A stretch of 64,000 nt of DNA from Clavelina lepadiformis (lineage: Eukaryota > Chordata > Ascidiacea > Aplousobranchia > Clavelinidae), in contig NC_135242.1 in the NCBI RefSeq assembly GCF_947623445.1, forward strand, positions 8,308,001-8,372,000, given 5' to 3'. The translations under genes were made by a program, and so were the position numbers. Shown here piece by piece: positions 1 to 64,000 of this stretch. A model generated the notes under the pieces. It was not told the DNA's origin, did not search any database, and worked only from the letters and a program-made list of their open reading frames with translations. Each line of letters begins with the position of its first letter. Within the stretch, counting starts at the first letter, position 1.

Positions 1-1507
1 ACTCTTTGTTACAAAACTCTGGTTCCGTCTACAGGATTCCACAATTGATGCATTGTGCTTTATAAGGAGGGCGTTGCAGAAGCAGTGAACATTAAATTTG
101 CGTGATTTTTCTCGTATTCGCTCGTACTGCGCGTGTACGTAGATCTACAATAAAACTGTGTAATGATTTTACAATCCATTTTTCATGCAAACCTCGTGAA
201 ATCGATTGTCTCACTTAGCAGTTATTATCCGGTTAGATAAATTCCAAATATACGGATATATCCGTTATCCGGATAGTAAAAATTATTGATATCCGAACTA
301 ACCCTAGTATATATGTTTTTTATGATGCTTTAAATGCACCCTCCACTCAAGGCTTTGTAAAATATTGTCAGACACTAACACTATACACCTTGTACAATGT
401 ACATAGCTACGTTGCATCTGCTATACCACCCAAAAAAAATTGCGGTCAGAGACTTGATAAAACATTGATTTATCTAACAAACACTGGACCATTTATGACA
501 CTACTTTACAGAATTGTTTCTATGTTTGGCATCATGGACATATTAAATGCAGATGCATGACATTAACATGTAATGCACGAAGTGTCCATTATGTAACATA
601 CAACTTCAGATTCATTCATTGTGCACAATCAAAGCATCATAATAGCATAGATATGTAATATCTTGTAGACTATTTTTTGAGTGGGTTCAGAAAACCCTAC
701 ATTACACAATGAGTAAAAACATCTGTAATACGAGTACACTATATTTGCAATTGTTTTTATATCAACGAAAAATAAATATGCAAGGTATTTAAAATTTTTG
801 CAGCTCTCTATTGGCAAAAATTAGTTCACGTCTCTCATAAGTAACAAACAAGTGCACCTATTTCAATACGATGGGCAGCAGCACAATAAAGTGTTTTCAA
901 CATTATATTATGTTAATAAGGTGACATACATTCATGATATTCTTGTCTTCAATTATCTTCCGTTTTCGGTCTACCTCAGCTTTTAGGATCGATGCAAAAT
1001 CCATGACAACAAATGCTGCTTTAAACAAGCACTAGAGATTTTTTTCCACCAAAGAAAAGTCCTGCAAATTATCACAACTCACCTGTTGAAATTTAGATAT
1101 AGTTGCCTGGTTACAATCACCGACACAGTGGCACTACTGCTAGGGCTAGGTTGACCAACCGCAATATAAGTTATTTCACATGACTGTCTTATGTTATATT
1201 TGAAGATTTCAAATATATCATGAAGTGTAATACAGTATGTGATATATATTTCAAAAAAACATCCAGTAATTTTGTGCAAAAACTGATGCAAAGAGCCTGA
1301 GAGGTAGCAAAATAATTCAAAGACAATACGCTTTTTGTAAAAAACAGTGAAATGCGCCAATTTCCCGGGGCAAAATTGCCATTTTGTCTACTATGTTGGC
1401 ATGACGCAAATTTTGGCAATACATTTATAGGTGCGTTTATTCGGCGCACTGAAAATAAACAGGCTTTTCAATGGGGTTATATCTGTTAAATCTTTTGTGT
1501 TTTATTG
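1..1507. other. Intergenic, no gene seen
   Basis: No ORF here resembles a known protein, and the short ORFs are what AT-rich DNA gives by chance. Around 240-306 the sequence is rich in nested GGATA/TATCC palindromes and, read on the minus strand, starts CTAGGGTTAGTTCGGAT. That looks like the end of a degenerate DNA transposon, but no partner end was found. Confidence 0.5.
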
Positions 1508-1770
1508 TGGGCTTGGTAGAGGAGTGGTTAGAGCACTGGACTCGCAATAATCTGGATCGTGTTCAATAACTAGTGGCATAGCCAATGTAATGCCCTTGGG
1601 CAAGGCAATATTGAGTAATGACATTTACTTCCGGTGAAAAGTTCTAAATTCGGGTAATGCGATAAAAAAATGTATGAGAATTGAAATGACCACAGAGGCT
1701 AGGTCGGTAACTGGGGCTCGAGTGATGAGGAATCATCACCAGGTTTAGGTCGTGCAAAAACTTTCCTCAG
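1508..1770 (+). mobile_element. tRNA-derived SINE
   Basis: The head (about 1508-1576) reads like a decayed tRNA gene. It has an A-box-like GTGGTTAGAGCACTGG, an anticodon-arm-like ACTCGCAATAATCTGG and a B-box-like GTTCAATAAC. It is followed by a body containing CCCTTGGGCAAGGCA, a motif common in the central part of tRNA-derived SINEs of many animals. The B box has lost the canonical GTTCGAATCC form, so this is probably an old, silent copy. The 3' end is not sharply defined, no poly-A or simple-repeat tail is clear, and no target duplication was found. Confidence 0.6.
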
Positions 1771-4269
1771 TTTGCGGATAAACATTATCATAGCATTCCA
1801 AAGCTTTGTGTTAATATTGTGTGCATTGAATTACAAATATCTGCATTTCAATTACAACTCGTTACAGAACTTGAGCAACCAGTTTCCACCCTGTAATAGC
1901 CCATGTTACGAGCTGTTGTTAACATAGTTAGTTCAGTTTACCAACTAACGCTACTGATTGTAAACCTTTTTAACGAGTATTTGTAGGTAAAGGTGCAGTG
2001 CTACCAGAGCACAGATTGGAAAGTCTACTAAGCGTGCAGGGGATTAAAATTAATTGCGCATATAATGATTGTTGTTTCGTCTTGTTGCACTGAGGATTTC
2101 GATTTCTTACCCCAATCCAGCAAGCTTTCCAATCTGAATAGGAGCCTACCATGGCACCAATTAGTGAATGCAAACAAAAGATATGACATATATATAGAAT
2201 CAGTATAGAGAATGGCAGGTTTTGTCAGGTAGAGTTCTGTAATCTCTATAATTGGCATTTGGCATCGCACCTCTGATTGTATTACTTGATATTTCACAAA
2301 GCATTGGTTTAGCTTAATCAAGCACACTAAAATAAAAGTATTTTGTCAGAGGATTGCCCTCGGTGATGATTTCCAATTACTATTTGATGGTTTAATGAAC
2401 ATCCAGAAATGGAGTCAGTAAAACAAGCAAACGAAGTGATGCATAGAACGCGTAAGTGGTGCATAGAACTCACACTTTAGTCTTGTAATGTAATGTAGAT
2501 TACGTATCAAACGGCGTATAGGTCCACAACCGGTAACAAATACGCAACCTTTGCTACTGCAGCATACGTTGCTTGATGGTAGCTCTAAGATGTCAGTATT
2601 ATTGATTGTTTCTTGGCAAAACAAATTCATATCACAAGTAAATACCTGTACTAAATATGGCAAAGTTTTCGTCTTTTTTGATGGCAATCCCCAGTATTGT
2701 AACCTGGAATTTCTACAGAAGAGAGTTCTGTGACATCAGAAACGACGACATGGAAATCTTACTTCAGGGAACTCAAAGACATGATGTACGACAAAATATT
2801 CATGAACTATAGCAAGATAATATTAACATGATAATGGTATAATTGCAATTGTTGAGCAACGGCCCAGCTCATTTGACAATACGTTACGGCTATATGCGTT
2901 TGTTGGTAAAGCAACCTCTGTAAATTCATATTTGCAATTTTAAGTCACGATTAACGAACTACTGTAAGTTATTTTTCTTGATAAGATAGCGTAAAAAAGT
3001 TTCATGGGACTTTCCCCGAATAAGTGGTCAAAGAAAGTCACTTGAGATATTCTTCGTGGTATTTCTACAAATGTAGTACTCTCGACTTAACGCTCCCTAA
3101 ACTTTGTTCCATGTCGTACCAAGGGTACATGGCCCCTAGGTAGGGAACTACTCTCTTATATCAACTTCCTGTAGATCAGAAAATTAGAAAGCACGAAACA
3201 CGAAAAACAACATTTTCTCGAAGGAGGACCAGTCCGGCCCTGGGTTAAAAAACCTAGCCCACGGGAAATGGAGCAGAGGAATGAAAGAGCCTCCGGTTGC
3301 CGAACCTATTAAGTTCGCTAGATTGTTGTGGCGCGTCGTCTAAGATGTATTAATCGCTTTGTTGTTTAAATATAATTATAGCGTACAAGTCAGTTTTCGT
3401 CAGGATCTCCCTCTAGTCAAGAGTGGGTCTGATGATGCGTTTGCTGGTTTTCGGTGCTATCAAAGAAAATTCATTCAGATTGACTCAATACCTTTGCTGA
3501 ATTCGCTTTGTTGTTAATATGAAATAGGCTAGGTTAGGCTTTCAATACATTAGGCTACTTCTAGTCTATATAAAGTTATAAACGTAGTAGGCACTGTAGT
3601 AGGCCTACTAGACAGTAGCTCTGCGCTAACAACAGCATGTGGTGTTTGGCATCAGACCACTTTAAACTTACTCAAGACACCGATGCAACTAATTTTGACG
3701 TCACAAGAGCGCGACGTTCCATGTTTCACACAGAGCGCTATACATTCACTTAGACTTAGAGTTAGTCGCCGCTCCTTTTGTATTGTATTGTTTTATTTTT
3801 CACCATTAACTGTGCGGAGCGAAAGTTACGATGCTAACCGTTGTAGTTAGCCAATAAGCTATAGCGCAATAAAACACATGCTCACGAACAATTAACGAGC
3901 AGGAAGAAGTGGTAACCCCAAGGGCTTAAAACATACAAGATAGCAATAATAGGATTGTGCTGTAAGATGATACGTTAGCATGGCCACCAAACCCACAAAA
4001 TAGTTTCTAAGTTCACCAAATTTACATCAGATATTACAAACAACGAAACAAGTATAGCATTGCCAAATGTAGAGAACAAGTCCCTAACTTTAAAAACACG
4101 GATATTAACAACCGAAATAAAATATACAAAGTGACATAGTTTGGTTACAATGACAATGGATTTTTTAAGCGCACAACAAATGGATGGTTTATGACATTTT
4201 TATATTCACTTGTGCACTACTTGTGTGAAGTATTACACAATAAACGCATCTGTCATAAAGACCGCGTAT
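1771..4269. other. Intergenic, no gene seen
   Basis: No conserved coding frame on either strand. A segment near 3780-3840 (TTATTTTTCACCATTAACTG and following GGAGCGAAAG) is loosely similar to 58200-58245 and may be an old dispersed repeat. Otherwise nothing recognisable. Confidence 0.45.
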
Positions 4270-4696
4270 GCTGGCGGTAATTGTTTGAATATGAGCGAGG
4301 ACGATTGATGGTTGGTGACTTGTTTTGCTTCTGCTTCGATTGATGAGTTCTCATTTCTCAAATTTGCGTGACTATGCTGTTAGTTGCTTGATTCTGTCTA
4401 TACAAATTACTAACTTATAAAGTTCCAATTTTATTTATTATAACACAAAGGTTTTCACCTTCGGGCAAAGCTTGCTGAATGTTACATAGCGCTGTAGTAA
4501 CCAGTGAAATCGATCACGTAAAAAGGAAAGATTGAAAACATTACATCAGTATTTATATGTGACACACCAGTTCAAGCGAGGAAATTATCTGACGTCATTA
4601 AGGAAAACTCAAATCTGGTAAACACTGAATTCCAAGATCCCAAATTAAATTCCAAACATCTCAAAACAACTCGTGAGTCGTGACGTAATCGTCACA
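4270..4696. repeat. Direct repeat, left copy
   Basis: Matches 5335-5754 in the same orientation. The match is strong from TTATTATAACACAAAGG to the end and weaker upstream. It ends GTGACGTAATCGTCACA. Confidence 0.85.
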
Positions 4697-5334
4697 TAGC
4701 CTTCCTACCCAGAGTAAAGCTTGCCTGAAATGAAATTGAAGGCAACCTTTACTCGACAAAATTATGTCTTTGATTAAAATATTTATCACGGTCATTAAAA
4801 CAAGAATTTAGTACAGTACAATGACAGAGTTCGGCAAATATAACAAATATCGATACACCGTTTCACTTGAAATACAAAACATGAGACATAAGCTTACAGA
4901 AGTGTCGCTTTCCCTTGCGTGTCGAAGGTAAAAAAAATGAGCGATCACGTCTGCGTGTGACGTTCCGCGGCTGTAGCAAGCCTTGTTCGCGGTAGAGAGA
5001 TGCAGTTTGTTGCGATGTCCAATGGACTTTGTTTCTTGATGCGTAAAAAAATATATACAATAGTTTGCTCATGCTCTTGGAGATGTATAACACGTTAGTT
5101 AGGCGATCAAAACTTCATCACATCAACCAGGTATCAATGCCATTAGTTCTGTTGTTTCCGAATTAGTTTGGTTGCTGATATTGTAGATGGAATGTCCTGA
5201 AAACTTCCTCGTTGACTAGCGTTCGTAGTTGGCTGATCTTGCTGTTGAAACTTGGTCATCAAAACTTCATAAATAGCTGGTAACAGTCTTTCTCGCTTAA
5301 TGTGCAACTAACTCAGCAATTTCGAACTTATCAG

Positions 5335-5754
5335 GGCACCAATTTATGACAAAGAGAACGATGATGGTTGAATTGATATCTTGTTTTTCTGCTCACTCGA
5401 TGAGATGGTTGTCATGTCCCGAACGGTTTGCTTCTGCTGTTTGCTTAATTTCTGTCTATATAAATTGCTAACTGATAAAGTTCCCATTTTATTTATTATA
5501 ACACAAAGGTTTTCACCTTCGGGCAAAGCTTACGGATTGTTACATAGCGCTGTAGTAACCAGTGAAATCGATCACACGAAAAGGAAAGATTGAAAACATT
5601 ACATCAGTATTTATATGTGACACACCAGTTCAAGCGAGGAAATTATCTGACGTCATTAAGGAAAACTCAAATCTGGTAAACACTGAATTCCAAGATCCCA
5701 AATTAAATTCCAAACATCTCAAAACAACTCGTGAGTCGTGACGTAATCGTCACA
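5335..5754. repeat. Direct repeat, right copy
   Basis: Second copy of the 4270-4696 repeat, offset 1058 bases at the shared end. It differs from the left copy mainly in its first ~100 bases. Confidence 0.85.
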
Positions 5755-7889
5755 GGTTAAACGAAACCGCACAAAAGGCTCAATCTCAGAAACTGGAATT
5801 CCGTTTCCGTGACCAAAAGAGGGCACGATATTGAGGCCCCCAAGAACACTAAAAGATAACTAGTTAGAATTAGACAATTAAGAGAATATTTCCATTAAGA
5901 AATCATGTTTCTACATTCCGTTGAGCTGAGCTATTATGTGAGGATAATAGATACGCCGACTATGGCGTATTCACACTAGCGACTACGTTGAACTATATAC
6001 TACAATAACATATTACGATACGCAATAAGAGAAAAAACACTTATTCTATTGTTTGTTTTTGTGTGGTTTCAATGCTAATCGATTTTTACTTGCGGAACAG
6101 CCATTAAAGGAAAATTACTTTTTGTTTTTGTTGGAGTGTTCTGGTGTGCAGTACCAGCCTGACCCTGTGTCAAATGGGAAGGGCACGCCTTCGTAACTTA
6201 TGTAAGAGTTGGAGTCAGGTTTTCTTGGTCAGATCGCGAATCACTGCTAACTTAACGTTAGTGGGCAAAAAAGCAGACCACATTAGCCAGAAACCCCATA
6301 AACATTTCAAATTTTCCCGCGTCAGAAGATTCGAACGTGACAGCAAGCAAAACAAAAATGCTGTTGTGTAGTGTTCGCTTTGCACGAGAGCCTATCACAA
6401 AAGCTGACAGCTTGACTGAATATAGGCCCAACCTTATACGCTACTAAACAATGTAAACAAAGACAAGCAGAAAATATATTTATATTGATTTTATAAGATG
6501 ATAATGAATTTGCAGAGTTAAAATAATTAAAATTCGTAACTTTTCTACCACAGGCACACAACACTACAAGAATCGCTGATGGAACGCACAAAACAAAGCA
6601 CATAACCTGTATAGAAACATTTTTATATTTTGGATAAATTTTAAATAAGCCAATATTTGATTAGGACTAGCTCTATTTTCATAAAGTAGCCTAATAAGAT
6701 ATTTGGTTATGATTATTGCAGCTATTGTAGTTTGTTTAACTAGAACTACATATCCTACGCAATAGCCTACACTACGCTAAAGAAATAACAGTTGCAAAAA
6801 TTAATTATCATTAACAGCATTAAATAGGCCTATTCATCATTCGCAAATTACCTATGCTATAGCCTAGCTGCTAACATAACCAATGTAAGTGGAAAACAAC
6901 ACGATCTGTTGCACTATCGCAAGGTAGCCTTTGGATTTGTAGAAGACTGGCAACTCAAGACAGCATCTGATTAATAAAAAAGAAGGCTATTTCTTCATTT
7001 CTTGCTTTTCGTTTAATTGCTAACGGGTTTTGATAGAGCAGGATTAAATGGGCGTCCCGATCCAGGAACAACACTGTACCAGTAGTCCTTTGAGCTCCTA
7101 AAGAAAATATTCAGTGCAATCTAAGGCATAATATCATTAGCCTATTTTTAAAATTTCCATTTAAAATAGAATTTCCGAACCCTGAATTTTGTCCGATTAG
7201 GTTTTTTTCCATTAGATTGGGAATATTAGGCCTGTATTAAGTTTCTATAACAAACATATACGTTTTCTTTAGTTTTGCACTTATTCATAGCATTTAACAC
7301 ATAACAGCAGGTTCATGCAAAAGGGTTAAAATGTTATCATTTTTAGAGGCATAGCAAGCAACTAGAGGTGTCAATATGTTGGCATGTGATGATGATTTTA
7401 TATGATGTAAGACTATATAATAGCTTTAGATTTAACCTTTTTCAGCTCTTTACGATTAGCAATAGATTCAGACTGAACAATGCTGAAGCTTGTTCAGATT
7501 GGGAATTTAATGTTACAGACACAGATTGGACTCATTGGAGTTTTAAGATTCTGAATCCAGTCGCCTCTGGATTCCCACTGATAAGTTAATCGTCGTTATC
7601 GATCGCCTATGAGGCCATAATTGGGAATTGGAATGAAAAATTCAAAGCATACTTTTCTTGAATTTGGGAAAAGGCGCTTAGGTTTAACATCTCTCCTAGA
7701 GGAGGACACATGTCATTTACAGGAGGATTCTTCTTTCTCTCTGGCGCCAACTATTAAAACATTACATATCGCTATATATAGATTACATAACGTATATAAT
7801 TATAGACTACTATTTCTATGGCCTACATACTCGGTTACCTACAATCTATACACAATTTAAAACAAACACACCATCACTCCTCTAAAGTC
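5755..7889. other. Intergenic, downstream of the methyltransferase gene
   Basis: No coding sequence recognised. I looked on the minus strand for an exon encoding the C-terminal arm of vertebrate BHMT and saw none. The 3' UTR of the gene on its right should lie at the right edge of this stretch. Confidence 0.4.
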
Positions 7890-10596
7890 CTAAACTACTG
7901 AATGTACCTCTTGAGCAATAGCTCGAATATGATGGGGCTCCATTCCACAGCAGCCACCGATATAACGAGTACCTAGTTCGTAGGCGGCTCTTGCAAACTT
8001 GTGGACCTCGACTCTTGTCGCAGTTCGCGGCTCTAAGCCTTTTCAAAGAACAAAAATGTAAGTAATACAACGTATACAGAGTTTGCAGACAATGGATGAT
8101 ACGTAGGCTATATTGCTTGTGCTTAAAATCGGCTTAAATTATTTAGTTTCTTTTTGAAGATTGTAATTGACCATGGATATTTAAGGACCCGTATATGCTA
8201 AATTTTGTGATTTATATAATTTTGATGGGCGGTCTACGTAATGATTAAAAAATTGTGTTAGACCAATCAACAGCCAGCATAGCCAATGTTGTTTCTTAAT
8301 ACGGGGGTTGCCTTTGTAAACTGCAGTTAAAAATTTTCGGGTCGCATTGTTGGGTTAGGCTAAAATGCAATTGAAAATGAATGAAATTTAACTTTTTTGA
8401 CCAAATATTGTAGTCTTGACTTTAAAATTCTGTTGCAAGAGTTAGAGATACGTGATTTTATTAGGATTTCATAAAATAATAGCCTAAGGCCTACTAATGT
8501 GACATGCAAAATTTCAGGGAGCCCCATGCGGGAATTTCTATTAATTTCATTTTTAATAATTTCACTTCATAATAAATTAAATAGAGAAATAAACAAAGAA
8601 ATAAGGCTTTTTTTACAAGCATATACGGGTCCTTAACCTTGTTAAAAAATATTATAGTTTTACACAGTGGCGCTTCTGGCAACGTAAGATATCCATCAAA
8701 TTCATTCTCAACTTCAGGACATCTCCATCCCAAGGGTTGGCACATTAAGTAAGGTTTCAGACCTTCCTTATCAAGTGCAGTCTTCATGCGTTTCAAGGTT
8801 TTCAAACACGTATCAAAATCGTAAAGACAGTTAATCCCTGCATCGGTGAAGACATATACAATGAAAAAAAAAATAAACACAGAAATGTTTTTTTCGAAAA
8901 GCTGTAAATTATGCAAGACGTATATACTCACCTACGAGATCTGCTCCTGCTTTTGCCATTCTTATAGCACACTTCTCTACGGAGACACCGTTCTTATCTC
9001 CTAGCGGACCAATACGCAGTGTCGCCGCGATAGGCTTTTTTGCTGTTTTCATTACGTCAATACATAATTCTATTTCTTCGACATGTCCAAAAAACTGTAA
9101 AAAAAAGATTGGAAAGGTGGATAGCAAAAATGACTGGCTTTTCAAAAATATATAACATAAAACATATAACCTACCGTATTCAAGTAGCTAGGTATCAATA
9201 TTACCAAGTGCCAGTGCAAGTTTAATCTCCTGCTCAAACATTTGATAAAACTCAGTCAGAAACAGAATCCTATTCAGGCCAGGTGAATTGGTTTTGCTCG
9301 TTTTTTATGTGGCAAGCTCTCGCATGTTTTCAATTTGATAATTTCAACTTGCACTGATTTCAGCATTTCAGCACTTACTTTCTTTTGTTAATCAAGGTAT
9401 AAACTCGTTTTCAAATATCGAAAGTAATTGCCGGAGAATATCTTTTTCAGCTTTTAAGATTTCGTTCGCTGTTTGTAAGGGACGGATAAAAGCATTTCCT
9501 GCGGAAAGTTTTTCCAAGCATGAAATATACGCTGTGATTTTTTCCAGTTTTACGCATTTATAACGCGGCTTGTGCAGGTGGTGTCCATTTTTCAAGTTTT
9601 TACGCGAAGCTTGCAGGGTTGCATTCTTGTTTTCCATGGATCTTTGTTGTCTATGTTTAACAACTACATTACGTTTCAACTCGCTGTATTTAGATTTTAG
9701 ACGATAGGTTGGTTTGTGATTGACTGTGTGTTGCGACCCCATTTGTAATTGCATGCAATTTTGAGGTCACAGAAAGGTTGGAAGCGTGGAGCCAGCGCAA
9801 ACATTGAAGTGCGCTACATAGCATAAAGGATTTCCATAATTGATACTGCAAAAGAGTTGAAAAATATTACTACCTTAAGCGTTTTATATAGTAGGTCGGG
9901 CTGGCCCGTCACAGACTAAAAGCTATGTAGTTAATGCAATAAAGAAAAGTAAAGAAGAACTTACCTCAGCTAACACAAAGTCAACGTCGTATTTGAGAAA
10001 AACATCTAGCTGCCTTTCAAATTCTTTGCGGGTTGCCTCTGTGCCTTCGCTATTTACATATGCTTGCACTGGAGACAAAGATCCGCAAACAATGGCGTCT
10101 CCTTCGTTTGCAACTTCCCGAGCCATTTTGCAAGCTGCTTCATTTATTGCTTCTGCCTAGAAAAATGATAAGATGGTCAAATTATGCAGATCGGGTTCCA
10201 TGCTCGGTGGCGCTACGCTATCGTTGTAATGCTCAGTGGTGAGTTGTCTAAGTGCCCCTGTGAACATGTAGTTCCAAATTCGAGCAAATCTAACGAAAAA
10301 CAAACCAAACAGCTATAGGCTAATAATTAAACTTGTCAACTTACCGTAAAAGACGAAGCATTTGTTCGTTCTAGTTTCCCATCACTAGAATAAAAGCAAG
10401 GTGTCTGTATGACGTCGGCGCCGGCGCGCAAATATTCTCTGAGCAACTGTCGCACCGCATCTGGGTATAGAAGAACAGCCTCTGGCGTCCAAGGGCCTGC
10501 TCTGCAATACCCTCGTTTCTCTAATGTCATGCACTGGCTTCCATCTCCCACCACCGGTCTTTCAGCAAGTCTTTCCAGTAGACCCTTTTTTGGCAT
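7890..10596 (-). CDS. BHMT: Betaine-homocysteine S-methyltransferase
   Basis: Zinc-dependent cytosolic enzyme of the homocysteine methyltransferase family; in animals BHMT moves a methyl group from betaine to homocysteine to make methionine. Five exons: 10345-10596, 9965-10156, 8932-9094, 8664-8837 and 7890-8038, all GT-AG with matching phases, giving 309 residues. Residues 4-60 align with the BHMT start ([13 protein letters not shown]). The zinc ligands are present: Cys206 in GINC and Cys290/Cys291 in GGCCG. Exon 5 was placed at the acceptor giving CLEPRTATR, which aligns without gaps to vertebrate BHMT; a later acceptor would break the frame. Vertebrate BHMT has about 406 residues, and the C-terminal dimerisation arm is absent because the frame stops soon after the last zinc ligands. 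A GAG-GTACAT donor just before the stop could lead to a further exon, but none was found. The enzyme family is certain; betaine as methyl donor is inferred from BHMT-like motifs. Confidence 0.9.
9392..9754 (-). CDS. Unrecognised 120-codon ORF nested in BHMT intron 2
   Basis: Single uninterrupted ORF on the same strand as its host gene, inside the intron between 9094 and 9965. It encodes a basic Lys/Arg/Asn/Gln-rich protein of 120 residues with no signal peptide or membrane segment. About residues 33-85 loosely recall a divergent basic helix-loop-helix domain: a basic stretch with [10 protein letters not shown], a loop, then [17 protein letters not shown] like helix 2. The spacing of helix 2 is two residues short and the invariant basic-region Glu is not convincing. 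It could be a small nested single-exon gene, an old retrocopy or chance. No function is assigned. Confidence 0.35.
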   Translation of the reverse strand: MQLQMGSQHTVNHKPTYRLKSKYSELKRNVVVKHRQQRSMENKNATLQASRKNLKNGHHLHKPRYKCVKLEKITAYISCLEKLSAGNAFIRPLQTANEILKAEKDILRQLLSIFENEFIP

Positions 10597-11155
10597 ATTT
10601 TATTATGTTGTAAATTTACCACGCACCTGATTCCAGCCGGGAAGAAAACAAATTTCATTTGATTTAGTATACACTTTTGCTTAACTTAACTCATTACTGA
10701 AACCTTACACACTAAATTGAAACTGTGTCAAGAATATAGAGCAGTGACTATGCTAAACTATTATGTGGAAAAAAGACTGTTTTTACAGGGAAGCGTCTTT
10801 ATGTCAAGAACAACGTATAATATTATCACCGAAATAAGTTCAAAAGAACCCTTTTTACACTACCGTTTATGGTAGGTATTGAAAGTGAAATAGAAGATGC
10901 ACTAAGCTGTCTCTTGAGTATACTTTTAACCGCGGTAAACAGCAAAATGTTTAAATATTTTTGACAATTGCAAATGCTCAAGAGTCCAAATACAAACGCT
11001 TTACTCGGTGTGTGGCAAAGGGATTTCGAAACGCACTGCAAAAGAAACAAACGATACTTTCATTACTACTTCGAGACAGCGAACTTAGCATTTAAACTGA
11101 CACTAAAAGTGCAAACATGTGTTGCTAAATGAAATTAAGTGTCATTTTCAATACC
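10597..11155. other. Upstream region of BHMT
   Basis: Presumed promoter and 5' UTR side of the minus-strand BHMT gene. No TATA box or other site could be picked with confidence, and no coding sequence is seen. Confidence 0.35.
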
Positions 11156-11163
11156 GTCTACAG

Positions 11164-11487
11164 CAGGGGTTCCCAACCGGTGGTACGCGGGAGCTTTTCA
11201 GGTGGTACGCGAGCAGCTCTCCGTTGCATGCGATATACAGTATAGTAGTATAACAATTTAATTTTGAGTTGCTAAAATATGCGAACAACACTTTTATTTC
11301 TTTCCGTACTAAATTCTCTGCACTCAGTAAGCTACTTTTGTCGATCTTGCTCCCTGCTGTCATTGTTATTAATACAATGCTGCTGTGCGAATATTGGATC
11401 AAATTAGTTGTTTTGAAAATAGTGGTACGTGTTGACAATCCGTGGTGGCTAAGTGGTACGAGAACATAAAAAGGTTGGGAACCCCTG
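11164..11487. mobile_element. hAT-type MITE with perfect 8-bp target duplication
   Basis: The terminal inverted repeats are perfect over 15 bases: CAGGGGTTCCCAACC at the left and its complement GGTTGGGAACCCCTG at the right. Both ends are flanked by the same 8 bases, GTCTACAG (11156-11163 and 11488-11495). The 324-base length, CAG...CTG ends and 8-bp duplication are diagnostic of a non-autonomous hAT transposon. Inside are several GGTGGTACGCG-like subterminal motifs and no transposase. Confidence 0.92.
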
Positions 11488-11495
11488 GTCTACAG

Positions 11496-14400
11496 AATTG
11501 TTCAGTGGTACTGGTGAACAATTATAAAATTGAACAATACGAAGTAAAAACTTTTGAATATTTAGACTTTAATTAAAGTTAGATTTACATTAAACAGTTT
11601 ACCTAAGTCGTGTTTAGGTTACTAGGTAATGAACTGTACGTCAGGTTAACAAGGAACTATGAAAAGTAGCTTTGAACATTCGATTTTTGTTGGTGAAACA
11701 GTAACAGTCTATACTAAAACGCCTCCATCTTTAAAAGAGAGGCAGTGGCTAAAATGAGGAAAGGATGATAGTTAGATGCTAAGATGCTGTCGTGGTGAAT
11801 CATGCTCCCTATCGTGTGCACTGTACATTGCAACAACATAACGACTTTTGAAAAAGAAAACACGTCATTGTGACAAAAAAAGGAAAACAATAAATACAGT
11901 AATATAATATTCATTCAAACAAAGTGGATTAAAACGCAGTCGATAAAGGCGGTGAAGTTAGTGCTCCTTGTTGGCAAGTGCAAGAACAAGCTGATCTTAA
12001 ATCAATGACCAGTTGTCAGCAAGTGTTCCGTACAAAGATTTTTTCAATAATATGCAGTGCTTATACTGTACATTCAATGCAAAAAATGTGTTGGAAAAAA
12101 AAACAACTGGTGCAAATTATGACGTACATTAATAGGTATGAAATCTAAGATACCGGTACGTGATATATATAACAATGTGGATGTCGTTGTCCGGGTGAAG
12201 TATGACACGAATGTTGAAGATTAACTGAACTGTTATGTTTCTATGTTGTAACGGTTAGCATTTTATTTTTCGTTCCCCCATTGAGGATGACGAAAAATAA
12301 ACGATACGAATACATGTCCAGTCATCTGTGACGTTTATACGCTCAAAATTAATATTAAGTAAAACTAATCGCCTACCTGCGGAGTCGTTTTTTATCCAAA
12401 GCGCTTAATCACCCTACCATATATAATTCAAACGTTAGCAATGAAGTATGATGACTTGAGATCGTGACTTCACCATCTACAATCATAATTAGCACTAACA
12501 TCATTAATCGATAATTCAGTAATAAATGCCAGTAAACCAACAGCTTTAGCGATAGTTAGAGGTACCCACACAAAATGCCGAGTTATCTGACAAACTATTT
12601 CACTTGGCTTGCACTTACATTTTGCTTGCAGACGGTTGCTAGAGCTTTTTTCTTGTCTATTACAAACGGTTTTTGTCACGCTGACTAGATTGCTTTCAGT
12701 TCAAAATGCTTTAGTGTGTAGCAAACCTATATCCCCTGCCAAACTCTGACAATAGCCATTGTGACATGTTCCGAGGATGAGACTATTTGACGCGTTTCGC
12801 AAGTATGACATCTGAAAAATTTAGTTTTTAGACGCTACAACTTAATTTAAAAATAAGACCGTAAATTATCTGTGCACCATTGTACATTTGGCTTACTTAA
12901 ATGTATATAACCAATTTCTTTGGGTTGGACAATGGCTTATTAGGCTATGATAGAAACACTCCCATTCAAATTGATCTAGCATTCTAGCCCTAAAGTTTGC
13001 ATTGCCTTCGTAAGGGGTTAACGTACTGTATTAGCAGAGCTTACTTAGCTGCGTTCACCCTAAATTTCTTGGACGATGCGAGTTATAATAGTCGGTTGTC
13101 TTGATACAACCTTTGCTCTTTTTACAAAAGCTCGAAAAATATTTACGCGGTCAGTAAGCACAAACAGCATGAGTAGAGACTTTCAGTCATTTCTGTTATT
13201 TTTCGCCATTTTCGCTTTTCATCCCTTTCATTATATACGGCTAAGAAGAATTGTTAACGAATAGCTTTTTGTCTTTTTTCAACTCGCCTAAATTAAGCCA
13301 ACATCACACTATCGAACAGAGCATAACGTGCAGGCTGGCTCAACGACTTGTAATCTGATAACGACGAGACTCGCTAAAAGCAAACACTCGCAGTCATGTT
13401 TACTTAGATACTTTTTTCCCAGGAACCATCGCTAGTCTATTAGGCAAATGGCAACCGTTGAAACGCGAGTGCCTGCTTATCTTTTCACGCCGTGCCTAGG
13501 CATCGCGATAAAACAATATAAAATTTTTATCCCCTATTGTATTCTAGATAGTAGCGACAAACCTGTTGTCGCAGATGTTGACTGTGTTCAAACTTTACAA
13601 CTCACTATAATAAGTAACTTGTAATGCCAACATCTGGCTTATAAACGTGGACGCACTTTGGTATGATGGTGTGTAATAATTAATACAGCGACTTTAACTC
13701 AGCGATAAGCAATTCAGACAACGTACTAAAAAGTGTGTTCCATCTTCTAATGAAGGGTCAGTATGATAGTAGAACCAGTAGAAAATGATGATGTACACCA
13801 GGGTTGCAGAGTAGGTACCTGTATATAACTATTTGCAGTTACAAATTGGACAAATAGTTGCAGTTACACATTACAAAAGGTTGTTTTGATGCACTAACCT
13901 ATTTTCCTTTTTTTAGTGCACACCATTGTCTTTTAGAAATTCTTACTAAGGCAATTACTGTTCAAAGGCGTTAGCCAAGATTATTTGCTTTAATGATGAA
14001 TTACAAGATTCAAGAATAATTTCTGCAGAATGTTAATTGAATTTGTAATCTATCATTTTTATCTTGAATTTGAAACAGCTCCAACAAAAGTATAGATGTT
14101 CATCTTTCTTTAGGTTTAGGTCCTCAGGTTCTTATATTATGTGGTCAACAAATAACTTAGTGGAATAGAAAATATCTAACAAAAGTTTTTAATATGATGA
14201 TAGAAAATAACAACAAACTTTATAGTAAATGTCAGAACGTTTTTAGCAGATCGGATTCGTGGCAGAATTTTTTTGAAAGGATAGCAAAATTTAATGCAAT
14301 TTTCAGTTCTTGTGTTAACGTTTTTAAGTATTTTAACTAAATCAAAAATGCACACTGGTATCTTTGGACCATTTTATGTTATTGCACTGCATTAACCGCA

Positions 14401-15125
14401 TTCCATTTCTTGCTTTGATGTACAATATTTCAGTTCATTGGTTGCCTAAAAAGTTACCTTTTTGAAAAAAAACAAATGCTCTAATGCTTTTTTATCATTT
14501 TAGACCACTTATTCTCAAATCTACAATTCATTTTGCAGCCTGCAACCACTGCAAATGAAAAAATCATTTTCTCTCCCCTTGCACCATTTAGTTAGAAGTT
14601 TTAGACACAGTTTTTTTACATAATCATCTGCATAAAAGTCATCCCAAAAACTGGTAAAATACCAGACTGAAAAGCACACATTTTGCAAATTTTATATTTT
14701 GTATATTTAAGGGCATACTAAAATGCAATAATTTTGGATGACAATTGTATCCTGTGAAGTTTTGTGTATTCATGCAATGACAACCTGTAAAGTTTGTTTA
14801 GTATTAAAGTTAGCATTTAAACAGCAAAATTTGCCATGTTATTTGCTTATTGGCACATGTATGAAAAAATTTGACGTGCATGTTGACAGTTCTCAGCAGT
14901 GCTTGTGCTACACTTTTCATGGGAAATATTTATGTATTCGTAGTTTGGAAGCTATTTTCATTCAAGTTTAAATATATTACTATTATAATAACCACATGTC
15001 TACTAGCATGTGCGACCTTATTGTCTCATTATGTTTTATTCAGAAGTGGATAGGATAGAAGTTAGAACCAATCTTTGTTGCACAAGAAACTTTTTTACTG
15101 GGTAGTTTTTACTTCAGATATTAAA
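11496..15125. other. Intergenic, upstream of the JmjC gene
   Basis: No coding sequence recognised. At 13802 a CAGGGTTGCAGAGTAGG motif looks like a hAT-type left end, but no convincing right end or target duplication was found. ORFs at 14738-15053 sit just upstream of the JmjC first exon in other frames and have no features of coding sequence. Confidence 0.4.
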
Positions 15126-18100
15126 ATGTCACTTAAAATTCTTCTTTTGCAATTGTGCATAAAATTGGTAAGCTTAAGTTGTTTTTTATGTTACTATCAA
15201 ATGAGGAAATATAATATATGTAGAACTGAAGTATTGCAGAGAGTGTAGCATTTTTACAATATTGCAACTTAATCTTGTTTCCTCTGATAGATCGTTGCAA
15301 GTGTGGAGGAAATCAATGCAGAAGCCCTGCAGTCGCATCCTGGCCATTTACTTCCTTTGGGTTCCGTCGGACCATATTTTGAACTTCCTGTTTTGCATGC
15401 TTTTCCACAGCCACGAGAGTTTTTTAATAGATATGTGGTACCATCAATACCGGTTCTTATGAAAGGTGCTGTTCAAGATGCTCCTGCATTTCACAAATGG
15501 TAGTATATGTTTTATTGCGGTTAATTGTTGCACATAATTATTTTATGTGTGAACTGGTGCAAGTAGAATTTATTTAAAATAATTATGTTTTTCATAGGCT
15601 AAGCCATTTTAATTTACCAAAGTTATGAAGGCTTATTGTATTAACCTGGAAAAATGTCTTTGAGATATCTCTTCTCTGCTTTTTAAAGAAACATAAGAAA
15701 TATAACATTATGCAGTGAAAGTAAATGTTTAATTATCGGTATGTTGATTTTGGATGAAAATTCTTATGGGTCCTATTAAAATTATATAATCTTCGTTGAA
15801 ATTTTGTACTCATTAACCACTTGATTTAATATTGACAAATAAAAATACCTTTATTGCAATTTTTCATGGGCCAAATGCAATTTTGTTAAAATTTTAGGTC
15901 CGATGACTACTTCCTAGACCATGCTGGTTCAAACGAAACTGTCTTTGTGGAAAATAGGAAGAAAGAAAACAGGACAACTGGTGGATTTGAAATCCCATTT
16001 CATGATTATATCAAAAACTATCTTACCGAAGACATTTATATGGTTAATGGCGTTCCTCAATTTTTAAGGTATTGCTGTTAAGATACAGACCATTGCTACG
16101 ATGACTATTAGCAAGTAATTTCTAGTCTATGTTATAGTAAGATAGAATTTTTTCTGCGGTTGAATGCTGTGTGGTTGATGCTGCTGCACACTCCTATGCA
16201 CCAATAACTGGTATTGTTTCTTTTGACCTGAAGGGAGTGCCATTATGCCCAACATCAATTAATGTAGGAATTGCTAAGATGTTAATGGGTTTACGTTTCT
16301 TCACTTCTGTATTTGCAAACTTTGGTTGCAATATTTCATTAATTCTTATTATTTTTCATTGTTAGACCTGATATTGAATTACCCGCTCCTCTACAATGCA
16401 GTTTAGTAATGAAGTCGCTGACAGATGCAGTGAGTCTGGTTTTATTCAAAACCATTTCTATAAACATAATTTACCATTAATTGCATGACTCTCATTGAAA
16501 ATGCTCCCTGTGAAGTAACTTACTAACACAATTAATTTGGTGTGTCTAAGTGTCTGTCTTCAGCTTTTTCTTGGATTCAGGTCATGTGGTTTAGCAGTGG
16601 AGGTACAAAGTCTGTTTTACACAACGATGACCTTGACAATGTCAACTGTTTGTACAGAGGAAAAAAGCAGTTGGTTTTTATCAACACCCATGAACTAAAT
16701 AATGTATGATATACTGTATTAGTAACTAATCATGTTACTACATGTTTCCTTAGCTTTTATTGCCATTGCTTGCATAGTCAGCTGACCATGTTCTTAGTTT
16801 GTATGGATTCATATCCAAGTAACAAGTGATAATGATTATTTTAAGGATTGGATTAGAAATGTGATTGACCATCCTGGTAACTCGTATTCGGATGTTGATG
16901 TTGATGCTGTTGATTATGTGAAGTACCATTCCCTTGCTAACACCAAATATGCCGTTGTGAACATGACTGCTGGAGATTGCCTTTTTATTCCAACTAGTTG
17001 GTAGGAATGATTATACTTTAATTGAGCTGAGGTCTTGGAGAATGCTATTACATTAACACTATGAGGAAGTATCTTTTCTCTAAATGTTATCTGTGAGGAA
17101 GTTATTTGAGTTTATAAATAGGATTATAGTAGCACAACAATTGAAGCCTATAGTACTCTATATTTTGTACCACACTTCCAGTCTGCTAAGTAGCCCAGTA
17201 TTTAGAAATACGGTATGATTGTATAAAGTTAGATTTTCAAATTACTTATTTTATATAAAAATTACTTAAGAAACGTCCAAAATGTTGGTTTTATTAAGGT
17301 ATCACCAGGTGAACTCACATGGAAATAATCTTGCTGTCAACATTTGGTTTACTCATCTGCCTCGGCGTTATGTTGATTTATCAGAAGAAAAATGTGGGAA
17401 AATGCACAAAATTACCCTTGATAAATGCATTTTTGAAAAGCTGGACATTAGTGACAAAACTGAGCAATATACATTTGGAAAAAGTTAGTGTGATACTTCA
17501 TGTATCTGGGAGTCACTTGCTCCATGACAATAATGTTTTTGTTAGCAATTAGTCTTGTATGAACAAGTTCTGGTATCGACATTAATAAACGTATGTTATA
17601 ATGTTGCCCTAATTTTGTTTCATTAAAATGGACATTAACACAAGTAACTTGTTTCCGGTGTGTTTGGATCTTTAGGTAATTAATTTTACATCAAATTTTC
17701 TTATTGCTTTTCAGACACATTGAGCTTACCTAATTCTGCTGAGCTATCAATCTTGTAAGTAAAACAATTTTGTATCTATGTTTCCACCACTATTGCTTGT
17801 TATTATATAATTAATGTACGGAACGTAGGCTATGCATATGATTTACTTCAATTACACATGATATAGCACAGTACCACTTATAGTTACTCTGGAATGCACC
17901 TATAGTAGCTCCTGGAGAAGGGGTCAGAAAACTGTTACTTTAAGCAATAATGACTGGGAACTGTGTCTGCCCAGCTGTTGTCACTATAAAGCCACTCTTG
18001 CAAGTTTTGTCCGTACATAACTTGATGTTAAGGATACACTTTTGTTGGGTTCTTTATAAACACCTTTTAAACACTGTTAGTAAATTGAAGTGGAAGATTT

Positions 18101-20200
18101 CAGTTTTGAAAAATGATTTCACCGGAATTATGCAATACGTATCTTCTTTTACGATTTTTTGCCAATTTCGACATTGATAAATAATAATAATTAATTACAA
18201 TTTATTAATTGTAATTGTAATTTATTAATTATGAATATCTGATTTAGAAAAGTGATTTACCAATTTGTGAAAAGAAACATTTCCTTGAGCGTTGAAGATT
18301 TACAAAGCGGGTTGTCAAATTTAGTAAGTGGCTAAAGATAAAGAGGAAAAATTAAAAAATTTGATTATCTTAAAATCAATTGCATGTTTTGTTAGAATGT
18401 GTTGAATTGGCCAGTGAAACATAAGCATTATATGCAACCAGAAAAATGTTTCTATGTTACAGTGGCCAGCACCTATCACCACGCACAAACTTAATATTCG
18501 CTCATCTAATTACATTTCACAATCCAAAAAGAGCTTCGCACTTTGTAAAAGTGTAAATATAAATGGACAATGGTCAACTCATTGATGCTATTAATAAAAA
18601 CGATAAAGGATAACGTTTTTGATTTTATTCAGTTGTTGCTATTAAACTAACAATAATTTTAATTAAAATCTGCAGACTTAACACTTCTACTCAACTGTAC
18701 ACCACAAGAAAAAATTACTCTCATAACAAGAAAATGATAAATTTATGTGTAGGTGGTAGCTTTGGGCTACTGTTGTAAGTAGTATACATTAATAAACATG
18801 CAAATATTTTAAACCAATGCTTTTAAACCTGATAGGCAGTATGCATGGTACAGAAAAAAATTATGAAGCATTCTTTGTTATTACTTTCTTTGATAACATG
18901 GATAAATAATCTTCATATTTGTAATATTTTACATCAATATTGTTTTTTTGTTAATTAAACGAAATCTTTCATTGTCATTCAGTTTTATACATACATTTAA
19001 AATGCATCGAATGAGTGGAATTTAAAAAATGTTCTGTAATCTGGTATGTTTTATGCTAACAGTTTGGTAATAATCATAATTTTAGTTTATTTTGACCCTA
19101 TTATGCTGATATACTTAAACTGTATAGTATCATACCTATCATATCACTTGCATCTTACAGAAACCAAATTTTCAAATGTTAAAGTCATTGATTATGACCA
19201 CAACACTCCAATATGCTGAAGAAATTATGACTTTGCTGGATGTCAACAAAGATGCAGTCATTGACCGAAATGACTTTGCCATGCTGAGAGACGATATTAA
19301 GGTAGTTTAGATATATACAAAATATGTACCAGTAAACATTTAATGCTTTCCTTACAAGCTTGTGATGATCATAAATTGTTATTGTTTACTCCACATCAGG
19401 CCTCAGAGGCATTCAAACTTTTCAAGTTCATGAGTTATTTTTACACTGGCCTGTCAATATCAAAAAATGTTTCCAAAGGCTTGTGATTGACGAATTGGGT
19501 AACTTCGTTCTATGTAATTGCATGACGATGTATAAAAAACCTTTAACCTAAGACTAAGAGACATTTTTGTATTTTTTCTCTGTTTAAAACAAGTGCGCTT
19601 ATATATAGTAAATTATAGTAACTGTTTATTTGCTATAATCGCAGATACTATACTTTAAATCGACAATGGTAAGGAAGCCACACAAACGAAGCATTTTACA
19701 CGTTTAGGTGTTGTTGCCGAAAGTGTTTCCAGCTACTGTTATTAGGTTTTTAAAGTTAGTTAGTACTTCGTCTACGCAATTTCATTTTAGTAACAGTATA
19801 TGTTTTCCTTTAGCTGCTGGAAACAGTTGTTGGCGAATCAGATGCAATATTAGATGAGTACCTGGTTGCTGTGGATGAGATTGAAGAAGAAGATAGAATG
19901 GTAAAACATCTGAATATTCCGTTAAATGTATCGGCTTGCATACATCATAATTATTGTTTGTCCCAAATTTCGCTGTGTCGGTCGTATAACGCCATGCTAT
20001 TGTGTGAGGCATTATCACAGAAAAGTTTAATTTGGCATGCTCAGTGCCATTTGCTTATATAATTTACAATGTATGCACAGGAACTCACTCGAATGTTGTT
20101 TGAACGAGGTGATCTGTCCTATGATGATGTTGTAGAAGTTTATGGAAAGGAGTTTGTCCAAAGCATGAAACGTTTCACTGGATTGAAACAAGAATTGTAA
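15126..20200 (+). CDS. ER-type JmjC dioxygenase with C-terminal EF-hand
   Basis: Predicted Fe(II)/2-oxoglutarate hydroxylase of the cupin_8/JmjC class. Twelve GT-AG exons: 15126-15167, 15291-15499, 15898-16068, 16366-16429, 16581-16703, 16846-17000, 17299-17483, 17715-17754, 18248-18323, 19161-19301, 19814-19900 and 20081-20200. Phases agree throughout and give 470 residues. Exon 1 encodes MSLKILLLQLCIKL, which joins IVAS to form a signal-peptide-like start. The iron triad is present: His176 and Asp178 in HND, and His257 in WYHQV; GKK (190-191) may bind 2-oxoglutarate. An EF-hand loop, DVNKDAVIDRND, lies at 382-393, followed by an acidic, EF-like region. The protein ends in KQEL, close to KDEL. 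Together these suggest an ER-lumen enzyme acting on secretory proteins, perhaps calcium-sensitive. The substrate is unknown and I cannot name an orthologue. The short first exon is the least certain part. Confidence 0.85.
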
Positions 20201-20915
20201 ATTTGTGAGTTTTAAAACAAGTCTTATGTTTTAATGTAAGGTTAGAAGTTTTTGTCAACTGCAGTTCAAGTAAAGTGCTTTGCCTATTTAGTGCTCATAT
20301 TTTATGGTTTCCTTTTTAATCCCTTTCTGAAAAAAAGAGTCTACTATAAAAAATCTTTGTTTTTTTCTGTGTAACCATGGATGTTGAACTATGCACATTT
20401 ATTTTGCCATAGTTTTTAGTTACTGAAACTTTTCAAGTAGAAACCTACTGACAGATCCAATTTGTATGTTTAATGCATTCTACTATAAATAACCAGTTGC
20501 CCATGAGATTAGCAAGGCTGAGATTACATGTTTGTTTGTAAATATTTCGTGTGAATATTGTTATATTCTTCAAGTAACTTTGTCTTAGAGAGATTACAAT
20601 TGTGCACATACCCTATTACAATCGTCTGCTGCTTTTTTTCTACTATTTTGATACAAAGTATGTGTGTACCGACTTCTTCAAAACTATGCTATTCATGCAA
20701 TTTGTTTTAGTATATTAATTAAAAACAATTAAATTATTGTATGATACTGAACTATCAATTGATTAATATCATATCGTAAGAGTTTGTAAAAATAAAAACA
20801 CGGCTCGTTTGAGTAAAGCAAGTGTAGTTATTTCTGCTTGCTATATTTCTGTTCAGAACAAAACGTGTTGCGGCATTTACGATCAAGTTTCCAGCATTTT
20901 GTTCTACAATTATTC
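20201..20915. other. Convergent 3' flanks of the JmjC and SLC5 genes
   Basis: About 0.7 kb separates two stop codons that face each other. This should hold both 3' UTRs. It is very AT-rich and no additional gene is seen. Confidence 0.5.
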
Positions 20916-23900
20916 TTAAGCATAGTAGCCAAATAAGAACGTTACGATCATAGTGAGCAAAATGGCAAACACGTCCACTGCGTATTCCCAAGGAATCCTG
21001 GTAGAATTGGTTTCACGTTTGACAGCAATATTTCCATCATCCGCACTGGAATTTACTTCTGGAAGAAGCAATAAATTTTAAAGTTCACAAAACATTTTTA
21101 TACCTTCGTACAGTGAAGCTACTGGAAAACACGAAAAAATGGTTACGATTATGCTAATTCAGTTCTATTGCATCGACATAGTTTTCTTGAAATATTTCTT
21201 AAAATAACCTTCAACGTTGTCAGGGGCTGTTAAAAGGACATCTTTTTTAAGCTTCACGTCTACGACGTCAACTTTTTCATCGGAAGCAACTTTGACGAAA
21301 GTAGAGCTTCCCATTTTTTCTTCATCCTTGGATGATTGGCGGACTGACAGTGCACTTAGGTTGTCATCTTCTTGCATTGGGCAATTTTCCTTTCTGGTAA
21401 ACCATGTTGCGTTGGCAAGCTGGAATATAGAACTTGTTTTCCCAGCTGAACAGTAAGGTTTTGCTCAAATATAAACATTGACAACTCTCGTTACAAACGG
21501 TACACACCAAGACTTCTTACTTGCTTTTCTGGAAGCGGCTTTGTCAGATAACTTACAAGCAACGTCATAAAGCTCGAAATGAGAAAGACTATCGGGGAAA
21601 CATGCAGGTAGTTGACCCTGGTGATACAATATTGACGTTTGTAGATTTACAACCAAGTCATTTTTTGTAACATGAATCAAGTCGCTATCTGATTCGAGTC
21701 AATGTAAGTTATTTGTCACTCGAGTCAATGCCGTAAACTTCATAAAAATTGCTGACGACACATTGTGCGAGCGTCAAATTGGTTGCCAATAACATCACTG
21801 ATCTCCGTAAATACGTTTACACGCGTTTATAGAGATCAATCATTTTATTTTTCGTCAAAAGTGAGGTGGGGTCGAAAAAATCATGCCAGTTGTAATTAGC
21901 ACGCTAATGAACGGGAAAGAGTGAAAAAGCAGAAAGGGCTTAAAACGTGCTCAAAATAATCAATTAAGGTATTAAATACAGGCACTTTAAAATAAGCCTT
22001 GTTGAAGATTTTTCTGGTAAGTAGCCTATGATTAGTTGGACAAATAGCCGTTTTTATAGGCAACCTTAAGCTTTAACTGGTTGTCGCCATCTATCATAAT
22101 GTAACTCCTGTCATTTCATAACAATTCATTCAAATCGAGTCATTTAAGGTAACGAATAACTTCAGAACTGGTCCTTTGATATAACTCAGTAAGTAAGTAA
22201 GTGTACTTATATCACATACTTAACCTACTTACAATCTAAAAGTTATAATTCAATTCCATCATTCCGCCCCTAAAATTTCAGCACTAATATTACTCTACAA
22301 TTTTAGGACAGGTTAATAGGTGTTATCAATACCTGTGAACGATCCATGGCCTGGTCTCCTCTTCATCACATCCGGGAGCTTCGTATGTGAAATCCAGTAT
22401 CAGACGAATCACTCCAACAGTAAATCCACTTATTAGACCCCAAAATGCACCCTAAAGTATTTACATGTAAGTTATAACCATAAATAACATGAGAAACTCA
22501 AAACTGGATTCCAAATTACCGAAAACTAATTAAATAAGTTAATTGATTTAAAGACTCAAAAACGTAGATCAGAGTAGTATAAACACACGTTTGTAAGCAA
22601 ACAAATTTATACTGAGGAAACAAAGCAAATACTTAATTTCGGAAGTTGGTGTAATGTTATTATGAAACAACCCATTTTTCATTTGCCAAACCTGCTCGTT
22701 TACTCGAGGCCACGATACAGCAAATAAATAGAGTACAAATATAGGTGGACCTAAAGCGGACTGGATGGACTGCAAATAGATGAACAATTGTCCCCCTGCA
22801 GAAGACAAAAGCACCGGAATCCATAGAATACTGATCACCACCAAAACACAAACTGTCAATCTAAAGAAAGAACAAGCTTAAGCGAGTACGATACGTCAAA
22901 GCAATATGATAAAATCTTTGTAAGTCAATGCGAAATGTGCATATGTTAAAAAAAATTTCCAAAAATAAAGCAAATTTTCAGCCTATTTACTTTCCAACTA
23001 TCAACATTTCCTTTTCTGTTGCACGTTTGCGTATGCATTTCCATATGTCAATGGTAAAAATTGTACTCGCGCTATTAAAGATGGATGTCAAGGAGCTCAT
23101 TAATGCAGAGAGCATTGCAGCGACCATGATGCCACGAAGTCCTGAAATGAAAGAGGTAGAAGAACATGCAATAATGTATTACCATTAACCACATATACCA
23201 ATAAAATGTATATGATCAGATTGTATGTACCGCTAGGTAATATTTCCAATACAAGCTTTGGATACGCAATGTTTGAACAGCCTTGCGAGTTGCCGCAAAT
23301 CCTTTCACATTTCTGCTGATCGGTACAGGCAACTTCATTGGGAAACAACACACGGCTTATCATGCCTAATATAAAGAAATTCTTTCAATGAATAACCCGA
23401 AATCAATTTAATAAATACTAGAAATAATGACGAAAGTTCCGCTAAAGACAACAATTTTAGAGTGAAAAGTTAAAGTGAGGGTCAAGTCCAAAAACAAGTT
23501 GATCTTATATGAAAGAACACTATTAGGCCTAACTAAACATTCTGGTTAGATATTTAAAAAAATAAGTCGTGGTTAGGCAGTTATCGGCAAAAGAAAATCG
23601 CAAAAAGTCTCAGGTTTGGGCCTTCGTTGTGACGTACATGAATGCTCTTGTTATGTCATAGATTACTCAAGTTGGTTGAGAGCATGCTGTTGCTGTTGCT
23701 TTCCTTGCGCCATGTAGTCAACTGAAGTCAAAAGGGTAGGTCATAAGAGTTTAGATGAGTAGGTATTGCTATATTTATGAGTTTGCGAATGTTGTCTACA
23801 GTTACCTATAACATCACAAGAACCTTTATCTACGTCACCATTAAGGCCAATTTTGCAATTTTCTTTTGCTTATAATTACCTAACCAAGACTTATTTTTCA

Positions 23901-25749
23901 AAAGTATTTTACCAGAATAGTCAGTGAGTAGTGTTCTTTCATATAAGATCAACTTGTTTGTGGATTTGCCCCTCACTTTAAGATTGTACTGGACAATCAA
24001 TTTAAGGTCATGTTTAGAGGTTACTTTCTTTTTAAATATTTTTAATAAACAGTTTTTTTGTTTGTAGTCTTGCCTGTCATTACTATCATGTACATCGGAA
24101 TTATTTTCAGAAAACCAGCCATAATGCACCCAGCTTTGGCATGATGAAGGCTCTTCGCTGCGAGTGTTCGCTGTACAATCACCTAGTGTTTGAAACAATT
24201 ATTAACTCATTCAGCTTGTGCAAGAAAATGGTTTTATTTTATTGCTATACGATCGATCTTGGTTATAGAAGAAAAGTGAAACGTTGTACCTGATCGGTGC
24301 ACCAGTACCAAGAGCCCAGAAAATAGATTCCAAATAGCATTCCCGGCCACGGAAGATCAGAAGTGATTGGGTCGCGGAACAAATGGAAAGCGTCTTCTCT
24401 GGGTATTCCACAAGTAGTTTCATTGCCAGCCAGTAGAATGTCTTTTGTCGTTTGTGGTTTTGCCTCCATGTATAGAACCTTTAGATTGTCGTAACCTCCA
24501 ACACGAACAAACCCTGACACACAAATAATGTCACGAATTGTGATGTTGATCAGTTGTCGAAAAATTAAAAACCTTTCAAGAGCATTTATGCACCGCAGTT
24601 AAAGCAACTATACTACATTAATTAGTTGAGTTTTTTTGTACCTAGTATCATAAGCAAAATTCCTCCGACCAACATTACCACAGCTTGCATTGCATCTGTA
24701 TATATAACAGCTTTGAGGCCACCGAGCACGGTATAGATTGCAGTTACAACAAGAAGCGTTACTGTAATCAAAATTTGTTGGTTAAAGATGAATTTCTCTT
24801 CTTTTGGGGATTTAGCTTAGAATTTAATGACGTTTTTTTATCATAAGAATCATTAAAGCAACGTTATCGTATATCCTTCGGTGTTTGTGTTTTTTATTTT
24901 TGGTATAAAGTATACTGCATAATCATGCCATTGGAAATGAAAAAGCAAAAATACTTACCTATGGCTAGATAAAGGTTAATGTTAAACGCTTGCTGTATAA
25001 ACAATGCACCAGCAAATAAGTCAACTGCTATTTTCGTCAGTACATATAATGCCAACGAAATAACGGAGAGTGTGACTCTTAATCGCATTCCGCCAAAGCG
25101 TTTATGCAAATATTCTGGCATTGTAAAAACCTATGAAAAATGTCCTTGACATTGTAAAACGAATACAATATCCTAAAGAAGAAATTTTCAACAATGTCAA
25201 AAATTAGTTCGATTTGTAAAAACAACTTTGACACCTTGCATGCCAAATAGATTGGCAAAAAGAACCATCCCAATTGAAGAATATTAAAAGGAGCAATCCA
25301 TTCAAATGCACCAATTGCGATTCCACTCGCGGCGCCAGTTCCCGCCAATCCAATAAAGTGTCCAGTTCCAATGTTTGACGCAAATAATGATGCCCCGACC
25401 GGTATCCACACGATGTGTCGTCCAGCAAGGAAGTAACCTTTGATGCTGTCTTTACTTCCTCTTCGCGACGCCTGTTCAATAAGAGAAATAAGCGCGTTGT
25501 AGGGTGCCTGTTCGGGATTTACAAAACCCACTTATGTTCTGTTTTCTGAAGAAGTAAACTTACCCATATTCCTACTGCTAAAGTTAAAAGTATATACAAC
25601 GCAACAACAACGATGTCAACTACTCCCAAATTTCCCTTAGAGTTCGGTGCTGTCTGTGTCGTTACGTCATAACTGACTTGGCTTTTTGTGCTGGTCTCAT
25701 CAAGACGCTGACTTTCGGTGCTAGCTTGATAAAAAAAGCTTGCAGACAT
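20916..25749 (-). CDS. SLC5-family Na+/sugar cotransporter (SGLT type)
   Basis: Plasma-membrane sodium-coupled transporter. Fourteen exons: 25564-25749, 25235-25471, 24959-25130, 24642-24761, 24290-24513, 24074-24182, 23231-23365, 22991-23141, 22692-22860, 22333-22451, 21521-21617, 21209-21419, 21104-21121 and 20916-21058. They total 696 residues, in the usual SGLT range. It aligns with vertebrate SGLTs along its length ([34 protein letters not shown], ending in a last membrane helix FGYYA). The sugar-contact positions known from human SGLT1 are kept with an offset of about 18: Asn95, His100, Glu119, Tyr308, Trp309, Lys339 and Gln475. This supports hexose or a similar polyol as substrate. ATG at 25749 was chosen over a GTG upstream. 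Intron 6 starts with GC, not GT, and holds a MITE. Exon 13 is only 18 nt and tentative; skipping it keeps the frame. The exact SLC5 paralogue is not resolved. Confidence 0.9.
23474..23977. mobile_element. TTAA-flanked MITE in SLC5 intron 6
   Basis: A 504-base element with long inverted repeats of about 50 bases starting AGTGAGGG and including CAAGTTGATCTTATATGAAA, with a few mismatches between arms. TTAA lies directly outside each end (23470-23473 and 23978-23981), the target duplication of piggyBac-type elements. The ends do not start with the CCC typical of many piggyBac elements, so the superfamily is inferred from the target site alone. It sits wholly inside an intron and carries no protein. 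Confidence 0.8.
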
Positions 25750-26916
25750 CGTTGTTCGCACCTTACTAGTGGAAGATATACAGTGGGAATTATGAAACTG
25801 TTATCGTTTTGTCGATTGCTGATATCTGACTGATTACAGAAAATGGCGACAAAATTTGAACACTTAATTAACACGGTTTTTGAGCCCTTCTTCGTTTTCA
25901 GTTACAAGGTTTTAATTTCCCAAAACACGTGTTCGTTCTGACTTATTCTTGTTTGCAGCATCGTTGGCATCCGGCTTACAATGTTTGTTAATCAGTAACG
26001 TTGATAACAAACTTTGAAAACTTTTTCTTCACATTATCCACAACGATATTTGTTAATCTATTAAGCAAGGCACAGTGCACAAATGACTTTATTCGTTATC
26101 TCCCAGCATTATCTCCGTGTAGAGAAAAATTTTTTGAACAAGTAAAAGGTGAAATGCAGCATCAAACGAACAACCTCATTAATAATAAACATCCGTGTCC
26201 AAAATAACTCTCAGAATCTGAAATTTACTAAATCACATCACCATAGAAACTGTAAGAATTAATCGCTTATTTCGCCAACCACAAGTTGCTTCACTTGCGA
26301 AGCGAATCATCAATATTTTACAGCTGCATTCTAATATCAGTGGAGAAGTTTATCTTTAAGTTTGGAAACAACTGAAAAATAGTTTGATATTGAATCCAAA
26401 AACGTTTGGCATTCATGACCGCTACGCACTTTAAGCCACAAAAGGACTACAAAAATATATCACAATAACGCTCATATAATAAAATATAATAACTTAAAGT
26501 AGTTGCATTTAATAAAATGGACAACATTCAAAAGTCTGATCCTAGTCAACACCAAACTTAAAAAAAACACTGCACTAAAAATGCACACCACAACGTTTTT
26601 GCCAAAATGTTCAAAGATGAATAACAACCCTTAATTGCGGAATCCCTTTAATTCAACAAATAAATTTTTTAAGAAATTGAAAGTTGCAACCTTGTACCAT
26701 CAAATTGCATTTACAGCTCAACTGTTCATATATCAATGCATAGATGGCTTATAATAGAGTTGGAATTCACCCATAATACCCCAACATTTATTTAAAATAA
26801 CGTTTTTATCACCCTTTTTTACAAAAATTAATGCTTAAAGTTTAGCAAATTGTTCTTGAAATAACAGCTAAAACAGTTCCATAACACTATTAAACAATTA
26901 TGTAATCTCTGTGTGT
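25750..26916. other. Intergenic between SLC5 start and IFRD1 end
   Basis: Holds the presumed SLC5 promoter side at the left and the IFRD1 3' UTR at the right. A minus-strand AATAAA (TTTATT at 26787-26792), about 125 bases past the IFRD1 stop, is a plausible poly-A signal. No other gene is seen. Confidence 0.4.
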
Positions 26917-29900
26917 TCAGTTCGTGAATGCAGTCCTCTTGTCCCGAAGCTTCCCGCGTGCTTTACTTCTTGCTTTAAAAACCGCTTGATTGAAAAGGTG
27001 CTGCAAAAAAAACACCACAACTTGAATATTATTATGGAAAAATGTGAAGATAATAGATTCACCAAGGATTCAAACATACAAGCAAAAAATGCATTTAACT
27101 TGTAATTCCAATGATAGTGAAACATACCCTTTCAAAATGTGAGCCGCGTGAGGTTGTCGACCTATCGACGTCTGTAATAGGTGGTCCAAGCTGGAATATT
27201 TCTCGAAGTAACATATTTTCCTGATAAAAAAACAAATCTGACAATTTGACAACTTCCTGTGTGTTTCATAAACTACGAAAAGCGATACCTTTAAGTGCAA
27301 GTTCATTCCAGTAGCCAGTACGTCTTTCATAGTAGTATACTGTCGTTTTGCTGTCCAAGTGTACATGTACAGAGTTTCTGCCCCAAACTTGACATGGTCT
27401 TCTGGTTGCATTCCTGTCTACCTCACAAAAAAAAAGAATTTTCCTTGGATTACTATTGCAAATTTTTATGAAATGTTCGTTGATGGAAAGGTGTCTGGTG
27501 ACTTTCCTTGCATTTGGCTATTTAACTTGAATGTAGCTTGTTTAAGTTAAGAAGGTAAAAAGAACTTACTTCTACAGAACGTACAACATCTCGAAAATTG
27601 GAACGTTGCTGTCGTCTGTCCTTTTTTGCACGGTATTTATTACTGTCTGTGGCAAGTTCTTTCATGTCTTCAACCAATTGTCGTTTATTGACAAGGCGAG
27701 GTAACAAATGCTATAGATAAGATTTACAAGATAAAGCAACAACCAGCAAAAGCTTTTCTCATATGATATCAAAACATCTATTCTTGGACTGAGCATTTCT
27801 TAAACTCAGCAAATGATTCTTGATCACTTGAGTCTCAGTTACTCAGCTTGTCTGTTTGCATTTTTATTTGTTTACCTATTTTTTGTTATATTTTCTGCAA
27901 TAAAATGCATATTGTGTGATGTATGTTTGGTACGTAGCTTGTTTATAAAACTGGAAAGACAGCCCAGTTTCTGCACAACTTAGGCATACTCACCTCCGAC
28001 TCTTCACTTCTGTATATTTCATAAATAAGGGCTATTGTTTCTCCAGCAGTGATCCTTAACTGGACATTGCTACTTGTCAGCAATTCTGGAAGCCGTGTCA
28101 TGCGACTAAAACAAGGGCTATGTTAAATATGGCAATTTTAAATAAAAATGACAAATTATATGTTATTGGTAAACTCATCAAAGTGTTTTCATTTTACCTT
28201 TCGATAATCTCTTTAACTTTAGACCAGGGACATATAGATAAAAGTAAGGCCCATGAAGATAATGCATTGTTATGTAGGTCAGACACTAACGATGTGACTA
28301 CAGGAACGCTTTTGTCGCCTTTCAAGAATGAAGCACGGAAAATGGTGTCAAATGTTTGGATGCATGAAACAACATCCTCCATATCATCTGCTACAATGAA
28401 TGCCAAAATTCCAAGAGCTTGGCAACACTGTATAATATTACAAATTATAGAGAATTTGTATTAGTGGTGTGATGTGTGGCAAATTAACGGCACTAGATAG
28501 CAGAAGGTAATACATTTTTAAAATTACACAAAGAAGATTTTATTTTCAATATTAGTTGATTTTAAAAACACATTTGGTCAACTATATATTATGATCAGTA
28601 TGATGTATTAAGCTAAGAGCTTAATAATAGCTAATATAAACTCTGACATGGAAATTGTTAAACTTTGCTAATTAACATTCAATTTTACCTTTGATCGCGC
28701 AACTACTGCAGAGGCCTGGTCTAAAATTATTGTACTTAAAAATTGCTTGAACTGTGAAAACATGCTATCCCCTTCTTCACTCCCACCAGTTTGTATTGCC
28801 AGGACAGCAAGCAGTTCTGCAGCAAGTGCCTGTTCTTCACCCTTACCTACAAACAAAATTCTAAAATACTGAGAAAATAAAAAGATATCCAAGGAGCTGC
28901 ACATTTAAGACAGAAGAGATACAATACTATATGGCATTAGCAGGCATGGTCTTATGACTGACTTGAGTTAGTATGATTATGTCTTCCTACAACACTTTAT
29001 AAACGAGGGAATTTTAAGTGAGGCTCAAACACTTTTTCGTCCTCTATATGACAAACCCAACTGTCCTCTGTCTAAATTTAAAATCCTTGTTGGAATGTGA
29101 TATAGTTTCGATAAGAGACAGGTATAAAATCTTATTTAGTTTTACGACTTTGTCTTGTTTAGTTTAACTTAAATTGTGAGCAACAGTCAACTTGAACTTG
29201 TTGTTATTTTGCATTTCATGTGTACGTAGATAAATATACATCTGTCGCATACAGCCACATAACTGGAGAGAGGATGGTGGTTGCATAAACCTGGCTGGGT
29301 ACAACAAAAAAAATTCCATCTAATGATGAAGCAACCATTCGTACGTTTTGTTTGACCAACCAAGTTGTTTCAGTCACACTTTAACGATTAGGTACTCTCT
29401 CATTGGCCAATACCTTTACGTAAACATTTTTCTAGTCCATCCAAGAGAGTTTCTTTATAATTTTCAAGGAAATCTGCTAACCAACTTGACAAAAAACATC
29501 TTCGAATTTGGCAAAGACACTCTTTCCTATATAAATATAGTAGATCAAAACAAAACAATGGCTATGAACCCATTACCGATGACAGTTGCAGAGAATTCTA
29601 CCTGTACTTAACATTTTTTTCCGTCAAGCCATCAATAGCTTCTTTGAGTTTCTCTTCTAATCCCTCCACAGGGGTATTTTCTTCTTGATCCTCTGTTTTC
29701 AGCAAAAATACTTTGATACAACATGATTTACAAAGTAATAAACTTCAAAATATTTACCAGTATATACAGTAAATTAAAATATTATTTATACTTAATACAA
29801 ATATCATCTGTAGAAGCATCATTCACAACATACCAGTAGCATTATCCTCATTATACACCTCACTACCACACGTTGCAGCACTGCTTGTTTCACTAACGTT

Positions 29901-30902
29901 ATCCTCTTCTTGTGATTGAGGAGCAGAATCTGATGCTATAATCATTTCAAACAAAGAAAGAATTTTAACCATAGTCCAATTTCAGTCGAACATGATTTAA
30001 ATTTCCTGATAACATTTTTGGATTATAAAAGTTGAAATAAATATTTTTATTACACAACTATGGTAGCGGCTGAAAAAATCGTTTAGTGCTTTTTCCAACA
30101 TCAGATAGGATTTAAGCCATTAAGGAATCGTAACACATCAAGACGATCATGTTTGTGTTTACTGTATTACATTAGAAGAGAAATATTGAGTAAATTGAAG
30201 CAAAAACACCAGAGCCTGAGTAGATGCAAACATTTTAATCACAGATGTTTTGAACAGGGCTGTAATTTAAGAGCGGGATAGCACGATCGAACAGTTGAGA
30301 AAAAACTTCACAACGGAACAAGTGAGAAAAAATTTAACTTGCGACACAAAAGTGGGAAAATTGCATAAGAGTTTCTTGCATACAATTGATTGAAGAAAAT
30401 AAACATAACCGTTATTTGCACGTGTTGCAAACACACGTGCATTTTTTCCTTGCATGTTTAATTCACCACGTGTATTTGTTATTTACTTGTTTGTCTGCGT
30501 TGTTTGAGTTCAAGCATAATTTTTGGTTTAAATAAACACACAGCCTTTTTTTACTTATTATATGTTGGCAGCAAACCATTTTTGAATGAGATATTGTGCA
30601 GGCAGACGCAAAAATTATGGTTTAAATGCATGCAACATATTTAAAGTTTTTCATTCATTCCAATATGTTGGCATTTAAACAACTTAACTAGCCTTGTTTG
30701 CTTATTATACAACATTCCAGTAAAAAATCAGGTTGCTCTTTTTTATGAGCTCAAACACATAAACATAACTTCAACTATGGTTTATAATTAGCGTAAGCGT
30801 CAAAAAGAAATTACACTATTTGTATCTACCTTTCAGAAGATCTCCCATCGCCACATTCCGAGGACTTCTCCCTTTACTCTTCTTCACTCTGTTTTTTGGC
30901 AT
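26917..30902 (-). CDS. IFRD1: Interferon-related developmental regulator (IFRD1/2 family)
   Basis: Transcriptional co-regulator known in vertebrates to work with histone deacetylase complexes. Eleven GT-AG exons: 30830-30902, 29834-29935, 29602-29692, 29414-29526, 28689-28846, 28198-28427, 27994-28105, 27570-27710, 27289-27417, 27128-27220 and 26917-27000. They give 441 residues against about 450 in human IFRD1. Shared landmarks are MPKN at the start, EKCLRKGKGEEQ, SSWALLLSICP, TDSNKYRAKKDRRQQRS, GPPITDVD and a basic tail FKARSKARGKLRDKR. The N-terminal region after the first exon is acidic and poorly conserved, as in the family. Exon 9 was started at the acceptor giving TGMQPEDHVKFG because it keeps the phase and the human length. 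One invertebrate gene probably corresponds to both vertebrate IFRD1 and IFRD2. It lies about 490 bases downstream of HSPE1 on the same strand. Confidence 0.93.
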
Positions 30903-30938
30903 ACGATTTGTTGTTATGACAACTGAAAGTTTTTATAT

Positions 30939-31403
30939 ATGTGTGTATATAAAATAATATCGAGCCTAACAAACATGTCCCTACAAGTCATTCAAAAAAG
31001 CAAGTTTGGTGGTACATTCATACATGTTTCGGGGTCCTTATGTTTAACTACCATGTGCGTGATAATCATGATTTTTGTGATCAAAATTTTTAAAGTAACA
31101 ACTCGCAAATCATTTTGCAGAACACAAAAAGTAAGCATGGTGAACCATGAGAACCTACTTGAAAAATGTTTGAAAGAGATTATGCACATCACACAGCACA
31201 ATTATAACATTTCCAATGTTGATATTAATGGCATAATGAATGGCTTTAATTACATCAAAATTAGACTTAGGCAATCCCGCATGAGGACAATATTTTTGCA
31301 ATTATTCCGCAACAAATGCACAATTGGAGGAGGTCCATCAGTGAGCACATTATCAAACTGTGAAATGGAAATCAGAAATTGTCCACTTTTGATGTTAATG
31401 TAA
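30939..31403 (+). CDS. Unrecognised 154-codon ORF between IFRD1 and HSPE1
   Basis: An open frame on the opposite strand that almost exactly fills the gap between the IFRD1 start codon and the HSPE1 stop codon, overlapping the HSPE1 end by a few bases. It would begin 37 bases from the IFRD1 ATG, leaving little room for two 5' UTRs. Residues about 30-52 are hydrophobic (TTMCVIIMIFVIKIF), so it could be a small membrane protein. It matches nothing I know, and its codon use looks like the AT-rich background. It may well be chance; it is kept because it is long for this base composition. Confidence 0.2.
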   Translation: MCVYKIISSLTNMSLQVIQKSKFGGTFIHVSGSLCLTTMCVIIMIFVIKIFKVTTRKSFCRTQKVSMVNHENLLEKCLKEIMHITQHNYNISNVDINGIMNGFNYIKIRLRQSRMRTIFLQLFRNKCTIGGGPSVSTLSNCEMEIRNCPLLMLM

Positions 31404-31703
31404 AAACTTTCCCAAAATATCTGAGTCACGGAAGAGGAAAAATTCTTCATTTTCAAGCGACACCTTTGTGCCTCCATATTCTGGCAGAAGAACTTTGTCT
31501 CCGATGACAACATTCATTGGCCGGGTTTTACCATCCTTGTCTGCAAGTCCTGGTCCAGTTGCTACCACAGTAGCTTTTAAAACCTTTTCAGTACTCTTTT
31601 CTGGGATGACAATGCCACCTTTTGTCTTCAGTTCTGGAGAAAACCTTTGAACCAACACACGATCGAACAAAGGAAGGAACGTTTTAAATGCTCTACCAGC
31701 CAT
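31395..31703 (-). CDS. HSPE1: 10-kDa heat shock protein, mitochondrial (chaperonin 10)
   Basis: Co-chaperonin that caps Hsp60 in the mitochondrial matrix and helps fold imported proteins. The coding region is one uninterrupted exon of 102 residues, the normal family length. It starts MAGRAFKTFLPLFDRVLVQR. The mobile-loop region (KGGIVIPEKSTEKV), GDKVLLPEYGGTKV and FLFRDSDILGKF are close to the vertebrate protein. In many animals HSPE1 lies head-to-head with HSPD1; here no HSPD1 is seen within the sequence to its right, so that pairing is not kept in this window. IFRD1 follows on the same strand. An intron in the 5' UTR cannot be excluded. Confidence 0.96.
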   Translation of the reverse strand: MAGRAFKTFLPLFDRVLVQRFSPELKTKGGIVIPEKSTEKVLKATVVATGPGLADKDGKTRPMNVVIGDKVLLPEYGGTKVSLENEEFFLFRDSDILGKFLH

Positions 31704-33671
31704 TTCTAAATGCTTTTCTTAATATCACTTTCGCTATTGATCCAGTTTGAATTGAATTCTGCAAAAACAGCATAGAATTGGTGTAAAAGTTTTAAAAGTC
31801 AATTTAAATGTAGGCTTATCTGTGATAGAATTACCATTTTTACGTAATTCCAGTTTAAAATTTTGCAATCTAAAGCATCGGTATGCTTACTACGGCCCGG
31901 CACCTGTTTATTATTGGCCCGCGGCCATCATCGAGATCACACGTAACGTCGTATCAAAGATAACGAAATACGAAACAGACGTTTGAAGTTTAAGTCTAAC
32001 AAGCTTTATTTCAATATGGTTTACATAAAACTGTTCAACTTCAAACTATTCAGGTGCAAATTATTTTTCCCAGCATTTAGCGATAATTATTAACTTGCAT
32101 TGGTTAATTTTAAGGTGACCCAAGTTACGATACGTTATTGAGCAGATATTGCGTGGAAATTTAAAAATTGTGTATCACAAGAACTTTGCAATGCTGTAGT
32201 TTCTTATGTCCCACTTTGTAACGAGACCCTGTAGTCATAGGCGTTGATTTTTTGAAATAAAACGGAAAAAAAGGGGGGGCCCAATTGAAAGTTGGGGATT
32301 TTCTCAACGTGATCAAGATCTGCACAACATTGTCGTTGTATGTATTCATGAAATGCATTATCACAATGCCTTTTATGAAGTGACCCACTAAAGACGCTAT
32401 CAAAGACAATTTGCCAACGTATCTGAGAACATGGCAACTTACTTCCCAAGGCCTGTATATAGCTTTAATTACATGTATGGGAAATAAACGTTTGGCTTTA
32501 TCAAATAATTCATATCTTTGGAGTAATTTTTAAGAGTAGCTTTTTTGCTTTGGTCTACTGCTAAACTGATTGCCCATCGTTAACAACAGATTGAGCGACC
32601 TTACGTCGATAAATAACAACGCATCAATACGGTAAACTACCAAGAGTCAAAACATTTTATTAATCAGAAGTTTAGTCGTCATTTAGTGTAGTTTTATTAG
32701 CCAGAAGTCGATACTACAATCAAATGACATTTTTGATTGATATTGTGTGAAAGCTGTTAACAAATTTTCAAACATCGCCAAAACTATTTTCGTAATGTTT
32801 TTACAATCATCCGTTATTGTGATGCTTCAGTTGTCAAAGGTGGTTGAACGATTTAAGTGTTGTTATTCATCACAAATTTGAATTGGTAAAACTAAACATT
32901 TATTTAGAGAAGTAGGAGTTGCTTATAGTTGAATCCGTTCTTTGGATTCACTTAAAGTTTTGCAGTTTAATACCAGTAACTAGCTGGACACATCACTAGT
33001 GACCACATTAAATGAGAAAAATATATTGTGTCACACTTAGGCGTTTTCAGAAATCTGCCGAGTGTTACGCTTTTTAGTTTCTTTTATTATCTCATTTCAC
33101 AGTATGGGCTTTCTTGTCGCATTTCTGCTTGTCCGTCACATATTGCACACTTTTCTCTTGCAGCTGTTATCTCTTTATTATCTTACGTTATGCCTTCTCT
33201 CTTGAGTTTTCTCAAGGTAAGCAAGTGTGACTACCTCTCTTTTATCCCTCTAACAAAAAGGTTAGAAACTAAAAACCAATCACCTTCTTACAATGCATAT
33301 TGTTTACACTATAGCCTTGCAACTTAACTAGGGATGTGAATAGATTCCTTGGTTAGCTTTTTCAGTAAAGAGCTTTGCCTTTGCTTTTATTCGTCTTATG
33401 ACAAACGCACGTGCCGTTGCACATACACTTGCCGCCTTTTTTCTTTCGTAGTCATGGCTAAACGATTTAAATTTTGTAATGATTTAAGCGATTGTGCGGA
33501 GTAGTAACCATCACGTTCAGGACGTCTATGCTAGTACGCTGCAGTTAAGTGCTGTTATGTATCACATCAAATATGGCAGAACCAAAGGAACGTTTAGAAT
33601 GCACGTACATAAAACAAAAATCTCCACTGTTATATAATTCTTAATCAAAATATACTGAGAACCAGAATGAC
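31704..33671. other. Intergenic, upstream of HSPE1
   Basis: No coding sequence recognised. At about 31890-31930 a GC-rich patch (GGCCCGCGGCC) and at 32235-32285 a CATAGGCGTTGATTTT...GGGGGGGCCC patch look like transposon ends by composition, but no partners were found. The ORF at 33028-33327 has no protein features. Confidence 0.35.
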
Positions 33672-33679
33672 TGACAAGC

Positions 33680-33918
33680 GATGTTCCCTCTAAGCTGCGC
33701 GCGTGCGCAAATGCGCACTGCTGACACGGTCTCCGCGCACAGAAAATCTGTGCTGCGCACAAGAAAAAAAATCCAAGCTGAATTGAAAATAAAATAAACG
33801 CATAATAATGGCCACAGTGCACAGGTAGTACGTCTGATATTGCTCATAGTGGTCCAAGGGACCGCTCAGGGAATTAGTGTGTTTGCTCAGACTCGTGAAA
33901 AATTAGAGGGTACATTGC
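33680..33918. mobile_element. Short hAT-type MITE with 8-bp target duplication
   Basis: Inverted ends share ATGT(T/A)CCCTCTAA: GATGTTCCCTCTAAGC on the left, and GCAATGTACCCTCTAA read inward from the right. TGACAAGC flanks both sides (33672-33679 and 33919-33926), a perfect 8-bp duplication. The left third is unusually GC-rich and full of TGCGC. It is 239 bases long and non-coding. Confidence 0.78.
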
Positions 33919-33926
33919 TGACAAGC

Positions 33927-36900
33927 ATTTATGTGATGTCTTTCGCAGCACTGCTCCTACGAAGAAGGTTGAAATATTGCCATACTTTATCCGCCATTTT
34001 GCAATGAAATCATTTGATTAATTTTTCTTTCGCCTTTTGTTTTATATAGCGCCGGGCGACGTAAACTTTTCGTTTGTGGTACCTGTTAGAGTTGTAGGGG
34101 TAAGTGAATAGCCAGTCGCTACAGTTGTGTGATTTTTTATTGCTTTGGACGATATTTTTCTCAGCCTATTATTTAACATTTTCAATAAGGAATTAATTCT
34201 GTCACATGGCCCTCAGTGAAAACATTTTGGACAACCCTGCTATAGGCTAATCAACTCCATAGACGAAGGTACCCTACCCGATAAAAATAAAAGTGACAAT
34301 TTCACCACATGCACATCATGCAGGCTGTTGTTAAAGATAGGTGGTTAGGTTATGTCCAGCGGTTCTTAATCCTTTTGATCTGATGTCCCACTAAGCCATT
34401 CACCAAACGAAAATTTCCCATCTTTGGTTTTAGTTTAAGCATACAGTACAAATGTTAACGTCTCTCGTCTCGTTTAAGTACTGTAAGCTTCACTTTGTAC
34501 ATAATTGGACGTTACTAAACAAACATTTCAATTTAATGACTTTATAACAATCACACATGGCAAATCTGTAACACAAAGGAACTGCAATGTAATTTTAAGG
34601 GTAATTAAGTGTTTTTCTTAATGCCAGCACAGCAAAGGTAGTCCTCTCAATAATAAAGGATGATAATACCGGTGCCATGACCGAAAATATTGCAGATGTA
34701 GTGTACATATGGTGGTTTGAAGCAAGTCATATACCAAACTTATTGGTAATATGCACAAACACCGCAGAATTTCATCCGTTATGTAGCCTAATCGATCAGC
34801 AGTAACAACCGGAGGTGCATCCGCTCAAGAATTTGAACATTGCCAACATCGAATTTTGATTAAACATTCATAGCACAAGCTACTTCTTTTAACTCTAACG
34901 CTTTTAATTTTTTCTGATAACGTCATGTATAACATCGAACACACGATTGTTTTTGAAATAATGGCAGCCACATACAATTTATGTTACCATATTTTCTTGA
35001 ATAGAAACAGCGGTTACTATTTTTTATTTTTGAACGTTTGTGCGACTTCTATTTTTATTACATGAAGTACCGGTAGTCTTGATTAGGTGACAATAAAATT
35101 CTGCGCTCTCTTTTGACAAAAAGGTTTTATTCTATTACTATCCGATCACTACTGTAACGTGACAACTGCTGTTTTTCGCATGTGCAAGCTCTCAATGACA
35201 GTCTTTATATTACACCGAAGCGATTACATCATTGTCTTCTGCGGCTTCTATTCAAGAAAATACGGTACTTAAGATAACAGATTAGCTTAACCTGGTAAGC
35301 AACCTTGATTCATGTCTAATACAAGAAAAACTAAAACTAAAGGGTCTACAATTCCTGGATTCAGGGTGACTGTTATCGATATCTATCATTTCCGTAGTCA
35401 TTAGCTTATGTTGTATTTGTATTCTAACCTAAGATCTAAACAAGGGAAATAGGGCTGCAAGAAATCGGTTCATTACAACCAAATGTGTCATGCACATTAG
35501 TGCTAAGGCGTCAGCCTCCATATCAAACGAAATCACTAAAGCCATCGCGACACAACGAAATCACTTTTATAAAAATACCACGCGCTCACAACACATGGCG
35601 ACATGTGTAGAGTCACGCGTGTTGCCCAGCATTACATCACATTCAGGTCGACACGTTTTTTTTATTATGACGTCATATTGATGTTCCGGATGAATGGCAA
35701 AGTTCGAACGTTATCGAAACGGTAAAAAACGTTTTTGATTAGCTCCAGGAGCTTGAGGCATAATGACAATATATTAAATAAGGCTTATGTATAGATGGCT
35801 GGGATCAACATTAGAAAAATAAAATGATATTACTACAATAATAATTAATCGAAAAACTGCTGTGACAAATGCGGGTGTTCTTGAATTGTTCAATTCCTAA
35901 AAAACTGTCCAATTTAGCGAGGAAGTTTGCACAATAACAGCCTGTTCGTACCGCGCTAGGATGCTTAGGAGTTATTTGAAAAAATATGTCACCAATGACA
36001 ATATTATGAAGAACGAAATTGCAGAGTCTCGGTATTTTTTAATCTACGTGGATTCCAGTCCAGATTGTACGAAAATATCGAGTAGCGATCTGCAAACTAT
36101 TTTGAGCGTTTTTTTTTATCATTGTTTGTTAACGCCTCTATGGTCGAGTACAATTACACAGGAATCTTGCTGACATTTTGCTTAATTACATGCTGGAACA
36201 GGATATCAACTCTTAAAAGTTGCGGTGGTTAGACACAGCGCCGGATTTACATGGTGGAGTGCTCGGGGACCCAGCATTGGTGGGGGGCCCGTTCACTAAT
36301 AAAATTATAATTTAAGCGCATATGTGCCATATGCCATTTAGCTTTATGAAATCCAACACCGTTTTTGTAGATCTAATCATACTAGCCAGCTGCTGTTATT
36401 GTTCAATCGGAAAAGAATTGCGCAACTCGTCTAAAAAAATTAATAGCGTCAGCGAAAATATTAAAATACCGATAACCATCACTGTAACATTGCGTTAGCA
36501 AGTAAAACTGTGTATAGTAAAAAAGCAGTGGCATAGGGTTAGGTTAGGGTTGCGTTGAGGGTAGCCAAAAAGCTTTAAAAATTGGTCTTAAAATTTTGAG
36601 CTTGGCCACTCCGCCCAAAATGCTCGAAGCGCAAAATTTTTGTGTTTTTATTTATTTTATTTTCTGTCCACATAGAAATGAAATTTATTTTTATTTGTAT
36701 TTGAACAGTACAACTTCCAAATTATCGTGCTCACCTTTGAGACACCGTGTACAAATTGCAAAGCTGTACACATCGAGCTTGAAACGCCGTAAACCCTTCT
36801 ATTGATCTTATTAGTTTTTCTGTGTAGGTTGTAGCAGATGTATAGCCACAGACAAGGAAATGCAATAAACAAAAAAGACTAAAAACGTAAAAAGGCCTAT

Positions 36901-38575
36901 GGTTTAAAAACGCTAGGTTCGTGAGAGGTATTGTCCAATGCCCCCTCTCTAAATACGCTAGTGTTAGCATAAAATAGTATTTAAGAGGGTAAATGACAAA
37001 AATTCTGAAAATGTTTTAAGATCTTAACGTTTTTCTGAACGGCATTTTTATGACAATCTGCTAAAACAGATTTGTTCCAAGATATTTAGAAAAGACCTAT
37101 ACAATTCAATAGTAGGTTACAGCACTATTAGTGAAATCAATAAAATTCTAATGCTATCTTGACCACTTATATTTCAACAAAAAAATCTGGGTATAACTCT
37201 CAACGAAGCTTGTATTGGGTAGGGACCGTAGCTGTACTCACGTCACAAGGAGTTTTGTAAATAATCCTACCATTTCGAAGTTTATGACATCTTGCAGCGC
37301 TTTAACCGTTGTTATTACAAAGTCCATCGAACAGAGACCGGTTTCATCTGCTGATGAGCTTAAACTTGAGTGAAAATCGAAACAAGTTTGACTATTAATT
37401 ATTGTTACTAGACACATTAATTTCTATAGCAATAACTAAGCCTAATAAGCATGGCTGTGATGAAGATGTTAAAAACGCTGGTAAAGTATTGTCTGGTCAG
37501 AGATTTTTTTGTGCTATCATTGACCAACTAAAAATAAACTTCAGAAACCCATAGGATGCATATGTCATGTTGCTGCAAAAGTTTGATGTTTTCACTGAGT
37601 TTTAACGCCATGTCTGATATAATGATCAATTTATTAGCTGATGCAAAAAGAAAATTGTGGGAAAAGATTATCGTCCGGAAGTGCCCAGTTGATATTTCAA
37701 ATATTGCACTCTTTAAATTAAAAAATTGACTTTATTCACCTAAAAAAATTTACTAAATAATCTATGACAAATAGAGGTATGAAAAATTGCAAATTAATAG
37801 TGAAACGAAATATTAAATGAAATTATGGGACTTTAATAACTATCTGTTTGTATTACTCCCATGGTATAATTTTCCCAGAACATCGTAATATCTCGTTTCT
37901 CTAAAAGAACCTGCAAAACATTTCCTGTCAAGTGTTTACTGCTGCGTTTCATGTCGTTCTTATTAATATTTCTTTGTGACGTGTCTTCCTATAGCCTACT
38001 AACCAGAAAAGCTGTGTTTATTAATTATGGGCTGACGCAGAAAATAATTTATTATTATTGTTACTATTCTACTGCAATCCAGTCTAAATTGGACCTTCAT
38101 TACTCTAGTATACTAGTTGCTTTTGCGTGATGTTGTTCTGGTCTTTTCTGGAATTGGAATATCTTCCATTGTCAATAAAATGAACATTTATATGGCCAAA
38201 CTTTGTCGAGTCGAATGCAAGTTTAAGCTCAGAATTATATGAGAATTCTGGATACGGAAGATTTCACGACCGATAAATATGAAACTCATTGAATATTGCC
38301 AGGACAACTCAAGCTATAATCACGTAACCATGAAGTATAAATGTAACTCAACACCAACCGAAGCACTCCAAAATGTTACAACATTGGTCATAAATCCAAT
38401 GTTTCTTTGATATTTTAGTTAAAACAAACGCTAAATCAGCTAGTACCTGAGATGACATAGTACTCTTGTACATTTTCACTCTGGCGCTTAAGCCCACACA
38501 GTCGTGCCAGTTAGGCACTTGGCCTTTGAACTCCGCATTTTTATACCTAGCCTACAGCTAATTCATTGTATAGAC
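33927..38575. other. Gene-empty stretch with loose transposon ends
   Basis: No conserved ORF. Three motifs look like isolated hAT-type termini: GGACAACCCTG near 34228-34238, CAGCGGTTCTTAATCC near 34357, and CAGCGCCGGATTTAC near 36237. None could be paired with a second end. Telomere-like GGGTTAGG repeats at about 36535-36555 are too few to mean anything. Confidence 0.35.
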
Positions 38576-38862
38576 CAGGGTTTGTCAACCGGGGCCCTAT
38601 GGCCCCCTGAGGATGTTCCATGGAGCCCAGGAATAGATGCTTCAATAGCGAGCTACAGTGTGTTCGTGGGGAAGACGTGGCAAAGGGGACACAAATTTCT
38701 CATGTTTTTGTGCTTGTATAAAATTAGCGGCGCGAAGGCCACTGCACACGCAGTAGTGAAGTAAACGGTTTTGCAGTCAAACATCTACGTTTTTATTGGA
38801 GAGCAGGGGACCACGGATTTTGAGGGTAACGATTTACAACCATAAACGGTTGATAACCACTG
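38576..38862. mobile_element. Degenerate hAT-type MITE
   Basis: Left end CAGGGTTTGTCAACCGG and right end (read inward) CAGTGGTTATCAACCG match at about 13 of 16 positions. Flanking 8-mers (GTATAGAC and GTATTCTC) match only partly, as expected of an older insertion. It is 287 bases long and non-coding. Confidence 0.6.
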
Positions 38863-39374
38863 GTATTCTCCCGAAAATTGACGTCATTGAAAAAACTTTC
38901 CCCACTGATAACACTACGTGACAAAATTCAAAAAATGTTTTGTTTGGCTACATTTATTAAGTGTATCTGTATGATTTTCAAGCACTGATTTCAAAAATGT
39001 TATCAGTTTTTTTCTATCATCGATCGTTTTCAAGATACAATGATTTCAGTTTTTTGTGATTTTCCATTAGCCTAACTGTAGGTATTTTATGCGGTTATGA
39101 TCTGTGTCTGTCAGTATTATCATGTTGTAAATGGGCGTCCTATTTACTTGAGAAAGTGAATGGGAGTTTGAAATGCAGACGAATGTGCTTTTATTTCTTA
39201 TCTCAGTTTTCATTTTATCTCAGCCTGTTAAATTCAGTATAGTCTCATTAGACAGTCATGTTTAGTGTTTACAGAGAGAAGTATACCATATGATTACATT
39301 TTGTAGAGTTAAGTCTTGTGTAAATCTTAGATTCAGTTCTTTTAAATAGTAGAAATCAAAATGTCTAGTAGACA
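38863..39374. other. Flank of the 39.4-kb transposon-like coding block
   Basis: AT-rich sequence with no feature I can name. It may contain the lost 5' part of the neighbouring protein family, but nothing aligns by eye. Confidence 0.3.
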
Positions 39375-40438
39375 GTGCAAAAATTTAAGTTAGAGTACTG
39401 TCTACCCCACAGGAATAGGCACTTGGAGTTTTCTGTCTACTTTGACGTTTTTGAAGACCTTTGCTATTGCAAAGATGTAGAAGGCCTGTTTTGTGCTGTT
39501 GGAATAGATCATGATCCTACTCAGTGGCGGCGTTTCATTGACAGTTCTACCAAAAGTCTTAAAGCAGTGTTACTTCACAATGGCAACATATACCCATCAA
39601 CTCCACTTGCTTATTCCTTACAGATGAAAGAAGATTATGAAAACGTCAAGCAACTGCTCATTAAAATCAATTACACTCAGTTTAAGTGGTATGTTTGTGG
39701 TGACTTTAAAATGTTGGGAATTTTGCTTGGTCTGCAGGGTGGTTACACAAAATACTCTTGCTTTCTGTGCTTGTGGAATAGTAGAGCTGACGGTGAGCAC
39801 TATGAGAAAATTAATGGCCGACACGGGAAAAACTAAACCCAGGAATGTACAACGTTATTAGGGAACCTCTTGTAAGCCGGGAAATAGTTTTACTGCCTCC
39901 ACTTCATATCAAATTAGGTCTGATAAAACAGTTTGTCAAAGCTTTGGATTTTCAAGGACAAGTTTTTCAAGAAATCCGTTCAATGTTTCCTAGACCATCA
40001 CTTGCCAAAATAGGAGGAATATTTGTTGGTCCTCAGATAAACACAATGTTAAAGTGTAAAAGCTTGGAAGAAAAAATGAATGAAACGGAAAAAGAAGCGT
40101 GGCAAGCATTTCGAGGTGTGGTAAATGGATTTTTGGGAAATAAAAGGGACAGAAATTACAAAGAGTTGGTGGAGAAACTGATCAAAAGTTACCAAAACAT
40201 GGGTTGTCGCATGTCTGTCAAACTTCATTTTTTATGTTCGAATCTGGATTTTTTTCAAGAAAATCTAGGTGACTTCAGTGAGGAGCACGGTGAGAGACTT
40301 CATCAGGATATTGAGCCAATAGAAAAACGATATAAAGGCCGCTGGGATAGTGTAATGATGGGAAACTACATTTGGTCTTTAGTAAGGCAAGACAGGAGTG
40401 GTCATAAAAGAAAAACTCGCTCAGAAGTACATTTTTGA
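39375..40438 (+). pseudogene. Decayed copy of a repeat-associated protein family
   Basis: About 1.06 kb encodes the C-terminal part of a protein family I recall as multicopy, unnamed hypothetical proteins in insects, spiders and other invertebrates. Signature stretches are WRRFIDSSTKSLKAVLLHNG, YTKYSCFLCLW, LPPLHIKLGLIKQFVKALD, GIFVGPQI, SVKLHFL and SEEHGERLHQDIEPIEKRY, ending near a HF terminus. The His/Asp/Glu-rich blocks and multicopy pattern suggest a transposon-encoded nuclease or transposase, but I know of no proven activity. The similarity passes through two abutting reading frames and the N-terminal part is missing, so this copy looks dead. Boundaries of any surrounding element were not found. 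Confidence 0.75.
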
Positions 40439-41624
40439 ACGACTCTTACTGTTTGACAAAACTATGTTACATTTATCTTCAAGCCTTCCTTATTAACGTT
40501 TTTAAACTGGTTTTTGCGTTTAATAAACCAAACAGAACCTTGATGTGGAGCTAAAATCTACTGCAAGAGTAGAACACGATTTGCTGTACTTACAGCTATA
40601 TCAAAATTTGAATATCTCAAAAAGTAACGATGGTACGAAAAAACTAACTAGATTTTTGAACTCAGCAACCAAAAATACATAAAGGGGCATTAAAAAAAGG
40701 AGCCAAACAAAAATTGTGTTACGTAGTGTAATGTAAATGCATTTTACACGGGAAGGAACAATCCGTACATCTAGCTCTGCTCACGGCAAACCTTCGCTAA
40801 CCTTCCAAACAATACGTCTCACGGCATGTAAGTTTTTCAGTGCACTAACTTGTTAATAAAAGCCAGTCAAAACCTGCATTTTCACTTTAATATGTAGAAG
40901 CAGAGCAATTCACCATACTTAGTCCACACTGAACAATTATCAATAGGAGGTTATTTTCACTGTTTTTCTTTTAAATGATTTAACTTTTAAAATGCAACAT
41001 TCAAACCTTGCGTTTTGCACAACGCTAAAAATGTAATGCAGGTTTTGACTAAATTATGTTGGGTCGGGTACAATTTGAAGACAAATTTCTCAAAAGAAAA
41101 TCAGCTTTGTTTGTTTCGTTTTGATGAATGGTGAGCAATGAGCATGCACAAGTCTGTGGAATCAGTTTACGTCTCAAATTTGTAGTGGCTGAACAACATA
41201 ACTGAATGAATAACATTTATTTACAAAACTGACATTCAAGTAAGAGCAAATAAGATATTCAGTAGTCAGCTTAAGTATTGACAAAAATCATACAATATGC
41301 TCCAGCAATGCAGGCTGAATCAAAGTGAAAAGTTGCAGGTTAGCAGTTTTTTGTCTAATTTGAAAACCATGTTATATGGTATGAAAAGTACAATATTTGA
41401 AATAATGTCCAATGACATGTTTAGTTATTCTGGCAAGCACAACTCAGTCCACCGAGTTGCAGTTTAGAGCTATATGACAAACTCCTGCTAGCAGAAAGCC
41501 TAAATATAACAACAGTAATATTGCTCAGTTTCGAAAAAAACAGAACAATCCATAACAATTATCATTAATTCACTTTCACCAAACCGCTAGTTTGGGTAAT
41601 CTGATCTTGATACACTTGCACCGG
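40439..41624. other. Intergenic; 3' flank of the SR-protein gene
   Basis: The right part should be the 3' UTR of the minus-strand SR-protein gene. A minus-strand AATAAA (TTTATT at about 41217-41222) lies about 400 bases past its stop and could be the poly-A signal. No other gene is seen. Confidence 0.4.
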
Positions 41625-43655
41625 TTAATCTCCTTCATTTCCCAGTGATTTTGAGCGGCTACGAGAATGGCTTTTGTCATGATTTCTCTCCTCAGGAGTG
41701 CTAAAAAAGTTACAATCAATTTCCATAAATGCTGGTAATATAGATTAGAACTATGAAATCAAAAATCAGAACTAATTAGTTTTTTATTTTACACATTTAT
41801 ACTTGCCGATAATTTGTAACTTCACTTTCATGATACAAAGCAATAAAATTTCAATAAGTCATAGGGCATATTTACAATATAAAACCATAACCAACTGATG
41901 AATGGTGAAAAAGCTAAGATAAAGGAATAATTACTTGGATCTACTTCTGGACCGTGAATCTCTCCGTTCTCCTCTGTCATCACCATTAACACTGCTGTGT
42001 CTAGAATGAGACCTTGATCTTGAACGCGAAAGACTTCTCTTGCTTCCACGACCTCTAGATCGAGATCTATGAAAAGGATTAAGTAAAACACTTGCCTCAA
42101 CCTTTGCTTCTCACATACATACATAAACACATCACCTATAAGTGGTGCCATTAAATACATTTTCTACTACTTGAAATGTTCTAACATAAACTTGAAAACA
42201 ATTAATGTTGGAGGGGATGCTACATATTACCAGCTTTAACACTTGGAAAATAAATTTATCCAAGTATCTTAATAGGATCAAATTGAAAATGACACCACAG
42301 TCTGTTCCAAAGTTAGGTATGAGGAGCACCAAATCTTTTTTCTTCATTATAATTTGCAACATTTCACCTTGATCTTGAGCGCCGATTACTTCTGGAGCGA
42401 GAACGAGATCTAGACCTCGACCTGGAATGACTACGACTTGCTGAACGCGCTCCTTTGTCTTCAATCAACCGAATTCTTCTTCCATTAATCTCGGTATTGT
42501 CCAGCTTTTCTACTGCCCTCTTCATATCTTCATAAGATGCAAAATCGACCACACCTTCATTTCGGCGATGTTTGTGGGCATCCGCATAGGTCACTTCTCC
42601 TGCTTCCCTTAAGTAATCCTGTTTAGAGAAAAAACTAAGACGCTCCCACCTTTTTTCCTATCGTAATATTAACTTTTGACTATTTTTAATAGCTCACATC
42701 AACATCATACCTTCAAATCTTGCCAGCTAACCCGGGTTGAAAGATTTTCAACAATAACTCTGTAATTTGTACGTGTTGGAGGCCCATACTTGCCAATTGC
42801 CCTGCTTTCATAGTAATTGACACGTCTCTCATCTCTTCCACGGTAACCACGATTGAAATCTCTTCCGTCTCCACGTCCTCCAAAATCTCGTCCACCGGAG
42901 CGCGGTACCCCCCTGATTACGCAAGTTGAAGAAAAAACAGATCGACACTATTCATCATCACTGATTGCAACAACAGGACAGGTGAGAGAAAGAGCAAAAA
43001 GACTCAATCTGAAGTCAGACTAGAGAACAGAGGCAAACACATCTGAGGGGCACGTAAACATCACACAAGACTTAGAGACCTCAAGACATCTAGCGTCAAG
43101 TGGTTAAGCGGAGAGGCCAACTATGTGCCACATCAGTAACATCACCTGCCATAAGATTTCACATAGATTGTGTTACTAAGGATGGTTTAGAAAAATGCAT
43201 CGCTTTTAAACTAGCCTACTAGAAATCATTTCTTTCATGATAAATAACGGGACCGAAATAAAACAAAATGCTACTTAACATTTCGTAAGTTTCTGTTTAA
43301 AAAATTACTCAAAATAAACAACAGAGACTATAAATAAACAAAGTAGAGTGACTGTAAAAATAGAATCCTAAAATGTAAACTTACAAACCAAAAATTTAAA
43401 AGCAAGTTAAATTATTTCGATTACAATGCTAACTTACCTAGCATGTTCAACAGTAACCCTTTCACCACAAAGGTCTCTGTTGTTCATTTCATAGACAGCA
43501 TCTTCTGCATCACGTGAATCATCAAATTCAACAAAACCATATCCATTCTTTAAATTAATGTCACGAATTTTTCCGAAGCCACGAAAGAATTTCTCGACAT
43601 CACTCTCCCGTGCTCTGTAGCTCAGCCTTCCAATAAATACTCGAGAGCCAGACAT
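41625..43655 (-). CDS. SR splicing factor with two RRMs (SRSF4/5/6 type)
   Basis: Nuclear pre-mRNA splicing factor. Five GT-AG exons: 43438-43655, 42711-42912, 42368-42618, 41935-42066 and 41625-41700, giving 292 residues, between human SRSF5 and SRSF6. RRM1 (1-73) has RVFIGRL and the RNP1 motif NGYGFVEF. A Gly/Arg hinge follows ([14 protein letters not shown]). RRM2 begins at YRVIVENLS and contains SWQDLKD, the helix diagnostic of the second SR-protein RRM, then [16 protein letters not shown]. The C-terminal half is a short Arg/Ser domain in three exons, unusually broken by an acidic patch ([11 protein letters not shown]) and ending ...SLGNEGD. It most likely represents the invertebrate gene from which SRSF4, 5 and 6 arose (fly B52 type). 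The 0.5-kb first intron may hold a regulatory cassette exon. Confidence 0.93.
43146..43218 (-). other. Possible poison cassette exon in the SR-protein gene
   Basis: Inside intron 1, a pyrimidine-rich stretch ending TTTCTAG and a donor GCAG-GTGATG bracket 73 bases. Spliced to exon 1 they would read four codons and then a stop (TAA), and the length is not a multiple of three. SR-protein genes commonly carry such cassettes for autoregulation through nonsense-mediated decay. The splice sites are ordinary and may be chance. Confidence 0.2.
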
Positions 43656-43806
43656 TTTTAAAAGCTACAAGCTTGTTTTTTTTGCTTTCTTAACCTTACT
43701 TCTGAAAACAGATGCCAAAATGAAAATGTTATACAGACTGGTTGACTGAATCAACAACAGAAAGCACATTTTGCAGTGTATGTATACATTTGCAGATAGC
43801 ACAGTA

Positions 43807-44789
43807 CAGTGAGACCTCGTTAATCCGGACCCCGATGAACCGGAATCCTCGCTATCCGACACAAAACTGCCGGGAACGGATTTCTTCCTATGCATTTCAC
43901 CCCTTTAATCCGGAAACCCCGCTGTCCGACTCCGACACAAAAGTTTTGGAACAAATGTGCTAAATCAATAGCAATAAAATCCGATAAACCGGATTATTAA
44001 CAGTTAAGCGAAAATGATTCACGATTGTCCTAATACAGTATGTAGTTAGTTGACGAAACAAAGCCGATTATCTACGCATAATAACGTTGTGGTCAATTAC
44101 GTTGCGTTGCATGATAACGTTGTAGCAGGGGTGACGGACCTATTTGTTGTGGGAAGCCACTTTGTCAGTTACAGCTGAGTAAGCCGCAAAGCTTTTTAGT
44201 CATAATATGAAATACTGTACACTTGTACAGTATTTTAGAAACGAAAAAATAAATTGTTCATCAACACTAACAAACAACGCTTCCGCGGTCGCAAAAAAAT
44301 ACGTACAGTACATCGGTTGAGTGCGGTAATCTATTGAAGACACACTGCTGCAACTCAATTGTGCTATCAGTTTTTGATATCGCATTGCGCAAAGATTAGA
44401 AACAGGTCAAAGAAAGTTCAAGACTGCTGGTCCCGCCGGAATGCTTCGCCATGCAAGAGCGGTTGTCAAACCGATTTGCGACCGCATGTTCGTCACTTCT
44501 GGCTTAGAGCATTCGTCTTTAATACGGTGGTTCTGGGGTTCGACACTGGGTCGGATCATACAAAAAATATAATTTTATTTTAGTTGCTGTCCAGCCAGAA
44601 ACTCGGCACTTAGAATTGGAGTAAGGTGCATACTGTGTTTTGAACACGGTGCTGCATTTGCAAGATTGATTGATTTTTTACTTTCCGATAATCCGATAAT
44701 CCGGATACCCGGATTATCGGGTATCCGGACATTTTTTAAACGACATTTTTTGACGAAACGAAGTGGTCCGGATTAACGAGGTCTCACTG
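43807..44789. mobile_element. Pogo/Tigger-type DNA element, copy 1
   Basis: Inverted ends CAGTGAGACCTCGTTAATCC and complement, continuing with further ATCCGGA repeats, flanked by TA on both sides (TA target site). It is 983 bases long with no intact transposase, so non-autonomous. Copy 2 at 52245-53089 is closely similar throughout, except for roughly 130 extra bases here around 44090-44220. It carries a tRNA-like segment near its right third. Low divergence between copies points to fairly recent activity of the family. Confidence 0.88.
44497..44565 (+). repeat. tRNA-like segment inside pogo-type copy 1
   Basis: Contains GGCTTAGAGCATTCG (A-box/D-arm-like), CGTCTTTAATACG (anticodon-arm-like with a 7-base loop CTTTAAT) and GGGGTTCGACACTGGG (B-box/T-arm-like). 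The T stem and acceptor stem do not pair well, so it is not called a functional tRNA. The same block is in copy 2. Confidence 0.55.
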
Positions 44790-44791
44790 TA

Positions 44792-45628
44792 GTAGTAGTG
44801 CTTTAGCTTCTAAAATGAAATAGTGGGCAGCGGTGGCGGTTTAAATATTGTTCTGGATATATTGATATCACTTGAAAATCTACAAGGGTTGTTTGTTACT
44901 AAGGGTAACGCGTTTTGTTGGCCACATTGATACTTTTGCAAAAAATGAAATACGTTTGTAAACTATGCCTGGATACATTATCCTAGAAGCCATTGTTACA
45001 TCACAACTAAAACACTGTTTCAGAGTGTGCGGATGCATTTAAGTGCAATGCTATGTGTATTGCACCAAAGAATTTTATGCATGTTTAACAAAATCAGGAA
45101 ATCAGATACTGCCTGGGAACTTTGTAAAAAAATCTTATTTGCATAAAACAAATGGCAAGGAAGAATGTCCACAAATATTCTTGAGCATGGAACAGTTTTT
45201 GTCTATCTGTGTTAGTCATTTTTAGCTTAGCTGTGATGGTATGTATGTATGTATATGCATAGGCGCTGAAGTTTACAAAATGTAGGGCGGAAAAGTTAAT
45301 GGGTTCATATGTTTGGGAATTCCCCGTGTCAAGGATTGTTGTAAAAACACAAAATAAGATAAAATATACTTCTAATCAACGTTATTTGCGACAACAGCCA
45401 TGCTACAAGTTTTTGCTTTTTATAAAATTCTAGACTTGCTGGTTATGCTAACCTAACACTTATAGATCAATTGTATTTATCGTCCGTGATTTTCTGCACC
45501 TCTTCTAGTTTTGCTCTCCCTATTCTCTTTAAACTCTCCGCATGCGTCGTCCCAAGGTTATTTTTGGTCATTATGTTTGTCTCTACAGACGTAACACCAG
45601 AGATGGGAAAACACTTCCAACAAAAGCA
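44792..45628. other. Intergenic between two mobile elements
   Basis: No coding sequence. A short GTAT microsatellite lies at about 45238-45256, next to a GCATAGGCGCTGA motif similar to the one at 32237 that may be a worn transposon end. Confidence 0.35.
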
Positions 45629-46424
45629 GATCAGCCGATTAATTGCATAGTCAATTTGCCAAGCCTTTTTATGCGATTAAACGAATTATGCGTTTATGCA
45701 AATTCCACTTATTTTCTTACTTGACGTGCGACCCTGGTCACTTGTAAAGGCGTCAATACGCAAAACACTAACGTTTATTGTGTATAGCGATCATTCATTC
45801 ATTCAAGCACGCAAAAGATGAAAACATGCTTTCTTGCATTTGTGTTTTTAAGCGAACAAATGTGGCCATGTCCGCCCCTTCAAACTGTAGTGAAGTCGTT
45901 GGCGAGTTGTATGAAGTACATGCAGAACTTCTTTATTTTTTGGTGTTGTCACAACGATTGCGTCAGCAGAGCTTTCTTTATTGTTGTTGTCTTTTTCAAC
46001 TTGTTTGTTTCGTAAAACTTCTTCACATATTACGGCATCATCTTAACACAACGCTTAAATGAAACTAAAACAGTGCGAATGTTAATGTGTGCGTATTGAC
46101 AGCCACGTGTTAATGCTTAAATTGAGCATTGTTGGTTTCATTGTTTCGTAACAAAGCGCACTACAAGTCACAAAGCTTACGCATTGCGTGTGCGCTCCCA
46201 GTGCGCGTTGTTTTCAATTTTATCTTTTAAAACCTTTTAAATAATGGAATAAATTATCTTCATTTTTATTCAATTAAGCGGATTATGCAATAAATCGTTA
46301 TGCGATAAACCGAAGTATTGTCTTTACAAATGATAGACTACGCCTACGGTTTAGGACTTGCGCCCTTTATGCGATAAAACGAATTATGTGATTATGCAGA
46401 ATGCAATTAACCGGATTTGACTGT
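45629..46424. mobile_element. Worn element with repeated TTATGCGATAAA motifs
   Basis: The right end, read inward, is CAGTCAAATCCGGTTAATTG next to a TA. The left end (CAGATCAGCCGATTAATTG) is an imperfect match. Variants of TTATGCGATAAAACGAATTATG occur at about 45667-45700, 46260-46315 and 46367-46400. The CCGGTTAATTGCAT ends and TA site suggest another pogo-type element, older than the two neighbouring copies. Boundaries are tentative. Confidence 0.45.
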
Positions 46425-47181
46425 ATAACCTTTTGAACATAAAATCGCTATTATTTGTTAGAAAAATCCACCCTGTCCACCCAAGTTCGGCGCCCATGTG
46501 TGTATGTAAGTGTACATATGTGTATGTGTTACAATGACATAAATTGAGTAGGCTGCTACTCTCGTTATCGTAAAACAACATACTTCAGACATGTCATGAG
46601 TATCTTTTTTATTTTCTAATGGTTAATGAAAAAAAGAGGAAGAATGTTTGGATACAATTAAGCGAAGTTTGCAGCTACCCGTGTAATATGATAATTAAGC
46701 TGACTACAAGTATAGAAATAGACATTCATTAATTGAATAAAATTCTATAACCAGTAACCATATGGCAAAACGTGACATAACATATCCAGTCTTCTTTTAC
46801 TTCAATTTTAACGATGCGATAATCTAGCACAAGTGCAAACCTTCATGTAGCAGAACATTGTTGAGGTTAAACAAGCACAGTATAACCTTGTTCTAAAACA
46901 GAATGTCATTGCAGTTGACTTTTGAAATGAAAAGAGTAATAAAAAAAGTGAGATTGATATTTTCCAGACATAAGATTTGTATCGAACATGATGCACACCT
47001 TGTTTGTGTCGAAAAACGTTACAAAATTAATTCCTACCAAATTCAGATGTGATCCAACCAGTCAAAGAAAAGAACATTACAAAGTCTATCGTTGTCCTTA
47101 GCAATACAAAAACTGGATATACTTATGAAGCATATTGATTAAACAAACCATTTTGCACACTTACTGTATGCAACTTTCAGG
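46425..47181. other. Intergenic, nothing recognised
   Basis: No coding frame of interest. A short GTGTATGTAAGTGTACATATG simple-sequence tract lies at about 46498-46528. Confidence 0.35.
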
Positions 47182-47278
47182 TCCACTGCATAAGTGCAGA
47201 ACCGAACGTTGACACAATTTGAGTAGATGGTTTCTACTATGCCAATGCATCCTCTGTTTGTGCACTTCTGCACTTGAC
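47182..47278. mobile_element. Foldback mini-element, copy A
   Basis: About 97 bases whose two halves pair imperfectly (GTCCACTGCATAAGTGCAG against the complement of CTTCTGCACTTGAC). The middle (ACAATTTGAGTA, ATGCATCCTCTGTTTGTGCAC) matches copies at 57227-57332 and 57899-58010. Confidence 0.5.
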
Positions 47279-47773
47279 TATAACTTTCTCTGCATATATG
47301 GTTAGTCGGCCAGTTTGAAAAAAATGGAAGGCGTTGATTTGAATAAAAATTTACAAGCACTTACAAAGGAATTATGCACTTGCATTAATTATGCTTTCAT
47401 TGTTTTTGGACAAACTTTTACGGTTTGCAGAGTAATGAAAACTCGCATTCCTTACAACCTCTTTATTCCTCTCCCTAAGCGACCACCAGCGGTCCTGAGA
47501 GTGGGAATAGAAGTTTACAGATAAAGCTCGGCTCGATGTCCAATTGTGCTGTTTGATGGGTTAACTGATACTGTAAGTGGTGAACATCAATTTGCAAGTT
47601 TGATGTAAGAGTCATCCATTTCTGATGACAAACCCATGGAGACATCGTTCAATGTTTCCTACAAGATTTTTGCAGAAGGATCCCATTGAGGATAACCTAA
47701 GCTGGCCGATATAATCGAGGATTTTTGTTTTTTATAAAAACAAAACAAAAAAGTTGGTCATTATGAAACGTTT

Positions 47774-48517
47774 TTGAGGCACACGCCTAAGAATCTGTCA
47801 AGCCACAGTAATCGAAAAAGGCAGTTTATTCCGCGACGGAACCAGAAACCACAATCACCAGGCGAAGGTAGAAGCAAAAACTGTGATGGCAATTTCCACC
47901 ACTGTAAGAAAAAAATCACTGGCGTTTTTACTCAAATTGGTGAAAATACTGTTCGAGAAACAGAGAAAAGCTTTCATCGCATAGAATTTGTCCAGCCTTT
48001 TCAAGACCGGATACTTTGGTATGGATAAACTTTGAAGGCGGTGAAAGCTCCTTTCATTCAGCATTTTTACATACATGCCTTTGTCAAAAAAGCTGATGAA
48101 ATTTCACAATTTCTTCTGATTTTCTTATTTAAGTCGCGCACAGAATTCACAGACTATGCAGAGATAAGGCAGCTGCTTGCAGTGTTAACACACTTTCCAA
48201 AAGGTATGGTGCTTAAGGCTTTTCGGAGAGAGCTACCACATGTGAAGTTGAGGGGTTGCACCTTTTATTTCATGGAAGCAGTTTTCAGATACGCACAAGA
48301 ACTTGGGTTACAAAGGCCATATTTGCACGATTGTGGAATACAACATTCGGTAAAAAAGTTGATGGCTCTTTGCTTTTTACCTGAATTTTTTTTTGAATCT
48401 TGTTTTGAACAAAAAAAAAAAGCGACGACACCAGCGCTGAATCAGTTATATGAAAACAACATGGATCAACAACAACATTTGTTCCCCTGCCGCATGACAT
48501 TACATTACAAGCATTGA
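47774..48517 (+). pseudogene. MULE-type transposase remnant
   Basis: The frame from 48032 to 48517 ends with a block typical of the C-terminal part of the MULE transposase domain: CTFYFMEAVFRYAQELGLQR, then GIQHSVKKLMALCFLP and a Phe/Glu-rich tail. In MULE proteins this follows the catalytic region and describes a helical segment after the CH..H motif. The preceding frame (47774-48028) is basic and may be another part of the same protein. The catalytic aspartates are not visible and no inverted ends were found, so this is a dead fragment of a Mutator-like DNA transposon. Confidence 0.6.
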
Positions 48518-49170
48518 CATTACATTACGAATCGAAATCACCTGTAAGTTGATTGGAAATTCTGCTTCTTGGCACGTCATATGATTTACTAAGTTCCCTC
48601 GGTGACATTGACTTGCTTGTCATAGCGACCACTGCTCTTTAAAGCGTATCCATGCACGTTGTACCTTTCTTATAATGTGAGATTACACTGTTATAATGTG
48701 ATTATCTATAAACAAATTCTAAAACTTTTTTATCTGGGCTAGGCTAATTTTGAATAAAAGGCAATGTAAGCTTACACAGTGACTACTCTGCCACTCTATG
48801 TGGGGATATGACCGCTTACTGGGGCTTTGCTGATAACCAGTGTAGGTTAAAATAAAATAAAAACAACTTCAAACATTGTGGAAATAATCCGCCGAAAGTT
48901 TTGGAAATTAAGAAAGAAATATTTAGACACAGAAAAAATTTGAACGAAAAAGAGCAAGTTCCTATTGGGTTATGATGGAGTTTCCATTATTGGAAAAAAA
49001 TTAGGTTTTATAGTTTAAGCTGTTAGAAGTCAGCTGTCGACATGCTTACATTTATTGCGTTATAACTGCCGTAATTTATTCTGTTTTATTCAGTCTTTGC
49101 AGAATTTTGATGCAAAGTCAAAACGACCACATACCGAGTGTGATCGCAGTAAGGTCGATAGACTCCAGAT
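48518..49170. other. Intergenic, nothing recognised
   Basis: AT-rich with no coding frame. It may include the 3' flank of the MULE fragment. Confidence 0.35.
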
Positions 49171-49271
49171 CAGTGGTTCTTAAACTGCGGGGCGCGAGAG
49201 ATGACAAATGTGCATTATCTTCTACATTCTTCATTAAAGATGTGCATTATCTTCTACAAAGCCTCGAATTA

Positions 49272-50780
49272 GGGTCAATCGGCCCTATTGCGGCCACGGC
49301 GCTTTTGCGGCCGGTAAATTTTTTTCTGAAATTACCGAAAAATTTTACAACGAAAAATAATTTTTTTTAAATTAGCCTCATCTAATATTCCTAACAAACA
49401 ACTCCAGCAAATTTCAGGAAGTTACTCCAAGTAAAACGTTTGTTATTACCCTTAGAACGTGACTACCTCAAACAGAGACCAGAACGATGTGAAAAACAGC
49501 CAAAAATATTTTTTCACTCTGCAAACTAAACGGCTGTTTCTCCACCAATTGTTGCTCTTTTTTCATTCTTTTTTCGCACACGAGTAGCTGTATCCTTCTT
49601 CTGTGTTTGTACAAAACTTGAGATGTCTATGTCTCTTTTTTCAATGTTTTTTTTTTATTTTTCTGTGTTTCATCACAATTACAAAACAACCCCCTAAATG
49701 CGGACAGCATAACGTGGTCATTCTAGTTTATCAAATGCTTTGCTTGCACGTGATTATTTGCTTACTTTGGTCTACTTGCGCAATATGGAGTTACCAAGTA
49801 AGAAATCAAGGAACTCTTACGATCAAGCAATGCTAAATGCAGCTCTTTCAGCTATTTGCTAAAGTGGAAAAGAGGTCCGGTTGAACCATCATGGGCAGCT
49901 TGTGATTTCTGGGACCATACCAAATGCACCAACCTCAATATCGAGGTTAATGAAATTGAAAACGTGCAGTGGTATTGTGATATGTTTGTGTGAAAATGGT
50001 GCTGATAATTTTTTCGGTTCTTTTTTCATTAGCATCGACTCTCAAGTGGTATTTTCTTGAATTGTTTCTTGTCGCATGAAATAAACAAGCTTGCCGCCTT
50101 ATTCGTTTGGAATTTTTCTTGTACTCGATGCAGGCTAAGTGTAATGACTCACTTTTTATTTTGCATTACACTGTAAACATACGATAATCGTTACGGTTAA
50201 GTTACGCTTATAGGATATGTGAGGTATACTAAAAACGTTTAAAACTTGGCCTGTCCATTACACAAACGCAAAAGTAAAAACGAATCGTAGTGGTTACGCA
50301 TCGTTTTACACCAACCAAGTTACCGGAATATTCTTCTCCCTTATTCTTACAATATTTATACATACATATATTTATTATACAGTTATTCGATGAATCAATG
50401 AATAAAAACAATTTATTTTGCATTGCTTGTAACTCCAATGTTCTTCTTCAGTTTTGCACACAACTAACGGCAATACTGTAAAAGGCTAAATTCTTCATAA
50501 AAATACGTCCGCAAAAGCAGGGAAATGCGGACGCATTTATGGAGATGTGTGGCCGCATTTGCAAGGAGTGTCCGCAATTACCCAGAAAAAGTAGTCTTGG
50601 AAGAAATCGTTTTGCTCCGTTTTTGCATCAACAGAAAATAATATAAAATTATAGTAAAAAAGTAGATTAAATTCTGCACAATATGGTGAAAAAATTGTTT
50701 CGCTAGCCCCAGGCAAACGTATTTAACATGAGTTTTAAATCGCAAAGAAAAAATGTGGCCGCAATACCGCCGATAGACCC
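49272..50780. mobile_element. TA-flanked element nested in the hAT element
   Basis: Inverted ends GGGTC(A/T)ATCGG...TATTGCGGCCAC (about 26 bases, three mismatches) with TA immediately outside each end. About 1.5 kb, with several GCGGCC and TGCGGAC motifs and no recognised protein. The TA target suggests the Tc1/mariner/pogo group; no catalytic domain is available to confirm it. Confidence 0.65.
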
Positions 50781-51224
50781 TAAACGTTTGGTTTCCCAAA
50801 AACAACTACATCCGTCACATTAATGTGTAGTGGCCCGGGTGGCATATTTAATACCGTTGTATCATTCTTGGGAAAGTGTTTGCCAGTTATTGATTGAAGT
50901 CTTGTTTATTGATAACACTGCAATTGTCGTTTAATATTTGGAAACTTGCTCTAAATAACTTCATGTGAAAACGCCGTTTAGTACGTTACCAGGGGATTTC
51001 AAAACGCCCTAGTTTTAACTGAATGTAATCCCCATTGCCAACGCTTTATTTTTATCGTTCGCACGTTCTGAAATGTTCGTGTATGTTATGTCGGATATTT
51101 CCGCTCACACCGCTCCACGCTGTTATAAGCTCAAACTTCTACGCGAGTAACCGCTCAGATGGAGAGATACAAAGTCGTACGAATGTATTACGTTAGTCGT
51201 GTTAATTGCAATTCTTTAGACCTG

Positions 51225-51480
51225 TTTTAAACGGTGATTACTAAGTTTGTGATTGTGTGTAATATTCGGAACCTGTACAGTTCCTACAATAAAGGACCGT
51301 TTCTGATAAACTGTATCTGTAATAACGTAAGAGCTTTCGGCTGACAAGAGGTTAGAGAATTTTAACCGCACGCAACCACGGAGTCAGATCATTAATTCGG
51401 CAGGTAAATTAAGTCCAAATAACATAAGTTAAGATAGATGAACTGTGCATCAGCCTCTGCAAATGAAAGTTAATTGAACA
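51225..51480 (+). repeat. Dispersed repeat block, copy 1
   Basis: Shares about 200 bases with 53876-54075, including CTACAATAAA, CTTTCGGCTGACAAGAGGTT and GTAAATTAAG. It lies near the right end of the hAT element at 49171-51586, so it may be that family's 3' non-coding part. Confidence 0.7.
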
Positions 51481-51594
51481 TAAATTGTTGTTTTGTTTAA
51501 TGCTTTTTTATTTTACAATGAGGTGGGGCGAGGATTTTTTAGGTACCGTCAAGGGGGGCGTGTTCCAAAAAGTTTAAGTACCCCTGCTCTAGAT

Positions 51595-52244
51595 AAAAAC
51601 AAAGGAGAAACTAGGCCTAGTTGCAACAACGCCAATAATAAAAAAATAGCTAGGTAGGAAATTGAAGCTTAAGTGCGCACCATCACCCGAACTGAAGTTT
51701 AAGTTTTTGCACGCGCGAGTTCTCGTCGAAAACTGCTGTGCTTTCCATGCAGTGGGGCGTAAGGCCAGGCTAGGCTATATGTAGCCTATACCTGTAAGGC
51801 TCTGCAGACCGGATTACACGGCGAGTGAAATAAGCTATGCTGCCATTTCCAATTAAAGTTTTTATAGAAAAGTTTGACTGAACCAGCATATTCATGAAGA
51901 CATGGACCACTCCTGAGTCCTGAATACAGACGCAAAACTGTTTCTACTGCTATCTAGTCTAGGTCTCCAGGATCCTGAATTGCTATTTGCCATGCTTTTA
52001 CTACTGTATTACAAAGATGGCGCTGTCCACGTGATCAAAAGGAAGTAAATAACTGAAGTTAGAAGTCGATAAATAAAACATGGTAGCCCACAAAGACCAC
52101 AACTTGAGTTCCCAGCATTTCAGCTCATTCCAATAAAAACTATGAGGTTTGCGTTAAAAATTTATGACCACTACAACAAATACATTTGATCTTAGCAAAA
52201 TAGTTTTGAAATTTATAAAATATTAATGTTTCTAAAACAAAATA
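51595..52244. other. Spacer between hAT and pogo-type elements
   Basis: No coding sequence or repeat identified. Confidence 0.35.
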
Positions 52245-53089
52245 CAGTGGGACCTCGTTAATCCGGACCCCGATGAACCGGAATCCCCGCTATCCGACAC
52301 AAAACTGCCGGGAACGGATTTCTTCCTATGCATTTTACCCCTTTAATCCGGAAACCCCGCTGTCCGACTCCGACACTAAAGTTTCGGAACAAATGTGCTA
52401 AATCAATAGCAATAAAATCCGATAAACCGGATTATTAACAGTTAAGCGAAAATGATTCACGACTGTCCTAATACACTATGTTAGTTTGTTGACGAAACAA
52501 TAGCCGAATATCTACGCATAATAACGTTGCGGTCTTTATTGATTCAAAAGTACAGTATTGTACAGTATTTTAGAAACGAAAAAATAAATTGTTCATCAAC
52601 AGTAACAAACAACGCTTCCGCGGTCGCAAAAAAATACGTACATTACATCGGTTGAGTGCGGCAATCTATTGAAGACATACTGCTGCAACTCAATCGTGCT
52701 ATCAGCTTTTGATATCGCATTGCGCAAAGATTGGAAACAGGTCAAAGAAAGTTCAAGACAGTTGGTCCCACCGGAATGCTTCGCCACGCAAGAGCGGTTG
52801 TCAAACCGATTTGCGACCGAATGTTCGTCACTTGGAGAGCATTCGTCTTTAATACGGTGGTTCTGGGGTTCGACACTGGGTCGGATCATACAATAAATAT
52901 AATTTTATTTTAGTTGCTGTCCAGCCAGAAACTCGGCACTTAGAATTGGAGTAAGGTGCATACGTCGTTTTGAACACGGTGCTGCATTTGCAAGATTGAT
53001 TGATTTTTTACTTTCCGATTATCCGGATACCCCGCTAAACCGACATTTTTTGACGAAACGAAGTGGTCCGGATTAACGAGGTCTCACTG
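52245..53089. mobile_element. Pogo/Tigger-type DNA element, copy 2
   Basis: Ends CAGTGGGACCTCGTTAATCC and GGATTAACGAGGTCTCACTG, flanked by TA. It is 845 bases and closely similar to copy 1 at 43807-44789, in the same orientation, but lacks a ~130-base internal stretch found there. No transposase. It also carries the tRNA-like segment. Confidence 0.88.
52826..52895 (+). repeat. tRNA-like segment inside pogo-type copy 2
   Basis: Same block as at 44497-44565 (AGAGCATTCG, CGTCTTTAATACG, GGGGTTCGACACTGGG). The D-arm part is slightly shortened compared with copy 1. Confidence 0.55.
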
Positions 53090-53091
53090 TA

Positions 53092-53875
53092 TACAGTATT
53101 TGTTATGGTGGTCATAAATATTTTGCGCAAATTGAAAATATTTTTAGAAAACAAGCAAAAATTTTAGGAACCGAAATTGTAATTTTTGAGACTTTTCCAA
53201 GGTACTGTAATAAGGAACTCCAGAAAACAAGAATAGAACTTTTGCAAAATCCGTTGTGCACATGCGCGCAAAATGGGCTTTTGAAAAGTTTAAGGTGGGT
53301 CATGAGTCATAATTATGACTGGTAACTGGTGAATTACGACTGGTAACTTATGACTGGTGCTACTGTTGAATAAACTGCTTGCTTTCACATTTCTAGCTCA
53401 GTGACTGGCTCCTGTTCGTGACGCAATTTATAGTAGTTTAATTTTTTTTCACAAAATAAGCGACTGACGTGAAGTTTTACCAAGAAAACTGTACTTTGCT
53501 TTTTAGAAAAGAATTTTTTGAAATGGTGTTACAGAGCAGCAACCAACAGCAGGGTTATACTCGACCAACCACAGACTGTTGTTCATTACGTCATGAACAG
53601 CAGCTTAGCGTGAAACATCACCAAGACGGGCAACCTGTCATTTATTGAGTAGTGAGCAGTAACAATAACAGGGTGCGATTTTAAAAAGCCTGCTATTCAA
53701 CACTATTTTTCGTTCTTCTGATGACGACCCTCATATTTTTCAACTACAGTATATTATACACGACATATTTACTAAAAAACTATACATTTTACCAATACAC
53801 TTACTAAGCAACTCAATAGACATCTTTTAAACACTGCTATTACTATGTTCTTGATTATGCATAATATTGAGAAAG
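53092..53875. other. Intergenic, nothing recognised
   Basis: Contains a short local repeat of TGACTGGTAACT at about 53315-53355 and no coding frame. Confidence 0.35.
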
Positions 53876-55875
53876 TGTACACTGTACAGCACCTACAATA
53901 AAAACCTTTTCTTGTAAACTATTTCTGTTGTAATATTAAAACCTTTCGGCTGACAAGAGGTTAGAGTATTCTAACGGCACGCAACAATAGAGTAAGATAA
54001 TTCAACAAGTAAATTAAGTTAACATAAGTTAAGTTAGGACAGATCAGAAAAGATTAACTCTGCATTTTGATGACAAACCCGACGTGTTTTAATCCTTGTA
54101 GCCGTTCCTGCCAGTTTTTCATTCTGGTGACAAAACACGACGTGTTTCAATGTGACTGCTACTGCTAACGTTATTCTTATAAACAAGTTGATTTAACAAC
54201 AAAGACAGCAATGGCTCCAGCTCAAAGTACTTGAGTGTGTGACAAAGACGACGATGAAGACAACGATGATGACGACGCCACAACCTCTTCTGCCACTGCC
54301 TTGGACTGGTCGCAAAATTATTCCACCGAAACGGTTCTCTGATTAGAAACACAACATGTTCTATTGTTTGCTGCTTACATTTTTTTTTTGTTTACATCAG
54401 CCGCTTAGGTTATTATTCATCTGCATTCAGAACAATTTCTATTATGTCAACGTTCGCATTCTCTTGGCTTATATACCTTTGATGACGAATTCCATTGCCA
54501 AAAGCAAACACCCTTCTACATACACAACTGCTCGGCTAGCGTGTTTGCTCCAGAAGATTCGTGCAACAGTTTACACTTCAAAGATTACGTCCTGGAAAAG
54601 TATTTACTTTTTTTTTGGGAGTTATCAAAAATCGGCCAATACCTTCGACGCACACCAACCTTACAATCCAAAATGTTCATCTTGGAATAAAACCAAAGTT
54701 TTATCACATGTCCCACTCATTATGTCTAACCCTGCTGCGTACTTCACTCGCAATGCTGTCAATTATAAGTTTGTTCGGCCGACTTCAGCTCCTGGGACAG
54801 TAACCAACCACTTTCTGTTTCACACTACCATTTACTATAGTTACGTCACCGACACAATGACGTCTTCTCTTCGATCTCTTCCATCGTGCTCAATCAAGCG
54901 TTGATACTGCTTAACGGGCAATCGTATGTGTATATGACGAGTACCTTCGCATATCAACTGCCCTCCAACCAAGCCTCTTTGGTCACATAAGATCCTACTC
55001 CATTATAACTCTACGCTTTTATATAGAGTTTCCTTACCTGACCTCGGGATCTCGTTGCATCACTAGAGGAAATGCTCCACACGTGCGACCAATTGCTATG
55101 GCAATCATATTCACTGCGACAACAACAACTTTATCTTTTTCCACCACCAATATACAGAGCTCGACAAACTCGCTCTTTTTTGTCCTAACCTGCCAAGGCG
55201 TGTATCTTCTCAAACGCCACACTCTCAATTCTCGCCACATCTTGCAACCTTTGACACACAACAGGACGATCTTATTTCTGAAGTTCTCACTACTTTCAAC
55301 GAAGAGAACAAGTTCCTACATAACCAGCTCACGAAGCTGATTGACACACTCTACAAAGCAATTGGGAGATCTTCCCTACTGAGATACTCACTACTACTTT
55401 TGGACATCAAACCATGGGTTCCAGCTTTGGAGATTTTATGTTCAGAGCAGCATGCCATACTATCAACGATACCGTTTTACCGTCATTTGCGTACAGAAAC
55501 GCATTTAGCGAACGCCCTTTCATCAAATATCGTGATCAAAACGGCCACAGTCAATACGGCAAACTCATTTCAGACAACATTGTCTTAGATGAGATCAACA
55601 GATGAGCTTTCTACGCTAGTCATGGTGATTGCAACTAACAAGAATTCAACAGGTAAATTAATTTAAAATAACATAAGTTAAGTTAAGACTGCTAGGTCAA
55701 GCTCTGCAAAAGAGTAGACATGTAAAACCTTCAACAAAATAAAAGCCATGTAATTATTTTACCATATTATAGAACGAGTTACCATTTTTAATCTTTCTCG
55801 TAAGACGTGTGAAAATTTTGCGATCCGACTGCAAAGTGTCTGCGGACCGCGATGTTTGGGAATCCTGGTCTACTG
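53876..55875 (+). mobile_element. Broken element of unknown class with coding-looking remains
   Basis: Opens with the repeat block shared with 51.2 kb. About 35 bases of that block (GTAAATTAAG...ATAAGTTAAG) recur at about 55648-55690, bracketing ~1.6 kb. That interval has protein-like stretches on the plus strand which I do not recognise, in more than one frame and broken several times. The right margin, GGGAATCCTG followed by GTCTACTG, looks like a hAT-type end. It may be a hAT element, or a virus-like or retroelement fossil inserted in one. Class and age are not settled. Confidence 0.35.
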
Positions 55876-55959
55876 TATTGATAAACCCAAATACAGTATT
55901 AATTTCATGAAGCTTCAAACACGGTAGTTTAAACTTTACAGCTGACTTTTTCTTTCTAT

Positions 55960-56106
55960 TATATTGCGATCTCTTCTACCACTACTACTTTGCCATACAT
56001 GGTATTACATGTGTTATGTAATATATATGACCATACCTAATTCAAACTGAGGTCATTAAGCATATTTTCCTTATGACATCATCATAGTGTGACGTAACCG
56101 TCACAG
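55960..56106. repeat. Possible diverged relative of the 4.3-5.8 kb direct repeats
   Basis: Ends GTGACGTAACCGTCACA, like the tails of the 4270-4696 and 5335-5754 repeats. Upstream it has similar pieces (GGTCATTAAG, TATATATGACCATACC against ATTTATATGTGACACACC). If real, it is an old solo copy of the same repeat. Confidence 0.3.
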
Positions 56107-57218
56107 TGTTTATTTTAAATACATTACCATGTCCGTATTTGGCTGCAAATCTGAATAGTTATATAACGTTTACCGGTCAGGCAAGTCGTGCTCAGTATTG
56201 GTTTTACCAAGTCTTTGTGCTATAAATGCTATGAAATCGATGTATTTAAAACGACACGTATTTCTGTCTTACACAACTATTTTTGTAAAATAGTTAACTC
56301 AGGATATGATACTTGCATTGACAAAGTTCAAAATGTCGAGCTAGATCTAGCTCCAACATTCGACCTAATAAAACAATTGGGAAATTAATATGAGTTTATC
56401 TGATAATATTCATTAACTGTCATCGTCATCGATTGTCATTCCTAAGTCAACTAGTAATTAGTATTAGTCACGCCTTGAAACCGTAAACTCGCATTTATTT
56501 GATCCTTATCTGTTCGACAAAAGACGTTTCGTGTATTCGGAGGGCCAATCGAAGCTTTGGCATAAACAGCAATCGATATAGTACTTTCCCTAAAATTATG
56601 GGACATTCGTCATGTTTCCAAAGCATCGTGTTTACACCAAAGCTTTTCATAAAACGCACAGCAAAAAATAACAGCGTACTGTACAGTCGTCCCAGAATTT
56701 TAAAAAATTGTTATAAGCATGTAGTGTTATATAGGCCTAAACTACTGTAAAAAATAATTGTGACAAAAAACTTTTTTTGAAGTTATAATAATTTTTGATA
56801 AATAATACCAAGTACACTTGTGATTTCAATTACGACAAACATAAAACAAATATTCCCTAATTTCTCACTTTCCGTTAATTAGGGTCAAGTTCCTCAGTTT
56901 CCTCATTCTGTAAAAACTAACTATATATCACTCACTATAAATCACCGGACCGACAAAATAAACGTTTTCTACAGATTTTAGAAAGTTCCAAACACATTGT
57001 GACAGAAATTGTTTTATAGTTAACAGCTAAGGCGCTAAGCTAAATAATAATGCGTATATTTGGCAATTGTATTACTTCAAACATGGAAAAAAATATTCCT
57101 CATTTTTTCCTAATTCCTTAATTTCCATAAATTAGTGTTGTGTTCCTCAGTTTCCTCATTCCGTAAATTAGTGTTGTTCGAATAATGGGTAACGACTGAA
57201 CAAACCTATCTAGGCCAG
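56107..57218. other. Intergenic with a short duplicated block
   Basis: No coding sequence. A block with TTCCTCAGTTTCCTCATTC is present twice, at about 56850-56920 and 57095-57175, in the same orientation and diverged outside the core. Confidence 0.45.
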
Positions 57219-57226
57219 AATTTGAC

Positions 57227-57332
57227 GGTTCTAGGGCAGAAATGCACAACCAGATGTCATCACAATTTGAGTACCAAGCTGAGGTGATGCATGCTAAGGC
57301 ATCTTGTGGTTGTGCACTTTTATACTAAACCC
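57227..57332. mobile_element. Foldback mini-element, copy B
   Basis: 106 bases. The arms GGTTCTAG...GCACAACCAGATG and CATCTTGTGGTTGTGCAC...CTAAACCC pair imperfectly. AATTTGAC and AATTTAAC on the two sides match at 7 of 8, consistent with a hAT-like 8-bp target duplication. Similar end to end to copy C in reverse orientation. Confidence 0.6.
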
Positions 57333-57898
57333 AATTTAACTAACGAAGCGACTACCCGGTATTATTTTTCACCAGCTTCCGTTTACTGCAGTTGCTGAAT
57401 CACAATACGGTGACCGGCAGATTTTCGCTGATGGGTTTATGACTATTGTGTTAGGCGAGGGGAAGAAATCATTGAAGTGCTGTTAACGATGGGGCTCGTA
57501 TGCTGGATGTCTCGGATTCGAATCATGCTAATCTTTGAGTTCTTTTTTTGTTTAAATTTAGTTTTGGTTTAGTTCAGTCATGAGGTGAAAGTTTGAGTCA
57601 TAGGCCTAGGGATTAGTTTAAAATTAAATTAGAGTGGTATAAAAAATAAATATAAAAATGTGATTTTAGGTTGAAAATAGTGTTTATTTCAATTTGCAGC
57701 CTAGCTTAAAAATTTAATCAAAAGAAGTATGAGACTTTGGTTCAGAGGGGATTAGCCTATAGTTTTAAGTTAATTTGCACTTTAAAAATAATTAGCACAC
57801 CATTTTAAGTTAAAAATTAGCACACAGTTCAATTCCATGACAGGTGTAATTGCCGTTAAAATTTGCGTCATTAATGTATTACCTATATGTAATATAGA

Positions 57899-58010
57899 AG
57901 AGGGTCTAGTATACAAGTGCACAACCAGAGGATGCCTAAGTTGTTTGCTAGACCCCAGCTCCTCAAGTTGTGACGTCATCTGGTTGTGCACTTGTAAACT
58001 AGACCAATGG
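57899..58010. mobile_element. Foldback mini-element, copy C
   Basis: Arms GGTCTAGTATACAAGTGCAC and GGTCTAGTTTACAAGTGCAC (read inward) differ by one base, and each continues with AACCAGA. The flanks AATATAGA and AATATAGG match at 7 of 8. The transcript could fold into a long hairpin. It lies about 570 bases from copy B. Confidence 0.65.
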
Positions 58011-59665
58011 AATATAGGGTAAAACGGTAACTCTGTGCCAAAAGCATTGGCACATAACCCAACTTCCTTCAGAACATCATACAAACTTTCCAGTAGTGCA
58101 ATTTAGGCCTATAGGTCTTGAATGATATTTCACTTATAGCCTATATATGTATGTCACACTTAGCGCAAATTTTGCTATGAAGAATTAAATTCATTTTACA
58201 AATTATTTTTCGCCAATGACTGTGGGGAGCAAAAAGGTCGGTGCCAACTTCCAACTTTGTTATCGCAAAACATAACAAGAAAAATGCTTTCAAACGCACG
58301 CAATGATAGTTTTCCACAAGAAACTGGGTTTAGAATAAACACAAATTTAGGCACGATGCCTTTCAAGCATTGATTTTTTGTTTATTTATTATAAATTGGC
58401 GTTCAAGCAACCCACTTTCCCTGGTTTCTTTTTTAACGATAAATCGTTGTGATTGTCGATGAGTCTCATGTGTGTGAAATGTGCCACACTTTCTTCTATA
58501 CTGTAGCTATTTCAGCATTTAATTTAAAATCACAATTTAATCTCTTAACTTGGCGCTGGCCCAAATAAATAAATGTTCTGTTAGCCTGAAATTTGTATTT
58601 TCTTGCATAATTTGTATTTCTTTTAGTGTTTCATAATCCATGTAGTACTAATGCATTACTTTCACACCTTGTTTCGCTGTACGGCATTGTAAATGTTATT
58701 GTAACTTTATAGAAAGGCAACGTCGCCGATGCAAAAGAAGCAACAATATAGTTGATAAATGCTTCATGCTATGTGCTTTTCAATTGTAGCTAGCGTGCAA
58801 GAAAATCCTTGGGCAGAAAATGCCTCCCCACCCACACACCTTAGACACCTAGGTCGTAGTACATGTGTACATACAGTGATATGATCTGCCAAATGACTTG
58901 GAGTGGTTGCTTGCAAACCCACTGTGGCAGGCTGCTTCCACAGTATTCTTTAGATACTTTGCAAAATTGTTGATATGAAATACGAATTAGAAAAAGTATC
59001 ATTTCTGAAGGAAATTTATGTTGCAAGTTGCTTACATTTAATTTGTAAGTGTAAATAAATTGGACAATTTGTTTTTACAATTTTTAATTTGACAGCTTTT
59101 TAACAGATTTAAAACTTCTGCCTATTTATGGACATTTGTCCATCTCAAATGTATTTTTTTCACTAAAATTTTGGAAAAACAAGAAATTAAACTTTTGGCC
59201 TGCAATTGTGGCTCCAAAGAAGGGAAATACAATAGTGGTTTTGATCATTTGAATAAATGTACTTTGTAAAGACAAATGAAAAGCATGAACTGAATATTGA
59301 CAAATAAAAACTGTGTTGTTTCCACTTCAGTCTCATACTAATTGATACCATAAGCCATACCAAATATACTGAAAAGTTACAATGTGCGATTGTGTGAAAA
59401 ATGTTTTGCACGCATAACGAACTGATCAGTCTGGGCTGTTGATATCTTCATGTCATATATACGCTGCGGTACTACATGAACATTAATACCTGCATTAAAT
59501 TGGGTAAAACTTGGTGATAGAGTTTTATTGAAGTCTGAATGATAGATGCCTAGATTATATGTGTACAGATTTCTGCGAAATGGATCATCATCTTTCATAG
59601 AACTTTTCGTTGAAGTACAGTAGTCCATCTAATTTAATGAAATGCATCTGAATAGGAAAAACGAT
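58011..59665. other. Intergenic, upstream of POLK
   Basis: Promoter side of POLK at the right. No coding sequence is recognised; the ORF at 59377-59628 (minus) has no family features. A patch near 58200-58245 is loosely similar to about 3790-3840. Confidence 0.4.
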
Positions 59666-62600
59666 ATGCCCGGTACTTCAAGTGTTACCTCAAGAATGGC
59701 GTTAAATGACAACAAGGCAGGAATGGAAGGACTGGACAAAGAGAAGATTAATAAGTAAGATCTCAGTAAATATAGAGCAGGGCTACTCAACTGGCGGACC
59801 GCGGTCTGAATGCGGATCTTTTCAGTGTTGAATCCGGACCTTTTCTGTCTCAGTATTTACGCAAATGAAATCGTTCATCATTAGTTTTGTTATTACTGCT
59901 TATTCAATTAATCAGCGAATCTGTAAGTGGTAACTCAAACTAGTCTTCTAGTGTTTTTTGTTAATAGGTCGTTTGTCAATCAGGGCAGCCGGCGTTTTGT
60001 GCCATCTTTTGTTGATAAAACAATGTTTACACAAGTTTAATACAAAACCACTACGGAGATGTAGCCTTCGACAGCGCTGTTTCTGGGTAAACCCCATCAT
60101 CAGCAAGGCGCTAATTGCAACCCATAAAGAAACTTTATGAAGTCACAATGATATTTGTGACTTCATAAAGGACACCAGTTTTTTAACAAAACCAAACCAT
60201 TATCGTTGATTTGCAAAAACAAAAACACAGCAGACAATAGCACAATTTTAAACAAATCAAACAAGCTTTGTTGACGTCACAATGCACAGCTACGAGTCAG
60301 CGTTTTCAAAGATAAACTTCATAAAGATTAAATTTCGCGTCTGCATGACTGATGAAAACCTTCCCCACTGCCTTCGTCTCGTACTCGCTACTTTTGAACC
60401 AAGATTTAAAGAACTGGCAAGAAATGCCAATTCTACCACTACCTGTAACTAACAGAACAATAAATAAATTTCGCTTATTGCTTTTGCCAATACCCCTTTA
60501 CCGGATTTTGTACATACCGTATTTCATGTGTTGTGTTAAAAAAATCCAGAGAATTTAATATTTTAAAATCCAGAGATTTTAAAGTTAAAGTAATACCCAT
60601 CCAGAGAATTATATTATTTTATATACCGTATTTTAGTACAGTTGTATGACTGTAAATTATTTCATGAGAGTTATAACGGACCTAAGCAAATTTTGAACTT
60701 TTGTAACTGGACCTTTGCTAAAAATAGTTGAGTAGCCCTGATATAGAGCTGCTTAGAGCATAATCGTAATTTTACATAATCTTATTCCTATTTCATATGC
60801 TAATCATAAAATGTACGGTATGTGATAAGAAAATAAATGTTGTGTATGTAGGTCGTTCTCCAATTAGAACTTTGTTACCATATTGATACATATTAAATTA
60901 AGAAAGCCACCAATCTCTCCTTATACCACTCTTACCACACTTTTACGACACCCACCTCGGCATATTCCGTAGGCTTCTTCTGCACTTTGTTCAATATCAA
61001 GCTGTCAAGAAAAAGGTTGCTTGTATTAACTTTTAAGATATTTTGCATGGTTTGTTGTAGAATTATTATGGAAAATACTATTGGTTCACGATATTACAAA
61101 AATGAAGTAAAACGGGAAGCCCATGTTAGAGAAAGAATTAAAAAAATGAAGGAACGTTTGCAATTGTGCACATCAGAACAAAAGGAAAACGCAATGTGCA
61201 AAGTAAGCTTGTATTCATAGCCTTAAGAGTTTTAACAAAACAATAATTTGTTTCAAACATCCTGTAACCAGATGCAAAAAAGCTCATTTGCCTTGTGTCT
61301 ATAAAGGCAGATGCAATGATTGCAGAAATTGAAAAGGGTAGAGACTTAACTAGAACAATTATTCACATCGATATGGATGCGTTTTACGCCTCTGTTGAAG
61401 AACGAGATAAACCGGAACTAAAGAAAAAGCCTATGGCTGTTGGAGGGATGAATATGCTAGTAAGTGGAGCACAACAGATATATATGGTGTCACAATCTAT
61501 GAATGTTAGTGTTCCATGTTCCTTTTTATACCCTGTTAAAGTTGTCTTTTTTTGTTAAATAGAAATTGGTAATATGCAATCTTATTTTTAAGATTCTTGA
61601 GTTTGTTAGTTTATTATATTTCATGTAAAACTTAATATGTGTAGTCCACGTCAAATTATGTGGCAAGAAGATATGGTGTACGGGCAGCAATGCCAGGTTT
61701 CATTGCCAAAAAACTGTGTCCAGATCTAGTGATTGTCCCACTGAATTTTTCAAAATACAAGGAGGTGTGTTAATGTGTATGTTAAAGTATATTTGAATTG
61801 ATGTTTTATGTATAATGTATTAAACTTTTTGTGTACAATAGGCAACCAGGTTTAACATTTTTTAAATTTTGTAATTATTTTTCATATACCGGTATCCTAG
61901 ATACTTTGTGTCCAAATAAAACTAATAGTGTATAATATGCATAATATGTCTGTTTAAGCCATGTTATGTGAAAAAGAGTTTGACATTTTGGAAAACAATA
62001 TATTCTTGCTTTCTTGCAGGTTAGCAAAGAAGTGCAAAAAATATTTGCTTACTATGATCCAAATTTCTCAGCAATGAGCTTAGATGAAGCTTACATGGAT
62101 GTTACTGAACATCTGCAGGATCGATTGTTGTATTCTAAAGTAAGTATATGATTATATAAGTCAATGTGTCTTAATTATCGGAAAATATCACCTTTGCCTT
62201 ACTGTGAAGAAACTGAAATTTGGTTTCAAATTTATTTGTTTAAAGATTACCTGTATTTTGTATTTGTTTGCAGAAAACTAGGTCGTTTGCTTATAATGTT
62301 GAAAACATGTACAAACGAAGTTCAAACCAAACAGAAGATATTCAACAGCATTCATCTGATGAATTGATGGCAGAAAAACACTTCAAATCATTTGGCTTTA
62401 CTGCAGCAGATGTAGCAGAAGAAATTCGTTTTCGTATTCATCAGGTTAATTGGACTAGTTTATAACTAAAGCTAAATTAGTGTAGTAATTTTCCTGCAGA
62501 GTAGTATATCTCTTTTGTGTTGTTAAAAAGAACAACCAGAGTCATTTTTGTGCTGTTCAGAAAACAAGACTCACTGCAAGTGCTGGAGTTGGTCCAAATA

Positions 62601-64000
62601 CACTACTTGCAAAAATTGCAAGTGATTTCAACAAGCCTAATGGTCAAACAATCATATCATCATTACGAGATGAAGTCATGAATTTTATGGCAAATCTTCC
62701 TATTAGAAAGGCATGGTTTACATGAAAACACTTACCGTAGATGAGACTAACTGAGAAGCGATTTGTTGTAGTACGTTATGTTACAAGGATAAATTTTATT
62801 TTTTATCTCGTAGATGAAAATACTTAGATGTTTGTCTCTTGTAGTCATATAGACTTATAACTGAGACATATTTCGCATAAAAGGTTAACGGAATTGGAAA
62901 AGTCAGTGAACAACTTCTCTCATCCCTTGATATCAAGTATTGCAAAGACTTACTTAAAAATCGCTCCAGTCTCATGCTACTCTTTTCCCCGGTATCATGC
63001 TCATTTTTTCTTCGTACTGCCTTGGGTTGTTCCTCAAACAGGTTGGAAGCGGAGAGTGAAAGGAAAAGCATCAGTACAGAAAGGTATAATTTAAATTTGT
63101 AAAATGTCTTGCTGGTTACAAAGTTCTCCATTGCCTAACCATGTTTTCAGGACGTTTAATGCTTGTTCATGCTTGGACGAACAACTGGAGAAATTGAAGG
63201 AACTCTGTCAAACCTTATCGAATGATATGAAAAAAGCAAATGTTCAAGGAAAAACTATAACGTTGAAGACTAAGACTGTGGACTTCGAGGTATATGTAGC
63301 AAATATTTAAGAAAAATTTATTTTCTGCAATGATCTGAATTGCATTTGAATTTAGCTTCATACCAGATCACGGAGTACTCTGATACCAGTGTCTTCTGTT
63401 GAAGAATTATTTGAAATTTCTCACGACTTATTAAAGCAAGAAGTAGCATTATCTAACAATAACCTTTCTCTGAGATTGATGGGTAATTGAAGTATATTTT
63501 TTTATTGAATTGATATCGTTTAGATAGTTTAGACAAAGATTTATTGTAGTATCTTGTTGGTTTTCTGTGTGATGCTGTAGTTTGAGGATTTTAGGTTTTT
63601 CCATATTTTGGACATGTAGTGTGCAAGTGACTTTTGTTTAGGTATTGGCTTATCAAAGCTGGAACCTATCTCCGGCACCACACAGACATCAATTAAAAAG
63701 TTCTTTGGAAAAATTGACAATATTGGCTTGAAGCATAAAGCAACAGAACAGCTTGCTGTTTGTGGAACAAGCCATAGTTTGTTTGAAAAAAATAATATTG
63801 TTGAAGAATTGGATGATCCTGATGAAGCTGATGATAAAGGTGGACATTGCAACCCTGATGAGCTTGATGTACTTTCAGATGATCGGTTCAATCTAAACCT
63901 CTTTAATGATAAATTTGGATACAATGGCCACCAGGTTAATACAGATAGTGAACTGGTATTAGATACTACACTTTTGTGCCCAGTTTGTGGGAGGAATGAC
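59666..64000 (+). CDS. POLK: DNA polymerase kappa, 3' end beyond the window
   Basis: Y-family translesion polymerase that bypasses bulky minor-groove lesions in the nucleus. Eleven exons: 59666-59754, 61061-61202, 61307-61459, 61645-61764, 62020-62139, 62274-62444, 62561-62710, 62884-63083, 63151-63289, 63356-63482 and 63642-64000+. They give 590 residues to the edge; human POLK has 870. The N-clasp of POLK is clear ([18 protein letters not shown], residues 12-29). Catalytic residues are Asp99 (HIDMDAFY), Asp190 and Glu191 (SLDEAY); Phe103-Tyr104 match the human steric-gate pair. The thumb helix-hairpin-helix (VNGIGKVS) and little-finger domain ([21 protein letters not shown]) follow. Past these is a canonical PCNA-binding box, QTSIKKFF (485-492), then an acidic linker and the first half of a UBZ zinc finger, CPVCG, at the edge. 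Intron 7 uses a GC donor. Intron 1 holds a hAT MITE. Confidence 0.95.
59778..60740. mobile_element. hAT-type MITE in POLK intron 1, perfect 8-bp duplication
   Basis: Ends CAGGGCTACTCAACT and complement AGTTGAGTAGCCCTG, with ATATAGAG on both sides (59770-59777 and 60741-60748). It is 963 bases with subterminal GCGGACC and GGACCTTT motifs. It has no transposase. The perfect duplication and ends suggest a young insertion. It starts only 23 bases after the exon 1 donor. Confidence 0.92.
60133..60170. repeat. Perfect 16-bp hairpin inside the MITE
   Basis: CTTTATGAAGTCACAA and its exact complement TTGTGACTTCATAAAG are separated by six bases. Confidence 0.85.

Follow-up and report, generated by a model that had tools for sequence, protein, structure and literature searches.

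The gene at positions 15126-20200 (+ strand) of the 64,000-nucleotide stretch of the Clavelina lepadiformis genome analysed here (hereafter the window) raises the question of what kind of protein combines a signal-peptide-like start, a JmjC domain, an EF-hand-like segment and a C-terminal KQEL. The best answer, which we consider probable, is an Fe(II)/2-oxoglutarate hydroxylase of the ER lumen and of the type described as HRJD; its ER residence and catalysis, as well as its binding of calcium and its membership of the HRJDs, are what we infer from sequence comparisons.

The window gene is a real gene. Its 12 exons, all on the + strand, give a coding sequence of 1413 bases (470 codons and a stop), and all 11 introns are GT...AG. 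The start codon lies in exon 1 (15126..15167), together with most of a segment resembling a signal peptide (MSLKILLLQLCIKL); exon 2 (15291..15499) holds the end of that segment, a GHLLPLGS motif (residues 32-39) and the start of the Cupin_8 domain. The Cupin_8/JmjC domain continues through exons 3 (15898..16068) and 4 (16366..16429) to the JmjC core, encoded by exon 5 (16581..16703), with His176 (16620-16622), Asp178 (16626-16628) and the putative 2-oxoglutarate ligand Lys191 (16665-16667), and by exon 6 (16846..17000). Exon 7 (17299..17483) provides the third iron ligand, His257 (17303-17305), and the Cupin_8 match ends at residue 276. A linker (exon 8, 17715..17754) and a bridging exon required for the reading frame (exon 9, 18248..18323) precede the EF-hand-like helix-loop-helix of exon 10 (19161..19301), whose loop DVNKDAVIDRND (residues 382-393) lies at 19239-19274. 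Finally, exon 11 (19814..19900) encodes the C-terminal region and exon 12 (20081..20200) the C-terminus, with KQEL at 20186-20197 and the stop at 20198-20200. The 470-residue model with consistent phases proposed by a sequence-only reading of the same DNA stands as an open 12-exon chain, and the signal-peptide-like first exon, the three iron ligands, the loop and the KQEL end all lie where that reading had placed them.

Without a small extra exon between exons 8 and 10, the chain does not stay in frame. The segment 18248-18323 was kept as exon 9 because it ranks first of 42 open, phase-fitting candidates in its intron (simple splice score) and because the paralogue L009 (contig C2) carries a matching exon (L009:4443-4511), detected by a query that did not include it; an alternative bridging exon, 18676-18748, was rejected. 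Exon 9 is possibly the degenerate first EF-hand of a pair, and the sub-threshold EF-hand_7 match of the window protein spans residues 342-395. Intron phases agree with those of L009 in 10 of 11 cases, for which 9/10 is the fairer count because the L009 start exon was picked partly for phase: it was chosen among ranked candidates on account of its splice site and phase and was not the top-ranked one. The disagreement concerns intron 8, where the L009 boundary is unsure. Without exon 1, the first in-frame methionine would be residue 72, within the JmjC domain.

Seven further genes of the genome share the same plan (a hydrophobic start and a GHLxPLG-like motif, HxD...H within the Cupin_8/JmjC domain, an EF-hand-like segment and an -EL tail), so the architecture of the window gene is not due to chance. 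The family has at least eight members, counted among a subset of the Cupin_8 matches of the genome that does not include, for example, C7:207726. Complete models were obtained for four of the eight; for L019-L022, the N-terminus, JmjC domain and tail exon were read separately and unjoined, and the best join of L019 to its tail exon is weak. The paralogues end in KSEL, KDEL, EKEL and, four times, RDEL. An RDEL end was found downstream of the JmjC domain in all four partly modelled loci, and [KRH]DEL tails arose in 2, 0, 0 and 2 of 400 first-order Markov resamples of these stretches. As a genome query, the last 115 residues retrieved the window gene only (3/3 matches) and no paralogue. The eight genes are not a resolved clade: a tree with 17 rows groups them with support 76/89, and a tree with 14 rows (without L027, L023 and L029) splits them, with the eight together in 23% of bootstrap trees and their togetherness not rejected (p-AU 0.444); L026 and L028 are in neither tree. 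Among viral contigs, 26 pattern matches included no relative, and among bacterial and archaeal contigs, 45 included one (L018, Polyangia), in whose ORF visual inspection showed neither a signal segment nor an EF-hand.

The hydrophobic start of the window protein scores 2.46, a level that is not rare, since 46 of the 330 ATG-started ORFs of the window score at least 2.2. A lysine lies within the segment, and possible signal cuts, placed by hydrophobicity and the -3/-1 rule only, fall in exon 2 between IVA and S or between VAS and V. Taken singly, neither this start nor the EF-hand of the window copy would convince; both do so only because of the paralogues. Indeed, a hydrophobic start and an -EL end occur together in 8/8 family genes, and the tail is the canonical KDEL or RDEL in five. 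The PROSITE pattern for ER retention is a C-terminal [KRHQSA][DENQ]EL, which fits six of the eight, including the window KQEL, and does not fit KSEL or EKEL. The secretory-pathway hydroxylase suggested from the sequence is, with this pairing of start and tail in every member, well supported as an inferred role.

A cytosolic or nuclear JmjC enzyme (a histone demethylase or cytosolic hydroxylase), in which the hydrophobic start and -EL end would be incidental, is an unlikely alternative. The nearest solved structures to the window protein include JMJD5 (3.6e-17), JMJD7, TYW5 and FIH; of these, JMJD5 and JMJD7, which are not known to be ER enzymes, speak for it. HRJDs, moreover, were seen in the cytoplasm and not the nucleus of flies and S2 cells, and were called a potential histone demethylase (PMC11295675). 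However, these proteins were located through an N-terminal 3xFLAG tag, encoded at the 5' end of the reading frame (PMC11295675), which could mask an HRJD signal peptide. The conserved start and tail of the eight paralogues also speak against an incidental address, as does the absence of the -EL tail from the four Cupin_8 genes outside the family that were followed to their ends (L024, L012, L027 and L014; L023, L025, L026, L028 and L029 are outside this control set).

The EF-hand segment is less regular. In the loop of the window copy, Ala replaces Gly at position 6 and Asp replaces Glu at position 12; the EF-hand_7 match of this copy stays below the Pfam cut-off (18.1 bits versus 30). Exon 10 is predicted to fold as a helix (2-28), a loop and a second helix (36-46), with a best-model pLDDT of 88. 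Foldseek gave 0 matches for the 47-residue EF exon against the PDB; the last 154 residues gave 13 weak PDB matches (E 0.098-0.95), of which 12 bear names that we take to be those of EF-hand or EH-domain proteins, one being listed as hypothetical. A strict EF loop follows the JmjC domain in 4/4 complete models, and such a loop appeared in 172, 133, 86 and 79 of 5000 residue shuffles of the four. Elsewhere in the family, a 38-residue segment of L021 passes Pfam EF-hand_5 (29.2 versus 25.9 bits), the C6 copy (KDEL, strict loop) matches no EF-hand entry of Pfam at E values up to 0.1, and L019 and L022 have degenerate loops only. "Calcium-linked" is consequently the weaker part of the earlier proposal: the window loop is imperfect, but some other members have stricter loops, one of them above the Pfam cut-off.

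The catalytic domain is clear. Cupin_8 matches the window protein with E = 7.6e-34 (118.2 bits against a curated Pfam cut-off of 27.4), and no other domain was found besides the sub-cut-off EF-hand. The protein is likely to be an iron-dependent hydroxylase. A second alternative, a non-enzymatic, calcium-binding chaperone or holdase of the ER lumen, is in our view quite unlikely. ER chaperones and FKBPs do combine EF-hands with -EL tails, as such a protein would. JMJD8, an ER-lumen JmjC protein with a signal peptide, is linked to folding and has its iron-binding Asp replaced by His (PMC5684140), and a role in protein folding has been proposed for it. Against a chaperone, the full HxD...H triad is present in 8/8 genes (H176, D178 and H257 being invariant in the four complete models and kept in the four others), and the putative 2-oxoglutarate lysine is likewise invariant in the complete models and seen in the other four genes. 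We take Lys191 to be this lysine by analogy with FIH and JMJD5. An extracellular role as a secreted enzyme is very unlikely: KQEL, like KSEL, is absent from a KDEL-receptor paper reporting retrieval of KDEL and RDEL (PMC8248988) and might be too weak for retrieval, but paralogues end in KDEL or RDEL and the -EL end is kept throughout the family.

In the ER-lumen hydroxylase that we favour, the N-terminal signal segment would bring the protein into the ER as a soluble lumenal protein, and the -EL tail would allow its retrieval from the Golgi by the KDEL receptor. Fe(II) and 2-oxoglutarate would be held by the JmjC/Cupin_8 domain, which would bind Fe(II) through His176, Asp178 and His257 and 2-oxoglutarate through Lys191, and would most likely hydroxylate a side chain of proteins in transit through the secretory pathway; Arg, Lys or Asn are the candidates by analogy with JMJD5, JMJD7 and FIH. 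The EF-hand segment may sense lumenal calcium or be stabilised by it.

Among known systems, JMJD5/KDM8, JMJD7, TYW5 and FIH have the Cupin_8/JmjC fold and ligands in common with the window protein. The window gene is none of JMJD5, JMJD7 and TYW5, and orthology was rejected for each, because the same genome has separate, far closer genes (1.1e-86, 7.8e-70 and 2.4e-98, respectively). By their motifs, L029 is presumably FIH and L023 HSPBAP1, and L027, from its motifs and the published His, is presumably JMJD8-like; L026 and L028 are Cupin_8 genes left unclassified. L027 has HFH, and its frame stops 16 residues past the last iron motif (end STFLG), which therefore leaves no room for a C-terminal EF-hand. 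JMJD8 itself resembles the proposed window protein as a JmjC protein of the ER lumen with a signal peptide but differs in its His for Asp and in having JmjC as its only domain, whereas the window protein has HND at the iron site and about 190 further residues as a C-terminal extension. Orthology with JMJD8 was rejected given the different iron site and the separate L027; "EF-hand" and "KDEL" have 0 occurrences in the JMJD8 paper (PMC5684140).

The closest description is that of the HRJDs, which contain a JmjC domain plus an EF hand and no other domain (PMC11295675, PMC11077316), are present in Ciona and have KDM8/JMJD5 as closest paralogue (PMC11295675). They include planarian HRJDa and HRJDb, and PMC11295675 names GenBank records LC408963 and LC408964. 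The likeness, drawn by description, lies in a JmjC domain with a putative EF-hand and in JMJD5/KDM8 being nearest in our structure search too, and the window gene is probably a member of the HRJD family. The sequence-only reading could not name the architecture; a described make-up exists, and it is the ER address that is still under-described and seems to be the new part. Indeed, "signal peptide", "KDEL" and "endoplasmic" are absent from the two HRJD papers searched (PMC11295675, PMC11077316; the founding paper lies outside this scope), and among papers listed for JmjC together with EF-hand or KDEL, or with secretion or the ER, nothing else was relevant. Copy number differs: more than one and "typically two or three" per species (PMC11295675, PMC11077316) versus at least eight in Clavelina. 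HRJD genes have been reported in animals that regenerate strongly, but in none of zebrafish, human, mouse, C. elegans and Drosophila (PMC11295675). Planarian knock-down increased death after amputation, and in flies HRJDs impeded regeneration but extended lifespan upon expression in adult gut stem-cell lineages, the molecular function being called unknown (PMC11295675, PMC11077316). We tentatively suggest, as a possibility slightly less likely than not, that HRJD genes of animals at large encode calcium-tuned ER-lumen hydroxylases that modify secreted or cell-surface proteins rather than chromatin enzymes, the cytoplasmic location being an effect of the N-terminal tag and the absence from those five species a loss of a secretory-pathway modification. 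If the ER-lumen address is true, HRJD substrates would have to be sought among secreted and membrane proteins instead of in chromatin, and a correctly placed tag would make the question directly testable.

The other comparison is with P4H-TM, the transmembrane prolyl 4-hydroxylase, a 2-oxoglutarate enzyme of the ER that has EF hands and binds calcium with a Kd of 23 uM. According to PMC7948501, EF hands are unique to it among the characterised enzymes of the superfamily; "JmjC" and "KDEL" have 0 occurrences in that paper. The proposed window protein would resemble it as an ER 2-oxoglutarate enzyme joined to EF hands and, if this is true, would be a second, independent case of that combination.

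The gene at 15126-20200 in the window has a real product, which is probably catalytic and is predicted to be a JmjC protein of the ER lumen. The 12-exon model of the sequence-only reading was reproduced, with 11 GT...AG introns and 470 codons plus a stop in a closed frame, and in its joined translation His176, Asp178, His257, the loop at 382-393 and the KQEL end all fall where they had been placed. Joined directly, exons 8 and 10 do not keep the frame (phase 2 to 0); the bridging exon 18248-18323 has the top score among 42 open, phase-fitting candidates, and the paralogue on contig C2 carries an exon at the matching position, the query having been used without that exon. Exon 1 is required, because a chain that lacked it would have its first in-frame Met at residue 72, within the JmjC domain, and in-frame stops lie upstream of the start ATG. 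Trans-splicing is common to many tunicate mRNAs; a pyrimidine-rich run at 15104-15117, with CAG at its end and 8 bases 5' of the start codon, is placed as a candidate trans-splice acceptor would be. Elsewhere in the window, two long overlapping open frames (39372-40438, 154 and 207 aa) read, by eye, like a mobile-element-derived protein.

Taken by itself, the JmjC domain is certain (Pfam Cupin_8, E 7.6e-34). The other labels are weak in the window gene alone: the hydrophobic start scores 2.46, a value of at least 2.2 being reached by 46 of 330 ATG ORFs of this AT-rich window, the Pfam EF-hand match is sub-threshold and the tail is four letters long. Start, EF-hand and tail are nevertheless more than chance, because paralogues repeat the plan. 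The whole genome (209 Mb, 95 contigs) was searched using the window protein's JmjC part, two of the paralogues and also the Pfam family; alignment of the loci with splice sites considered then gave seven further genes with the same plan. An -EL tail recurs in these genes: the complete models on C2 (445 aa), C6 (385 aa) and C7 (401 aa) end in KSEL, KDEL and EKEL, and in all four partial models, at C3:0.28 Mb, C3:8.52 Mb, C3:19.36 Mb and C8:5.56 Mb, a hydrophobic start shares its open frame with a GHLxPLG-like motif and an RDEL end lies downstream, a [KRH]DEL tail arising in 2, 0, 0 and 2 of 400 resamples of the downstream stretches at these four loci. HxD...H is kept in all eight family genes and GH(L/M)xPLG in six, with the variants GHLQQFG and GHLLPFG in the partial models L020 and L022. 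The domain, its ligands and the recurrence of the plan in paralogues are established. The C-terminal part is fast-evolving, since the last 115 residues of the window protein retrieved only the window gene from the genome.

A strict EF loop is found once after the JmjC domain and never before it in all four complete models, an arrangement also seen in 172, 133, 86 and 79 of 5000 shuffles. The last 154 residues of the window protein gave 13 weak PDB matches (E 0.098-0.95), of which 12 carry the names of EF-hand or EH-domain proteins and one is listed as hypothetical. Exon 10 alone is predicted as a helix-loop-helix (pLDDT 88 in the best of five models, 76.5-86.3 in the others), and this structure had no Foldseek match. 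A Pfam EF-hand match exists at some level in seven of the eight genes, above the cut-off only in a segment of partial model L021; the C6 copy has none up to E 0.1, although its loop is strict, and the loops of L019 and L022 are degenerate. The window loop, with Ala at position 6 and Asp at position 12, is among the poorer ones, and calcium binding by the window protein itself is therefore uncertain.

Other Cupin_8 genes served as controls. Clear relatives of JMJD5 (1.1e-86), JMJD7 (7.8e-70) and TYW5 (2.4e-98) lie elsewhere in the genome, and the four controls with ends examined lack an -EL tail (L024 FWWT, L012 VKND, L027 TFLG, L014 GGLM). L027 (C2:3743913-3744491, minus), a single open frame ending in STFLG, is JMJD8-like: its iron site reads HFH, and a His that replaces the iron-binding Asp is described as a JMJD8 trait in PMC5684140. 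L014, which starts with a hydrophobic segment, joins a JmjC/Cupin_8 domain (HHD...HHV) to a beta-propeller at the C-terminus (Beta-prop_ACSF4 1.5e-54, PQQ_2 1.6e-31). It belongs to six arrayed matches with long open frames of 667-750 aa (G000, C5:10147629-10175238, minus), apparently a tandem amplification of a secreted-looking JmjC-propeller fusion, judging by the two copies examined (L013 and L014). Among bacterial and archaeal contigs, the pattern scan returned a single relative, L018, a 304-aa JmjC ORF of a Polyangia bacterium (JAUIFF010000007.1) with a core like that of the animal family (34% identity to query residues 130-272 in the best segment).

The eight genes group together in a 17-row tree (support 76/89); in a 14-row tree they do not, the grouping not being rejected (p-AU 0.444). 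The window protein is likely a member of HRJD, a known but unexplained family, as suggested by domain make-up, nearness to JMJD5/KDM8 and the stated presence in Ciona, HRJD being compared by description only. In PMC11295675, planarian HRJD proteins are described as made up of JmjC and EF hand alone, and Ciona is among the animals listed as having the family, whereas zebrafish, human, mouse, C. elegans and D. melanogaster are not. In planarians, HRJDa/b RNAi raises mortality after amputation (PMC11077316); in flies, HRJD expression impedes regeneration, and expression in adult gut stem-cell lineages lengthens life (PMC11295675). That paper calls the function unknown and discusses HRJDs as potential histone demethylases, yet it observed the proteins in the cytoplasm, with a 3xFLAG tag at the 5' end; should HRJDs carry an N-terminal signal peptide, a tag so placed could prevent their entry into the ER. 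The words 'endoplasmic', 'KDEL', 'lumen', 'signal sequence' and 'signal peptide' are absent from the main texts of both papers; 'EF hand' occurs in PMC11295675 and not in PMC11077316. The putative ER address of the HRJD family is the valuable part of the finding.

For the window protein we infer localisation, catalysis, client and calcium effect, most likely as follows: the signal segment would give entry to the ER, the -EL tail would return the protein from the Golgi, Fe(II)/2-oxoglutarate hydroxylation would modify a side chain of some client in the secretory pathway, and the EF-hand would be tuned to lumenal calcium. KQEL does not occur in the KDEL-receptor paper PMC8248988. Finally, an ER union of EF domain and 2-oxoglutarate enzyme is possible because the transmembrane prolyl 4-hydroxylase P4H-TM has both, with a calcium Kd of 23 uM and a saturation that, according to its authors, could respond to calcium release (PMC7948501).
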